Shown here: one piece after another, positions 1 to 48,696 of the stretch
Layout of the letters: each line of letters starts with the position of its first letter
Position numbering within the stretch: the first letter of the stretch is position 1
From: an uncultured Oscillospiraceae bacterium
GTDB lineage: Bacteria > Bacillota > Clostridia > Oscillospirales > Oscillospiraceae
Assembly: GCA_944385545.1 (NCBI GenBank)
Contig: CALWXQ010000001.1
Span: 1 to 48,696 of the forward strand
Length of the DNA: 48,696 nucleotides
Reading direction: 5' to 3'
Made by a program: the position numbers and the translations under genes
The notes under the pieces: generated by a model
What the model was told of the DNA's origin: nothing
Database searches by the model: none
What the model saw: only the letters and a program-made list of their open reading frames with translations

Positions 1-2
1 AT

Positions 3-95
3 ATAACCTCTAGCGATGGCTGTGAAAGAATCGGGAAGGCCGGTAATCGGCTGACTGTTCGTCAGCAGGAGAACAAATTTTTGGGTGTTCAGTAG
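3..95 (+). CDS. possible C-terminal end of an upstream gene (partial)
   Basis: A reading frame is open from the left edge and ends at a TAG at 93-95, giving about 30 residues that end in NKFLGVQ. The strong terminator hairpin starting 29 bases later fits the end of a transcribed gene. The fragment is too short to assign to a family and the other frames cannot be excluded. Confidence 0.3.
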   Translation: MTSSDGCERIGKAGNRLTVRQQENKFLGVQ

Positions 96-123
96 AGATT
101 CAATAAACTGCGAAACGCTTTGC

Positions 124-163
124 AAAAACGGCCCTTGCACGCAGCGGCAAAAGGGCCGTTTTT
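124..163 (+). terminator. Rho-independent terminator upstream of the PfkB kinase
   Basis: A perfect 13-bp stem (AAAAACGGCCCTT at 124-136, AAGGGCCGTTTTT at 151-163) has its right arm ending in five T. It sits only 28 bases before the kinase start, leaving little room for a separate promoter. It may be a partial terminator or attenuator inside an operon. Confidence 0.8.
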
Positions 164-191
164 GTTGCTATTTTGCTTGAGGAGAAAAACT

Positions 192-1163
192 ATGAAAAAA
201 CCGAAAATTTTAGTTGTTGGTAGCTTTGTCATGGATCAAATCGCCATTACAGAAATCATTCCGAATGAAGGTCAGACGGTGCTTGGAAAGTCTTTTCATA
301 GGGCGCCCGGAGGTAAAGGCGCTAATCAGGCTGTCCAGATGGCACGCCTTGGCGCCGATGTTACTGTAGTTGGAAAACTTGGCTGTGACAGCAACGGACA
401 GGAAATGCGCGCCGTTTGTGAAAAGGCAGGCATTGATACTTCGCATATCCTTTACGATGAAGAAACTGCCTCTGGTTGTTCAGTCATTTTGCTGGAGGAG
501 CGTCCCGGCATGTCGGTGAAAAACCGCATTTTGGTTATCCCCGGTGCAAATATGGCGATTACGACGCAGGACGTTGCTTTCTTAGAGGAGGGAATTGCAG
601 CCTATGACTTGGTTGTACTGCAGCTGGAAATTCCGATAGAGGTTAATCTGCGCGTTGCGCAGTATGCAAGGAAAAAGAATATTCCAGTTATGCTCAATGC
701 TGCTCCCAGCGCGCCATTGCCGGAAGAACTGTTGGCCTGTCTGACCTATCTTTCACCCAATGAGCATGAAGCGGAAGATTTGACCGGAATTGCAATTCCA
801 CACGCCGGTACCGAAGTGGATGCCAAAGCAGTGCGTGTCGCGGCAAAGATTCTGCTGGAGAAGGGTGTTGAGAGTGTGCTCATTACCTTGGGCTCTGCCG
901 GCGCAGCATTGGTGACGAAGGAGAACTTGATGTTTAGTCCGGCGGTACAAGGCGTGCAAGTAGTTGATCCCACGGCGGCAGGTGATTCGTTTATCGGCGC
1001 GTTTTGTGTGGCAATCAGCTTTGGCTTTGATACAAAATCCGCATTGCGCTTTGCCAACCACACGGCCGCAATTACTGTGACTCAATTGGGTGCTATGCCA
1101 TCCCTTCCAAAGTTGGAGGATGTGCTTGCTGCTTATCCGGAATTTCGTGAATGTTTTCAGTGA
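192..1163 (+). CDS. PfkB-family (ribokinase-like) sugar kinase
   Basis: Predicted cytoplasmic ATP-dependent sugar kinase of about 323 residues, the normal ribokinase size. Seen: the N-terminal APGGKGANQAVQMARLGADV block typical of ribokinase, a central LNAAPSAPLPEELL and SPNEHEAE segment, and the C-terminal VVDPTAAGDSFIGAF motif with the catalytic Asp of the PfkB signature 2. The ATG at 192 is chosen because GAGGAG lies at 179-184; the longer frame from a TTG at 120 would read through the terminator. Its stop is 11 bases from the start of the SIS-domain isomerase, so the two form an operon for phosphorylating and isomerising a sugar, perhaps a pentose. The substrate cannot be read from the sequence. 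Base composition is more AT-rich than in the genes after 2000. Confidence 0.9.
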   Translation: MKKPKILVVGSFVMDQIAITEIIPNEGQTVLGKSFHRAPGGKGANQAVQMARLGADVTVVGKLGCDSNGQEMRAVCEKAGIDTSHILYDEETASGCSVILLEERPGMSVKNRILVIPGANMAITTQDVAFLEEGIAAYDLVVLQLEIPIEVNLRVAQYARKKNIPVMLNAAPSAPLPEELLACLTYLSPNEHEAEDLTGIAIPHAGTEVDAKAVRVAAKILLEKGVESVLITLGSAGAALVTKENLMFSPAVQGVQVVDPTAAGDSFIGAFCVAISFGFDTKSALRFANHTAAITVTQLGAMPSLPKLEDVLAAYPEFRECFQ

Positions 1164-1174
1164 GGAGGAGTGAA

Positions 1175-1786
1175 ATGGAAGAAGTATGGAAAAATGATTT
1201 GGAATATTTTAGCCAAACAGTAGGCAAGGAAGTAAATCACACTCTTCAAACGCTCGATGAAGCCGCACTTGAACAGGCTACACAGCTGATTCTATCTGCA
1301 AAGCATAACGGCAACCGTGTGCATATTTCAGGAATTGGAAAGCCCGCACACATAGCAGGCTACATCGCTTCTCTGATTTCCTCTACCGGTACGCCGACGT
1401 ATTTTTTGCATGGCACGGAAGCGGTGCACGGCTCTTGTGGTCAGCTTGTTGCAGATGATATTGTTATCTTCATTTCCAATAGTGGCGAGACAGCAGAGAT
1501 GAAGGCAACGTTAGTGGCAGTTTTGAATAATGGCTGCAAGGTTATCGGTGTCAGTGGCAACCCCAACTCTTGGCTGGCGCAGCATAGCACGGTACATCTT
1601 TATGCTGGTATTACACATGAGGGCGGTCCCCTCAATCGCGCACCTAGGACTTCCATTCTTGCTGAGACAATCGTCCTGCAGGCGTTGAGTGTCCTGCTGC
1701 AAAGCGATGCGCAGGTTACACCCGCACAATATATCAACTGGCATCCGAGTGGATGCCTCGGGATGCTACGCGAGAATGAAAAATAG
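1175..1786 (+). CDS. SIS-domain sugar-phosphate isomerase (KpsF/GutQ-like)
   Basis: About 203 residues making a single SIS domain, as in arabinose-5-phosphate and hexulose-6-phosphate isomerases, without the CBS pair of full-length KdsD. Visible are the phosphosugar-binding stretches HISGIGKPAHIAGYIASLIS, FLHGTEAVHGSCG and FISNSGETAEMKATL, and the late EGGPLNRAPRTSILAE segment usual in this group. The start at 1175 follows a GAGGAGGAG ribosome site at 1162-1170 that overlaps the stop of the kinase, so the two genes are probably translationally coupled. It likely interconverts a keto- and aldo-sugar phosphate made or used by the kinase. The exact sugar is unknown. Confidence 0.85.
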   Translation: MEEVWKNDLEYFSQTVGKEVNHTLQTLDEAALEQATQLILSAKHNGNRVHISGIGKPAHIAGYIASLISSTGTPTYFLHGTEAVHGSCGQLVADDIVIFISNSGETAEMKATLVAVLNNGCKVIGVSGNPNSWLAQHSTVHLYAGITHEGGPLNRAPRTSILAETIVLQALSVLLQSDAQVTPAQYINWHPSGCLGMLRENEK

Positions 1787-1798
1787 GAGGAAATAGCA

Positions 1799-1911
1799 AT
1801 GTTTACAACCGGCTGTATTTATCCCGATAGGATGGATACTCCGTCACCTTGCGGACAGAAACCATCCGCTTGCTGAAAAACGCGGAAGGCACGCCAGAAA
1901 GTGTCGTGTAA
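1799..1911 (+). pseudogene. remnant of the third gene of the sugar operon
   Basis: An AGGAGG site at 1786-1791 leads into an ATG at 1799, but the frame stops after 25 codons at 1874-1876. From 1831 a second frame (+2) reads DGYSVTLRTETIRLLKNAEG and on to a TAA at 1909-1911, which looks like the C-terminal end of a real protein. The simplest reading is a gene start joined to a foreign or shifted 3' end by deletion or recombination. I do not recognise the family. Right after this point base composition changes to the GC-rich style of the rest of the window. Confidence 0.4.
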
Positions 1912-2006
1912 GCGAATTTCGGCGACACAAGGAAATTCCATTTTAAATGTGCATGATTGGGGGGGCGGGGTGAGAGAAAAAAGCCGGGACGAACTCCGCC
2001 GGGATG

Positions 2007-2036
2007 GTTCTATTGCCGCCGGCTGGGACATACCCT
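2007..2036 (+). promoter_or_regulatory. SigE-like promoter of spoIVA
   Basis: GTTCTATT (2007-2014) is followed after 14 bases by CATACCCT (2029-2036). This resembles the mother-cell sigma-E pattern (about ATATT, 14-15 bases, CATACAHT). Transcription of spoIVA by SigE is known in Bacillus; here it is inferred from position and the partial match. Confidence 0.4.
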
Positions 2037-2049
2037 GTGATAAACCCAT

Positions 2050-2069
2050 GGCAGGAGCCCTCTCCTGCC
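2050..2069 (+). other. hairpin in the spoIVA leader
   Basis: GGCAGGAG (2050-2057) pairs with CTCCTGCC (2062-2069) across a 4-base loop, only 3 bases before the GAGGAGG ribosome site. Its left arm contains an AGGAG-like string that is held in the stem. Confidence 0.6.
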
Positions 2070-2086
2070 GGATGAGGAGGCTGGCT

Positions 2087-3550
2087 ATGGATCATATTTA
2101 TGCGGACATTGCCGCCCGAACCGGCGGTAATATTTATGTGGGGGTGGTTGGCCCTGTACGCACCGGGAAATCCACCCTGGTCAAGCGGATCATGGAGGAG
2201 CTGGTAATCCCCGGGATCGACGATCCCTATCGGAAGGAGCGGGCCAGGGACGAACTGCCCCAAAGCGGATCGGGAAAAACCATTATGACCTCGGAGCCGA
2301 AGTTTGTACCGGAGGAGGCGGTGGAGATCACTCCGGATGGGACCACCCGATTGCGGGTGCGGATGATCGATTCCGTGGGCTACATGGTCAACGGCGCGGT
2401 GGGGGCGGAGGAAAACGGAACGGCCAGAATGGTCACCACACCCTGGTTCGACCATGAGATCCCCATGACCCAGGCGGCGGAGCTTGGGACGAAAAAGGTG
2501 ATGCAGGAGCACTGCTCCATCGGCATTGTGGTGACCACCGACGGCACCATCACCGATATCCCCAGGGAGGACTATGTACCGGCGGAAAAGAAGGCCATTT
2601 CCGATATGCAGAAAACAGGAAAGCCCTACCTGGTGGTGGTCAATTCCCGGGATCCCGGGGGAGAAAATGCCAGGGCCGTAGCGGAGCAGCTGCGCCGGGA
2701 GCATGGTGTGACGCCTATGGTGGCGGACTGCCAGGCGCTGGATCTTTCGGGGATCGCGGGGATGCTCCGGGCGCTGCTGTATACCTTCCCCATGAAGCAG
2801 CTCCATGTCCATCTGCCCAGATGGCTGGATGCCCTGGAGCCGGAGCACCCGGTTAAGGCGGCGCTGTACCAGGCGCTGGTGCAGCGGGCGGAGGAGATTC
2901 GGAACCTGGGGCAGGCGGAGGGGATTTTGGCGGATCTGGGGCAGCTGCCTCAGGTTCAGGACTATACCCTTCGCAGCGTCGATCTGGCTGATGGCACGGT
3001 GGTCTGCGCCATCAGCCTGCCGGAGGCGCTGTATTACGAGATTCTCAGCGCCAAGGCGGGGTTACCCATTGAAAACGACGCCCAGCTGCTGGCGCTGCTC
3101 ATGGAGCTGGCGAAGGTTAAGCAGGAGTATGACAAAATTGCCGATGCCCTGTCCGCGGTGAAGGCCACAGGCTATGGAGTGGTGATGCCCACGGCAGGGG
3201 AGATGAAGCTGGAGACGCCGGAGATCATCCGCAAAGGCGGAGCCTTCGGAGTGAAGCTGAAGGCAGGGGCGCCTTCCATTCACATGGTTCGGGTGGATAT
3301 CGACACGGAGATCAGCCCCATGGTGGGGGACGAGAAGCAGTCCCGGGATCTGATCACCCATTTGACCGGGGAGGATCCGGATATGCTCTGGCAGAGCAAT
3401 ATTTTCGGGAAGTCCGTATACGATCTGATTCAGGAGGGCCTGACCGCGAAGCTGGTGCAGATGCCTCAGGAGGTGCGGGAGAAGTTTCGGGGTACCCTGA
3501 CCAGAATTGTCAATGAGGGGGCGTCGGGGTTGATTTGCCTGATCCTGTAG
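2087..3550 (+). CDS. spoIVA: stage IV sporulation protein A, spore coat assembly ATPase
   Basis: SpoIVA polymerises by ATP hydrolysis on the forespore surface and forms the platform for the spore coat. The 487-residue product matches the family length (about 492). Seen: an N-terminal RTGGNIYVGVVG block, Walker A GPVRTGKST, DELPQSGSGKTIMTSEPKFV, the switch-like DSVGYM, a middle domain with TTDGTITDIPREDY, and the conserved C-terminus ending GASGLICLIL, the part that targets the membrane via SpoVM in Bacillus. The ATG at 2087 has GAGGAGG at 2074-2080; the frame stays open upstream to 1901 but that part is not homologous. Its presence marks the organism as an endospore former. It appears to be a monocistronic unit. 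Confidence 0.97.
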   Translation: MDHIYADIAARTGGNIYVGVVGPVRTGKSTLVKRIMEELVIPGIDDPYRKERARDELPQSGSGKTIMTSEPKFVPEEAVEITPDGTTRLRVRMIDSVGYMVNGAVGAEENGTARMVTTPWFDHEIPMTQAAELGTKKVMQEHCSIGIVVTTDGTITDIPREDYVPAEKKAISDMQKTGKPYLVVVNSRDPGGENARAVAEQLRREHGVTPMVADCQALDLSGIAGMLRALLYTFPMKQLHVHLPRWLDALEPEHPVKAALYQALVQRAEEIRNLGQAEGILADLGQLPQVQDYTLRSVDLADGTVVCAISLPEALYYEILSAKAGLPIENDAQLLALLMELAKVKQEYDKIADALSAVKATGYGVVMPTAGEMKLETPEIIRKGGAFGVKLKAGAPSIHMVRVDIDTEISPMVGDEKQSRDLITHLTGEDPDMLWQSNIFGKSVYDLIQEGLTAKLVQMPQEVREKFRGTLTRIVNEGASGLICLIL

Positions 3551-3562
3551 CAGGGGCCCCTC

Positions 3563-3591
3563 TTGACAATCTTCCCGGCGCGCAGTAGAAT
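3563..3591 (+). promoter_or_regulatory. SigA promoter of the PH-domain gene
   Basis: A perfect TTGACA at 3563-3568, a 17-base spacer and TAGAAT at 3586-3591 lie 33 bases before the start codon. Confidence 0.85.
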
Positions 3592-3623
3592 AAAGAAAAA
3601 ATCTATCAAGGAGGATCCTCGCC

Positions 3624-4016
3624 ATGTCCGTTACCATCGAGTATTTGTGGAAAGACCGCAAGCGCTATTTTGGTCTGCCTTTAAGCTTCACCCGCTACCG
3701 CCTTTCTGAGGATCGGCTGTTCCTGTCCGAGGGCTTTCTGAACATCAAGGACGACGAGATCCTTCTTTACCGGGTGCGGGATATTGACAGCAGCCGCAGC
3801 CTGGGCCAGCGGATCTTCGGCGTGGGTACGGTGACGGTGCTGTCTTCCGACAAGACCATGCCCACCCTGGTGCTGAAGAATATCAAGGATCCCGGGTTTG
3901 TCAAGGAGCTGATCCACCAACAGGTGGAGGAGACCAAGCTCAAGCGCCGGGTTCGGCTGGGGGAGATCATGACTAGCTCCGACGAGGAACCGGACGACGA
4001 AAGCGAGGAAATCTGA
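3624..4016 (+). CDS. bacterial PH-domain (DUF304-like) protein
   Basis: A 130-residue protein with the YRLSEDRLFLSEGFLNIKDD and ILLYRVRDIDSSRSLGQRIF core of bacterial PH domains, followed by the FGVGTVTVLS strand and a C-terminal helix. No signal peptide or membrane span is visible, so it is probably cytoplasmic or peripheral. The last 12 residues are very acidic (EEPDDESEE). The ATG at 3624 follows AAGGAGGA at 3608-3615. It has its own SigA promoter and a strong terminator, so it is a single-gene unit. Function of such stand-alone PH proteins is not established. Confidence 0.8.
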   Translation: MSVTIEYLWKDRKRYFGLPLSFTRYRLSEDRLFLSEGFLNIKDDEILLYRVRDIDSSRSLGQRIFGVGTVTVLSSDKTMPTLVLKNIKDPGFVKELIHQQVEETKLKRRVRLGEIMTSSDEEPDDESEEI

Positions 4017-4022
4017 ACCATA

Positions 4023-4060
4023 CGGCGGCATTCGGGGTACCGAATGCCGCCGATGTTTTT
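4023..4060 (+). terminator. terminator after the PH-domain gene
   Basis: A perfect 13-bp stem (CGGCGGCATTCGG at 4023-4035 with CCGAATGCCGCCG at 4040-4052) is followed by GATG and five T. Confidence 0.9.
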
Positions 4061-4175
4061 CGGGATATCCCAGGATCCACCGCCTTGGGCGGAAGGCGCA
4101 ATCGCCGGGCAGCGGCGCTGGGGGCTTCCATGGGAGGTAGGAAAAAATACACAGTCTGAAAAAACCGCAAAGGTC

Positions 4176-4204
4176 TTTACCTTTCCGGGAAAAAGTGGTA
4201 AACT
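4176..4204 (+). promoter_or_regulatory. promoter of the YfhO-like gene
   Basis: TTTACC at 4176-4181, a 17-base spacer and TAAACT at 4199-4204, 31 bases before the start codon. Confidence 0.65.
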
Positions 4205-4235
4205 ATAGAATCATTCAAACTATGGGAGGTTCCCT

Positions 4236-6977
4236 ATGAAACTGCCGCGGGGCAATGATATCAAATGGAATTATCTGGCGCTGGCCTTTGTGCTGCCCTG
4301 CGCCGGAATGCTGTTTGTAATGCTGGTCAGCCAGTATGAGCCGTTTGGCAAGTATTCCATGCTGTACTCGGATATGTATCATCAGTATTATCCGTTCTTT
4401 GTGGAATTTAGAAGGGCTTTGCGCAGCGGGGAAGGTCTGCTCTATACCTGGAGCATCGGCCTGGGTATGGACTATCTGGGGCTGATCGCCTACTACCTGG
4501 CCTCGCCGCTGAACCTGCTCAGCGTCCTGGTGCCGGAGGACTTTCTTCTGGAGTTTTTCTCTCTGCTGGTGCCGTTGAAGCTGGGGCTGGCGGGTCTGTT
4601 TTTCGCCGTCTTTCTGAAAAAGCTGTTTGGCAGCAACGACCTGTCCATTTCCGTGTTCGGCGCGCTCTATGGCCTTTGCGCCTGGGCGCTGGGCTTTCAG
4701 TGGAACGTGATGTGGCTGGATACCTTCGCGCTGCTGCCGCTGGTGGCCCTGGGGACGGTCTATCTGCTGCGGGATAAAAAATTCCTGCTGTACACCCTGA
4801 CCCTGTTCCAGTCCATTTTCTCCAACTACTATATCGGCCTGTTTACCTGCATTTTCGTGCTGCTGCTCTTTATTGTTTACCAGATCTGCCGGTGGGGAGG
4901 CTGGAAGAAGTTACTTTTGGATCTGTGCCGCATTGCCCTGTTTTCTGCCCTGGCCATCGGCATGACGGCGATCCTGGAACTGCCGGCTTTGGCGTCCTTG
5001 CAGGATACCCAGTCCAGCGTGAATAAATTCCCGGAATCCTTCCGGCTGAATATCGCTTCGGAGCATACCATCTGGGGATTGTTTGACGCCATGCGCCAGG
5101 TGGCCGGGAATATGGGCGGCGCCATTGAGCCGAATTTTAAAGAGGGCCTGCCCAATGTTTACTGCGGCGTCATCAGCGTGGTGCTGATGTTCCTGTATCT
5201 CATGGCCGGGGAGATCCGGCTGCGGGACAAGCTCTGCTCGGTTTGCCTGCTGCTGTTTTTTAATGTAAGCTTCATTATCCGGCAGCTGGACTATATCTGG
5301 CACGGCTTCCACTTTACCAATATGATTCCCTACCGGTTCAGCTTCCTGTACAGCTTCGTGGTGCTGTATATGGCCTACCGGGCCTGGCTGATGCGCCGGA
5401 AATTCCGCACTTGGCAGATCCTGCTGGCCGGTGTCCTGGCGGGCTGTGTACTGGCTTGCAGTGAAGAACTGACCTCCACGCAGGCGGTGGATCTGGGCGC
5501 CTGGGAGCTGGAAATCCCTGTTTATCTGATCTACAATCTGATGCTGCTGAGCTTGTATGTACTGTCCATGGTCTATGGCAGTCTTCGGGCGCGTATTCCG
5601 CAGGACGCGGATCGGGAGCAGCTGGCACTGGCCCGGCTGGAGCGCGGCCGCCAGCGCAGACGATCCAGAGCGTTGGTTCTGACGGTGGTGGGGGCCGAGT
5701 TGATCGGGAATCTAACCTGCTTTGGCATTTACTTCACCGGCACCGGTGTGAGCAACTATCCCAAGGGCACCAGCTACACCGCCTCGGTGATCCGCTATAT
5801 GCACCAGCGGGAGGATGACAACCTGTTCTTCCGGGCGGAAACCACCCATTCCCAGACTCTGAATGACGGCGCGCTGAACGGCTACAACGGTGTTTCCGCG
5901 TTCACCAGCTCCGCCAATGTCAAAACCACTCTGTTCATGCAGACCCTGGGCTATGGGGCAAAGAACACCTATAACCGCTACTTGTTCGAGGAAAGCTCCC
6001 CGGTGGCAAATCTGTTTCTGGGGCTGAAATATATGATCGACCGGGATGGGAAGGATAAGACCAGCACCTTCTTTGCGGAAGTGAACCACTTTGGCGATAC
6101 CTCCCTGCTGGAAAACCAGGCCTATCTGCCCCTGGGCTTTTTGGCGGAGAAGACGCTGGCGCAATTGGAATTTGACACCTCCGCCAATGCCTTCCGGTTT
6201 CAGAATGAGCTGTTCACTGCTGCCACCGGGGTAGAAGGGGACGTTTGGAGCCTGCTCACAGGAGACAGCCTGACCATTACGGGAGACGGCGTCACTGTGC
6301 CGGAGAGCAATTCCGGTGGGTATTGCCGGTATGAGGACAGCTCCGCCCATTCCAGCGTGACCTATCGTTATGTGGCGGATCGGGATGGCTTTATGTGCAT
6401 CCACCTGGATCTGCCCAAGCGCAACGACTTTTACGTCAGCATCAACGATGTGGAGCTTTATCGGGAGAGCATCAGCCTGCCCCAAATGCTGGCGGCGGAT
6501 GATGTGAAGGCGGGGGATGTGATCGATGTGCGGATCCTCTGCGACGCCGGGGAGAGCGGCACCATGACCGTAAACGCCGGTATTCTGGACACGGAGCGGT
6601 TCCGGCAGGGCTATCAGGTGCTCAATGCCTCGACCCTGGAGCTGACGGAATTTGAAAGCACCCGGGTTGCGGGAACCATTACCTGCGACCGGGACGGTCT
6701 GCTTTATACCTCCATCCCCCAGAATGGCTACTGGCATGTGACCGTGGACGGGCAGGAAGCTCAGATTCTGCTGGTGGGCGACTGTATGGCGGCGGTGGAG
6801 CTGACCCAAGGGGAGCACACCGTTTGCTTCACCTACCAAAACGACGCCTTCTCCCTGGGGTGGAGGATCAGTGTGCTTTGCGCCGGGATATTCCTGCTTC
6901 TGGTGCAGTGGCGCTACCGCCCGGACTGGCGCAAATGGCTGGGCCTGACGTCCGGACAGGGAAAATACGCCAGATAA
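4236..6977 (+). CDS. YfhO-family multi-span membrane protein
   Basis: 913 residues. The first half has about a dozen hydrophobic spans with the YSDMYHQYYPFF motif after the first span, a loop typical of YfhO proteins of the GT-C fold. The middle and C-terminal part (about residues 500-880) is a large extracytoplasmic region with beta-rich segments, and one last span (about 885-903, VLCAGIFLLLVQW) anchors the end. In Bacillus, YfhO is proposed to take part in glycosylating lipoteichoic acid or other surface polymers; that role is only inferred here. The start has GGGAGGT at 4224-4230. It stands alone between its promoter and a bidirectional terminator. Confidence 0.85.
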   Translation: MKLPRGNDIKWNYLALAFVLPCAGMLFVMLVSQYEPFGKYSMLYSDMYHQYYPFFVEFRRALRSGEGLLYTWSIGLGMDYLGLIAYYLASPLNLLSVLVPEDFLLEFFSLLVPLKLGLAGLFFAVFLKKLFGSNDLSISVFGALYGLCAWALGFQWNVMWLDTFALLPLVALGTVYLLRDKKFLLYTLTLFQSIFSNYYIGLFTCIFVLLLFIVYQICRWGGWKKLLLDLCRIALFSALAIGMTAILELPALASLQDTQSSVNKFPESFRLNIASEHTIWGLFDAMRQVAGNMGGAIEPNFKEGLPNVYCGVISVVLMFLYLMAGEIRLRDKLCSVCLLLFFNVSFIIRQLDYIWHGFHFTNMIPYRFSFLYSFVVLYMAYRAWLMRRKFRTWQILLAGVLAGCVLACSEELTSTQAVDLGAWELEIPVYLIYNLMLLSLYVLSMVYGSLRARIPQDADREQLALARLERGRQRRRSRALVLTVVGAELIGNLTCFGIYFTGTGVSNYPKGTSYTASVIRYMHQREDDNLFFRAETTHSQTLNDGALNGYNGVSAFTSSANVKTTLFMQTLGYGAKNTYNRYLFEESSPVANLFLGLKYMIDRDGKDKTSTFFAEVNHFGDTSLLENQAYLPLGFLAEKTLAQLEFDTSANAFRFQNELFTAATGVEGDVWSLLTGDSLTITGDGVTVPESNSGGYCRYEDSSAHSSVTYRYVADRDGFMCIHLDLPKRNDFYVSINDVELYRESISLPQMLAADDVKAGDVIDVRILCDAGESGTMTVNAGILDTERFRQGYQVLNASTLELTEFESTRVAGTITCDRDGLLYTSIPQNGYWHVTVDGQEAQILLVGDCMAAVELTQGEHTVCFTYQNDAFSLGWRISVLCAGIFLLLVQWRYRPDWRKWLGLTSGQGKYAR

Positions 6978-7031
6978 CACAAGGGGTTTTCTCAAAACAG
7001 CGCTTTCCAAAAACCACGTATAAAATACGTT

Positions 7032-7070
7032 CGGCTGGATTACCTTGTTTTTGGTAATCCAGCCGTTTCT
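7032..7070. terminator. bidirectional terminator between yfhO-like gene and mnmA
   Basis: A perfect 13-bp stem CGGCTGGATTACC / GGTAATCCAGCCG (7032-7044, 7053-7065) with an 8-base loop. T-rich sequence follows on the plus strand. The two flanking genes converge on it. Confidence 0.8.
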
Positions 7071-7082
7071 TATGGGGATTTT

Positions 7083-8141
7083 TCAGGCCAAGGCTTCGGT
7101 GATGGTACCGCCGCCTACCACCAGATCGCCCTGATACAGCACCACTGCCTGCCCGGGGGTAATGGCTCGCTGTGGCTCCCGGAACAGAACCTCCGCCCCG
7201 CCGTCCTCCAGGGGGATGACGGTGGCTTCCGCCTCCTGGCGGCTGTGTCTGGTTTTGGCGGTGACCTGGATGGGCTCTGTCAGAGCGGGGAAGGGATACC
7301 AGTTCCAGTCCCCGGCCCGAAGTCCCCGGGAGAATAGGACTTCGTTGGGGCCAACGGTAACGGTATTGGCCTGCATGTCCTTCCGGCAGACATAAACGGG
7401 GGCGCCCAGGGCAATGCCCAGGCCCTTACGCTGACCCAGGGTATAATTGACGGCACCTTGGTGCCGGCCTACCACCCGACCGCTCAGATCCAGGTAGTCT
7501 CCGCAAGGGTAGTCCCTGCCGGTATAGCGGCGCAGGAAGGCGCCGTAATCTCCGTCGGGGATGAAGCAGATATCCTGGCTGTCCCGCTTCCGGGCGTTGA
7601 CGAAGCCGTTTTCCGCCGCCAGGAGCCGAACCTGTTCCTTGGACAAATCGCCCAGGGGGAACTGAATGTGAGAAAGCTGGGCTTGGCCCAGGTTTGCCAG
7701 GAAGTAGGTTTGATCCTTGGCAGGATCCGCGGCACGGTACAGAAGATACCGGCCGGTGTTCTCCGACTGCCGGATCCGGGCATAATGGCCGGAAACCACC
7801 CATTCACAGCCCAGCTCTTTGGCCCGATCCAGCAGAAGGCCGAACTTCATACAGCGATTGCAGACGATGCAAGGATTTGGGGTCAGTCCGGCTTCGTAGC
7901 CGCTGACAAAGCGACTGATGACCATCCGGTCAAATTCCTCCCGGAAGTCCATGACCCGGTGGGAGAAGCCCAGCCGCCGGGCAACGCTGCGGGCATCGGA
8001 AATGTCGGTATCCGCCGTGTCCCGGTCATACAGGCGCATGGTCACACCCATGCAGGAAAATCCCCGGCGCGCCATAAGAAAGGCAGCCACCGAGCTGTCC
8101 ACGCCTCCGCTCATGCCGATAAGGGCCTTTTTTTGCTCCAC
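7083..8141 (-). CDS. mnmA: tRNA-uridine 2-sulfurtransferase MnmA
   Basis: MnmA activates U34 of tRNA-Lys/Glu/Gln with ATP and inserts sulfur (s2U34), using sulfur relayed from a cysteine desulfurase. At 352 residues it has the normal length. Seen: the PP-loop SGGVDSS near the N-terminus, the catalytic Cys in NPCIVCN, GHYAR, KDQTYFL, the second catalytic Cys in SQDICFIPDGDY, and LGQRKGLG leading into the C-terminal beta-barrel domain. The start is a GTG at 8141, since GAGGAGG sits 7 bases upstream on this strand and the nearby ATG is out of frame. It has its own SigA promoter and no operon partner. Confidence 0.96.
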   Translation of the reverse strand: MEQKKALIGMSGGVDSSVAAFLMARRGFSCMGVTMRLYDRDTADTDISDARSVARRLGFSHRVMDFREEFDRMVISRFVSGYEAGLTPNPCIVCNRCMKFGLLLDRAKELGCEWVVSGHYARIRQSENTGRYLLYRAADPAKDQTYFLANLGQAQLSHIQFPLGDLSKEQVRLLAAENGFVNARKRDSQDICFIPDGDYGAFLRRYTGRDYPCGDYLDLSGRVVGRHQGAVNYTLGQRKGLGIALGAPVYVCRKDMQANTVTVGPNEVLFSRGLRAGDWNWYPFPALTEPIQVTAKTRHSRQEAEATVIPLEDGGAEVLFREPQRAITPGQAVVLYQGDLVVGGGTITEALA

Positions 8142-8177
8142 ATATCCACCTCCTCGGGGAAACGATCATCTGTTTGG

Positions 8178-8206
8178 AGTATATCAGCGGGGGAATGGAA
8201 TGTCAA
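8178..8206 (-). promoter_or_regulatory. SigA promoter of mnmA
   Basis: On the minus strand a perfect TTGACA (8201-8206), a 17-base spacer and TATACT (8178-8183), 37 bases before the GTG start. Confidence 0.85.
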
Positions 8207-8375
8207 TGCGCAACTTTTTCCAACTGATGGGAAAAGGTTACGAGGAATTGCGGCAAAATTTCATCAAAGCCCCGATTTATGACAGAATTCCCGGCTCAAA
8301 GCTGGTATCATAAAGGGTTGATCCAGATGCTGGAAATAATTTGTTACAAAAATGTAATTTTTTAGAAAAAGGGGG

Positions 8376-8404
8376 TTGCAATTTGTAAACACATCTGTTA
8401 TAAT
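8376..8404 (+). promoter_or_regulatory. SigA promoter of the SH3-repeat protein
   Basis: TTGCAA at 8376-8381, 17-base spacer, TATAAT at 8399-8404. The 8207-8375 stretch upstream shows no gene. Confidence 0.85.
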
Positions 8405-8442
8405 ACCGTTACTTACATAAGAAGAAAAAGGAGTAAGTGGCT

Positions 8443-11400
8443 ATGAAGAAGAGAATCCTGTCTATGCTATTGGCTGTGATGCTGCTGATCAGCCTGGTGC
8501 CTGTCACCCAAATCACAGCGTCAGCCGCTTCCAGATCCATAAGTGAAGGTGGTATCACCATTCTGAAGCAGTGGCATCAGTATACCTCCAACTGTTCCGT
8601 GGCCTACAGCGGCATCGCTTACCATGGATATGGCACCCGCTGTTCCGAATTGGGAAATCACAGCAGCCATACGATCTCCGAGAAAAAGGCAGACTTGGAG
8701 CTGCGTACTGCGCTGGAGGACATTGACAAGGCTGTCAACAGCTTTGCCAGCAAGAAGGGGCTGTCCCTGAGCCAGAGCCAGCATGACGCGCTGGTTCTGT
8801 TCAGCTACCAGAATGGTACCGCCTGGACCACCGGTACCGGTGATTTCCAGACGGCCATTGCCAGCGGCTACACCGGCAGCAAGTTCCTTCAGGCTATTTG
8901 TGCCTGGAGCTCTACGGACAATAACGACCGCCGGATGGTGGAAGCCAATATGTACCTGAACGGTGTATATTCCTCCACCAAGCCTTCCCGGTATATTGCT
9001 GTCACCCTGGAAGCCAACGGCGGCATAATAAGCGGCTCTGCAACCCGGTACTATGACCTCAATGAGAGCAAGTCCATTGGTGTCACCCCCACCCGCAGCG
9101 GCTATCGCTTCCGGGGTTGGACCTACAATGATAAGTATGTTACCTCCTTGTCCTCTGAGATGAATGGGAAGACCCTGACAGCGCAGTGGCAGCACGGCGA
9201 CGCCCCAAGCCCCGCCAGCTACACCATTTCTTCTTCCGATGTGGCCGTGTGGCAGCTGTATCCCGCGCCCAACAATACCAACACCGAAGGCAAGGGCGAC
9301 ATCTCTACATATTTTGGTACAAACAAGACCGCCACGGTCCAGAAGGAGTATGTGGATAAAGACGGCGTCCGCTGGGTCATGCTGGGCAGCGGCACCGGTT
9401 GGGAAGACTGGGTGAAGCTGAAGACCAAGGTAGACGGAAGCACCGTCAGCACCGGCAGCCAGAGCAGAGGTGTTTGGGTACGGGTCACAAATGGTTATGT
9501 CAACTATCGCGCGGAACCCAACATTTACAGCAAGAAGCTTGGCAAGTTCAGCCAGGGCGATAAGCTCTATATCACCGAAACCAAGCAGCACGGCGGCTAC
9601 CTTTGGGGCAAGGCCTCCGACGGCAGTGTCAGCGCCCCCTACGCCTGCTGGCTGGCGCTGATGTACACCGACTACGGCACGGCCAAGGATGAGTCCGCGT
9701 CCGACTCCGGCAGCAGCGGATCCACCGAAGTTATCGGTAAGGCGGTTATCACCGCAAGCAGCTATGTGAACCTGCGCAGCGACGCCGGCACCCACAACCA
9801 GATCGTCGGTTCTCTGCCCAAGGACGCTGAGGTGGACGTATACGAGACCAAGTACGTCAACGGCATTCGCTGGGCGCGGTGCAGCGGCGGCTGGTTCAGC
9901 GAGCGCTATGCCAGGATCACCGGCGTGTCCTCCGCCAACGACAACAAGGATACCGGCCTGACCGCCTATGCCTTTACCGGCACTTGGATGGACGGCGGCA
10001 AGGTATATAACAGCGCCGACACCACTTCCGGCGAGGTAGAGAATGCCTATAAGGCCGGCGACAGCGTTACATTCACCAATGCGAAGACTGTTGGAAGCGA
10101 CGTCTGGGCCAAGACCGGAAAGGGCTGGGTCAAGATCGGCAGCTATGATGCCGCCAGCGACATTTACTACAAATCCAGCAGCGTCACCTTGAATGCGGCC
10201 AAGTATCGGGTCATTACTGACAGCCTCACGGTCCGTCAGAAGCCTTCCGTGAGCAGCGCCCGTGTGGATACCCTGGCCAAGGGTGTTGAGATTGATGTGA
10301 CCAACCTGTACCCCGTGGGTGAGACCATCTGGGGCTATGCCGACAAGATTGGCGAGAAAGACGGCAAGACCTACGGCGGCTGGGTGAATCTGGACAGCAG
10401 ATATGTCTCCCGCAACGGCGCGCCTGTTCTGGATAACGGCACGAATTCTTCTGGCGGCAACAAGCGGATCGCTACGGTGATTAACACCGACAGCGTTAAT
10501 GTGCGCAGCAAGCCCAGCATCTACGGGACTAAGGTCGGCAGTCTGCGCCGGGGTACGGAAGCCGTGGTCCTTGTGGATTATGAAGGCTGGTACAAGCTGG
10601 ATATCGATGTTGACAACAACTCCGATACCGAAAGCTGGGTGTCCGGCAACTACCTGTCCTTGCGCACCGGAACGCTCTCCGATAGCGGCAGCAGTTCCGC
10701 CACCACGAAGACCGGTACCGGCATCATTGCCAATACCTATTCCGGTGTCAATATCCGTAGCAAGCCCGGTACCGGCAATGCTTTACTGGGCAAGATCCTC
10801 ACCGGCACCCAGGTAGAGATTCTGGAGGTCACCACCTACGGCGCTTCCGAATGGGGCCGTGTGGAGCAGGGCTGGATCTGCATGGATTACGTGACCATGA
10901 TCTCCTACGATGATATTCCCGGCGGAAGCGGGAGCGGCAGCGGCAGCAGTAGCGGCGGCTCCAGCACCACCTCCGAAGTGGCCATCTACACCGGCTATGC
11001 CAATCAGGAGGTTTGGATCCGCAAGGAAACTTCCTTGTCTGCGGATACGGTCAGAGTTCTGAGCGCCAATGATCCGGTCACCGTCCATGAGATCCTGACG
11101 GTTACTGAGGAAATCAAGAGTGAGGAGAATGACGACGGCTCCACCACCACCACAGAGCAGACCGGTTACTGGGCACGGGTCAACGACGGCTATATCTACG
11201 ATCCCGGCAACAGACTGAATCTGGATCCTCTGGATGAGAAGGTCTATACTGTCACCGGTTCCGAAAAGCTCAATGCCCGCACCACTGCCGGCGGCAGTGA
11301 GTATGCCGGATTCGAGCTGCGCAAGGGCGATCAGGTTACCGTCACTGAGCTGCAGATCGTGGCCGGCAACGTCTGGGGCAAGCTGGAGAAGCTGGATGGA

Positions 11401-11976
11401 GAAGTGCTGGACGAAGTAGGCTGGGTCTCCCTGGCCAGCCTGACGCCCGGAGCCATCACCGACGACGAGAACAACAATAACAACAATAGCAATAATAACA
11501 ACAACAGCAACAACAGCAGCAACAACAGCAATAGCGGCAACACCAACACCGGCAGCAGCTTCGTCACCGGCTCCACCGGCAACACCGGTTCCGGCAGTCA
11601 GTATACCGGTAAGGTCATCCACACCGATTCTCTGAGAGTTCGGGCGACGCCGTCCCTGAACGCCAAGGAGACCACGACGCTGGAGGGCAATGACGCCTTG
11701 GTTGTCTACGAAACCAGAATTTCCGAAGGCAGAGCCTGGGGCAGGTGTGACGCCGGCTGGGTCTACCTGTACTATGTGGATCTGACTCCCAGTGGCGGCA
11801 CCGCTATGGACGCCAGAGTGGTGTACAATGACAACACCATGATCTACTCTGACAAGGACGGCACCACTGCTGTAGGCACCTACGCGAAGATGGCGGTTAT
11901 CAACATCTACGAGGTGGTGGGCAAGATGGCTCGTACCGATCTGGGCTGGGTCAGCACCGACAACCTGCTGAGTTGA
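8443..11976 (+). CDS. secreted multi-SH3 protein with degenerate GH24 lysozyme-like head
   Basis: 1177 residues. A signal peptide (residues 1-30, ending ITASAAS) leads to a lysozyme-like domain (about 32-185, with HGYGTRC and SQHDALVLFSYQNG). Where phage-type lysozymes have the catalytic Glu (FEGF), this protein has WHQY, and the usual Asp and Thr positions also look replaced, so the domain may only bind wall material. Next is one Listeria-Bacteroides repeat (about 190-250, RSGYRFRGWTYND) and about eleven SH3b-like units, each closing with WGR/WARC/GWV motifs, that probably bind peptidoglycan. An Asn/Ser linker lies near residues 1008-1035. The ATG at 8443 has AAAAGGAG at 8426-8433; a GTG two codons earlier is less well spaced. 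It is a single-gene unit. Confidence 0.85.
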   Translation: MKKRILSMLLAVMLLISLVPVTQITASAASRSISEGGITILKQWHQYTSNCSVAYSGIAYHGYGTRCSELGNHSSHTISEKKADLELRTALEDIDKAVNSFASKKGLSLSQSQHDALVLFSYQNGTAWTTGTGDFQTAIASGYTGSKFLQAICAWSSTDNNDRRMVEANMYLNGVYSSTKPSRYIAVTLEANGGIISGSATRYYDLNESKSIGVTPTRSGYRFRGWTYNDKYVTSLSSEMNGKTLTAQWQHGDAPSPASYTISSSDVAVWQLYPAPNNTNTEGKGDISTYFGTNKTATVQKEYVDKDGVRWVMLGSGTGWEDWVKLKTKVDGSTVSTGSQSRGVWVRVTNGYVNYRAEPNIYSKKLGKFSQGDKLYITETKQHGGYLWGKASDGSVSAPYACWLALMYTDYGTAKDESASDSGSSGSTEVIGKAVITASSYVNLRSDAGTHNQIVGSLPKDAEVDVYETKYVNGIRWARCSGGWFSERYARITGVSSANDNKDTGLTAYAFTGTWMDGGKVYNSADTTSGEVENAYKAGDSVTFTNAKTVGSDVWAKTGKGWVKIGSYDAASDIYYKSSSVTLNAAKYRVITDSLTVRQKPSVSSARVDTLAKGVEIDVTNLYPVGETIWGYADKIGEKDGKTYGGWVNLDSRYVSRNGAPVLDNGTNSSGGNKRIATVINTDSVNVRSKPSIYGTKVGSLRRGTEAVVLVDYEGWYKLDIDVDNNSDTESWVSGNYLSLRTGTLSDSGSSSATTKTGTGIIANTYSGVNIRSKPGTGNALLGKILTGTQVEILEVTTYGASEWGRVEQGWICMDYVTMISYDDIPGGSGSGSGSSSGGSSTTSEVAIYTGYANQEVWIRKETSLSADTVRVLSANDPVTVHEILTVTEEIKSEENDDGSTTTTEQTGYWARVNDGYIYDPGNRLNLDPLDEKVYTVTGSEKLNARTTAGGSEYAGFELRKGDQVTVTELQIVAGNVWGKLEKLDGEVLDEVGWVSLASLTPGAITDDENNNNNNSNNNNNSNNSSNNSNSGNTNTGSSFVTGSTGNTGSGSQYTGKVIHTDSLRVRATPSLNAKETTTLEGNDALVVYETRISEGRAWGRCDAGWVYLYYVDLTPSGGTAMDARVVYNDNTMIYSDKDGTTAVGTYAKMAVINIYEVVGKMARTDLGWVSTDNLLS
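11464..11545 (+). repeat. Asn/Ser-coding low-complexity tract
   Basis: Runs of AAC, AAT and AGC codons encode an Asn-rich linker between two SH3 units of the secreted protein. Codon choice is mixed, so it is not a simple perfect microsatellite, but it may vary in length by slippage. Confidence 0.8.
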
Positions 11977-11987
11977 TTCCCACATTG

Positions 11988-12019
11988 AAAAAACCCTGCG
12001 GGCCACCGCAGGGTTTTTT
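11988..12019 (+). terminator. terminator after the SH3-repeat gene
   Basis: A perfect 14-bp stem AAAAAACCCTGCGG (11988-12001) / CCGCAGGGTTTTTT (12006-12019) with a 4-base loop and a T6 tail in the stem. Confidence 0.92.
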
Positions 12020-12053
12020 CGGGGAAAGAGGGAAAGAAGGTCCCTTGTTTTTC

Positions 12054-12082
12054 TTGTCAGAAGGACGGGGATGTGGTACAAT
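12054..12082 (+). promoter_or_regulatory. promoter of thyA-folA
   Basis: TTGTCA at 12054-12059, a 17-base spacer, TACAAT at 12077-12082. Confidence 0.7.
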
Positions 12083-12108
12083 GGGGAAAAACAATAGGAG
12101 GTCTGACC

Positions 12109-12939
12109 ATGAGCAGAGCGGATGATATCTATCGGGCCACATGCCTGGATATTCTGAACAACGGATTTTCTGACGAGGGGATGGAGGTTCGTCCCCGGTG
12201 GGCGGACGGCACTCCGGCCCACACCATCAAGAAGTTTGGCGTGGTGAACCGATATGACCTGGCGGAGGAATTCCCCATTATGACCCTGCGCCGCACCTAC
12301 TGGAAAAGCGCTGTGGATGAACTGCTGTGGATCTGGCAGAAAAAGTCCAACCGAATTTGCGATTTGGGCAGCCACGTCTGGGATCAGTGGGCAGGGGAGG
12401 ACGGTACCATTGGGAAGGCCTACGGCTATCAACTGGGGGTGAAGCACTGGTACAAAGAGGGAATGTTTGACCAGGTGGATCGGGTTCTTTACGACCTGAA
12501 GCATAATCCGGCCTCCCGCCGGATCCTGACGAGTCTGTACAATTTTGAGGATCTTCATCAGATGAACCTGTATCCCTGCGCCTACTCCATGACCTTCAAT
12601 GTCACGGGCAACAAGCTCAACGCCATTTTGAACCAGCGCAGCCAGGACATGCTCACCGCCAACAACTGGAACGTGGTGCAGTATGCGGTTCTGACCCATA
12701 TGATGGCGCAGGTGTCCGGCCTGGAGCCGGGGGAATTTGTCCATGTGATTGCCGACTGCCATATTTACGACCGGCACATCCCCGCGGTGAAGGCGATGCT
12801 GGAGCGGGAAGGATATCCGGCGCCCGTCTTCTCCATGGATAAGAGCGTCACCGATTTTTATGCCTTCACCAAGGACAGCTTCCACATGGAGGGGTATCAA
12901 TTCCACCCCTTTGACTTTGAAATCCCGGTGGCGATTTGA
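12109..12939 (+). CDS. thyA: thymidylate synthase
   Basis: ThyA makes dTMP from dUMP with methylene-tetrahydrofolate. The 276-residue protein resembles the Bacillus ThyA (phi3T-like) type rather than the E. coli type. Seen: DGTPAHTIKKFG, ELLWIWQKKSN, SHVWDQW, AYGYQLG, the Arg pair in NPASRRIL, the catalytic Cys in LYPCAYS (usually LPPCH), QRSQDM, HMMAQVSGLEPGEF and DCHIYDRHI. The start at 12109 has AGGAGG at 12097-12102. It is followed 9 bases later by folA, which recycles the dihydrofolate this reaction produces. Confidence 0.95.
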   Translation: MSRADDIYRATCLDILNNGFSDEGMEVRPRWADGTPAHTIKKFGVVNRYDLAEEFPIMTLRRTYWKSAVDELLWIWQKKSNRICDLGSHVWDQWAGEDGTIGKAYGYQLGVKHWYKEGMFDQVDRVLYDLKHNPASRRILTSLYNFEDLHQMNLYPCAYSMTFNVTGNKLNAILNQRSQDMLTANNWNVVQYAVLTHMMAQVSGLEPGEFVHVIADCHIYDRHIPAVKAMLEREGYPAPVFSMDKSVTDFYAFTKDSFHMEGYQFHPFDFEIPVAI

Positions 12940-12948
12940 GGTGAGGCC

Positions 12949-13437
12949 GTGGATCTGATCGTAGCTGTATATGATGACTGGGGCATTGGACGCGACGGCA
13001 CCCAGCCCATTGCCCTGTCCGCGGATCGGAAATTCTTCCGGGAGACCACCCGGGGGGCGATGGTCATTGCGGGACGGCGTACCGTGGTGGACTTTTCCGG
13101 GAAAAAGCCCCTGCCGGGGCGGGAGAATGTGCTGCTGACCCGAGGGAGGGGAGACTATCCCGGATTCACCGTCTGCACCGATCCCCGGGAGGCGGCGGCG
13201 ATGGCCCAAACTGCCGGGCGGGCATTTGTGATCGGCGGCGGCAGTATCTACCGGCAGATGCTTCCCTACTGCAGCAGAGCCTATGTTACCAAGGTGCACG
13301 CAACGCCGGAGTCCGACACCTTCTTTCCGAATCTGGATGAAGATCCCCACTGGGACGGAGGGGAGCTGCTTCGATCCGGGGAGGAGGATGGCATCCGGTA
13401 TGAAATGCTCCTCTACCGCAGAAAGGAAAACCGTTAA
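12949..13437 (+). CDS. folA: dihydrofolate reductase
   Basis: Reduces dihydrofolate to tetrahydrofolate with NADPH, closing the cycle opened by ThyA. At 162 residues it has the usual length. Seen: the N-terminal LIVAVYDDWGIGRDG loop, the LSADRKFFRETT helix in which Asp is the substrate-binding acid, GAMVIAGRRT, the VIGGGSIYRQMLP motif and the terminal TFFPNLD. The GTG start at 12949 has GAGGTGAG just upstream, overlapping the thyA stop. Co-transcribed with thyA; a strong terminator follows. Confidence 0.93.
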   Translation: MDLIVAVYDDWGIGRDGTQPIALSADRKFFRETTRGAMVIAGRRTVVDFSGKKPLPGRENVLLTRGRGDYPGFTVCTDPREAAAMAQTAGRAFVIGGGSIYRQMLPYCSRAYVTKVHATPESDTFFPNLDEDPHWDGGELLRSGEEDGIRYEMLLYRRKENR

Positions 13438-13456
13438 AATCCAATGGATCCGCGCG

Positions 13457-13489
13457 TTTGCGCCCCCAGGCACAGCCTGGGGGCGCAAA
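13457..13489 (+). terminator. terminator after folA
   Basis: A 14-bp stem TTTGCGCCCCCAGG / CCTGGGGGCGCAAA (13457-13470, 13476-13489), followed by an AT-rich stretch ending in TTTT. Confidence 0.75.
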
Positions 13490-13503
13490 ATTGATTTTCC
13501 AGG

Positions 13504-13540
13504 GAAAAATCGCCGGGACGGCAGCTGCCGTCCCGGCGAT
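13504..13540 (-). terminator. terminator of the minus-strand envelope operon
   Basis: A perfect 32-base palindrome at 13509-13540. On the minus strand it is followed by a T run (A at 13505-13509 on the plus strand). It lies 17 bases after the PAP2 stop and back-to-back with the folA terminator. Confidence 0.8.
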
Positions 13541-13556
13541 GCAGAGGTTTCCACAA

Positions 13557-14156
13557 TCAGGCTTGGTATTTCCCCTGGCGCGCGGGGGACACGGACAGGA
13601 GTTTTCCCGCCAGGGCGTTGCCGATGAAGGCAAACAAAATACCGGCAAATACGGAGAAGATCACATCAGTGGGATAGTGGACGTACAGGTACAGCCGGGA
13701 GAAGGCAATGAGCACTGCCAGGATCATGGCGGGGACTCCCAGCCCCTTGTGGTTCTTCAGCAGCACCGTAGCCGCCTCAAAGGAGGCGATGGTGTGGCCT
13801 GAGGGGAAGGAGAAGGACGTCTCCCGGTCAATGAGCAGATCGATGGTCACTTTGAAGTGCTCCCACTGAAAGTCGTAGGGGCGCATCCGCCCCACCAAGG
13901 GCTTTAAGGTGACGTTGCACACCAGAAGGCCTAGGCCCATGGCAAGAAGCATGCCCAGACCTGCCCGCCGGGTCTTGGAGAAGAACAGCAGCAGCACGGC
14001 CAGACAGATCCAGAACACACCGCCGTCACCGAACAGGGTGATGATGGGCATGAGGAAATCCAGAACCTCGCAAGCCAGGTTTTCTTGGATCCAGTCCAGA
14101 ATGGGCAGATCGAAGGAAACAGCCAGTTGCTCCAGGAATGCGGTGAATGCGCTCAC
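13557..14156 (-). CDS. PAP2-family membrane lipid phosphatase
   Basis: 199 residues with about five membrane spans and the three PAP2 motifs: KPLVGRMRP, PSGHT, and SRLYLYVHYPTDV with the catalytic His. Such enzymes dephosphorylate undecaprenyl pyrophosphate or phosphatidylglycerophosphate at the outer face of the membrane. It is the last gene of a four-gene minus-strand operon with a polyprenyl-type glycosyltransferase and a phosphodiester glycosidase, so recycling of a lipid carrier for surface glycans is the most likely job (inference). Only 3 bases separate it from the upstream gene, so they are translationally coupled. Confidence 0.88.
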   Translation of the reverse strand: MSAFTAFLEQLAVSFDLPILDWIQENLACEVLDFLMPIITLFGDGGVFWICLAVLLLFFSKTRRAGLGMLLAMGLGLLVCNVTLKPLVGRMRPYDFQWEHFKVTIDLLIDRETSFSFPSGHTIASFEAATVLLKNHKGLGVPAMILAVLIAFSRLYLYVHYPTDVIFSVFAGILFAFIGNALAGKLLSVSPARQGKYQA

Positions 14157-14159
14157 GTG

Positions 14160-15884
14160 TTACGCGCCTCCTTCTGTAGCAGAGGTGGTGTCGCCGGTGG
14201 CTGAGGGATCGGTTTCGGCGATGACGTCGGATATCGTGTCGGCGTCCTCGAACAGGGCGTACAGGGTCATAGGCTCCAGGGTGGTGCCTTCTGGGATGGT
14301 CACCTTGCCGTTTTCGTCAGGCTGGAAGACCAACTCCAGAATGGGGTTGCCGTTTTCGTCCTCGGCCCGCCGGACCCAGCCGGAGAAGACCTTCCCTTCC
14401 TCCACGGCGGAGGTGACGGGGGTAATGATTTCTTCCGCGTCGGTGTAGAAGAACTCGCTGAGCAGCTGGGTCTGCCCCTGCATGAAGGTCAGGCGAACCT
14501 TTCCCACAGGCTGGGTAATGTCCGTGTTGGTGGCGTTGAAGCACAGCCACTTGCCGCTGTCGTTCTTGCGGAAGAACATGGACTGGGTAAAGGAGTAGTC
14601 CTTGATGGAGTCGTTGATTCGGGTGACCCGGACGGTCAGGGAGCTGCGCACAGAGAACAGATCGTCGCTATAGCGGGTGAAGTCCGTGATTTGCATATCA
14701 ATGAACTCGTAGCCGTTGTTGTTCTGCATCAGCACTTCCTTGGTATTGAGGATATTAGAATAGGCTTCCCCTTCCGTGTCATAGTATTCATGGAGCCGCT
14801 GGCGGCTGGAATAGTTGATCTCCGCGATCATCCACAGGCAGAAGCCCTCGGAGGCGCCCTTCACAGCCGCTTCCTCCTCCGCGGTGATGGGGCTGAAGGT
14901 GGAAGACGCCTCGGTGAAGGTTCGGGTGGCTTCGTCATAGGTCACATCCATGGGATTGCCCTCCGGGTCAAAGATGGTAACCTCGGGCTTTGTAAACAGA
15001 TCGGTGATCTCCTGGGTGCACAGGCTGATGCCCACCGTGCCTTCGGGCAGATATTCCTCGGCCTTGGTGGTGGCGATTTGAATGGTATGGGAATCGTCCA
15101 GGGCGACGCCGTTGACCATGGCGGTGTGCCCGTTGGTCTTGACAATCCGGTAGCTGTTCTCCCGGTCAAAGAAGACCTCTACAGAGCCAAGCTGCCAGTT
15201 TGGGATCTCGCCCAGATCCTCCAGGGAGTCGGTGCTAACCTTGTTCTGATCCACCAGGGTGAAGGTGGCGACGGTTTCGCTGCCCATACGGACTTCGTAC
15301 TTTTTATCGCCGGACAGACCGGCGGAGGTTTCCAGATAGGTCAGGGAAGCGGCGTCTACGTGGCTGTCCATGTAGGCCACAAACTGGGTCTTCCCTTCAT
15401 AGGGGGTATCCTCAACGCCGGAAAGATCATACAGTTCATCCCAATCGGGATTGGCGAACAGCTGCTCGAAGATCTCCTCGGCTTTTAACGTGGGCTGAGC
15501 GGCCTCATAATCGATAAGCCAGTTGTTCAGCCAGATCAGACCCGCCAGTGTTCCCAGGGCGAATAACAGGATGAACAGGAAGTACAGGGTGTAGAAGATC
15601 ACGCCTCCCAAACGGTGGCCTTTGGCCTTGGCCTTCACCTGATGCGTCTTTGCCTGCTGGGCAGAGGGAGCGGGACGTTTGCCGGGGGCAGGCGTGGTCT
15701 GCGGCGCCGGTTTGGCGGCAGGACGGGGGGCGGCGGCAGTCTCCGGACGCGCCGGAGACTGGGGCGCAGGGCGCCGGCGCTGGGCGGACGCGTCTTCCTG
15801 GACACCGCGGCTTCTCTGCTCCAGCAGCTGCTGAACGTTTTGGGTATCCTGCTTATTCTTTTGGGAGAATTTGCCTTGATACAT
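14160..15884 (-). CDS. membrane-anchored extracytoplasmic protein of unknown function
   Basis: 574 residues. The N-terminal 90 residues are a disordered cytoplasmic tail rich in Pro, Ala, Arg and Gln. A single span at about 93-119 follows, then an extracytoplasmic part of about 450 residues. Near the C-terminus there is an InlB/Listeria-repeat-like stretch (EEGKVFSGW, then TLEPMTLYALFED) and a Thr/Ser/Ala-rich tail. No catalytic motif is visible. It may be a wall- or glycan-associated structural protein. Position between a glycosidase-like gene and a PAP2 phosphatase supports an envelope role. I do not recognise a named family for the central part. Confidence 0.75.
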   Translation of the reverse strand: MYQGKFSQKNKQDTQNVQQLLEQRSRGVQEDASAQRRRPAPQSPARPETAAAPRPAAKPAPQTTPAPGKRPAPSAQQAKTHQVKAKAKGHRLGGVIFYTLYFLFILLFALGTLAGLIWLNNWLIDYEAAQPTLKAEEIFEQLFANPDWDELYDLSGVEDTPYEGKTQFVAYMDSHVDAASLTYLETSAGLSGDKKYEVRMGSETVATFTLVDQNKVSTDSLEDLGEIPNWQLGSVEVFFDRENSYRIVKTNGHTAMVNGVALDDSHTIQIATTKAEEYLPEGTVGISLCTQEITDLFTKPEVTIFDPEGNPMDVTYDEATRTFTEASSTFSPITAEEEAAVKGASEGFCLWMIAEINYSSRQRLHEYYDTEGEAYSNILNTKEVLMQNNNGYEFIDMQITDFTRYSDDLFSVRSSLTVRVTRINDSIKDYSFTQSMFFRKNDSGKWLCFNATNTDITQPVGKVRLTFMQGQTQLLSEFFYTDAEEIITPVTSAVEEGKVFSGWVRRAEDENGNPILELVFQPDENGKVTIPEGTTLEPMTLYALFEDADTISDVIAETDPSATGDTTSATEGGA

Positions 15885-15897
15885 ACGTTTCCCTCCC

Positions 15898-17043
15898 TTA
15901 TTCAGCAGGCCGGACCATCCAGAAGGTCGGCATACGTCTCGGCTCGGATTGGAGCAGAGAGTAGGTGTTGATCATCTGCACCTGACCGGCTTCCCCATAT
16001 CTGCCGTAGGTATCCCGGTACATCATCACGGTGGAGGATCCGCCGTCCATATTGCAGGCGTTGACAGCCTCATATTCCACCATAATGTTGATCAAATCGG
16101 CATAGGTGCCGCCCATGGAGCCGGGCTGGCGTCCGTCGATGCACACAAAGAGCACAGCGCCGTCGGCCCGCTGCCCGATGGCGGTACGGGGATTGTAGCC
16201 GGAATTGTCGTTGTAGGCGCTGGCATTCTGCTCACCGTTGATGATCAGGGCGGGGCCGAAGCAGCAGCCGTCCCGGATGTCCAGCTCCTCGGCCTGGGCC
16301 TTGGTCAGGTTGGTTCCCGATACCACAAGGACGTTGTCGCTGTTGAATCCGGCGAAGCCCTCCAGACCCGGCTGCTTGCCGCTGGTCCAGAGACATTCGC
16401 CCCCGGACATCACCAGGCCCAGAGGCTTGCTGCCCACGTAGGAGTTGGTGGTGCCGTCATCCACAAAAGCGCCGGCGTTGATGGCGGCGATGGCGCCTTC
16501 GTCCTCAATGGCCTGGTTGATCCGCTTGCCAAGAGTGGAGCTGCTGAAGTCCTTGGAGGAGGTGGCCATGTAGACCTGCTCGGGGTTGCGGATAATCATT
16601 ACATAGGCGTTATAGGTGTCGCCTACCACCGTCTCAATGCGGATGCCGTCGGGGTAGTCGGCCCATTCGTCGGTGTCGGTGACAACGGCGGAGTCCTTCT
16701 GCACCACCACCAGGGAGGGATCGGACTGCTGGGAAGTCATTTCTACATCCACGCTGGTACGGATCTGGGCCACCGCCTCCTCGCCGATGAACAGGGAGGG
16801 CACCCACTTGGTGGCGCTGGCCTCGATGAGGGACATGGTCAGGACGTCTCTGGCGGCGGGGGAGGGACCGTTGAAGATCAGGTTCAGCACCAGGCACAGG
16901 GCGCCCACAGCCAGGATCACGATGGTGAACAGAACCAGGAAAAAGCGGCGGATAATCCTGCCCAGCAGGCCGCTTTTTTTCTTCTTGTTCTTTACCGGTT
17001 TTCCGGCTTCCGCGGGGGACGGGGGGATCTTGCTTTTGCTCAT
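15898..17043 (-). CDS. phosphodiester glycosidase (NAGPA-domain) family protein
   Basis: 381 residues: a basic N-terminus (PVKNKKKKSG), one membrane span at about 30-56, then an extracytoplasmic NAGPA domain (about 140-375). Seen: INAGAFVDDG, PLGLVMSGGE, NPRTAIGQRADGAVLFVCIDGRQ and NMDGGSSTVMMY, the family's conserved strands with the acidic DGG motif. The human relative removes GlcNAc from phosphodiesters; bacterial ones occur in exopolysaccharide and teichoic-acid loci. The gene lies 13 bases after the GT2-GtrA gene and 13 bases before the next, making one operon. Acting on a phosphodiester-linked surface sugar is an inference. Confidence 0.88.
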   Translation of the reverse strand: MSKSKIPPSPAEAGKPVKNKKKKSGLLGRIIRRFFLVLFTIVILAVGALCLVLNLIFNGPSPAARDVLTMSLIEASATKWVPSLFIGEEAVAQIRTSVDVEMTSQQSDPSLVVVQKDSAVVTDTDEWADYPDGIRIETVVGDTYNAYVMIIRNPEQVYMATSSKDFSSSTLGKRINQAIEDEGAIAAINAGAFVDDGTTNSYVGSKPLGLVMSGGECLWTSGKQPGLEGFAGFNSDNVLVVSGTNLTKAQAEELDIRDGCCFGPALIINGEQNASAYNDNSGYNPRTAIGQRADGAVLFVCIDGRQPGSMGGTYADLINIMVEYEAVNACNMDGGSSTVMMYRDTYGRYGEAGQVQMINTYSLLQSEPRRMPTFWMVRPAE

Positions 17044-17056
17044 ATCTTTCGACCTC

Positions 17057-18157
17057 TTACTTGGATTGTTGCGGTGCGAAGACCCAGCGCTGCTGAATCA
17101 TATAGCTCAGGAAATACAGGACGGTCATAACCACCACATATACAGCGGTGCGCAGGAAGTTCGCATGGTCGCTGACGCCGAACAGGGTGTAAAATCCCTG
17201 GGTCAGCAGCACCTGAGCCGCCATCTGGGGCAGGGCAAGGCAGTAATAGCGAACCATGGCCTGGGTGGTGGATACCCGGGCGTGGAACACCAGCTGCTTG
17301 TTCATGAAGAAATTCAGCAGGGAGGAAATGACCCGGGCGCCAATGGCGGCGGCGGCGGTCAGCCCCAGCCCCGTCAGCACGGAGCCGAAGGCCCAGCTCA
17401 GCAGGGCGAAGGCGGCGGTATCCACCAGGGCGCTGATCAGGGAGCTGGCGGTGTAGCGGAAGAAATGGGCCAGGATCAGCTTATAGATCCGCCAGGAATC
17501 GTGGAACACCCGGAAATGGGAGCTTTTGTTTTCTTCGATGTACACGGTGCGGATCTTGACCTCGTCAAAGGGGATGCCCTTGGTTTTGAAGGCCAGAAGC
17601 ATATTGGTTTCATATTCGAACCGGTCGCCCGCCACATCCACCAAAAGCTCCAGGGCGTCCCGGGTTAAGGCCCGCAGGCCGGTCTGGGTGTCGGAAATGG
17701 TCATGCCACAGAAGACCTTGAATACCATGGATGTGGTCTGGTTGCCGAAGCGGCTGCGGGCAGGCACGTGATCCAGGGTGAAGTCCCGGCAGCCAAGAAC
17801 GCAGCGGCCGGTTTGCAGCATGTGTTCGCAGCAGGCCAGGGTATCGGCGGGATGGTGCTGGTTATCGCCGTCTACGGTGACGACACCAAAGCCCTCCGGC
17901 CGGTTCTCCAGGAACCAGCGGAAGGCATTTTTCAAAGCCGCGCCTTTTCCTTTGTTCACCTGGTGATGAAGGAGCTGGATCTGGGGATGCCGCTGTGCTG
18001 CCTCCAGAAAATAATGCAGGTTCTCCGGCTTGCTGCCGTCGTTGATCAAAATAATATGGGAAAAGCCATATTCCAGAAGGCCGTCGATCACGGCGACCAA
18101 TTTGTCATCCGGATCCAAGGACGGAAGAACCACGGAAATACGGGACAAATCTTGCAT
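17057..18157 (-). CDS. GT2 glycosyltransferase fused to a GtrA membrane domain
   Basis: 366 residues in two parts. Residues 1-220 are a family 2 glycosyltransferase of the dolichyl/polyprenyl-phosphate sugar synthase type (VVLPSLDPDD, INDGS, NKGKGAALKNAF, DGDNQHHP as the metal-binding motif, DTQTGLRA). Residues 230-366 are a GtrA domain with four spans (RYTASSLISALVDTAAFALL, NFFMNKQLVF, WVF at the end). Such fusions make a lipid-linked sugar and may help flip it across the membrane for extracytoplasmic GT-C enzymes, such as the YfhO-like protein at 4236. First gene of the minus-strand envelope operon; the start has a GAGG site 7-10 bases upstream. Confidence 0.9.
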   Translation of the reverse strand: MQDLSRISVVLPSLDPDDKLVAVIDGLLEYGFSHIILINDGSKPENLHYFLEAAQRHPQIQLLHHQVNKGKGAALKNAFRWFLENRPEGFGVVTVDGDNQHHPADTLACCEHMLQTGRCVLGCRDFTLDHVPARSRFGNQTTSMVFKVFCGMTISDTQTGLRALTRDALELLVDVAGDRFEYETNMLLAFKTKGIPFDEVKIRTVYIEENKSSHFRVFHDSWRIYKLILAHFFRYTASSLISALVDTAAFALLSWAFGSVLTGLGLTAAAAIGARVISSLLNFFMNKQLVFHARVSTTQAMVRYYCLALPQMAAQVLLTQGFYTLFGVSDHANFLRTAVYVVVMTVLYFLSYMIQQRWVFAPQQSK

Positions 18158-18196
18158 ATTCTCGCCTCTTTACTTTTTTACAGAGTAATCTAATAT

Positions 18197-18224
18197 ATTA
18201 TATCATATTTCGATCCGTTTGCAT
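18197..18224 (-). promoter_or_regulatory. probable promoter of the envelope operon
   Basis: A perfect TATAAT on the minus strand at 18197-18202 with a weak -35 (ATGCAA, 18219-18224) 16 bases upstream. The surroundings are AT-rich. Confidence 0.45.
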
Positions 18225-18284
18225 AGGGTTTTCAAAAAAACTTCACGAAAAAGCAGGTGACAAATCCAGGAAGCGGCTGAAAAA

Positions 18285-18908
18285 TCAGGCAGTGGCGGCC
18301 CGCCAGAGCAGCTGCAGAAAGCTGCGGGTGCTGGCCCAGAGGGGGTGGCTTACCGGATTGAGGGCGAAGAAGGCCGGGTCGGCTTCAGAATCCACGGGGA
18401 AGGCGCCGGTATAGATATGATATGGCTCCAGCCGCCGGGCAATGGCGCCGATGGTGTAAAACCGCCTGACGTCGAAATCAAAGCCCAGGGCGCTTAAAAT
18501 GGCCACGGTAAATTCCGCGCAGGTAAAGGCGTCCCGTATGGGGAACTTCCGGTGCAAAGGCGCGGCCAGGGCCGACAGGTGATTATACAGGTATTTCTCC
18601 TGATCCCGGCCCATGGAGGCCAGGAGCTTCTGAAGCTGCTGCCATTGCGCCGGGGTCAGGGGCAGACGGTACAGACAAATGGCGGCGGATCTGCCGCCGT
18701 GATGATAGCGGCTGGGATGCTCCGCCACAAAGCCGCCGTAAAAGGGGGTACGATAGTACCGCCGGGCAAAGGAATACAAGGTGGCAAGATCCGCCTGGGT
18801 GGAAATGGAAACATGGTTGTAGGGTTCTCCGGTCACCAGCCGGATCCAGCGCCCCATTCGATATGGGGTGGAGGAAAACAGAACGTATAAATTGTGCGTC
18901 GAGCCCAT
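18285..18908 (-). CDS. probable permuted papain-like (NlpC/P60-related) hydrolase
   Basis: About 207 residues. The order of motifs, an N-terminal NHVSIS with His and a later DAFTCAEFTVAILSALG with Cys followed by a hydrophobic helix, is that of permuted NlpC/P60 (YiiX-like) amidases, in which the Cys follows the His. No signal peptide is seen, so it may act in the cytoplasm. The ATG at 18908 is chosen because AGGAGG lies at 18919-18924 on this strand; the longer frame to 18977 would overlap the upstream gene. It probably shares a transcript with the lipoprotein gene just upstream. Substrate unknown. Confidence 0.6.
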   Translation of the reverse strand: MGSTHNLYVLFSSTPYRMGRWIRLVTGEPYNHVSISTQADLATLYSFARRYYRTPFYGGFVAEHPSRYHHGGRSAAICLYRLPLTPAQWQQLQKLLASMGRDQEKYLYNHLSALAAPLHRKFPIRDAFTCAEFTVAILSALGFDFDVRRFYTIGAIARRLEPYHIYTGAFPVDSEADPAFFALNPVSHPLWASTRSFLQLLWRAATA

Positions 18909-18973
18909 ATCCGGCACACCTCCTGACTGTGGGCAAAGGGTTGGAGCCGCTGTGCCTCTTGGCGGCGGCAGGA

Positions 18974-19807
18974 TCATTGGATGCTGGCCAGAAAGCCCTG
19001 GTAGCTTTGGTCCAGGTACTGGGCCAAGGTATCCGGATCCATGGCAGTAAAGTCCGCGTCAGCCGGGGAAAGCCACGCGAATTCCACGGTACGCACGGAA
19101 AGACCGGCATAATGCTCCGCCGCCGCGGCGTCGTAAGCCTCACGGGAGATCGCATTTCCCTGAGCGTCTTCCCAGGAAAGGTGCTGGGAGCCGTTTTCGT
19201 CGTAGCTTTCCTGGTGGACTGCCAGAGTTTCCTCGGAGAGAACGCCTTGATCCAGGGTGACGGAGCGGATGCTGTACAGATACTGTGCGGCGCCGATTTT
19301 CAAAAGATCGGTAAAAATATAGTGGTATACATCACCGTTTTCATCATAATAGCAGGGAATTTCCTGGTTAAACGTAAGATCCGCGGGCGACTCTCCCTCC
19401 CCCAGAGGCCAGGGGCATTCCGTCAGAGTCTGGGTCTGGGGATCGACCTGCCAGAGATAATTGTACGAGTAGTGGCCTGTTCCCTGAAATGTGGACAGCA
19501 GCAGCTCCAACCGGCCGTTTCGATCCAGGTCGGTGACGGCAAACTGATACGGTATGTATTGATCCAGTTCCAGGCGGGAAAGCCAAGTGTCCCCATTGGC
19601 TGCCAGCAGCCGGATCTGGGATTGGACGTCTGTCTCCTGCCCGGCGGGCTGGGTGACAGGCTGGGTGGCGGCTTGGGTGGGATTTACCGGTTGGATGGTA
19701 ATCGCCGGTTGGGTGCTCTCAGGGACGGAGATTTCCGGCGCGGCGGGGGTGCAGGCGCACAAGCCGGCGGTGAAAAGAATGCACAGCATCCATGTCCGAA
19801 TTTTCAT
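18974..19807 (-). CDS. putative secreted lipoprotein
   Basis: 277 residues. A signal peptide ends in LCAC (lipobox-like, Cys near residue 19), followed by a Thr/Gln/Pro-rich spacer with many TQP repeats and a globular domain of about 210 residues with VTDLDRNGRLELLLSTFQGTG, an EF-hand or VCBS-like Asp loop often seen in such lipoproteins. The real start is the ATG at 19807 with AGGAGG upstream; a longer frame starts at 19834 without a site. It has its own promoter. Function unknown. Confidence 0.75.
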   Translation of the reverse strand: MKIRTWMLCILFTAGLCACTPAAPEISVPESTQPAITIQPVNPTQAATQPVTQPAGQETDVQSQIRLLAANGDTWLSRLELDQYIPYQFAVTDLDRNGRLELLLSTFQGTGHYSYNYLWQVDPQTQTLTECPWPLGEGESPADLTFNQEIPCYYDENGDVYHYIFTDLLKIGAAQYLYSIRSVTLDQGVLSEETLAVHQESYDENGSQHLSWEDAQGNAISREAYDAAAAEHYAGLSVRTVEFAWLSPADADFTAMDPDTLAQYLDQSYQGFLASIQ

Positions 19808-19866
19808 GGCGGTTCCTCCTGAATGAATTTCCATGGGCGTTCGCGGTAAAATCTGAATCTGGAGCC

Positions 19867-19894
19867 ATTATACCATCTGCCGGGAAAAAAGCAA
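19867..19894 (-). promoter_or_regulatory. promoter of the lipoprotein gene
   Basis: On the minus strand TTGCTT (19889-19894), a 16-base spacer and TATAAT (19867-19872). The -35 lies inside the T run of the preceding terminator. Confidence 0.65.
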
Positions 19895-19926
19895 CGCCTC
19901 CCAGGGGGAAAGTCACCTGGGAGGCG
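19884..19926 (-). terminator. terminator of the amino-acid ABC operon
   Basis: An 11-bp stem CGCCTCCCAGG / CCTGGGAGGCG (19895-19905, 19916-19926) is followed on the minus strand by TTGCTTTTTT. It lies 24 bases after the ATPase stop. Confidence 0.8.
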
Positions 19927-19950
19927 AAATTTAAGGAAATCTTATACTTT

Positions 19951-20673
19951 TTACAAAACTTTGGAAAGGAAGTCCCGAAGCCGGGGGTTCTGGGGATGGC
20001 CGAACACCGCCTCAGGATCGCCCTGCTCCAGGATCTGCCCCTGATCCATGAACAGGATCCGGCTGCCCACTTCCCGGGCGAAGCCCATTTCGTGGGTGAC
20101 CACCACCATGGTCATGCCGTCGGCGGCCAGCTCCTTCATAACGCTGAGCACCTCGCCCACCATTTCCGGATCCAGGGCGGAGGTGGGCTCGTCAAAGAGC
20201 ATTACCTTGGGGTTCATCGCCAGCGCCCGGACGATGGCGATGCGCTGCTTCTGACCGCCGGAGAGCTGGCTGGGGTAGGCGTTTGCCTTTTCCTCCAGCC
20301 CCACCCGGCGCAGCAGCTGCATAGCGGTGCTTTCCGCTTCGGCCTGGGTCATCAGACCGGTGCGCACAGGCGCCAGGGTGATGTTGCGCAGGATGGTCAT
20401 GTTGGGGAACAGGTTGAAGTGCTGGAACACCATGCCCATCTTCCGGCGGACGGCGTTGATGTCGGTGCTGGGATCGGTGATGTTCACGCCGTCGAAGGTA
20501 ATGGTACCGGCGGAAGGCTCCTCCAGCAGGTTCAGGCTGCGCAGGAAGGTGGATTTGCCGGAGCCGGAGGGGCCGATGATAACCACCTTATCCCCGGGGT
20601 AGATATGCTCGGAAATGTCGTTGAGCACCAGATGATCCCCAAAGGATTTGCTTAAATGCTTAACGTCGATCAC
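19951..20673 (-). CDS. polar amino-acid ABC transporter ATPase (GlnQ/HisP type)
   Basis: 240 residues, the usual length. Energises uptake through the permease encoded just upstream. Seen: Walker [12 protein letters not shown]-loop [11 protein letters not shown], signature LSGGQKQR, Walker [14 protein letters not shown], and the switch His in [13 protein letters not shown]. The GTG at 20673 is chosen because AAAGGAGG precedes it with normal spacing; the track of 44 extra codons upstream lies inside the permease gene in another frame. It overlaps the permease end by 14 bases. The substrate is a polar amino acid, not identifiable from sequence. Confidence 0.95.
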
Positions 20674-21421
20674 TTTGACGCAGCCTCCTTTCCAGAATGC
20701 CCAGCAGCCAGGAGAAGATGATGACCAGCACCAGATAGATACAGGCCACGCCCACCAAGGGGAACATCTGCTCGTAGGTTCGGCCGTAAATGGCCTGGGC
20801 GGCATAGACCAGCTCCTTGCCGCCGATGACGGTGATCAGGGAGGTGTCCTTGAGCAGGATGATGAACTCATTGCCCAGGGAGGGGAGTATGGCCTTGAAT
20901 GCCTGGGGGATAACGATGAAACGCATGGTGTCGGCATAGCTCAGGCCCAGGCTCCGGCCCGCCTCCGCCTGACCGGGATCCAGGGCCATCAGACCGCCCC
21001 GGATGATTTCCGCCACATAGGCTCCGGAGTTGATGCCCAGGGTCAGCGCGCCTACCATGTTGTAGTTGCGGGAGGAGGAGAAGATCACGAAGCCCATAAT
21101 CAGCAGCTGAACCATCATGGGGGTGCCCCGGATCACGGTGACGTAGACCTTGCACACGGCGTTGAGCAAGCCCAGAATGGGATTGTGCTTACCGGGCCGC
21201 TGCTGGTCGTGGGCGGTGCGGATCATGGCCACCAGAATGCCCAGGGCGATGCCGATGGCCAAAGCGGCGGCGGTGACCACCAGGGTGGTGCCGACTCCTT
21301 TAAAATACTGGATCCACCGGTCGCCTTCCAGAAAGGCTTGGTAGAACTTCACATAAAATTCCTGAAAAAAAGTGGCGTTGCCCTCACGCATCAGAACCTT
21401 CCAGGCTTCGTACTGTTCCAC
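20660..21421 (-). CDS. polar amino-acid ABC transporter permease (GlnP/HisM type)
   Basis: 253 residues with an N-terminal extension of about 40 residues, then about five membrane spans. Seen: [34 protein letters not shown] and the EAA loop [20 protein letters not shown] that docks to the ATPase, all typical of the HEQRo family. The frame starts with a GTG at 21421 and has only a weak AAGGA site, so a later start such as the ATG at codon 11 is possible. It lies between the binding-protein gene and the ATPase on the same strand. Confidence 0.93.
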
Positions 21422-21529
21422 AATCTCACATCCTTAACTCGTTTCTTCCTCCGGTGGGAGGGTGGCTGTTCTATCCAGAAAATCACCTTCTCCGGGGATC
21501 GCCGGTAAAGGGAAGGCAATTTTCCAAAT

Positions 21530-21570
21530 ACAACAAGAAGGGCTATGGGAACGGAAGCCCGTTCCCATAG
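21530..21570 (-). terminator. hairpin after the amino-acid binding-protein gene
   Basis: A perfect 12-bp stem CTATGGGAACGG / CCGTTCCCATAG (21543-21554, 21559-21570), followed on the minus strand by the T-rich CCCTTCTTGTTGT. It sits between the binding-protein and permease genes, so it may be a partial terminator that makes more binding protein than permease. Confidence 0.6.
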
Positions 21571-21586
21571 CGGTCGTTTCCGGGGA

Positions 21587-22441
21587 TTACTCGCCGAAAT
21601 ACTTGTCGTAAATCGCGGGGATGGTGCCGTCGTTGTTGAGATCCACCAGAGCCTGGTTGATGGCGTCCAGCAGGGCGGTGTTCTCCTTGCCTACACCGAT
21701 GGCGTAGTTGTCCTCAGCCAGGTAGCCGTCCAGCAGAACCAGGCCGGGGTTGCCGTCAACAAATTCCTGAGCGGGGGAAGCGTCAATGACCACGCAGTCC
21801 ACCTGATCGTTCAGCAGAGCCTGGACAGCGCTGGCGCCGTTGTCATAAGCGGTGACGTGATCTTCGCCGTAGGTATCAGAGACGTAGATGTAGCCGGTGG
21901 TTGCCCGCTGCGCGCCGCACATCTTTTCACCCAGGTTGTCCAGGGTCACGTCGGAGCCTTCCTTGACGATGACCTTCTGGGAGCTGGAGAAGTAGTAGTC
22001 AGAGAAGTTCATCACCAGCAGACGATCCTCCGTAACGGAGACGCCGGCCATGACAATGTCGGACTTGCCCTGCTGCACAGCCAGCAGCGCGGCGTCAAAA
22101 TCCATGTCGTCAATCTGCAGCTCCAAGCCCAGCTTCTCGGCGATGGCGGTGGCAACTTCCACGTCGTAGCCTTCGAAGGAGCCGTCGTCGGCAACCATTT
22201 CAAAGGGAGGGAAGGCGGCGTTTGTGGACATGATCAGCTTGCCGGGCTCCACGGTGGTCAAGGCGGCGGCAGCTTCGGTTTCGGCTTCGGTCTCGGCGGG
22301 AGCCTCAGTACCGGCGGTGGTTTCCACGGGGGCCTCGGTAGCCTCGGTAGCGGCGGTGGCGGGAGCCTCGCTGCCGGAGCAGGCGGTGAACAGGCCCAGA
22401 ACCATCACAACGGCCAGGGCAAAAGAAAATACCTTTTTCAT
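21587..22441 (-). CDS. amino-acid ABC transporter substrate-binding lipoprotein
   Basis: 284 residues. Signal peptide with lipobox LFTAC (Cys 21), an Ala/Thr/Glu-rich linker, then a family 3 binding domain: LIMSTNAAFPPFEMVADDGSF, GYDVEVATAIAEKLG, DIVMAGVSVTEDRLLVMNFSDYY, and PIVID-like VVIDASPAQEFV. It captures an amino acid outside the membrane and delivers it to the permease encoded next. Promoter is at 22508-22536. Confidence 0.95.
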   Translation of the reverse strand: MKKVFSFALAVVMVLGLFTACSGSEAPATAATEATEAPVETTAGTEAPAETEAETEAAAALTTVEPGKLIMSTNAAFPPFEMVADDGSFEGYDVEVATAIAEKLGLELQIDDMDFDAALLAVQQGKSDIVMAGVSVTEDRLLVMNFSDYYFSSSQKVIVKEGSDVTLDNLGEKMCGAQRATTGYIYVSDTYGEDHVTAYDNGASAVQALLNDQVDCVVIDASPAQEFVDGNPGLVLLDGYLAEDNYAIGVGKENTALLDAINQALVDLNNDGTIPAIYDKYFGE

Positions 22442-22507
22442 CAGTCAAAATCTCCTTTTCTTCTTCTTGTTCCTTAGGCTGCCGAAAGGGGCAGCTAAGA
22501 TGAATAA

Positions 22508-22536
22508 ATAGTACACCGAATAATATTCACTGTCAA
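22508..22536 (-). promoter_or_regulatory. SigA promoter of the amino-acid ABC operon
   Basis: On the minus strand a perfect TTGACA (22531-22536), 17-base spacer and TACTAT (22508-22513). The leader contains a hairpin (CTTAG-CTGCC / GGCAG-CTAAG) near 22473-22499. Confidence 0.75.
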
Positions 22537-23001
22537 TTGGCTATCTATACAATCATTCCGGCAAAATTCCCCACGCCATAAGAAACATAGCACAAAAGTG
22601 CAGATAATTACCTTAAATATACAGGCATACAGAAGATATATGCAAGAAACAAGCCCCCCGTGGGAATGCATATTATGTAGAATTTAATGGATAATTATGC
22701 TATCTCCGGATGTCCTACGGCGCTCGGTGTGCCGATTTGGTCACAGACCCCTTAGACGCAATCTTGAGATTCGCGCCTGCTACATTAATATAATAATAGC
22801 GAATATAATAGCGAGGCGCAATCGGTGGCGATTGAAAGGGAGAACTGGGGCGTGTACGCAATGACGGTACAAAAATAGCGTAGAATCCATACAGCACGTA
22901 CAGATTTTGAACAAAAAATGTCGCGCTTCGTCCATATGCACAATTGTGAAGAATCCGTGTAGTACAGGTTAATTAATAGTAACGAAATCGAGAAAAAACA
23001 T
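22537..23001. other. AT-rich intergenic stretch between divergent binding-protein genes
   Basis: About 465 bases, markedly more AT-rich than the flanks, with no frame I can support. A 10-base direct repeat ATAATAGCGA occurs at 22793-22802 and 22805-22814. A 60-codon minus frame at 22715-22897 has no ribosome site and no recognised family. Confidence 0.5.
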
Positions 23002-23030
23002 TTGACATCCACCGGTGGACAGAGTAAAAT
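23002..23030 (+). promoter_or_regulatory. promoter of the RCC1-Opp importer operon, with palindrome in the spacer
   Basis: A perfect TTGACA at 23002-23007, 17-base spacer and TAAAAT at 23025-23030. The spacer begins with the perfect 12-base palindrome TCCACCGGTGGA (23008-23019), a good candidate operator. The leader to the start codon is about 160 bases. Confidence 0.75.
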
Positions 23031-23198
23031 ATCTACATAATTTATTTGTGAAACTATGCTTTTCTGGATACCGGAATGCAGGAACCTGCTGCCATGACCC
23101 GAGGCTGACAGCCGGGGTGGACACAGGATCCCTGGGCCGGGGCATCCGTATAGGAGCGGCGTTTCGCAGGTAGATGAATTGAAAAGGAGGAAACAAAA

Positions 23199-25463
23199 AT
23201 GAAAAAGCTTCTGGCAATGCTGCTGGCGCTGACTATGGTTCTGTCCATGGCTGCCTGCGGCGGAAACGATGTTCCCGAAACCACGGCTTCCGTGGCGGCG
23301 AGCACCGAAGCAGTTGAAGCGCCCACCGATCCGGCAGACGAGGTTCTGTATGCTGAACTGAAGAGCCTGGCCAACAAGGAGTACGGCACTGACTACGTCT
23401 CCCTGTACAGCGAGTTCGGCAAGCAGACCACCGTTGACCAGGTCATTGAGGACGAGGAAAACGGCAACGCCTACATCGAGATCGACGGTGTTCTGTATAC
23501 GCTTGGTCTGGACTTCCTGTCCCGCGCCATGGTTTACAACACTTCCGTCCCCGAGGGCGGCGAATGGGAAACCGAGGATGACGTCTACGCCACCTGGTGG
23601 AGACTGTACATCCAGCGCTGGAACAACCTGCTGCCTGAGGTTCCCCTGTACTCCAATGAGTACTACGATCTGTACAACGCCCAGATCAAGGGAGTGGAGG
23701 AGTTCCCCACCAACCCCTACTGGAGCCCCTCCGATGCTCTGATTGACTGGACTTCCGAGAAGGAAGACGGTTCCATCATCATCGGCAACTCTACCGACCT
23801 GTCCGGTAAGTTCCGTTACGCTATCTTCGGCGGCACGACCCCCGGCGCCGCGGATCTGGACGTTCAGGATCTGACCCGTGGTCTGGAGACCGTTTCCACC
23901 ACCAAGGAAGGCGGCTACGTGTGGAATTCCACCGTTGTCAAGGAGCACACCGAGGTGGACAACGAGGACGGATCCCGCACCTACACCATCACCATCTATG
24001 ACGATCTGAAGATGTCTGACGGTTCCCCTGTTACGGTCAAGAACTATTTGGTGCACCCCATGGTCTTCTCCTCCGTGGTGGGCGCTCAGGCTGCCGGCAA
24101 GGATCACATGGCTTGCCTGCGGTACGTTGGCTTTGAGGGCTTCTCCGCTTACGACGGCACCAATGCCGGCCAGACCACCGAAAGCGGCGCCACCATCACC
24201 AAGGAACTGACCGGTCTGCGGATGATTGACGACTACACCTTCTCCGTGACCGTCGCTGCGGAGCATCTGCCCTACTTCTACGCCATGACCTACGGCGGCT
24301 TCTATGCTGACGACGTCGCTCTTTGGATCGGCGACTGCGACATCAAGGACGATGGCAACGGCGTGTATTTCACCGATGAGTTCTATGCCAAGAATGGCGA
24401 TTCCTATGTCATGGCTGAGCATGTGACGGACGCTGCCTGGAACGCCGACACCACCTATCCCTACTCCGGTCCTTATGTGGTTGAGTCCTACGACGAGGCT
24501 GACAAGTCCGCCGTTCTGAAGATCAACCCCGAATTCAAGGGCAACTACGAGGGCACCAAGCCTTCCATCGAAACCGTTGTCTACAAGAAAATCGTTACCG
24601 AGACCCAGATGGCTGACTTTACCTCCGGCGGCTTGGATGTAATTTCCGGCATCACCGGCGGCGACGAAACCAACGAGGCCATTGCTACTGCCGACGCTTC
24701 CAACGGCGCTTACGTCTACACCCACTACAGCCGCGCCGGCTACGGCAAGCTGGGCTTCCGCGCCGACTTCGGCCCTGTCCAGTTCACCGAGGTCCGTCAG
24801 GCCATTGCTTACTGCATGGATCGCGCCCAGTTCGCTAAGGACTTCACCGGCGGTTATGGCGGCGTTGTGGACGGCCCCTACTACACCGGCTCCTGGATGT
24901 ACAAGGCCGCTGTGGAGGACGGCATGATCCTGAACGCCTACGCCACCTCTGTTGACTCCGCCATTGCCGTTCTCGAGGAAGGCGGCTGGATCTACAACGC
25001 CGAGGGCGGCGAGTACACCGACGGCGTGCGTTACAAGAAGATCCCCGCTGCCGAAATGTCGGACAATGACAAGACCTACCAGTCCAAGGACGGCGCTTAC
25101 AAGACCGTTCAGGTTGGCGAGGATTACTACATGCCCCTGGTTCTGAACTGGTACGGCACCACCGACAACCCCTTCACCGATCTGCTGATGACTGGCTTCA
25201 TGAACAACGAGAACCTGGCTACCGCCGGCTTCGTGATCCAGAACACAGTTGGTGAGTTCAATCCCATGCTGGACGAGCTGTATCAGGCTCCCATCTATGG
25301 ATACTACAGCGGTACGCCTCTGTACTCCTGCTTCAACTTCGCTACCGGCTTCACCTCCGCCGCTTACGACTACTCCTACAACCTGACCATCGATCCTGCC
25401 GAGTACGACAACTACTCCCTTTACTACATTAAGGATCTGGCCGACGCCTACTGGCTGAAGTAA
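23199..25463 (+). CDS. peptide-type (SBP family 5) binding lipoprotein, apparently circularly permuted
   Basis: 754 residues, against about 540 for the family. Signal peptide with lipobox SMAAC (Cys 20). Residues about 104-187 (WWRLYIQRWNNLLPEVPLYS, NEYYDLYNAQIKGV, NPYWSPSDALIDW) match what is normally the extreme C-terminus of these proteins. The usual N-terminus then begins at about 191 (DGSIIIGNSTDLSGKFR), and the body runs through TYTITIYDDLKMSDGSPVT and FTEVRQAIAYCMDRAQ to the end at about DNYSLYYIKDLADAYW, where the normal tail would follow. This looks like a circular permutation. It presumably delivers peptides or another ligand to the permeases encoded next. Start at 23199 has AAGGAGG at 23184-23190. 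Confidence 0.88.
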   Translation: MKKLLAMLLALTMVLSMAACGGNDVPETTASVAASTEAVEAPTDPADEVLYAELKSLANKEYGTDYVSLYSEFGKQTTVDQVIEDEENGNAYIEIDGVLYTLGLDFLSRAMVYNTSVPEGGEWETEDDVYATWWRLYIQRWNNLLPEVPLYSNEYYDLYNAQIKGVEEFPTNPYWSPSDALIDWTSEKEDGSIIIGNSTDLSGKFRYAIFGGTTPGAADLDVQDLTRGLETVSTTKEGGYVWNSTVVKEHTEVDNEDGSRTYTITIYDDLKMSDGSPVTVKNYLVHPMVFSSVVGAQAAGKDHMACLRYVGFEGFSAYDGTNAGQTTESGATITKELTGLRMIDDYTFSVTVAAEHLPYFYAMTYGGFYADDVALWIGDCDIKDDGNGVYFTDEFYAKNGDSYVMAEHVTDAAWNADTTYPYSGPYVVESYDEADKSAVLKINPEFKGNYEGTKPSIETVVYKKIVTETQMADFTSGGLDVISGITGGDETNEAIATADASNGAYVYTHYSRAGYGKLGFRADFGPVQFTEVRQAIAYCMDRAQFAKDFTGGYGGVVDGPYYTGSWMYKAAVEDGMILNAYATSVDSAIAVLEEGGWIYNAEGGEYTDGVRYKKIPAAEMSDNDKTYQSKDGAYKTVQVGEDYYMPLVLNWYGTTDNPFTDLLMTGFMNNENLATAGFVIQNTVGEFNPMLDELYQAPIYGYYSGTPLYSCFNFATGFTSAAYDYSYNLTIDPAEYDNYSLYYIKDLADAYWLK

Positions 25464-25505
25464 TCACCGGCGGCTGCGAAGAAAAGTTATCCTAAGCAGC
25501 ACTCC

Positions 25506-25542
25506 CCCACAGGGCAGGAGTCTCAGACTCCTGTCCTGTGGG
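25506..25542 (+). other. strong intergenic hairpin between binding protein and permease
   Basis: A 17-bp stem (25506-25522 with 25526-25542, one G-T pair) and 3-base loop, without a T run. Such hairpins often stabilise the upstream message so that binding protein is made in excess over the membrane parts. Role inferred. Confidence 0.7.
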
Positions 25543-25574
25543 AATTTAGCGCTTTTCCCACAAACAGCTCGCGC

Positions 25575-25652
25575 GGTAAGGCGGGGGCATGCTTCTGGCC
25601 ATGTCCCGGGTTCCCTGTGTCATCCGTGACAGAGGCAAGCCCCCGCCCTACC
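25575..25652. repeat. imperfect palindromic element
   Basis: GGTAAGGCGGGGGCATGC (25575-25592) pairs with GCAAGCCCCCGCCCTACC (25635-25652) at 16 of 18 positions, with a small inner hairpin around TGTCA/TGACA. It has the look of a REP/MITE-type dispersed repeat; no second copy was found in this window. The rest of 25653-25785 shows no gene and no clear promoter. Confidence 0.5.
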
Positions 25653-25785
25653 CTGTGCCAAGCCATCGGGGTCAGTGATTTACTGTCTCGGACAATCAGT
25701 GAGAATCATTCGCGGAAAAATCCGCATCATACATAGAAACGGCGGCTTGACGCTGCCGCCTACGGCAAAGAAACGAGGAATCACT

Positions 25786-26829
25786 ATGACAAAATACGTC
25801 ATTAAGCGAATCGCCTATATGCTGGTGGTTTTGGTGATCCTGTCTGTGATCATGTTCCTGATCTACAGTCTGGTTCCCAGCAACCGCGCCTATACCGACG
25901 CCACCAACGAAATAAAGGCACTGAAAAATGTGCTTCCCAAGGATAAGGTGGATGAGAAATTCGAGGAGCTGTATCTGATGTATCAGCGCCGCTATGGTAC
26001 CGATACCGACAGCAAGATCATTCGCTATCTGCGCTGGGTAGGCGTCTACCCCCTGTATGACGGCAGCTTTAACGGCCTGCTCCAGGGTAACTTCGGCTAC
26101 TCCTATGAGTACCAGAAGCCGGTGCTGGAAGTGATCAAGAATCCTATGATCAACACCATTAAGATCAATATTTGGGCCACCATTCTTGGCCTGGGTATTA
26201 CCATCCCCTTGGGCATCGTCTGCGCGGTGAGGCGTGGCGGCAAGCTGGATCAAACAATGTCCGTCGTCACCATTTTGGGCTATAGTCTGCCCACCTTCGT
26301 CATCAGTATTTTGTTCATTTGGATTTTCTGCTCCAAGCTGAACATCTTCCCGCCCAGCGGTATGAAGACTCCAGGCTCCAATTATACCGGTTTTCGGCAG
26401 TTCCAGGATGAGATGTACTACATGGCGCTGCCTCTGATTGTCATGACCTTCTCCTCCCTTGGCGGCATGACCCGGTATGTCCGGGCCTCCATGGCAGACG
26501 CTCTGAGCATGGACTGCATCCGTACCGCCCGGGCTAAGGGACTGCGGGAGAAGACTGTCATTTACTCCCACGCCTTCCGTAACGCCCTGATTCCCATTGT
26601 TTCCCTGGTGGTGGGTTGGTTCCTGGGCATTTTCGGCGGCTCACTGGTGGTGGAAAGCATGTTCGCCTGGAATGGCATGGGCAAGCTGATGATCACCTCC
26701 CTGCGGACGGCTGACTATGAAGTGGTTCTTCTGATGCAGATGTTCTACGTGGCGATGTCCCTGGTAGGCAACCTGATCATTGACATTGTCTACGGCATTG
26801 TGGATCCTCGCGTCCGGGTGAATAACTAA
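25786..26829 (+). CDS. peptide-type ABC transporter permease (DppB/OppB)
   Basis: 347 residues with the N-terminal span MLVVLVILSVIMFLIYSLVP, an extracytoplasmic region enlarged by a charged stretch (about residues 45-85) relative to DppB, the QGNFGYSYEYQKPV segment, and five further spans. The EAA loop ADALSMDCIRTARAKGLREK contacts the ATPases, and the end DIVYGIVDPRVR is family-typical. The start at 25786 has GAGGA upstream; 37 extra codons upstream lie in the intergenic repeat and are rejected. It pairs with the RCC1-bearing permease encoded 19 bases downstream. Confidence 0.92.
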   Translation: MTKYVIKRIAYMLVVLVILSVIMFLIYSLVPSNRAYTDATNEIKALKNVLPKDKVDEKFEELYLMYQRRYGTDTDSKIIRYLRWVGVYPLYDGSFNGLLQGNFGYSYEYQKPVLEVIKNPMINTIKINIWATILGLGITIPLGIVCAVRRGGKLDQTMSVVTILGYSLPTFVISILFIWIFCSKLNIFPPSGMKTPGSNYTGFRQFQDEMYYMALPLIVMTFSSLGGMTRYVRASMADALSMDCIRTARAKGLREKTVIYSHAFRNALIPIVSLVVGWFLGIFGGSLVVESMFAWNGMGKLMITSLRTADYEVVLLMQMFYVAMSLVGNLIIDIVYGIVDPRVRVNN

Positions 26830-26848
26830 GTCTAAGGAGGAAACAATC

Positions 26849-28822
26849 ATGACCAAACAGAATAAAAATTCCTCCGGCTTGGCAGCGACGCTGAAGCGGT
26901 GGTTCCTCCGCTTCTGGAAGGGCGGTGCCAACGCCCTGGCCGATGAAATGGAGGAGAAAAAGGCCGATATGTCCGTGGAGGAAATCGTCAGCCCCATGCA
27001 GCAGGTGATCCGTAATTTCTTGGACCGGAAGCTGGCGGTGGGCGCTACCGTCGTTCTGATCGCCATGTTCCTGACCATGTTTATCGGACCGATGCTCATG
27101 CCCAAGTACTACGACGCCTATACCGAGGTGACCCAGAAAAGCATTGCGCCCACCTTGTCCATGATGAAGGTTCCCAAGGAGTTGGCTGACGATGTAAAGA
27201 TGATCGACGGCTACGGCTCCTTCTCCGTGGGCCTGAGCAACGCCGGAAAGGTCTACATCTGGGGCTCCACCCAGATCGGTACCACCGGTGTGGACATTGG
27301 AGATATCCCCGAGGATGTGCTTAATGCGAATATCGTTATGGTGGCAGCCGGCATCGACCATGTGATCGCCATTGATGACAAGGGCATCGTCCATGCCTGG
27401 GGCAACAACCGTCTCGGACAGTACACCACCCTGGCGGATGTAGAGGCCAGCGGCGGTGAGATCAACCCCAACATTGCCTATATGCCGGAAGAACTGGTCA
27501 CCACCGGCATTGATGTGAACAACATTAAGAAACTCACCTGCGGCTACCAGTGCACCGCTATTTTGATGAACGACGGCTCCTTCTACCTGTGGGGCAATAA
27601 GCTGGCCTATGCCAACATCGATCTGTTCCTGAATGCCGGCAGCATGTACGATATGGACTTCACCCTGAACTATATCGTAGGCATCAACGGCAAGCGCAAT
27701 TCCATCTACACCGGCTCCCGCGGCCTGTATGATGTCGTCCGCTCCGAGGTGGGTGGCGAAACCACCAAGATCAAGGATTACCTGGACGGTCGTAAAATCG
27801 AGGCCATTACCGCTGCCAATAACAGCATGTGCCTGCTGCTGGACGATGGCTCCGTCTGCTTCGCCGGCGACTATGCCGGTAATTTGACCCCCTCTCCTGT
27901 CCTTGCCGAAGACGAAGATTTTGTCCAGATTGTTGCCGGTTCCTATCACTACTCCGGCCTGACCAACAAGGGCAATATCTATTCCTGGGGCAGCAACACC
28001 CTGGATCAGACCGAGGTGCCCAAGAACTACGAAGGCGCTACCAAGCTCTACAACGGCGCTTTCCAGACCTACGCCGTGGACGATAACGACGATGTGGTGG
28101 CGAAGTGGGGCCTGAAAGGCTACCTGTTCGGCACGGACACCGCCGGCGCGGACATCTTCCAGCGGATTATCAACGGTGGTAAGATGACCATGACCATTGG
28201 TGCCGTGGCTGTTATCATCTCCTCCGTCATCGGCATCATCGTCGGCTGTATCTCTGGTTATTTCGGCGGCAAGGTGGACATCCTGCTGATGCGGATCGCG
28301 GAGATCTTCAACGCCATCCCGTTCATTCCCTTCGCCATGATCCTCTCCGCCATTATGGGCCGTATGACCCTCAGCGAAGATATGCGGATCTTTATCATCA
28401 TGTGCATTCTGGGCGTGCTGACCTGGCCGGGTCTTGCCCGGCTGGTTCGGGGACAGGTTTTGGTGGCCCGTGAGAGCGAATATGTCACCGCCGCCAAGGC
28501 CCTGGGCGTGAAGGAATATACCATTGCCTTCAAGCACATTCTGCCCAACGTCATGTCCGTAATCCTGGTCAACCTTGTGTTGAACTTCGGCACCTGTATG
28601 CTCACCGAGTCCAGCTTGTCCTACCTGGGCTTCGGCGTCACCTATCCCCGTCCTACCTGGGGTAACATGCTCAACGGCGCCAACAATGCCACCATTATCA
28701 ATGCCTATTGGTGGCAGTGGGTATTCACCGCCGCGTTCCTGGCGATCACCTGCATCTGTATTAACATTGTAGGCGACAACCTCCGCGACGCCATGGATCC
28801 CAAGGCCAACAGTTCCAGATAA
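26849..28822 (+). CDS. peptide-type ABC permease (DppC/OppC) with an RCC1-like propeller in its first outer loop
   Basis: 657 residues, about twice the usual DppC. Residues 1-60 are a cytoplasmic OppC-N tail; span 1 is at about 61-81. From about 115 to 423 come RCC1-like units with G-x-H/S, an acidic-Gly turn and a WG pair: near 119-140, 164-190, 227-250, 270-290 (degenerate), 316-342, 359-386 and 397-421. That is about seven, enough to close a propeller. The normal permease resumes at GTDTAGADIF (428-437; canonical GTDxxGRD), then spans and the EAA loop ESEYVTAAKALGVKEY (542-557). Because the usual DppC loop here is outside the membrane, the propeller should be extracytoplasmic. RBS AAGGAGG. 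Function of the propeller unknown. Confidence 0.9.
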   Translation: MTKQNKNSSGLAATLKRWFLRFWKGGANALADEMEEKKADMSVEEIVSPMQQVIRNFLDRKLAVGATVVLIAMFLTMFIGPMLMPKYYDAYTEVTQKSIAPTLSMMKVPKELADDVKMIDGYGSFSVGLSNAGKVYIWGSTQIGTTGVDIGDIPEDVLNANIVMVAAGIDHVIAIDDKGIVHAWGNNRLGQYTTLADVEASGGEINPNIAYMPEELVTTGIDVNNIKKLTCGYQCTAILMNDGSFYLWGNKLAYANIDLFLNAGSMYDMDFTLNYIVGINGKRNSIYTGSRGLYDVVRSEVGGETTKIKDYLDGRKIEAITAANNSMCLLLDDGSVCFAGDYAGNLTPSPVLAEDEDFVQIVAGSYHYSGLTNKGNIYSWGSNTLDQTEVPKNYEGATKLYNGAFQTYAVDDNDDVVAKWGLKGYLFGTDTAGADIFQRIINGGKMTMTIGAVAVIISSVIGIIVGCISGYFGGKVDILLMRIAEIFNAIPFIPFAMILSAIMGRMTLSEDMRIFIIMCILGVLTWPGLARLVRGQVLVARESEYVTAAKALGVKEYTIAFKHILPNVMSVILVNLVLNFGTCMLTESSLSYLGFGVTYPRPTWGNMLNGANNATIINAYWWQWVFTAAFLAITCICINIVGDNLRDAMDPKANSSR

Positions 28823-28834
28823 GGAGGAAGAAGC

Positions 28835-29824
28835 ATGGCATTACTTGAACTTCGAGATCTGCACACCTTCTTCCACACGAAGAAAGGTATCGTAAAAGCC
28901 GTCAACGGCGTGTCTTATTCCGTTGAGGAGGGCAAAACTCTGGGTGTTGTGGGTGAGTCCGGCTCCGGCAAGTCTGTGTCCGCAATGAGCATCCTGCAGC
29001 TGCTGGACGGAAACGGCTATATCGACTCCGGCGAGATCTTGTTTGAGGGCAGGGATCTGACCAAGGTCTCTATGAACGACCTGTACAGCATCCGCGGCAA
29101 CAAGATTTCCGTGATCTTCCAGGAGCCTATGACCAGCCTGAACCCGGTGTTCACTGTGGAGCGGCAGCTTTCCGAGCCCTTCATCATCCACCGGGGCATG
29201 AAAAAGAAGGAAGCCGCCAAGGAAGCGATCAAAATGCTGGCTGACGTAAAGATCCCCAATCCGGAGATCGTGGTCAAGCAGTATCCCCACCAGCTTTCCG
29301 GCGGTATGCGCCAGAGAGTCATGATCGCCATGGCCCTGGCCTGTGAGCCGAAGCTGCTCATTGCCGACGAGCCCACCACCGCTCTGGACGTGACCATCCA
29401 GGCCCAGATTCTGCGCCTGATGAACGACCTGAAAGAGCGTCACGGCACCGCTATCATGTTCATCACCCACGACCTGGGCGTTATCAACCAGATGGCCGAC
29501 GACGTTGCGGTTATGTACTGCGGCGAAGTGGTGGAGCGGGTTCCTGCCCGCGTCCTGTTCGCCAGCACCACCAAGCATTCTCACCCCTACACCGAGGGAC
29601 TGCTGGCATCCGTTCCCCGACTGGACACCACCGCTGCCCGACTGGACGCCATTCCCGGCGCGGTTCCCCACCCGCTGGATCTGCCCAAGGGCTGCAAATT
29701 CGCTCCCCGCTGTAAATATTGTACCCAGAAGTGCATCGACGAGGTCCCCGAACTGGTAAAGGTCGGCCCGGATCAGGAGATCCGCTGCTTCTATCCGGAG
29801 AAGGAGGCGCGCCATGGAAAATAA
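28835..29824 (+). CDS. peptide-type ABC transporter ATPase (DppD/OppD)
   Basis: 329 residues of normal architecture: Walker A GESGSGKS, Q-loop FQEPMTSLNPVF, signature LSGGMRQR, Walker B LLIADEPTTALD, H-loop His in FITHDLGV, and the C-terminal oligopeptide domain with the cysteine motif CKFAPRCKYCTQKC. In some relatives these cysteines bind an iron-sulfur cluster. RBS AAGGAGGAAG follows directly on the permease stop. Its last codons overlap the start of the next ATPase by 11 bases. Confidence 0.95.
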   Translation: MALLELRDLHTFFHTKKGIVKAVNGVSYSVEEGKTLGVVGESGSGKSVSAMSILQLLDGNGYIDSGEILFEGRDLTKVSMNDLYSIRGNKISVIFQEPMTSLNPVFTVERQLSEPFIIHRGMKKKEAAKEAIKMLADVKIPNPEIVVKQYPHQLSGGMRQRVMIAMALACEPKLLIADEPTTALDVTIQAQILRLMNDLKERHGTAIMFITHDLGVINQMADDVAVMYCGEVVERVPARVLFASTTKHSHPYTEGLLASVPRLDTTAARLDAIPGAVPHPLDLPKGCKFAPRCKYCTQKCIDEVPELVKVGPDQEIRCFYPEKEARHGK

Positions 29825-31358
29825 AGAAAAGAAGCTTCTGCTCCAAATCACCAATCTGAAGCAGTATTTCCCAGTGGGCAAGGGCCGGTTTGTCCGCGCC
29901 AACGACGGCATTACCCTGGATATTTACGAAGGGGAAACCTTCGGCCTGGTGGGTGAGTCCGGCTGCGGTAAGTCCACCTTGGGTCGCTCCATTCTTCAGC
30001 TGTACAAGCAGACCGATGGCCGTACCATGTACTTCGGCCGCTCCATTAATGAGCTGGCTCCCAAGTACGCCTACCATACCTTCCGCACCCTGAGCAAGCG
30101 CCGGGCGGAGGTCAAGCAGAAGCAGGAAAAGTACACGGCTTTCCGCGCTGAGTATGACAAGCTTGAGGAGAAAGAGCGTTACCAGAAGCACGGGGAAATG
30201 GTGCACCTGCGCAAGGAAGCCAAAGACGCGTTGCTGGACGTGACTACCCTGATTGGCGGTCTGTTCGTCCACCCCGACCTTTCCAAGGTGGAGGCTGCCT
30301 TCATGGAGGTGTATAAGATCTCCAAGGAATTAAGCGCGGCTGTTGAGAAGCGGGATGACGCAAAGCTGACTGTGGACGACCTGACGTATGCTCTGGAAGA
30401 AGCCAACAAGGCCGGTAAGCCTGCTGACAAGCTGGCGACCAAGCTGGCGGCCGCCCAAGCCAAGCTGGACGGCGTGCTGGCCCAGATGGATTCCATCAAT
30501 GCCCGCCTGGAGGACAGCGGCAAGCGCATTGCCGCCCTGCGCCAGGAGTGCTTAGGTATGGAGGGCTATGACGAGTACGAAGCTGACCACAGCGAAGGCA
30601 TCGATCTGGCCCGACTGAACTACGGGGAAATGCGCAAGCTCCGCAGCGACCTACAGCTGATTTTCCAGGATCCCTACTCCTCTCTGAACCCCCGTATGAC
30701 TGTGGGGCAGATCATTGGCGAGGGCATGATCGCCCATAAATTCTTCCGTAAGAACGATAAGCGGATGCAGGAGGGCGTCATCGAAATCATGGAGGAGTGC
30801 GGCCTGGCGCCCTACTTCCTCCACCGGTATCCCCACCAGTTCTCCGGCGGTCAGCGGCAGCGGATTGGCATCGCCCGTTCCCTTGCCCTTCGGCCGAAGT
30901 TTGTGGTTTGTGACGAAGCGGTTTCCGCTCTGGACGTTTCCATCCAGGCCCAGATTATCAACCTGCTCCAGGATCTGAAGGAAAAGCAGAATCTGACTTA
31001 TCTGTTCATCACCCACGACCTGTCGGTGGTCAAATACATCTCCGACCGGATCGGCGTTATGTACCTGGGCAATATGGTGGAGACAGCCACTTCCGACGAG
31101 ATCTTTGCCCATCCCCTCCATCCCTACACTGAGGCGCTGCTCAATGCCATCCCCACCATTGACGAGGATGCCAGCCGCAACCCGGAGATTCTGGAGGGCG
31201 ATATTCCCAGCCCCGTCAATCCCCCCAAGGGCTGCAAGTTCCACACCCGCTGCAAGTACTGCACCGAGATCTGCACCCAGGTGGTTCCCCACATGGAGGA
31301 GGTTCGGCCTAACCATTTCGTAGCCTGCCACCACGTGCTGGAAGCCAACAAGGAGTGA
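29814..31358 (+). CDS. peptide-type ABC ATPase (DppF/OppF) with a long helical insert
   Basis: 514 residues, about 190 more than usual. Walker A GESGCGKST at 47-55; the normal YFGRSINEL strand follows, then an insert from about 82 to 262, rich in Lys, Glu, Ala, Gln and Leu and mostly predicted helix or coiled coil by eye (RAEVKQKQEKYTAFRAEYDK and KLAAAQAKLDGVLAQMDS). The core resumes at MRKLRSDLQLIFQDPYSS with the Q-loop (Gln 285), signature FSGGQRQR (343-350), Walker B FVVCDE (363-368) and His 401, then the C-terminal cysteine motif. All catalytic motifs are intact, so the insert is an added module facing the cytoplasm, perhaps a partner-binding or regulatory arm (inference). Confidence 0.92.
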   Translation: MENKEKKLLLQITNLKQYFPVGKGRFVRANDGITLDIYEGETFGLVGESGCGKSTLGRSILQLYKQTDGRTMYFGRSINELAPKYAYHTFRTLSKRRAEVKQKQEKYTAFRAEYDKLEEKERYQKHGEMVHLRKEAKDALLDVTTLIGGLFVHPDLSKVEAAFMEVYKISKELSAAVEKRDDAKLTVDDLTYALEEANKAGKPADKLATKLAAAQAKLDGVLAQMDSINARLEDSGKRIAALRQECLGMEGYDEYEADHSEGIDLARLNYGEMRKLRSDLQLIFQDPYSSLNPRMTVGQIIGEGMIAHKFFRKNDKRMQEGVIEIMEECGLAPYFLHRYPHQFSGGQRQRIGIARSLALRPKFVVCDEAVSALDVSIQAQIINLLQDLKEKQNLTYLFITHDLSVVKYISDRIGVMYLGNMVETATSDEIFAHPLHPYTEALLNAIPTIDEDASRNPEILEGDIPSPVNPPKGCKFHTRCKYCTEICTQVVPHMEEVRPNHFVACHHVLEANKE

Positions 31359-31362
31359 ACCC

Positions 31363-31662
31363 ATGCTTTTTGAGCACAAGATCCGCAGGGCGATGAAATG
31401 GTCCCATGATCGGAAACTTCGGGCGGAAGGTCGTGATCCGGAGCTGGAAGATCTGGAACGGGAGCTGAAAAACCGGGGAAAACAAAGACCGGAGGAGCTT
31501 CCTACCATAGAGGAACTGAAAGAACAGGAGGCCGGTCTTCCTCTGGAGAAAGGGGATCTGCCCGCTTTGATCGGGACGGCGCTGATCACCATTGTCCCTG
31601 TTTGCTTGCTGGTACTGGTGGTGATCTGCTTAGCGGCCTATTTCCTGATCTTCGGTTGGTAA
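31363..31662 (+). CDS. small single-span membrane protein, last gene of the importer operon
   Basis: 99 residues: a highly charged N-terminal 60 (Arg, Lys, Glu; DPELEDLERELKNRG helix) and one C-terminal membrane span (IGTALITIVPVCLLVLVVIC), a tail-anchor-like plan with the charged part in the cytoplasm. An AAGGAG overlaps the end of the ATPase gene and the start lies 4 bases after its stop, so it is co-translated. No family recognised. It could recruit or regulate the ATPase pair, but that is only suggested by position. Confidence 0.7.
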   Translation: MLFEHKIRRAMKWSHDRKLRAEGRDPELEDLERELKNRGKQRPEELPTIEELKEQEAGLPLEKGDLPALIGTALITIVPVCLLVLVVICLAAYFLIFGW

Positions 31663-31689
31663 GCGTCCGTTTCCCCAAATCTACGTCCA

Positions 31690-31722
31690 AAGGCGGGCCA
31701 AGGAATTTCCTTGGCCCGCCTT
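31690..31722 (+). terminator. terminator-like hairpin after the importer operon
   Basis: A perfect 15-bp stem AAGGCGGGCCAAGGA / TCCTTGGCCCGCCTT with a 3-base loop, 28 bases after the stop. It lacks a long T run, so it may act as a 3' stabiliser as much as a terminator. Confidence 0.6.
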
Positions 31723-31733
31723 CAGAGTGTCAA

Positions 31734-31795
31734 AAAATTCCCATGCCGACGATCGGCACCACGATCCATGAAAGGACAGACGGCATGGGAATTTT
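31734..31795. repeat. inverted repeat with 32-base loop
   Basis: AAAATTCCCATGCCG (31734-31748) and CGGCATGGGAATTTT (31781-31795) are a perfect 15-bp inverted pair. Confidence 0.7.
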
Positions 31796-31803
31796 GTGTG
31801 CAT

Positions 31804-31882
31804 CCGCCCCGGTTGCCCCATAGGGGCGAGGGGCGGGCACTTAAAAAATTTATTTACTGTGAATGCGTAGCTTTCACAGTAA
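31804..31882. repeat. two further hairpins in the 31.7-32.0 kb non-coding zone
   Basis: CCGCCCC / GGGGCGG (31804-31836) encloses an inner GCCCC / GGGGC stem, and TTACTGTGAA / TTCACAGTAA (31854-31863, 31873-31882) forms the next. Together with the neighbours they fill about 330 bases without a gene. Short plus frames here have no ribosome sites. Confidence 0.6.
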
Positions 31883-31972
31883 GCCTTGCGGAGTTTGTGA
31901 ACTGCTCATCGTCAAGCGAAGCTGGGGCGGCTTACAAGTCAGCCCCTTCTATTGGGTTCTTTGTAACCATAT

Positions 31973-32017
31973 GAAAAATCCCCGACGCGGTTGACCAGAC
32001 CGTATCGGGGATTTTTC
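31973..32017. terminator. bidirectional terminator-like hairpin upstream of clpB
   Basis: A perfect 13-bp stem GAAAAATCCCCGA / TCGGGGATTTTTC (31973-31985, 32005-32017) with T5 on both strands. It insulates clpB from the importer operon. Confidence 0.75.
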
Positions 32018-32207
32018 AGAGAAAAAGAGAGGTGAGAAAATAAAAAAGATGGAAGATTCACTACCGTTCTTACTTACATTATAACCACGGGGCATAAAAA
32101 GTCAAGGAAGAAAGTGTTAAAGAAGTATTAAGAGACGAGAAAAAAACAGGCGAAATTTGTGCAGAATGACCAATTATGAACATTTTGTAGCATCTTGGAT
32201 AGGGGGC

Positions 32208-32235
32208 TTGACTTTTTCAAAAAATGGGGTATAGT
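32208..32235 (+). promoter_or_regulatory. SigA promoter of clpB
   Basis: TTGACT at 32208-32213, 16-base spacer, TATAGT at 32230-32235, directly upstream of the CIRCE operator. Confidence 0.8.
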
Positions 32236-32248
32236 AAAAACAAATGAA

Positions 32249-32275
32249 TTAGCACTCTAACGATGAGAGTGCTAA
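32249..32275 (+). promoter_or_regulatory. CIRCE operator (HrcA-binding site) of clpB
   Basis: A perfect CIRCE: TTAGCACTC (32249-32257), 9 bases, GAGTGCTAA (32267-32275). HrcA binding here represses transcription until heat shock. It starts 13 bases after the -10, so it covers the start of transcription and the early leader. Confidence 0.97.
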
Positions 32276-32297
32276 ACCGAGAAAGGAAGGATAGCTT

Positions 32298-34889
<2,592 letters not shown>

Positions 34890-35009
34890 ATCCCCCAAGA
34901 GCCAAGGCGCGCCCGGCGGAAGGGCGCGTCAGCTCCGTGGAGCCCCGTACCCCAAAAACTGAAAATAGTCCCAAACAGAAAGGGACTGCTTCATTAAGAT
35001 ATCTGAAAC

Positions 35010-35056
35010 GTTAGAAAAAGCACCGAAAATCAGGAAAATCTCCTGATTTTCGGTGC
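35010..35056 (-). terminator. terminator of tRNA-Arg
   Basis: A perfect 16-bp stem (35020-35035 with 35041-35056), 5-base loop, followed on the minus strand by T5 (A run near 35014-35019 on the plus strand). Confidence 0.85.
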
Positions 35057-35064
35057 TAATTCGA

Positions 35065-35141
35065 TGGTACGCCGAAAGGGACTCGAACCCCCGACCTACT
35101 GATTCGTAGTCAGTCACTCTATCCAACTGAGCTATCGGCGC
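35065..35141 (-). tRNA. tRNA-Arg (anticodon ACG)
   Basis: A 77-base cloverleaf on the minus strand with encoded CCA. Acceptor GCGCCGA / TCGGCGT, D-arm with AGCTCAGTTGGATAGAG, anticodon loop CTACGAA (ACG, read as inosine by TadA), and T-arm GGGGGTTCGAGTCCC. It has its own promoter and terminator. Decodes CGU, CGC and CGA. Confidence 0.97.
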
Positions 35142-35166
35142 ATAGACGCTTATTGCGTGCCAAAGT

Positions 35167-35195
35167 ATAATACCACAGGTTTGCGGGAAATGCAA
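35167..35195 (-). promoter_or_regulatory. promoter of tRNA-Arg
   Basis: On the minus strand TTGCAT (35190-35195), 17-base spacer, TATTAT (35167-35172). Confidence 0.75.
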
Positions 35196-35244
35196 GCATT
35201 TTTTGATAAATTTACGAAAAAATATAGCAACACCGGCGGTTGGC

Positions 35245-35274
35245 TTGACAGAGGATTCCGCTATATAGTAAACT
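35245..35274 (+). promoter_or_regulatory. promoter of mutY-hisK
   Basis: A perfect TTGACA at 35245-35250, 18-base spacer, TAAACT at 35269-35274. Confidence 0.6.
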
Positions 35275-35297
35275 ATACGCAAAAGGGGGATATTTTG

Positions 35298-36347
35298 GTG
35301 GATTACGACAAGATCCTCGAACGGCTTCCCGGGCTGCTGCTTCCTTGGTATGGCCAGGGTCATCGGCAGCTGCCTTGGCGGGCGGATCGGGAGCCGTATC
35401 ATATTTGGCTGTCGGAGGTCATGTTGCAGCAGACCAGGGTGGAGGCGGTGCGGGACTATTATACCCGCTTTCTGGCGGCTCTGCCGGATATCCCGGCGCT
35501 GGCCGGGTGTGACGACGATACGCTGCACAAGCTGTGGGAAGGACTGGGCTACTACAGCCGGGCCAGGAATTTGAAGAAAGCCGCCCAGGTTATTGTGGAG
35601 CGCTGGGGCGGGGAATTCCCCGAAACCTATGAAGATGTGCTGTCGCTGCCCGGGATCGGGGCTTACACCGCCGGGGCCATCTGCTCCATTGCTTATGACC
35701 TGCCTACCCCTGCGGTAGACGGCAATGTGCTGCGGGTTACGTCCCGTCTGCTGGACGATCCCGCGCCCATCGACCTGCCGGAGACGAAGAAGCGGGTGGG
35801 GGAGGCGCTGGGAAAGGTATACCCCAAACAGGCGGGGGATTTTTCCCAGGCGCTGATAGAGCTGGGCGCCACGGTCTGCGGGCCGAACCGGGCGCCGGAC
35901 TGCGGTCGCTGCCCCTGCCGGGAGATCTGCCTGGGATATCAAAACGGAACTGCCCGGCAGCTGCCGGTGAAGGCTCCCAAGCGGCAGCGCAGGGAGGAGG
36001 ACAGGACGGTGCTGATCCTCAGCTGCGGCGGACGCTATGCTCTGGAAAAACGGCCCCAGCGGGGGCTGCTGGCAGGACTTTGGCAGTTTCCCAATACCCA
36101 GGGGCATCTGGATACGGCCCAAGCCCTGGCTTATGCCCAGGCGCTGGGGCTTCGCCCCCGGGAGGTGCGCCGTGAGATCTTCCGAAAGCACATATTTACC
36201 CACATTCAGTGGAATATGAAGGGCGTCTATCTGGAGGTAGGGGAAACCGCCGGATCCTTCTGCTGGTTCACCGCGGAGCAGATCCGCAGACAGGCGGCGC
36301 TGCCCACTGCCTTCCGCCAATTCTGGGAGGAAGAAAGAGATGTTTGA
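35298..36347 (+). CDS. mutY: A/G-specific adenine glycosylase MutY
   Basis: 349 residues. Removes adenine mispaired with 8-oxoguanine. Seen: the N-terminal RQLPWRADREPYHIWLSEVM with the catalytic Glu region and LQQTRVE, the helix-hairpin-helix LPGIGAYTAGAI with the catalytic Asp in VDGNVLRV, the 4Fe-4S cysteines (C-X7-C-X2-C-X5-C; X7 rather than the usual X6 in the first gap), and a C-terminal NUDIX-like domain with WQFPNTQG and FTHIQWNM for recognising 8-oxoG. GTG at 35298 chosen for its spacing from AGGGGG at 35284-35289; the frame is open back to 35157 but through the promoter. Overlaps hisK by 8 bases. Confidence 0.94.
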   Translation: MDYDKILERLPGLLLPWYGQGHRQLPWRADREPYHIWLSEVMLQQTRVEAVRDYYTRFLAALPDIPALAGCDDDTLHKLWEGLGYYSRARNLKKAAQVIVERWGGEFPETYEDVLSLPGIGAYTAGAICSIAYDLPTPAVDGNVLRVTSRLLDDPAPIDLPETKKRVGEALGKVYPKQAGDFSQALIELGATVCGPNRAPDCGRCPCREICLGYQNGTARQLPVKAPKRQRREEDRTVLILSCGGRYALEKRPQRGLLAGLWQFPNTQGHLDTAQALAYAQALGLRPREVRREIFRKHIFTHIQWNMKGVYLEVGETAGSFCWFTAEQIRRQAALPTAFRQFWEEERDV

Positions 36348-37125
36348 CTATCATATGCATACCCGGGTCTCCTTCGACGGCTCGGATTCCGGAGCGCGGA
36401 TGGCCAAGGCGGCTTTGGACAAGGGACTGAAGGAGATCTGCTTTACCGATCATATCGACTATGATCCCCTGGCCAAGGAGCAGACCATGGCCTTTGACAC
36501 TGCGGCCTACAATGCGGAATATGAAGGCCTGGAGCTGCCGGGATTGAAGATCCGACGGGGCATGGAATTCGGCATGGATCTGACGAATCTGTCCCAATTC
36601 AAGCAGGACTTGCGGCGCAGGCCCTTTGACTTTGTCCTGGGTTCTGTCCACTTTGTGGACGATGTGGACGTGTATTACGAATCCTACTGGGCAGGCAAGA
36701 CCCAGTTCCAGGCGGAGCGGCGGTTTTTGGAGCAGACCCTGGCCTGCGTGGAGCTGCACGAGGATTTTGATGTTTTAGCCCATCTGAGCTTTATCAGCAA
36801 GGCCTGGTCCAATCCCAGCAAGCGTCTGCTGCCCTATGAGGAGCACCGGCAGATTGTGGACGAGATCCTGAAGGTTCTGGTTCGCAAGGACAAAGGGCTG
36901 GAGATGAACACCAGCGGCGTAGATCGCTGCGGCGGATTTTTGCCCACCCGGGAATACTTCTGCCGTTTCCGGGAACTGGGAGGACGGATCGTTACGGTAG
37001 GCTCCGACGCCCATAACAGCGGCAGAGTGGGCCAGTATACCCATGAGGCCTGTGAGATTTTGCGGGATATCTTCGGGTATGTGTGCACCTTTGAAGGACG
37101 CAAGCCCATTTTCCATAGGCTGTAA
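36340..37125 (+). CDS. hisK: PHP-type histidinol-phosphatase
   Basis: 261 residues, the usual HisK/HisJ length. Hydrolyses histidinol-phosphate, the last-but-one step of histidine synthesis. PHP metal motifs are all present: DYHMHTRVS at the N-terminus, TDHIDYD, RGMEFG, LGSVHFVDD, LAHLSFI and VGSDAHNSG. PHP proteins also act on other phosphoesters, so substrate certainty is moderate; no other his genes are nearby. Overlap with mutY indicates translational coupling. Confidence 0.8.
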   Translation: MFDYHMHTRVSFDGSDSGARMAKAALDKGLKEICFTDHIDYDPLAKEQTMAFDTAAYNAEYEGLELPGLKIRRGMEFGMDLTNLSQFKQDLRRRPFDFVLGSVHFVDDVDVYYESYWAGKTQFQAERRFLEQTLACVELHEDFDVLAHLSFISKAWSNPSKRLLPYEEHRQIVDEILKVLVRKDKGLEMNTSGVDRCGGFLPTREYFCRFRELGGRIVTVGSDAHNSGRVGQYTHEACEILRDIFGYVCTFEGRKPIFHRL

Positions 37126-37173
37126 GGCCGGCGGTGCGGGTGTGCCGCCCTTGGGAATCTCTGAATCCATCAT

Positions 37174-37234
37174 CTTGTGGCTGAGCCAAACGCTCTCGGC
37201 GTTATAGCGTTTGCCGATTTCATCAGAGCTTCCC
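37174..37234 (-). repeat. terminal fragment of a dispersed element related to the one at 41159
   Basis: Read on the minus strand, this segment starts AAGGGAAGCTCTGATGAAAT and matches the left end of the 41159 element over about 60 bases at roughly 80 percent, ending GGCTCAGCC in both. It is a solo end, with no matching right end nearby. Confidence 0.6.
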
Positions 37235-37263
37235 TTGCATTCTTTTCCGGAATATGCTAATAT
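37235..37263 (+). promoter_or_regulatory. candidate promoter of the sugar transferase
   Basis: TTGCAT at 37235-37240, 17-base spacer, TAATAT at 37258-37263, directly abutting the repeat fragment. If used, the message has a leader of about 380 bases. Confidence 0.5.
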
Positions 37264-37280
37264 TTATCATAGTGCCTGCT

Positions 37281-37514
37281 GAATAAGCCGCTTTCCGCGG
37301 CTTATTCCCCGCCACAGGCGGGAAATTGAAAAAAACGGCTATTTCCAACCATTTTTTCAATTCAGACGCGTATCAATGTGTATTTTGGATGATGCGGCGC
37401 ACCGCATCATCCAAACAGGTGCAAAGTTTTTCGCTGAAAGGCGAAAAACCTTGCACTGGAACAACGCAAAAAAGTCCGGAAAGCCTTGGCTTGCGAGGGC
37501 TTTTGCGTTGTTCC
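37281..37514. repeat. six consecutive hairpins upstream of the sugar transferase
   Basis: Stems in order: 37281-37291/37297-37307 (11 bp), 37308-37313/37317-37322 (6 bp), 37324-37334/37352-37362 (11 bp), 37384-37397/37402-37415 (14 bp), 37419-37434/37441-37456 (16 bp, one mismatch), 37458-37471/37501-37514 (14 bp with an inner AAGCC/GGCTT stem). The whole 234-base stretch is almost nothing but inverted repeats, with no gene. Confidence 0.8.
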
Positions 37515-37652
37515 GTACGCATTATCATATGTCTGCTGCCTGAACCGGAGGCGGAAACCGGCTTTTGTCCCGGGGAATGGAGAGAGGCTTGCATGATCCG
37601 GCAGAACTGACGATACGATCCTGAAATATGCAAAAAGGATGTGCGATAGACA

Positions 37653-39053
37653 ATGAGGAAGCTAAGCCGCGGTGCCTATGAGGACACCAAGGGATTTGTC
37701 CGCGTTGCGGAGACGCTGCTGGAGGTTCTGATCCTGACTGTCCAGTATTACTTTATCTGGAAATGGGGATACGACCTTTCCTATTTTGCCTACAAGGGCA
37801 AATATGTGCTCATGGGGGTTTACGGGGTTCTGATCTATGTGTTTTTCCAGAATTCCGAGTGCACGCTGTTCGGCCAGCTCCAGCGGATCGACCTGGTGCT
37901 GGGACAGATCATTTCCCTGTTTTTGGCCAACTTTATTACCTATTTCCAGCTGTGCCTCATTGCCAATACCATGCTCTCGCCCTCGCCGCTGCTGGTGCTG
38001 TTTTGCGTGGAGATTGTGACGGCGGTGATCCTGGTGCACATCTACACAGGCTTGTATCATAAGATGTACGCGCCCCATAAGATGCTGTTGATCTACGGCC
38101 ATAAGCGGGGTGTGGGACTGAAGATCAAGATGGATTCCCGCCGGGATAAGTATAATATCAGCAAGCTGATCAATGTGGACGAGGGCTTTGAAGCCATCTG
38201 CCAGGAGATCCCGAAGTATGACGCGGTGATCCTGACCGACGTGCCTGCGGAGATCCGCAACGACATCCTGAAATTCTGCTACCGCTACCGGGTTCGTACC
38301 TATGTGGCGCCGAAACTGACGGATATCATGCTCCGGGGCGCGCAGAATAACAACCTGTTTGACACCCCCCTGCTAACGGTGAAGGGCACCGGCCTGACGC
38401 CTGCCCAGCGGGTGGCCAAGCGGGGGATGGATCTGATCCTGTGCCTGGCTGCTTTGGTGGTGGCGGCGCCGGTGATGCTCCTGGTTGCCCTGGCCATTAA
38501 GCTGGAGGATGGCGGCCCTGTGTTTTACAAGCAGAAGCGGCTGACCCGCAACGGGGTGGAATTTGAGATTCTGAAATTCCGAAGCATGGTGGTGGACGCG
38601 GAGAAGTATGTGGGAGCGGTGCTTGCCACCGACCGGGATCCCCGCATTACCAAAGTAGGCAGAGTCATCCGGCCTGTGCGCCTGGACGAATTGCCCCAGC
38701 TTCTGAACATCCTTAAGGGGGATATGAGCGTGGTAGGCCCCCGGCCGGAGCGAAAGGCCATTGCCGAGGAATACAGTCGGGAGCTACCGGAATTTGATTA
38801 CCGGCTGAAGGTTCGTGGCGGCCTCACCGGCTACGCCCAAATCTACGGGAAATACAACACCAGCGCCTATGACAAGCTGCGGCTGGATCTGATGTATATT
38901 GAAAACTACTCCCTGCTGCTGGACATCAAGCTCATAATCCTGACCCTGCGGATCCTGTTCCGGAAGGAGAGCACCGAGGGCATCGACAAGGCCCAGGAGG
39001 ATCAGCAGCGGGCGGACGAGCTGCTGCGCCAGCTGGAGGATCAGCAGCACTAA
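37653..39053 (+). CDS. polyprenyl glycosylphosphotransferase (WcaJ-type sugar transferase)
   Basis: 466 residues. Starts surface glycan synthesis by moving a sugar-1-phosphate to undecaprenyl phosphate. The N-terminal part has about four spans and a CoA-binding-like domain (LLIYGHKRGVG). After a fifth hydrophobic segment (LCLAALVVAAPVMLLVALAI) comes the catalytic domain: VFYKQKRLTRNG, FEILKFRSMVVDAE with the Asp-Glu pair, GRVIRPVRLDELPQLLNILKG, and SVVGPRPERK. It ends in a Glu/Gln-rich tail. The start at 37653 has a weak AAGGATG site. The initiating enzyme stands alone here without a visible polysaccharide cluster. Confidence 0.93.
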   Translation: MRKLSRGAYEDTKGFVRVAETLLEVLILTVQYYFIWKWGYDLSYFAYKGKYVLMGVYGVLIYVFFQNSECTLFGQLQRIDLVLGQIISLFLANFITYFQLCLIANTMLSPSPLLVLFCVEIVTAVILVHIYTGLYHKMYAPHKMLLIYGHKRGVGLKIKMDSRRDKYNISKLINVDEGFEAICQEIPKYDAVILTDVPAEIRNDILKFCYRYRVRTYVAPKLTDIMLRGAQNNNLFDTPLLTVKGTGLTPAQRVAKRGMDLILCLAALVVAAPVMLLVALAIKLEDGGPVFYKQKRLTRNGVEFEILKFRSMVVDAEKYVGAVLATDRDPRITKVGRVIRPVRLDELPQLLNILKGDMSVVGPRPERKAIAEEYSRELPEFDYRLKVRGGLTGYAQIYGKYNTSAYDKLRLDLMYIENYSLLLDIKLIILTLRILFRKESTEGIDKAQEDQQRADELLRQLEDQQH

Positions 39054-39156
39054 AGAATCTCTCGCGAACTGCTTTCGTAGTTTGGGACGGGATCGTATCG
39101 CATGGGTATTTAGCTTCCTTAAAGTCCATGGATTGCAGAAACGGAGGCGGTGACGC

Positions 39157-40692
39157 ATGGGCAAAATGAACCGAAAACCCAGCGGCAACAGTTTGATCCG
39201 GCTGGGGATTGTGATCGTTTCGCTGTTGTTTCAGGTGGGCTGGCTGCTTCTGCTGGCCATTGAGCTGACCAATTACTCCGCCTGGATCTCCATGGCGACC
39301 ACGGTTTTGAGCGTTTTGATGGTGCTGCGGCTTTACAGCCAGCAAACCAACGTGGCGATGAAGATCTCCTGGATCATGCTGATCCTGGCCTTTCCCGTTA
39401 TGGGGCTGGGAATGTATCTGCTGTTTGTGATCCTGGGCGACCCCGGCGTTGGGAAACGGATGCGGAAGATGCACATAAGCATGAGCAAACGGTTTTGCCA
39501 GGATCCGGCAGTGCAGGAACGGCTGGAACAGGTGGATCTGTCCGCCGCCAACCAGTGCAGATATCTGTGGAATGCCGGGGGATGGCCGGTGTATGAAAAC
39601 ACCCAGGTGGATTACTATTCGGAGGCCGTCCAGGCCTTTGAGGTCATGAAGCGGGAATTGGAGAAAGCGGAGTCCTTCATCTTCATGGAGTATTTCATCG
39701 TGGAGGACGGTTCTTCCTTCCGGGAGCTGGAGGAGATCCTAATTCGCAAGGCGAAGCAGGGCGTGGAAGTCCGACTGCTGTATGACGATATCGGCAGCAT
39801 TGGCTATGTGAACATGTTCTTCGCCAAGCGGCTCAACGATCAGGGAATCCAGTGCCATCCCTTTAACCCGGCTCTGCCGGTGCTGAATCTGTTTTTGAAC
39901 CACCGGGATCACCGCAAGGTCACGGTGATCGACGGGAAAGTGGGCTTTACCGGGGGATATAACCTGGCCGACGCCTACTTTGACCGGACGCATCCTTATG
40001 GGAAATGGAAGGATACGGGTCTTCGCCTGGAGGGGGAGGCGGTGCGGAGCCTGACCGCTATTTTCCTGGAGATCTGGGGAGTGATCCGCAAGGACGAGGA
40101 AAATATCGGACAGTATCTGGATATCATTCACCGGGTTCCAGGACGGGGATTTGTCCAGCCCTTCGCGGATAATCCCCTGGGGCCGGATCGAACCACGGAG
40201 GATGTGTATTTGAACCTGACATCCCAGGCCAATAAGACCCTGTATTTCATGACTCCCTATCTGATTATCACCGATGAAATGAGCAGAGCTCTGGGGTTGG
40301 CGGCCAGGCGGGGGGTGGATGTTCGGATCATTACCCCCGGAGTGCCGGATAAAAAGACGGTGTTTGCCCTGACCCGCACCTACTATGTGGGCTTGGTTCG
40401 CCAGGGAGTGCGGATCTATGAGTATGCTCCGGGCTTCTGCCATGCCAAAGAGTGCATCTGTGACGGGAAGATCGCCACGGTGGGCACCTCCAACCTGGAT
40501 TACCGGAGCCTGTATCACCATTTTGAAAACAATGTTCTGCTCACAGGATGCGAAGCGGTAGACGCTGTGGCCGCTGATTTTGAGGCCATGTTCCCCCAAT
40601 GCCGGGAAGTGACCGAAGCGTACAAAACCGGAAAGCACGGGGTGCTGCACACCTGGCAATATCTGCTGCGGCTGTTCGCTCCGCTAATGTGA
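39157..40692 (+). CDS. cls: cardiolipin synthase
   Basis: 511 residues. Makes cardiolipin from two phosphatidylglycerols at the membrane. Two N-terminal spans (about 10-60), the PLDc_N region, then two HKD phospholipase D motifs: HRDHRKVTVIDGKVGFTGGY and HAKECICDGKIATVGTSNLD. Length is that of the two-span ClsA type. RBS GGAGG about 12 bases before the ATG. It follows the sugar transferase by 103 bases with no terminator seen, so the two may share a transcript. Confidence 0.94.
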   Translation: MGKMNRKPSGNSLIRLGIVIVSLLFQVGWLLLLAIELTNYSAWISMATTVLSVLMVLRLYSQQTNVAMKISWIMLILAFPVMGLGMYLLFVILGDPGVGKRMRKMHISMSKRFCQDPAVQERLEQVDLSAANQCRYLWNAGGWPVYENTQVDYYSEAVQAFEVMKRELEKAESFIFMEYFIVEDGSSFRELEEILIRKAKQGVEVRLLYDDIGSIGYVNMFFAKRLNDQGIQCHPFNPALPVLNLFLNHRDHRKVTVIDGKVGFTGGYNLADAYFDRTHPYGKWKDTGLRLEGEAVRSLTAIFLEIWGVIRKDEENIGQYLDIIHRVPGRGFVQPFADNPLGPDRTTEDVYLNLTSQANKTLYFMTPYLIITDEMSRALGLAARRGVDVRIITPGVPDKKTVFALTRTYYVGLVRQGVRIYEYAPGFCHAKECICDGKIATVGTSNLDYRSLYHHFENNVLLTGCEAVDAVAADFEAMFPQCREVTEAYKTGKHGVLHTWQYLLRLFAPLM

Positions 40693-40734
40693 CGGGGCAG
40701 GCTTATATTTTCCGCCCGTATCACATGACACTGC

Positions 40735-40870
40735 TGCACGATGCGCGAGGATACCCGTTGGCCTGTGGGAATCCGGCGAAGGAATTGGGAACAAAGACGC
40801 GCAAAACCTGCCGGAGGTGTACGCGGGGATCGGCCAACGGGCACCCGCGGGTTCAAATCCCGCCCCGCTT
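40735..40870 (+). ncRNA. probable structured RNA with tRNA-like T-arm (raiA-motif-like?)
   Basis: Non-coding stretch downstream of cls, closed by tandem terminators. Mutually compatible pairings: TGCGCG (40742-40747)/CGCGCA (40798-40803), CCCGTTGGCC (40754-40763)/GGCCAACGGG (40832-40841), TCCGGC (40772-40777)/GCCGGA (40810-40815), GCGGGG (40823-40828)/CCCCGC (40863-40868), and a T-arm GCGGG-TTCAAAT-CCCGC (40847-40863). Some cross, implying a pseudoknot. It is not a tRNA: no acceptor, D or anticodon arm fits. The T-arm-like hairpin in a compact clostridial RNA recalls the raiA motif, but I cannot verify this by eye. Confidence 0.6.
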
Positions 40871-40880
40871 CTGGAACAAG

Positions 40881-40914
40881 TTCCCCAACTTGGCATTCCA
40901 AGCTGGGGAATTTT
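40881..40914 (+). terminator. terminator of the structured RNA
   Basis: A 13-bp stem TTCCCCAACTTGG / CCAAGCTGGGGAA (one mismatch) with a 4-base loop, followed by T4. Confidence 0.8.
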
Positions 40915-40962
40915 GCACACGGGGTTGTCTCGAAACGTTTGTTTTGAGACAACCCCGTGTGC
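40915..40962 (+). terminator. second strong hairpin after the structured RNA
   Basis: A perfect 17-bp stem (40915-40931 with 40946-40962) and 14-base loop, followed by TTT. It backs up the preceding terminator. The following 40963-41158 is GC-rich and holds no gene I can support. Confidence 0.7.
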
Positions 40963-41158
40963 TTTGACGCTATGCGGGTTTGGCAGGCCGCGGCGGCCAA
41001 GGGCGGCAGCTTTGCCGAAGGGTGAAGGACGCTCGGCTGCGCCGGGGTTCCTCCGTTGGCCCGCCCCTTGGCTCGTCCTCCCGGGGAGAGGCGGCAAAAA
41101 TTTCGGATGTTTTACCGGGTGCTGCCGGTGGGGAAGAACACGGAAGGAACCTCACGTA

Positions 41159-41327
41159 TTAAGGAAGCTCTGATTAAATCGGCAAGAGCTGATGCCGAGA
41201 GATTTTGACTCAGCCGAAAGTTTAAAAAGTGGAGGAATACTGTATGTATTTCCCACTTTTTAAACTGCACGGATGGGGCAAAAGATCCGGCATTCAGCCG
41301 AAGACGATTTATTCAGAGCTTCCTTAA
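41159..41327. mobile_element. MITE-like element with about 50-bp terminal inverted repeats
   Basis: Left end TTAAGGAAGCTCTGATTAAA (from 41159) is mirrored by the right end (to 41327); the similarity extends imperfectly for about 50 bases. The centre is a 14-bp hairpin AGTTTAAAAAGTGG / CCACTTTTTAAACT (near 41219-41266). No frame for a transposase. A related solo end lies at 37174-37234. No clear target duplication is visible. Confidence 0.7.
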
Positions 41328-43057
41328 ATATACTGCTGGGTGTTTACGTCGATGACGCCCCGGGTGGTCAGGCGCAGGGTGGGGATCACGGGCAGGCTCA
41401 TAAAGGACAGGGTCATAAACGGATCAATGTCCTTGCCCACTCCCAGGGAGTAGGCGGCCTCCTTGGCCTGCTCCAGCAGGGCGTTCACAGTGGGCAGAGG
41501 CTTGCCGCTCATCAGCCCCGCAATCTCCAGGGGAAGCTCGGCTGCTACCTGGCTGTCCTTTGCTACCACGATGCCGCCCCGATTTTGGGCCACCCGGTTG
41601 ACGGCAAACGCCATATCCTGGTCATTGCACCCGACACAGATGATGTTATGGCTGTCATGGGCTACGGAGGTGGCTACGGCGCCTGCCTTCAGCCCGTAGC
41701 CCTTCAGATATCCGATGCCCACGTGGCGGGTATTCTTGTGCCGCTCCACCACGGCGATCTTTAATAGATCCTGAGAAGGATCCACAGCGCTGGCGTAGCC
41801 TGCGTCGGTGGTGATGATCTGGCCGGGTACCATGCCGATGACCCCTCTGGGGCGGGCGTTGGCAAAATCCGAGGCGGTGAGCACCGGCAGATGGAAGGTG
41901 TTCAATGCCCGCTTCTGAAGGTGCTCCGGAATCTGGGGCAGGGGGAAGTCAGCCACCTGACCCTGATGATAGACCCGCTTTCCCTTCTTGTATACGGTGA
42001 CCACATGGAAATCCCGCAGATCCTCCACAATGGCGAAGTCCGCCAGATACCCGGGGGCGATGGCGCCTCGGTTGTTCAGTAGGTAGTACCGGGCGGCATG
42101 GAGACAGGCCACCTGGACGGTGCGGATGGGGTCTGCGCCCAGGGCGACGGCCTTCCGGCAGATATCGTCGATATGGCCCTTCACCAGAAGATCGCTGGGG
42201 TGTTTGTCGTCGGTGCAGAACATGCAGCGGCTGAAGCACTTTTCCGACAGAATCAGGGGCATCAGGGCTTCCAGATTCTTCGCCGCGGTGCCCTCCCGGA
42301 TCATGATGAACTGGCCCAGCTTCAGCTTGGCCATGGCGTCGTCCAGGTCGGCGCATTCGTGGTCGGAGTAGACGCCGGCGGAGATATAGGCGTTCAGATC
42401 CTTCCCGGTCAGTCCTGGGGCGTGGCCGTCGATCTTCTTATGGTGGGCCTGGGAGGCGACGATTTTGGCAACGGTGCCGCTGTCGGCGCTGATGATGCCG
42501 GGGAAGTTCATCATTTCTGCCAGGCCCTGGACTCTGGGGTGCTCAAAGAAGCTGTCGATATCCCGATGATCCAGATTCGCCCCGCTTTCGTCCATGGGAG
42601 AGGCGGGGACGCAGGAGGGGATCATGAATCGTACATCCACCGGCAGGCCCTCGGTAGCCGCGAACATGTAGTCGATGCCGTCGGTGCCCATGACGTTGGT
42701 GATCTCGTGGGGATCGGTGATAACCGTGGTGGTGCCGTGGGGGATCACCGCCCGGGCAAACTCCGCCGGACTGACCAGGCTGGATTCCAAATGGATATGG
42801 GAATCCACAAATCCGGGGCAGACGATCTTCCCGGTCATGTCCACTTCCTCATGGCCGGAATAGGAGCCCATGCCGACGATCAGTCCTTCGGCTACGGCAA
42901 TGTCGCAGGTGTCCAGCTCGCCGGAGAAGACGTTGACGTAGGTGGCGTTTTTCAGCACCAGATCCGCCTTCTCCCGGCCCGCGGCCACGTCGATGATGTG
43001 CAGCTTCTTGAGCAGCTTGCGGTTGATCTTTCCGGACCAGCTTTCCGTATATGCCAT
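41324..43057 (-). CDS. ade: adenine deaminase
   Basis: 577 residues, the normal length. Converts adenine to hypoxanthine and ammonia in purine salvage. Amidohydrolase motifs: the metal-binding VDSHIHLESS, the HGTTTVITDPHE block, FCTDDKHPSDLL, and SVAHDSHNIICVG near the C-terminus. The end (TTRGVIDVNTQQYI) is family-typical, so the gene looks complete, although its TAA at 41324-41326 lies inside the inverted repeat of the adjacent element. RBS GGAAGG on the minus strand just upstream of the ATG. Single-gene unit with a structured leader. Confidence 0.95.
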   Translation of the reverse strand: MAYTESWSGKINRKLLKKLHIIDVAAGREKADLVLKNATYVNVFSGELDTCDIAVAEGLIVGMGSYSGHEEVDMTGKIVCPGFVDSHIHLESSLVSPAEFARAVIPHGTTTVITDPHEITNVMGTDGIDYMFAATEGLPVDVRFMIPSCVPASPMDESGANLDHRDIDSFFEHPRVQGLAEMMNFPGIISADSGTVAKIVASQAHHKKIDGHAPGLTGKDLNAYISAGVYSDHECADLDDAMAKLKLGQFIMIREGTAAKNLEALMPLILSEKCFSRCMFCTDDKHPSDLLVKGHIDDICRKAVALGADPIRTVQVACLHAARYYLLNNRGAIAPGYLADFAIVEDLRDFHVVTVYKKGKRVYHQGQVADFPLPQIPEHLQKRALNTFHLPVLTASDFANARPRGVIGMVPGQIITTDAGYASAVDPSQDLLKIAVVERHKNTRHVGIGYLKGYGLKAGAVATSVAHDSHNIICVGCNDQDMAFAVNRVAQNRGGIVVAKDSQVAAELPLEIAGLMSGKPLPTVNALLEQAKEAAYSLGVGKDIDPFMTLSFMSLPVIPTLRLTTRGVIDVNTQQYI

Positions 43058-43083
43058 AGGCTACCTTCCTTTCTGTGTGTGAC

Positions 43084-43178
43084 TCCGGCAGACGCTGGGG
43101 CGTCCGGCGAAATGCGGTTAAGATGCCGGACAAGGGCCGGCGGCGTTGTTGGCCACAGCTGGCCCATCGGGGACGCCG
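43084..43178 (-). promoter_or_regulatory. structured leader of ade
   Basis: The leader of about 140 bases holds two stems: CCGG-GACGC / GCGTC-CGG (about 43085-43107) and CGGCGT / ACGCCG (43141-43146, 43173-43178), the second enclosing GGCCA / TGGCC (43151-43164). I do not see a purine-riboswitch core. Possible but unidentified regulatory RNA. Confidence 0.35.
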
Positions 43179-43198
43179 CGGCTTGTAAAATTTAGGCA

Positions 43199-43227
43199 AG
43201 TATACCATAATTATCCCAAAAAGTAAA
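43199..43227 (-). promoter_or_regulatory. promoter of ade
   Basis: On the minus strand TTTACT (43222-43227), 17-base spacer, TATACT (43199-43204). Confidence 0.7.
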
Positions 43228-43279
43228 GGATCGTCGCATATTTCCCGGAACGATGGAGAAACTGACGGGAAAATCAGAC

Positions 43280-43307
43280 TTGCAAATGGACTGAAACTTG
43301 TTATAAT
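43280..43307 (+). promoter_or_regulatory. promoter of the potassium-uptake operon
   Basis: TTGCAA at 43280-43285, 16-base spacer, TATAAT at 43302-43307. Confidence 0.8.
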
Positions 43308-43359
43308 GTAGTATACACATATTTCGCCAAATGTTATTCGAAGGGAAGGAGGAAGCCTC

Positions 43360-44739
43360 TTGGACTGGAAACGCAGACTTGCGTCCTGCTGGTTTCGGCG
43401 CAGGCCGAAAACCCTCAGCGCCACCCGGATCATTGCCCTGACCTTCGCGGCCATTATCTTGACAGGGGCCTGTTTGCTGAGCCTTCCGGCAGCCTCCCGC
43501 AGCGGTGTATCCTGTGGGTTCCGTCCGGCACTGTTCACGGCCACCTCCGCCACCTGTGTTACCGGGTTGGTGCTCTATGACACCTGGAGCCAGTGGAGCG
43601 GCTTCGGCCAGGTGGTAATCATCAGCCTGATCCAAATCGGCGGGCTGGGCTTTATGTCCGCGGCTACCTTGTTTGTCTTCCTTCTGCGCAGGCGCATCGG
43701 CCTGAAGCAGCGGCTGGTCATGGCCCAGGCGCTGAGCCTGAACGAGATCGAAGGGGTGGTGCGTTTGCAGAAAACGGTGCTCATCGGCAGCTTTGCCGTA
43801 GAGGCTGTGGGCGCCGGAATTCTGACCGTCCATTTCTGGCCGGAGCATGGCTTTGCCACGGCTCTGCGCTGGGGCGCGTTTCATGCCGTCTCCGCCTTCT
43901 GTAACGCGGGCTTTGATATCTTCGGATCCATCACCCCCGGGGCGAGCCTTCTGGAATTGCAGTCGGATCCGGTGGTGCTGCTGACCCTGGGGGCGCTGGT
44001 GGTCATCGGCGGACTGGGCTTTCTGGTCTGGCAGGAGGTGGCGGAGAAACGGAGCTTCCGCAAATTCAGCGTCTATACCAAGCTGGTGCTGCTGACCACT
44101 CTGGGGCTGCTGCTTGCGGGCTGGGCGCTGACCTGCCTGCTGGAGTGGAACAATCCCGGCACCCTTGGGAATTTGAGTACCGGGGACAAGCTGCTCAACG
44201 GCCTGTTTCAGTCCATTACTCTGCGGACGGCGGGCTTTGCCTCCTTCGACCAGGGGCTGCTGACGGAGGCGGGGAAGGCTGTGTCCGTGGCGTTTATGCT
44301 GGTGGGGGGCTCCTCCGGTTCCACTGCCGGCGGTCTGAAGACAGTGACCTTCATGGTACTGCTCCTGTTCATCACTGCCCGGGCCAGAGGGCGGGGCAGT
44401 GTCCGGGCCTTCCGGCGCACCATTCCTCAGGAGCAGGTCATGGACGCAATGACCATCGCCCTGATCCTCATCGGCCTGGCTATGTTCGGCGGCGTCTTCA
44501 TCAGCGCCACGTCGCCCATCCGTTTTACCGACGGACTGTATGAGGCGGTTTCCGCCCTGGCCACTGTGGGGCTTACCGCAGGCGCCACCGGCAGCCTCAG
44601 TATCCCGGCTCAGCTGCTGATGATCGTGTATATGTATTTCGGACGGGTGGGCGTTCTGACCATCAGCCTGGGATTCCTTACGGGAAACCGGGCGGAGGAA
44701 CGATTCCGGTATGCCCAAACCAATTTGCTGATCGGATAG
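43360..44739 (+). CDS. Trk/Ktr potassium channel subunit
   Basis: 459 residues with four repeats of the K-channel-like span-pore-span fold. Selectivity-filter loops are seen as SATCVTGL, CNAGFD, TLRTAGF and ATVGLTAG. Forms the membrane pore for K+ (possibly Na+-coupled) uptake, gated by the NAD-binding subunit encoded next. The TTG start at 43360 follows AAGGAGG at 43346-43352 with ideal spacing. Genes after it are spaced or overlap closely to form one operon through dprA. Confidence 0.93.
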   Translation: MDWKRRLASCWFRRRPKTLSATRIIALTFAAIILTGACLLSLPAASRSGVSCGFRPALFTATSATCVTGLVLYDTWSQWSGFGQVVIISLIQIGGLGFMSAATLFVFLLRRRIGLKQRLVMAQALSLNEIEGVVRLQKTVLIGSFAVEAVGAGILTVHFWPEHGFATALRWGAFHAVSAFCNAGFDIFGSITPGASLLELQSDPVVLLTLGALVVIGGLGFLVWQEVAEKRSFRKFSVYTKLVLLTTLGLLLAGWALTCLLEWNNPGTLGNLSTGDKLLNGLFQSITLRTAGFASFDQGLLTEAGKAVSVAFMLVGGSSGSTAGGLKTVTFMVLLLFITARARGRGSVRAFRRTIPQEQVMDAMTIALILIGLAMFGGVFISATSPIRFTDGLYEAVSALATVGLTAGATGSLSIPAQLLMIVYMYFGRVGVLTISLGFLTGNRAEERFRYAQTNLLIG

Positions 44740-44749
44740 GGGATAGAGT

Positions 44750-45397
44750 ATGAAAACGTATCTTGTTATCGGCCTGGGACGCTTCGGCGCCTCCATCGCC
44801 CGGCAGCTGTGCGCCCTGGGGGCGGAGGTATTGGCAATGGATATCCGCGGCGATCTGGTGCAGCAGATTGCCAACGACGTGACCCACGCGGTGGTGGGCG
44901 ACGCCCAGGACAAGGAAGTGCTCCGCAGCCTGGGCGCACGGAATTTCGACTGCGCCGTCATAGCCATCGGAGACGATCTGGCCGCGTCGGTGCTGGTGAG
45001 CATGAATCTGAAGGAGCTGGAGGTTCCCTACATTGTCTGCAAAGCCCACGATGAGACCCATCGCCGGGTGCTGGAAAAGCTGGGTGTGGATCGGGTGGTG
45101 ATCCCGGAGCAGGAGCATGCCCAGCGGCTGGGCCGGAGCCTGTACTCCCACAATGTGCTGGACTATATCGAGCTTTCCAAGGACTATGGCATCCTGGAAG
45201 TGCCCGCGCCCAAGACCTGGATCGGGAAGACCCTGAAAGAACTGAATGTCCGGGCAAAATTAGGTGTAAACATCATTGCCGTGGAGAACGGACAGACCAC
45301 CAATGTTTCCCCCGCCGCCGATTATCGGGTGGAAGCCGGGGATCTGCTGGTGGTGCTGGGGGATAATCTCGCCCTGGAGACGGTGCAGAAGCTGTGA
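44750..45397 (+). CDS. Trk/Ktr potassium-uptake regulatory subunit
   Basis: 215 residues. RCK protein: an N-terminal NAD-binding Rossmann domain (VIGLGRFGASIARQL, VLAMDIRGD, VVGDAQDKEVL) and a C-terminal RCK-C domain (from about 135, TWIGKTLKELNVRAK through GDLLVVLGDN). It forms a ring under the channel and gates it with ATP/ADP or NAD(H). Its last bases overlap the start of the methyltransferase gene. Confidence 0.93.
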   Translation: MKTYLVIGLGRFGASIARQLCALGAEVLAMDIRGDLVQQIANDVTHAVVGDAQDKEVLRSLGARNFDCAVIAIGDDLAASVLVSMNLKELEVPYIVCKAHDETHRRVLEKLGVDRVVIPEQEHAQRLGRSLYSHNVLDYIELSKDYGILEVPAPKTWIGKTLKELNVRAKLGVNIIAVENGQTTNVSPAADYRVEAGDLLVVLGDNLALETVQKL

Positions 45398-46146
45398 TGG
45401 AGCAGAGAATCACTTCCCGAAAAAATCCCCTGCTTCAGCAGGCGCGCAGACTTTTGACCTCCCGAAAGGCCAGGATGGAAGCGGGACTGTATGCTGCCGA
45501 CGGGATCAAACTGTTACAGGAAGCGGTCAGGTTCTGCCCGGGACTGGAAACGGTCATTCTCTGCGACGGGGTAACACTGCCCTTGCCGGAGAGCGTCCGG
45601 GTGATCCGGGTGCCGGAGGACGTCATGGCTTCCATCTCTCCCATGGAAAGCCCGCAGGGGGCCTTGTTTCTATGCCGCCTGCCCCAGCCGAAGCCCTTTG
45701 CTGCCCGGCCGGGGATGCTCCTGCTGGACGGGATTCAGGATCCCGGAAATCTAGGCACCATTCTGCGCACCGCGGACGCTTTGGATGTGCCGGTGGCGCT
45801 GCTGGAGGGCTGCGCCGATCCTTACAGCCATAAGACCGTCCGGGCCAGCATGGGGGCGGTATTCCGCCGGGAGGTGATTCAGGCTTCCTGGCAGACGGTT
45901 CAGGAGGCTTGCCGCCGGGAGGGGATCCCGGTGGGCGTCACGGCCCTGAGCCCGGAGGCGAAGGATCTTCGCCGGTCTGCCCTGGGGAAGCTGGCGGTGG
46001 TGATCGGCAGCGAAGGCCGGGGCGTGCGCCCGGAGATCCTGGAAAGCGCCGGGGAAAAGCTGATTATCCCCATGAATCCCCACTGCGAATCCCTGAACGC
46101 CGCTGTGGCAGCCACCATTGTGATGTGGCAGATGAAGTGTGGATGA
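45397..46146 (+). CDS. SpoU/TrmH-family RNA 2'-O-methyltransferase
   Basis: 249 residues. An N-terminal substrate-binding part (TSRKNPLLQQARRLLTSRKA) leads to the SPOUT catalytic domain with the SAM-binding trefoil knot: DGIQDPGNLGTILRTADA, GSEGRGV and IPMNPHCESLNAAVAATI. Probably a 23S rRNA or tRNA ribose methylase of the RlmB/TrmH group; the exact site is not readable. ATG at 45397 overlaps the TrkA stop; GTG at 45394 is a second option. Confidence 0.92.
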   Translation: MEQRITSRKNPLLQQARRLLTSRKARMEAGLYAADGIKLLQEAVRFCPGLETVILCDGVTLPLPESVRVIRVPEDVMASISPMESPQGALFLCRLPQPKPFAARPGMLLLDGIQDPGNLGTILRTADALDVPVALLEGCADPYSHKTVRASMGAVFRREVIQASWQTVQEACRREGIPVGVTALSPEAKDLRRSALGKLAVVIGSEGRGVRPEILESAGEKLIIPMNPHCESLNAAVAATIVMWQMKCG

Positions 46147-46182
46147 CCCAAACCATACCATAGACAGAAAGAAGGAAAGACG

Positions 46183-47439
46183 ATGCTGCTGCACTGGATC
46201 TGGCTGGCCCACAGGCCGGGGCTCCATGACCGGGAGAAGGCCCATCTGCTGCGGCATTTTCAAGACCCTGAGGATCTCTACTTTGCGGACGAGGAAGCCC
46301 TGTCCTATGTGGAGGGGCTGCGCAGGGAGGCGGCGGAGGCCCTGAAGGATCGAGATTTGCGGCCTGCGGAGCAGATTCTCACCGCCTGCAGCCGGGAAAG
46401 GCTCCATGTGCTGACCTACCGGGACGCCGCGTACCCCGCCAAGCTGCGCAATATCCCGGATCCGCCGCTGGTGCTGTATTATAAGGGCCGGCTTCCGGAC
46501 TTCGACACCTCCGCGGTGATCGGCGTGGTGGGTACCCGCCGGGCCTCCGTCTATGGCCTGTCCACCGCCCAGCGGATGGGATATCAGATCGCCCGGTGCG
46601 GCGGTGTGGTGGTGTCGGGAATGGCCAGGGGGATCGATACCCAGGCCATGCGGGGCGCCCTTACAGCCGGCGGGCCTACAGTGGGCGTGCTGGGCTGCGG
46701 GGCGGATGTTGTCTACCCGCCCTCCAACCGCTCGCTGTATCAGGATGTGGAAGGCTGCGGCTGCCTGTTAAGCGAATTTGCCCCGGGGACGCAGCCGGCG
46801 AAATGGACGTTCCCCAAGCGAAACCGGATCATCAGCGGCCTTTCCAACGGGGTCGTGGTGGTGGAAGCGCCGGAGAAAAGCGGCGCGCTGATCACCGCCC
46901 ATCTGGCGGCGGAGCAGGGACGGGATGTATTCGCGGTGCCGGGAAATATCGACCAGCCGGGCTTTGTGGGGAGCAACCGGCTCCTGCGGGACGGGGCGAT
47001 CATGGTTTCCTGCGGCTGGGATGTGCTCAGCGAATATCAGAGCCTCTATCCGGATAAGCTTCGGATGGCGCAGCCGGACGGCCCCATGGCGTTGCCGAAG
47101 GATTCCGTTCAGCAACAGGAGCAGCCGGCGCCAAAGGCCCGGGAAACTGCCGGCTCCACGGAGCAAAAACCGAACCTTAAGAAAGGTTTAGACAAGAAAG
47201 CCATTGACAAGAAGCCCTCTGCGGCTTATATTGACGTAAATGCCGTCACACCGCCTCTGTCCGGGGATGAAAAGGCTGTGGCCGAGACCCTGCGGCATGG
47301 ACAGCGGCTGGTGGACGATGTGATCGCCCAGACGGGACTGACCACCGGCAGACTTTTGGCGGCACTGACCATGCTGGAGCTGAAAGGAATCGTCCGGCGG
47401 CTGCCCGGGAAACGGGTGGAGCTGCGCCGCCGGGAATGA
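46183..47439 (+). CDS. dprA: DNA-processing protein DprA
   Basis: 418 residues. Loads RecA on incoming single-stranded DNA in natural transformation. Seen: an N-terminal HhH/SAM-like region, Rossmann core with VIGVVGTRRASVYGL, VVSGMARGIDTQAMRGAL, the LGCGADVVYPPSNRSLY segment, the DNA-binding FPKRNRIISGLSN and VVEAPEKSGALITA, then after a Lys/Gln-rich linker (about 305-345) a winged-helix DML1 domain at the C-terminus. RBS GAAGGA. Followed by topA, an arrangement usual in Firmicutes. Confidence 0.95.
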   Translation: MLLHWIWLAHRPGLHDREKAHLLRHFQDPEDLYFADEEALSYVEGLRREAAEALKDRDLRPAEQILTACSRERLHVLTYRDAAYPAKLRNIPDPPLVLYYKGRLPDFDTSAVIGVVGTRRASVYGLSTAQRMGYQIARCGGVVVSGMARGIDTQAMRGALTAGGPTVGVLGCGADVVYPPSNRSLYQDVEGCGCLLSEFAPGTQPAKWTFPKRNRIISGLSNGVVVVEAPEKSGALITAHLAAEQGRDVFAVPGNIDQPGFVGSNRLLRDGAIMVSCGWDVLSEYQSLYPDKLRMAQPDGPMALPKDSVQQQEQPAPKARETAGSTEQKPNLKKGLDKKAIDKKPSAAYIDVNAVTPPLSGDEKAVAETLRHGQRLVDDVIAQTGLTTGRLLAALTMLELKGIVRRLPGKRVELRRRE

Positions 47440-47504
47440 CGGAGGCCGCCGCGCCGGCCGGCAACGGCGAATGTGTATTATCATGAAACGGAGAACTGTG
47501 AAAC

Positions 47505-48696
47505 ATGGGCAAACCGAGTAATCTTGTGATTGTGGAGTCGCCCTCCAAAGCGAAAACCATCGGCCGCTATTTGGGGCCTGATTATACTGTAAAAGCCAGC
47601 ATGGGCCACCTGCGGGATCTGCCCAAGAGCAAAATGGGCGTGGATCTGGAGAATAACTTCGCGCCCCAGTACATTCCGGTGCGGGGGAAAGAGTCGCTGA
47701 TTAAAGAATTGAAGACAGCGGCCTCCCAGGCGGACACCGTGTATCTGGCAACCGACCCTGACCGGGAAGGCGAGGCCATTTCCTGGCATTTGAAAGAGCT
47801 GCTGGGACTTTCCGACGAGAAGACCCGTCGGGTCACCTTCAACGAGATCACCCAGAAGGTGGTGAAGCAGTCCATCCAGCAGCCCCGAAACATCGACTAC
47901 AATCTGGTAAACGCCCAGCAGGCCCGGCGGATTCTGGACAGGATCGTGGGCTATCAGCTCTCGCCCCTGCTGTGGAAGAAGGTGCGCCGGGGCCTGTCCG
48001 CCGGACGGGTTCAGAGCGTGGCCACCCGGCTGGTGGTGGATCGGGAGAATGAGATCCGCGCCTTCCAGCCCAAGGAATACTGGTCTTTGGACGTGACTCT
48101 GAACCGGCAGGGAAACCCCGGCTCCTTCCAGGCCCGATACTGGGGCGAGGAGAAGAAGCGGGAGCTGACCAGCGAGGAGGAGACTCTGCAAGTGATCCGG
48201 GACATTACCGGGCAGGAATTTACCGTCACCGACGTGAAAAAGGCGGAGAAAAAGCGCTCTGCCGCGCCTCCCTTCACCACCTCCACCTTGCAGCAGGAGG
48301 CATCCCGGAAGCTGGGCTTCACCCCGAAGAAGACCATGATGATCGCTCAGCAGCTTTATGAAGGCGTTGAAGTGGCAGGGGAGGGCACCACGGGTCTGAT
48401 TACGTACATGCGTACCGATTCCCTGCGCCTTTCCGACGAGGCCATGGCTGCCGCCGCCCAGTTTATCCGGGGGCGGTATGGCGAACAATACTACTACGGC
48501 AAGTTCCACGTGTTCAAAACCAAGTCCGGCGCTCAGGACGCCCACGAAGCCATTCGCCCCAGCCATGTGGAGCTGGAGCCGGAGCGGGTGCGGGAGAGCC
48601 TGACCATGGATCAGTATAAGCTGTATAAGCTGATCTGGAGCCGGTTTCTGGCTACCCAGATGGCAAACGCGGTGTATGACACCGTTTCCATCGATA
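47505..48696 (+). CDS. topA: DNA topoisomerase I (5' part, runs off the right edge)
   Basis: 397 codons are present and the frame is open at the edge. Relaxes negative supercoils by cutting one strand. Seen: the TOPRIM motif LVIVESPSKAKTI, TDPDREGEA, GLSAGRVQSVATRL, and the catalytic Tyr at residue 301 within LITYMRTDS (E. coli Tyr 319). The zinc-finger C-terminus would lie beyond the window. ATG at 47505 has GGAGAA at about 47489-47494. Confidence 0.96.
   Translation, partial: MGKPSNLVIVESPSKAKTIGRYLGPDYTVKASMGHLRDLPKSKMGVDLENNFAPQYIPVRGKESLIKELKTAASQADTVYLATDPDREGEAISWHLKELLGLSDEKTRRVTFNEITQKVVKQSIQQPRNIDYNLVNAQQARRILDRIVGYQLSPLLWKKVRRGLSAGRVQSVATRLVVDRENEIRAFQPKEYWSLDVTLNRQGNPGSFQARYWGEEKKRELTSEEETLQVIRDITGQEFTVTDVKKAEKKRSAAPPFTTSTLQQEASRKLGFTPKKTMMIAQQLYEGVEVAGEGTTGLITYMRTDSLRLSDEAMAAAAQFIRGRYGEQYYYGKFHVFKTKSGAQDAHEAIRPSHVELEPERVRESLTMDQYKLYKLIWSRFLATQMANAVYDTVSID

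Follow-up and report, generated by a model that had tools for sequence, protein, structure and literature searches.

Closest described systems

Oligopeptide and dipeptide ABC importers of the OppABCDF/DppABCDF type (E. coli, 8z21 and 8z1v; M. tuberculosis, 8j5q and 8wd9) have in common with the locus analysed here the permease core, the operon content and the combination of OppC_N with BPD_transp_1. The E. coli OppC and the OppC of this locus were 39% identical over 227 columns (Foldseek), but the E. coli protein has 2 residues at a point where ours has about 320, and, unlike OppABCDF and DppABCDF, the system in the window (the whole 48,696-nucleotide stretch of DNA analysed, from an uncultured Oscillospiraceae bacterium) also has an insert in OppF and a circularly permuted substrate-binding protein (SBP). 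The P2 domain of MalF differs from the RCC1-like propeller predicted for the extra OppC residues in subunit family, loop and fold. It is comparable in being a folded periplasmic domain carried by a membrane subunit of an importer and touching the SBP (PMC3150292), a contact that the propeller may likewise make. The scoop motif of DppB is similarly a periplasmic element that follows TM1 of a Dpp membrane subunit and engages the SBP (PMC12136057), although it is a short helix-loop-helix in the B subunit, whereas the element described here is a propeller in the C subunit.

Outside transporters, BLIP-II has an RCC1-like propeller that matched ours with a Foldseek TM score of 0.73-0.75 by BLIP-II length, so that most of BLIP-II was aligned, at 18-20% identity; BLIP-II, however, is a free inhibitor protein and not part of any transporter. 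The propellers of UVR8, RCC1, RPGR and HERC2, which are eukaryotic proteins with other functions, have the same RCC1-like fold (E values down to 5.9e-13 and 15-21% identity in Foldseek). By title and abstract, no RCC1 propeller in an ABC permease and no such insertion in OppC was noticed in searches of the open-licence PMC literature, outside which most subscription papers lie; in PMC10804542, "RCC1" is the name of a strain. Likewise, no circularly permuted family 5 SBP was noticed in searches of that literature, where circular permutation of solute-binding proteins brought up a paper that, to judge by its title, concerns FRET sensors. A peptide ABC importer is a known system, and the propeller-bearing architecture appears to be a new version of it.

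An Opp/Dpp-type operon with a fused OppC

The window contained a family 5 SBP, two permeases and two ATPases with oligo_HPY, which is the content that defines an Opp/Dpp operon, and membership of these families suggests peptides as the substrate.

23199..25463, forward strand: lipoprotein-like SBP of family 5, 754 aa, circularly permuted by alignment (SBP_bac_5, E 5.1e-28)
25786..26829, forward strand: OppB/DppB-type permease, 347 aa (BPD_transp_1, E 3.6e-40; Opp4B, E 2.4e-67, below its cut-off)
26849..28822, forward strand: RCC1::OppC fusion permease, 657 aa (ORF, Pfam, phmmer, AlphaFold2 model)
28835..29824, forward strand: OppD-type ATPase, 329 aa (ABC_tran, oligo_HPY)
29814..31358, forward strand: OppF-type ATPase, 514 aa (ABC_tran, oligo_HPY)

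The OppB start (ATG 25786) was picked by eye within an ORF that opens at GTG 25675, and the OppB searches started at 25783. The gene order in relatives was SBP-OppB-RCC1::OppC-OppD-OppF; an SBP gene stood 5' of the OppB and fusion genes in 73 of the 80 loci, and contig edges cut short the remaining 7. A second, ordinary opp operon lacking RCC1 lay directly downstream of the RCC1 operon in two relatives (L045:12774-16911 and L094:12443-16860). The fusion gene was split over two ORFs or frames in L075 and L094, by either sequencing error or decay.

A seven-bladed propeller in the TM1-TM2 loop

27029..27097, forward strand: TM1, fusion residues 61-83 (model helix 61-83; OppC_N 48-91)
27194..28111, forward strand: seven-bladed RCC1-like beta-propeller, residues 116-421, in the TM1-TM2 extracytoplasmic loop (Pfam, model strands, Foldseek)
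28118..28807, forward strand: permease core from the GTD motif region on, residues 424-653 (BPD_transp_1 462-653; E. coli OppC alignment from 423)

The preliminary description had placed about 310 extra residues, at 27191-28117, between span 1 and the GTD motif of a DppC-type permease. In a phmmer search of PDB sequences, fusion residues 48-102 aligned weakly (8.3 bits) with residues 24-77 of E. coli OppC (8z21_B) and residues 423-652 aligned with 80-300; from this two-block alignment, about 320 residues are inserted after TM1 and just before the GTD motif, which bears out that description. Its coordinates correspond to residues 115-423, within a few residues of the strands in the model (116-421). 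Both OppC_N (48-91) and BPD_transp_1 (462-653) exceeded their Pfam cut-offs, as did RCC1_2 (E 1.2e-21, 76.3 bits against a cut-off of 22) and RCC1 (E 1.9e-6, 28.8 bits against 21.7), the repeats spanning residues about 110 to 421, so the HMMER comparison that the description had proposed gave an RCC1 score better than chance. WD40_RLD also matched (E 3e-30, 106.2 bits), below the cut-off of 150 needed for membership, and the fusion did not reach the NCBIfam equivalog level for Opp4C, OppC or DppC (best, Opp4C, 292.3 bits against a cut-off of 350). Parts of residues 107-252 matched UVR8, RCC1 and BLIP-II chains in the PDB sequences (phmmer). OppC_N, RCC1_2, RCC1, WD40_RLD and BPD_transp_1 were each found in 48/48 family members scanned, a count that expresses consistency rather than frequency because the members were picked as relatives of the fusion.

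A chance match to RCC1 was rejected on the Pfam scores and on scans of the organism's own and control genomes: RCC1_2 matched nowhere else in the own genome (85.5% complete), both of its 2 matches lying inside the fusion ORF, and in 0/14 control genomes. The same scan disposed of the idea that RCC1 is a repeat family spread through this genome. An assembly or annotation artefact was likewise rejected, given one unbroken ORF, 225 related stretches and recurrence in other genomes.

An AlphaFold2 model of the fusion, built on an alignment of 48 sequences, had a mean pLDDT of 83 and a pTM of 0.74; within the propeller, ten-residue blocks scored 81-96. Its strands fell into seven units (116-139, 162-185, 226-250, 268-307, 317-340, 358-382 and 399-421), each of blades 1-3 and 5-7 being a strand triplet and blade 4 (268-307) being less regular. 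The permease part matched OppC and DppC structures (Foldseek; 8z21_B, E 1e-15), and the propeller matched BLIP-II (3qi0_A, E 1.6e-12, TM 0.75 by target length) and UVR8 (6xzn_A, E 5.9e-13). Pfam, the confident seven-bladed model and these matches agree with the proposal of an RCC1-like propeller in the outer loop, and the ring may close, given how much of BLIP-II was aligned. Of the about seven units with WG pairs that had been described, the seven units stood, whereas WG pairs occurred in five (residues 138, 184, 248, 380 and 420) and were missing from blades 4 and 5. The conserved propeller positions resemble those that we take to be generic for RCC1 repeats, a point against the docking reading given below. 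Exchange on a Ran GTPase, as by RCC1, is implausible for the fusion because of the extracytoplasmic place of the propeller. The BLIP-II propeller is also made of seven blades, each three-stranded (PMC6121496).

The position of the propeller near the binding protein, as first supposed, fits the DppABCDF structure: there the TM1-TM2 region of DppC lies in the periplasm, and DppB and DppC are capped by DppA (PMC12136057). The reading that we favour, tentatively and at a little short of an even chance, is that the locus encodes an oligopeptide importer of the Opp/Dpp type whose OppC uses its seven-bladed RCC1-like propeller to dock or hold the SBP. The propeller would stand beside the SBP landing site and would bind the SBP, which would then be held or oriented on the translocator much as MalE is contacted by MalF-P2. 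Several solved RCC1-like propellers are bound to a protein partner, which counts for SBP docking; partner complexes among the Foldseek matches were BLIP-II/TEM-1, UVR8/COP1 and UVR8/RUP2, RPGR/PDE6D, and RCC1/Ran. If the docking reading is true, a beta-propeller can take over the task of docking the SBP on an ABC importer.

Distribution and origin of the fusion

A contig scan found 233 stretches carrying one pattern at the fusion joint, 225 of which were relatives; in the best 80 of these 225, which were read, the titles named Clostridia, Bacillota or groups within, and many came from gut samples such as rumen or colon. Relatives included Butyrivibrio records not marked as metagenome-assembled genomes (L064, L074, L083 and L084). 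In a profile search, matches reaching into the propeller were obtained from 30/394 genomes of the order sample and 14/398 of the phylum sample, the own genome included in each; these counts include partial matches (G205, G174, G045 and G697) and follow the removal of rows that were mainly permease (G191 and G343 from the order sample, G438 from the phylum sample). No RCC1 match was found in L114 (from G191) or L146 (from G343). The taxonomic survey that had been suggested thus placed RCC1-bearing permeases in many clostridial relatives, in gut and rumen habitats where peptide uptake likely matters. Within the own genus, fused OppC was present in 3/5 sampled genomes and absent from 2/5; this absence counts against the docking reading, as does the fact that ordinary Opp importers dock their SBP without a propeller.

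A tree was built from 139 permease-core rows (130 different), entry requiring that the ORF match the permease with 150 bits or more over about 215 columns; 13 loci repeating others were left out, and one species may occur twice, from two collections. All 117 RCC1-bearing permeases lay on one side of a branch with support 100/99, against 22 without RCC1, the latter being no random sample because they were fetched mostly for long ORFs. On this unrooted tree with selected non-RCC1 rows, the topology would fit a single origin of RCC1::OppC.

Other additions to the same loop

In 8 of 9 non-RCC1 OppCs with both flanks matched (L145-L154, picked for long ORFs) the TM1-TM2 loop had 143-394 residues, the ninth having 51, and in the 10 non-RCC1 OppCs scanned no Pfam domain above cut-off was found in that loop. 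The loop may be a general site of extracytoplasmic additions in Clostridia, and the propeller could, on these loop lengths and the lack of recognisable domains, be a spacer or stabiliser that is tolerated and has no specific partner. We consider this improbable: the repeat architecture was kept over deep divergence (29 aligned propellers were 25-55% identical to that of the window), and RCC1 matches occurred in every one of the 48 chosen members. Large non-RCC1 inserts at this site include L145:5199-6761, L148:4002-6110, L147:7512-9566 and others. An initial impression of InlB-like or rotamase-like pieces among the other loop inserts found no support in the Pfam scan.

A circularly permuted SBP in one subclade

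23376..23768, forward strand: SBP residues ~60-190, the C-terminal segment in canonical-order homologues (alignments to the L106 SBP and PDB 9p48)

Residues 190-754 of the window SBP aligned with 73-641 of the L106 SBP, and residues 102-182 with 658-726, at 46-47% identity, while the SBPs of three permuted relatives aligned straight through with that of the window. A profile made from 40 SBPs of the fusion-operon family behaved in the same manner against PDB 9p48, profile positions 422-568 matching residues 176-312 and positions 132-189 matching residues 502-556 of 562 (the latter E 1.4e-6); a third piece (214-290 to 14-86) was weak, with an E value of 1.8. The stronger evidence of permutation is the comparison within the family, in which both orders occur. 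The segment was N-terminal in 55 SBPs and C-terminal in 14, with 4 truncated SBPs uninformative and a fifth uninformative row ("only M") being another gene of L110. In 18 further loci the order was canonical in 15 and permuted in 3 (L155, L156 and L170). With the order set by hand for 18 tree rows, 17 of them from the 18 further loci, a single change on the tree was enough to account for the permuted order in 59 rows and the canonical order in 28, a further 30 rows being unassigned. The alignments thus show, at the level of sequence, a circularly permuted SBP in one subclade that includes the window. Neither the permutation nor the OppF insert figured in the preliminary description.

Permutation places the N-terminus of the SBP, where the lipid anchor presumably sits, elsewhere on the fold, and the shifted anchor may alter how the SBP is seated against the propeller. 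Since canonical and permuted SBPs occur on homologous transporters, the roles of anchor position and SBP orientation become testable, and such transporters are valuable independently of the docking reading.

Co-divergence of the propeller and the SBP

Partial distance correlations were calculated for six parts of the operon (15 pairs), all six being present in 62 of 80 loci and 51 loci remaining after dereplication. At n = 51 the three highest of the 15 pairs were OppB-OppC permease (0.93), OppD-OppF (0.89) and propeller-SBP (0.84), the fourth-highest value being 0.17, and the propeller correlated with its own permease half at 0.09. Counterparts of the first two pairs are physical partners in DppBCDF (PMC12136057). 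Contacts named in the DppABCDF structure (PMC12136057) were nevertheless missed by the test, namely OppB-OppD (0.04), OppC permease-OppF (0.07), SBP-OppB (0.16) and SBP-OppC permease (-0.14). Within the permuted clade, before dereplication (51 loci), the propeller-SBP value was 0.39, with 0/500 permutations as high, and the OppB-propeller value of 0.21 was also unmatched in 500; after dereplication (n = 42), propeller-SBP stood at 0.38 and propeller-OppD, a pair involving a cytoplasmic subunit, at 0.35. In three subclades propeller-SBP fell to 0.28 (fifth of 15), 0.27 (seventh of 15) and -0.28 (n = 9); the corresponding OppB-propeller values were 0.39, 0.46 and 0.81. Because of this drop within the clade and its subclades, the propeller-SBP signal mostly reflects one deep split, between canonical and permuted clades. 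Membrane, ATPase and external layers may simply evolve as modules, and propeller and SBP, both extracytoplasmic, could simply evolve alike. Of the functions proposed at the outset, a docking site gained indirect and limited support from this co-divergence.

The propeller might instead bind another surface partner, such as the cell wall, a peptidase, a neighbouring cell or a substrate polymer, and so hold the importer near its food. The varied partners of RCC1-like propellers in solved structures are in keeping with this, as is a neighbour family, exemplified by the Peptidase_M3 gene L100:2171-3934, that lay upstream on the same strand in 10/72 loci. No extra gene family, however, occurred near the operon in more than 14/72 loci (ORFs of at least 150 aa; flanks often short), and propeller and SBP diverged together over the 51 loci left after dereplication, so that we regard another partner as unlikely. 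On the docking reading, the lineage would have evolved a beta-propeller platform for the SBP in OppC together with the OppF insert, and later a permuted SBP in one subclade, propeller and SBP evolving as a pair, and the outer half of a type I ABC importer would thereby have been rebuilt; this history is possible, though we lean somewhat towards doubting it.

An insert in OppF

30066..30596, forward strand: ~180-residue insert in OppF, about residues 85-261 (profile positions skipped by non-RCC1 OppF)

The OppFs of the 12 non-RCC1 operons read all lacked the insert. In the RCC1 operons L033-L112, OppF was 493-625 aa long (stop-to-stop) in 67 listed genes, some others ending at contig edges, and among a further 17 loci whose OppF was full-length it was long in 16, the exception being L157 (339 aa); that of L172 ended at a contig edge. 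DppF, the counterpart of OppF, pairs with DppC (PMC12136057). The prevalence of long OppFs, and the continuation of the propeller straight into the permease GTD motif, would suit a propeller that serves as a second peptide receptor, or as an entrance gate or sensor, with the OppF insert as the other end of the signal. Such a role seems quite unlikely to us: no ligand site was identified in the propeller, the propeller-OppF partial correlation was -0.18 (n = 51), and L157 has a propeller together with an OppF that lacks the insert. The OppF of L085 was in two pieces or ORFs, through sequencing error or decay. The OppF insert itself matched Snapin/Pallidin below the Pfam cut-off, which we read as a putative coiled coil.
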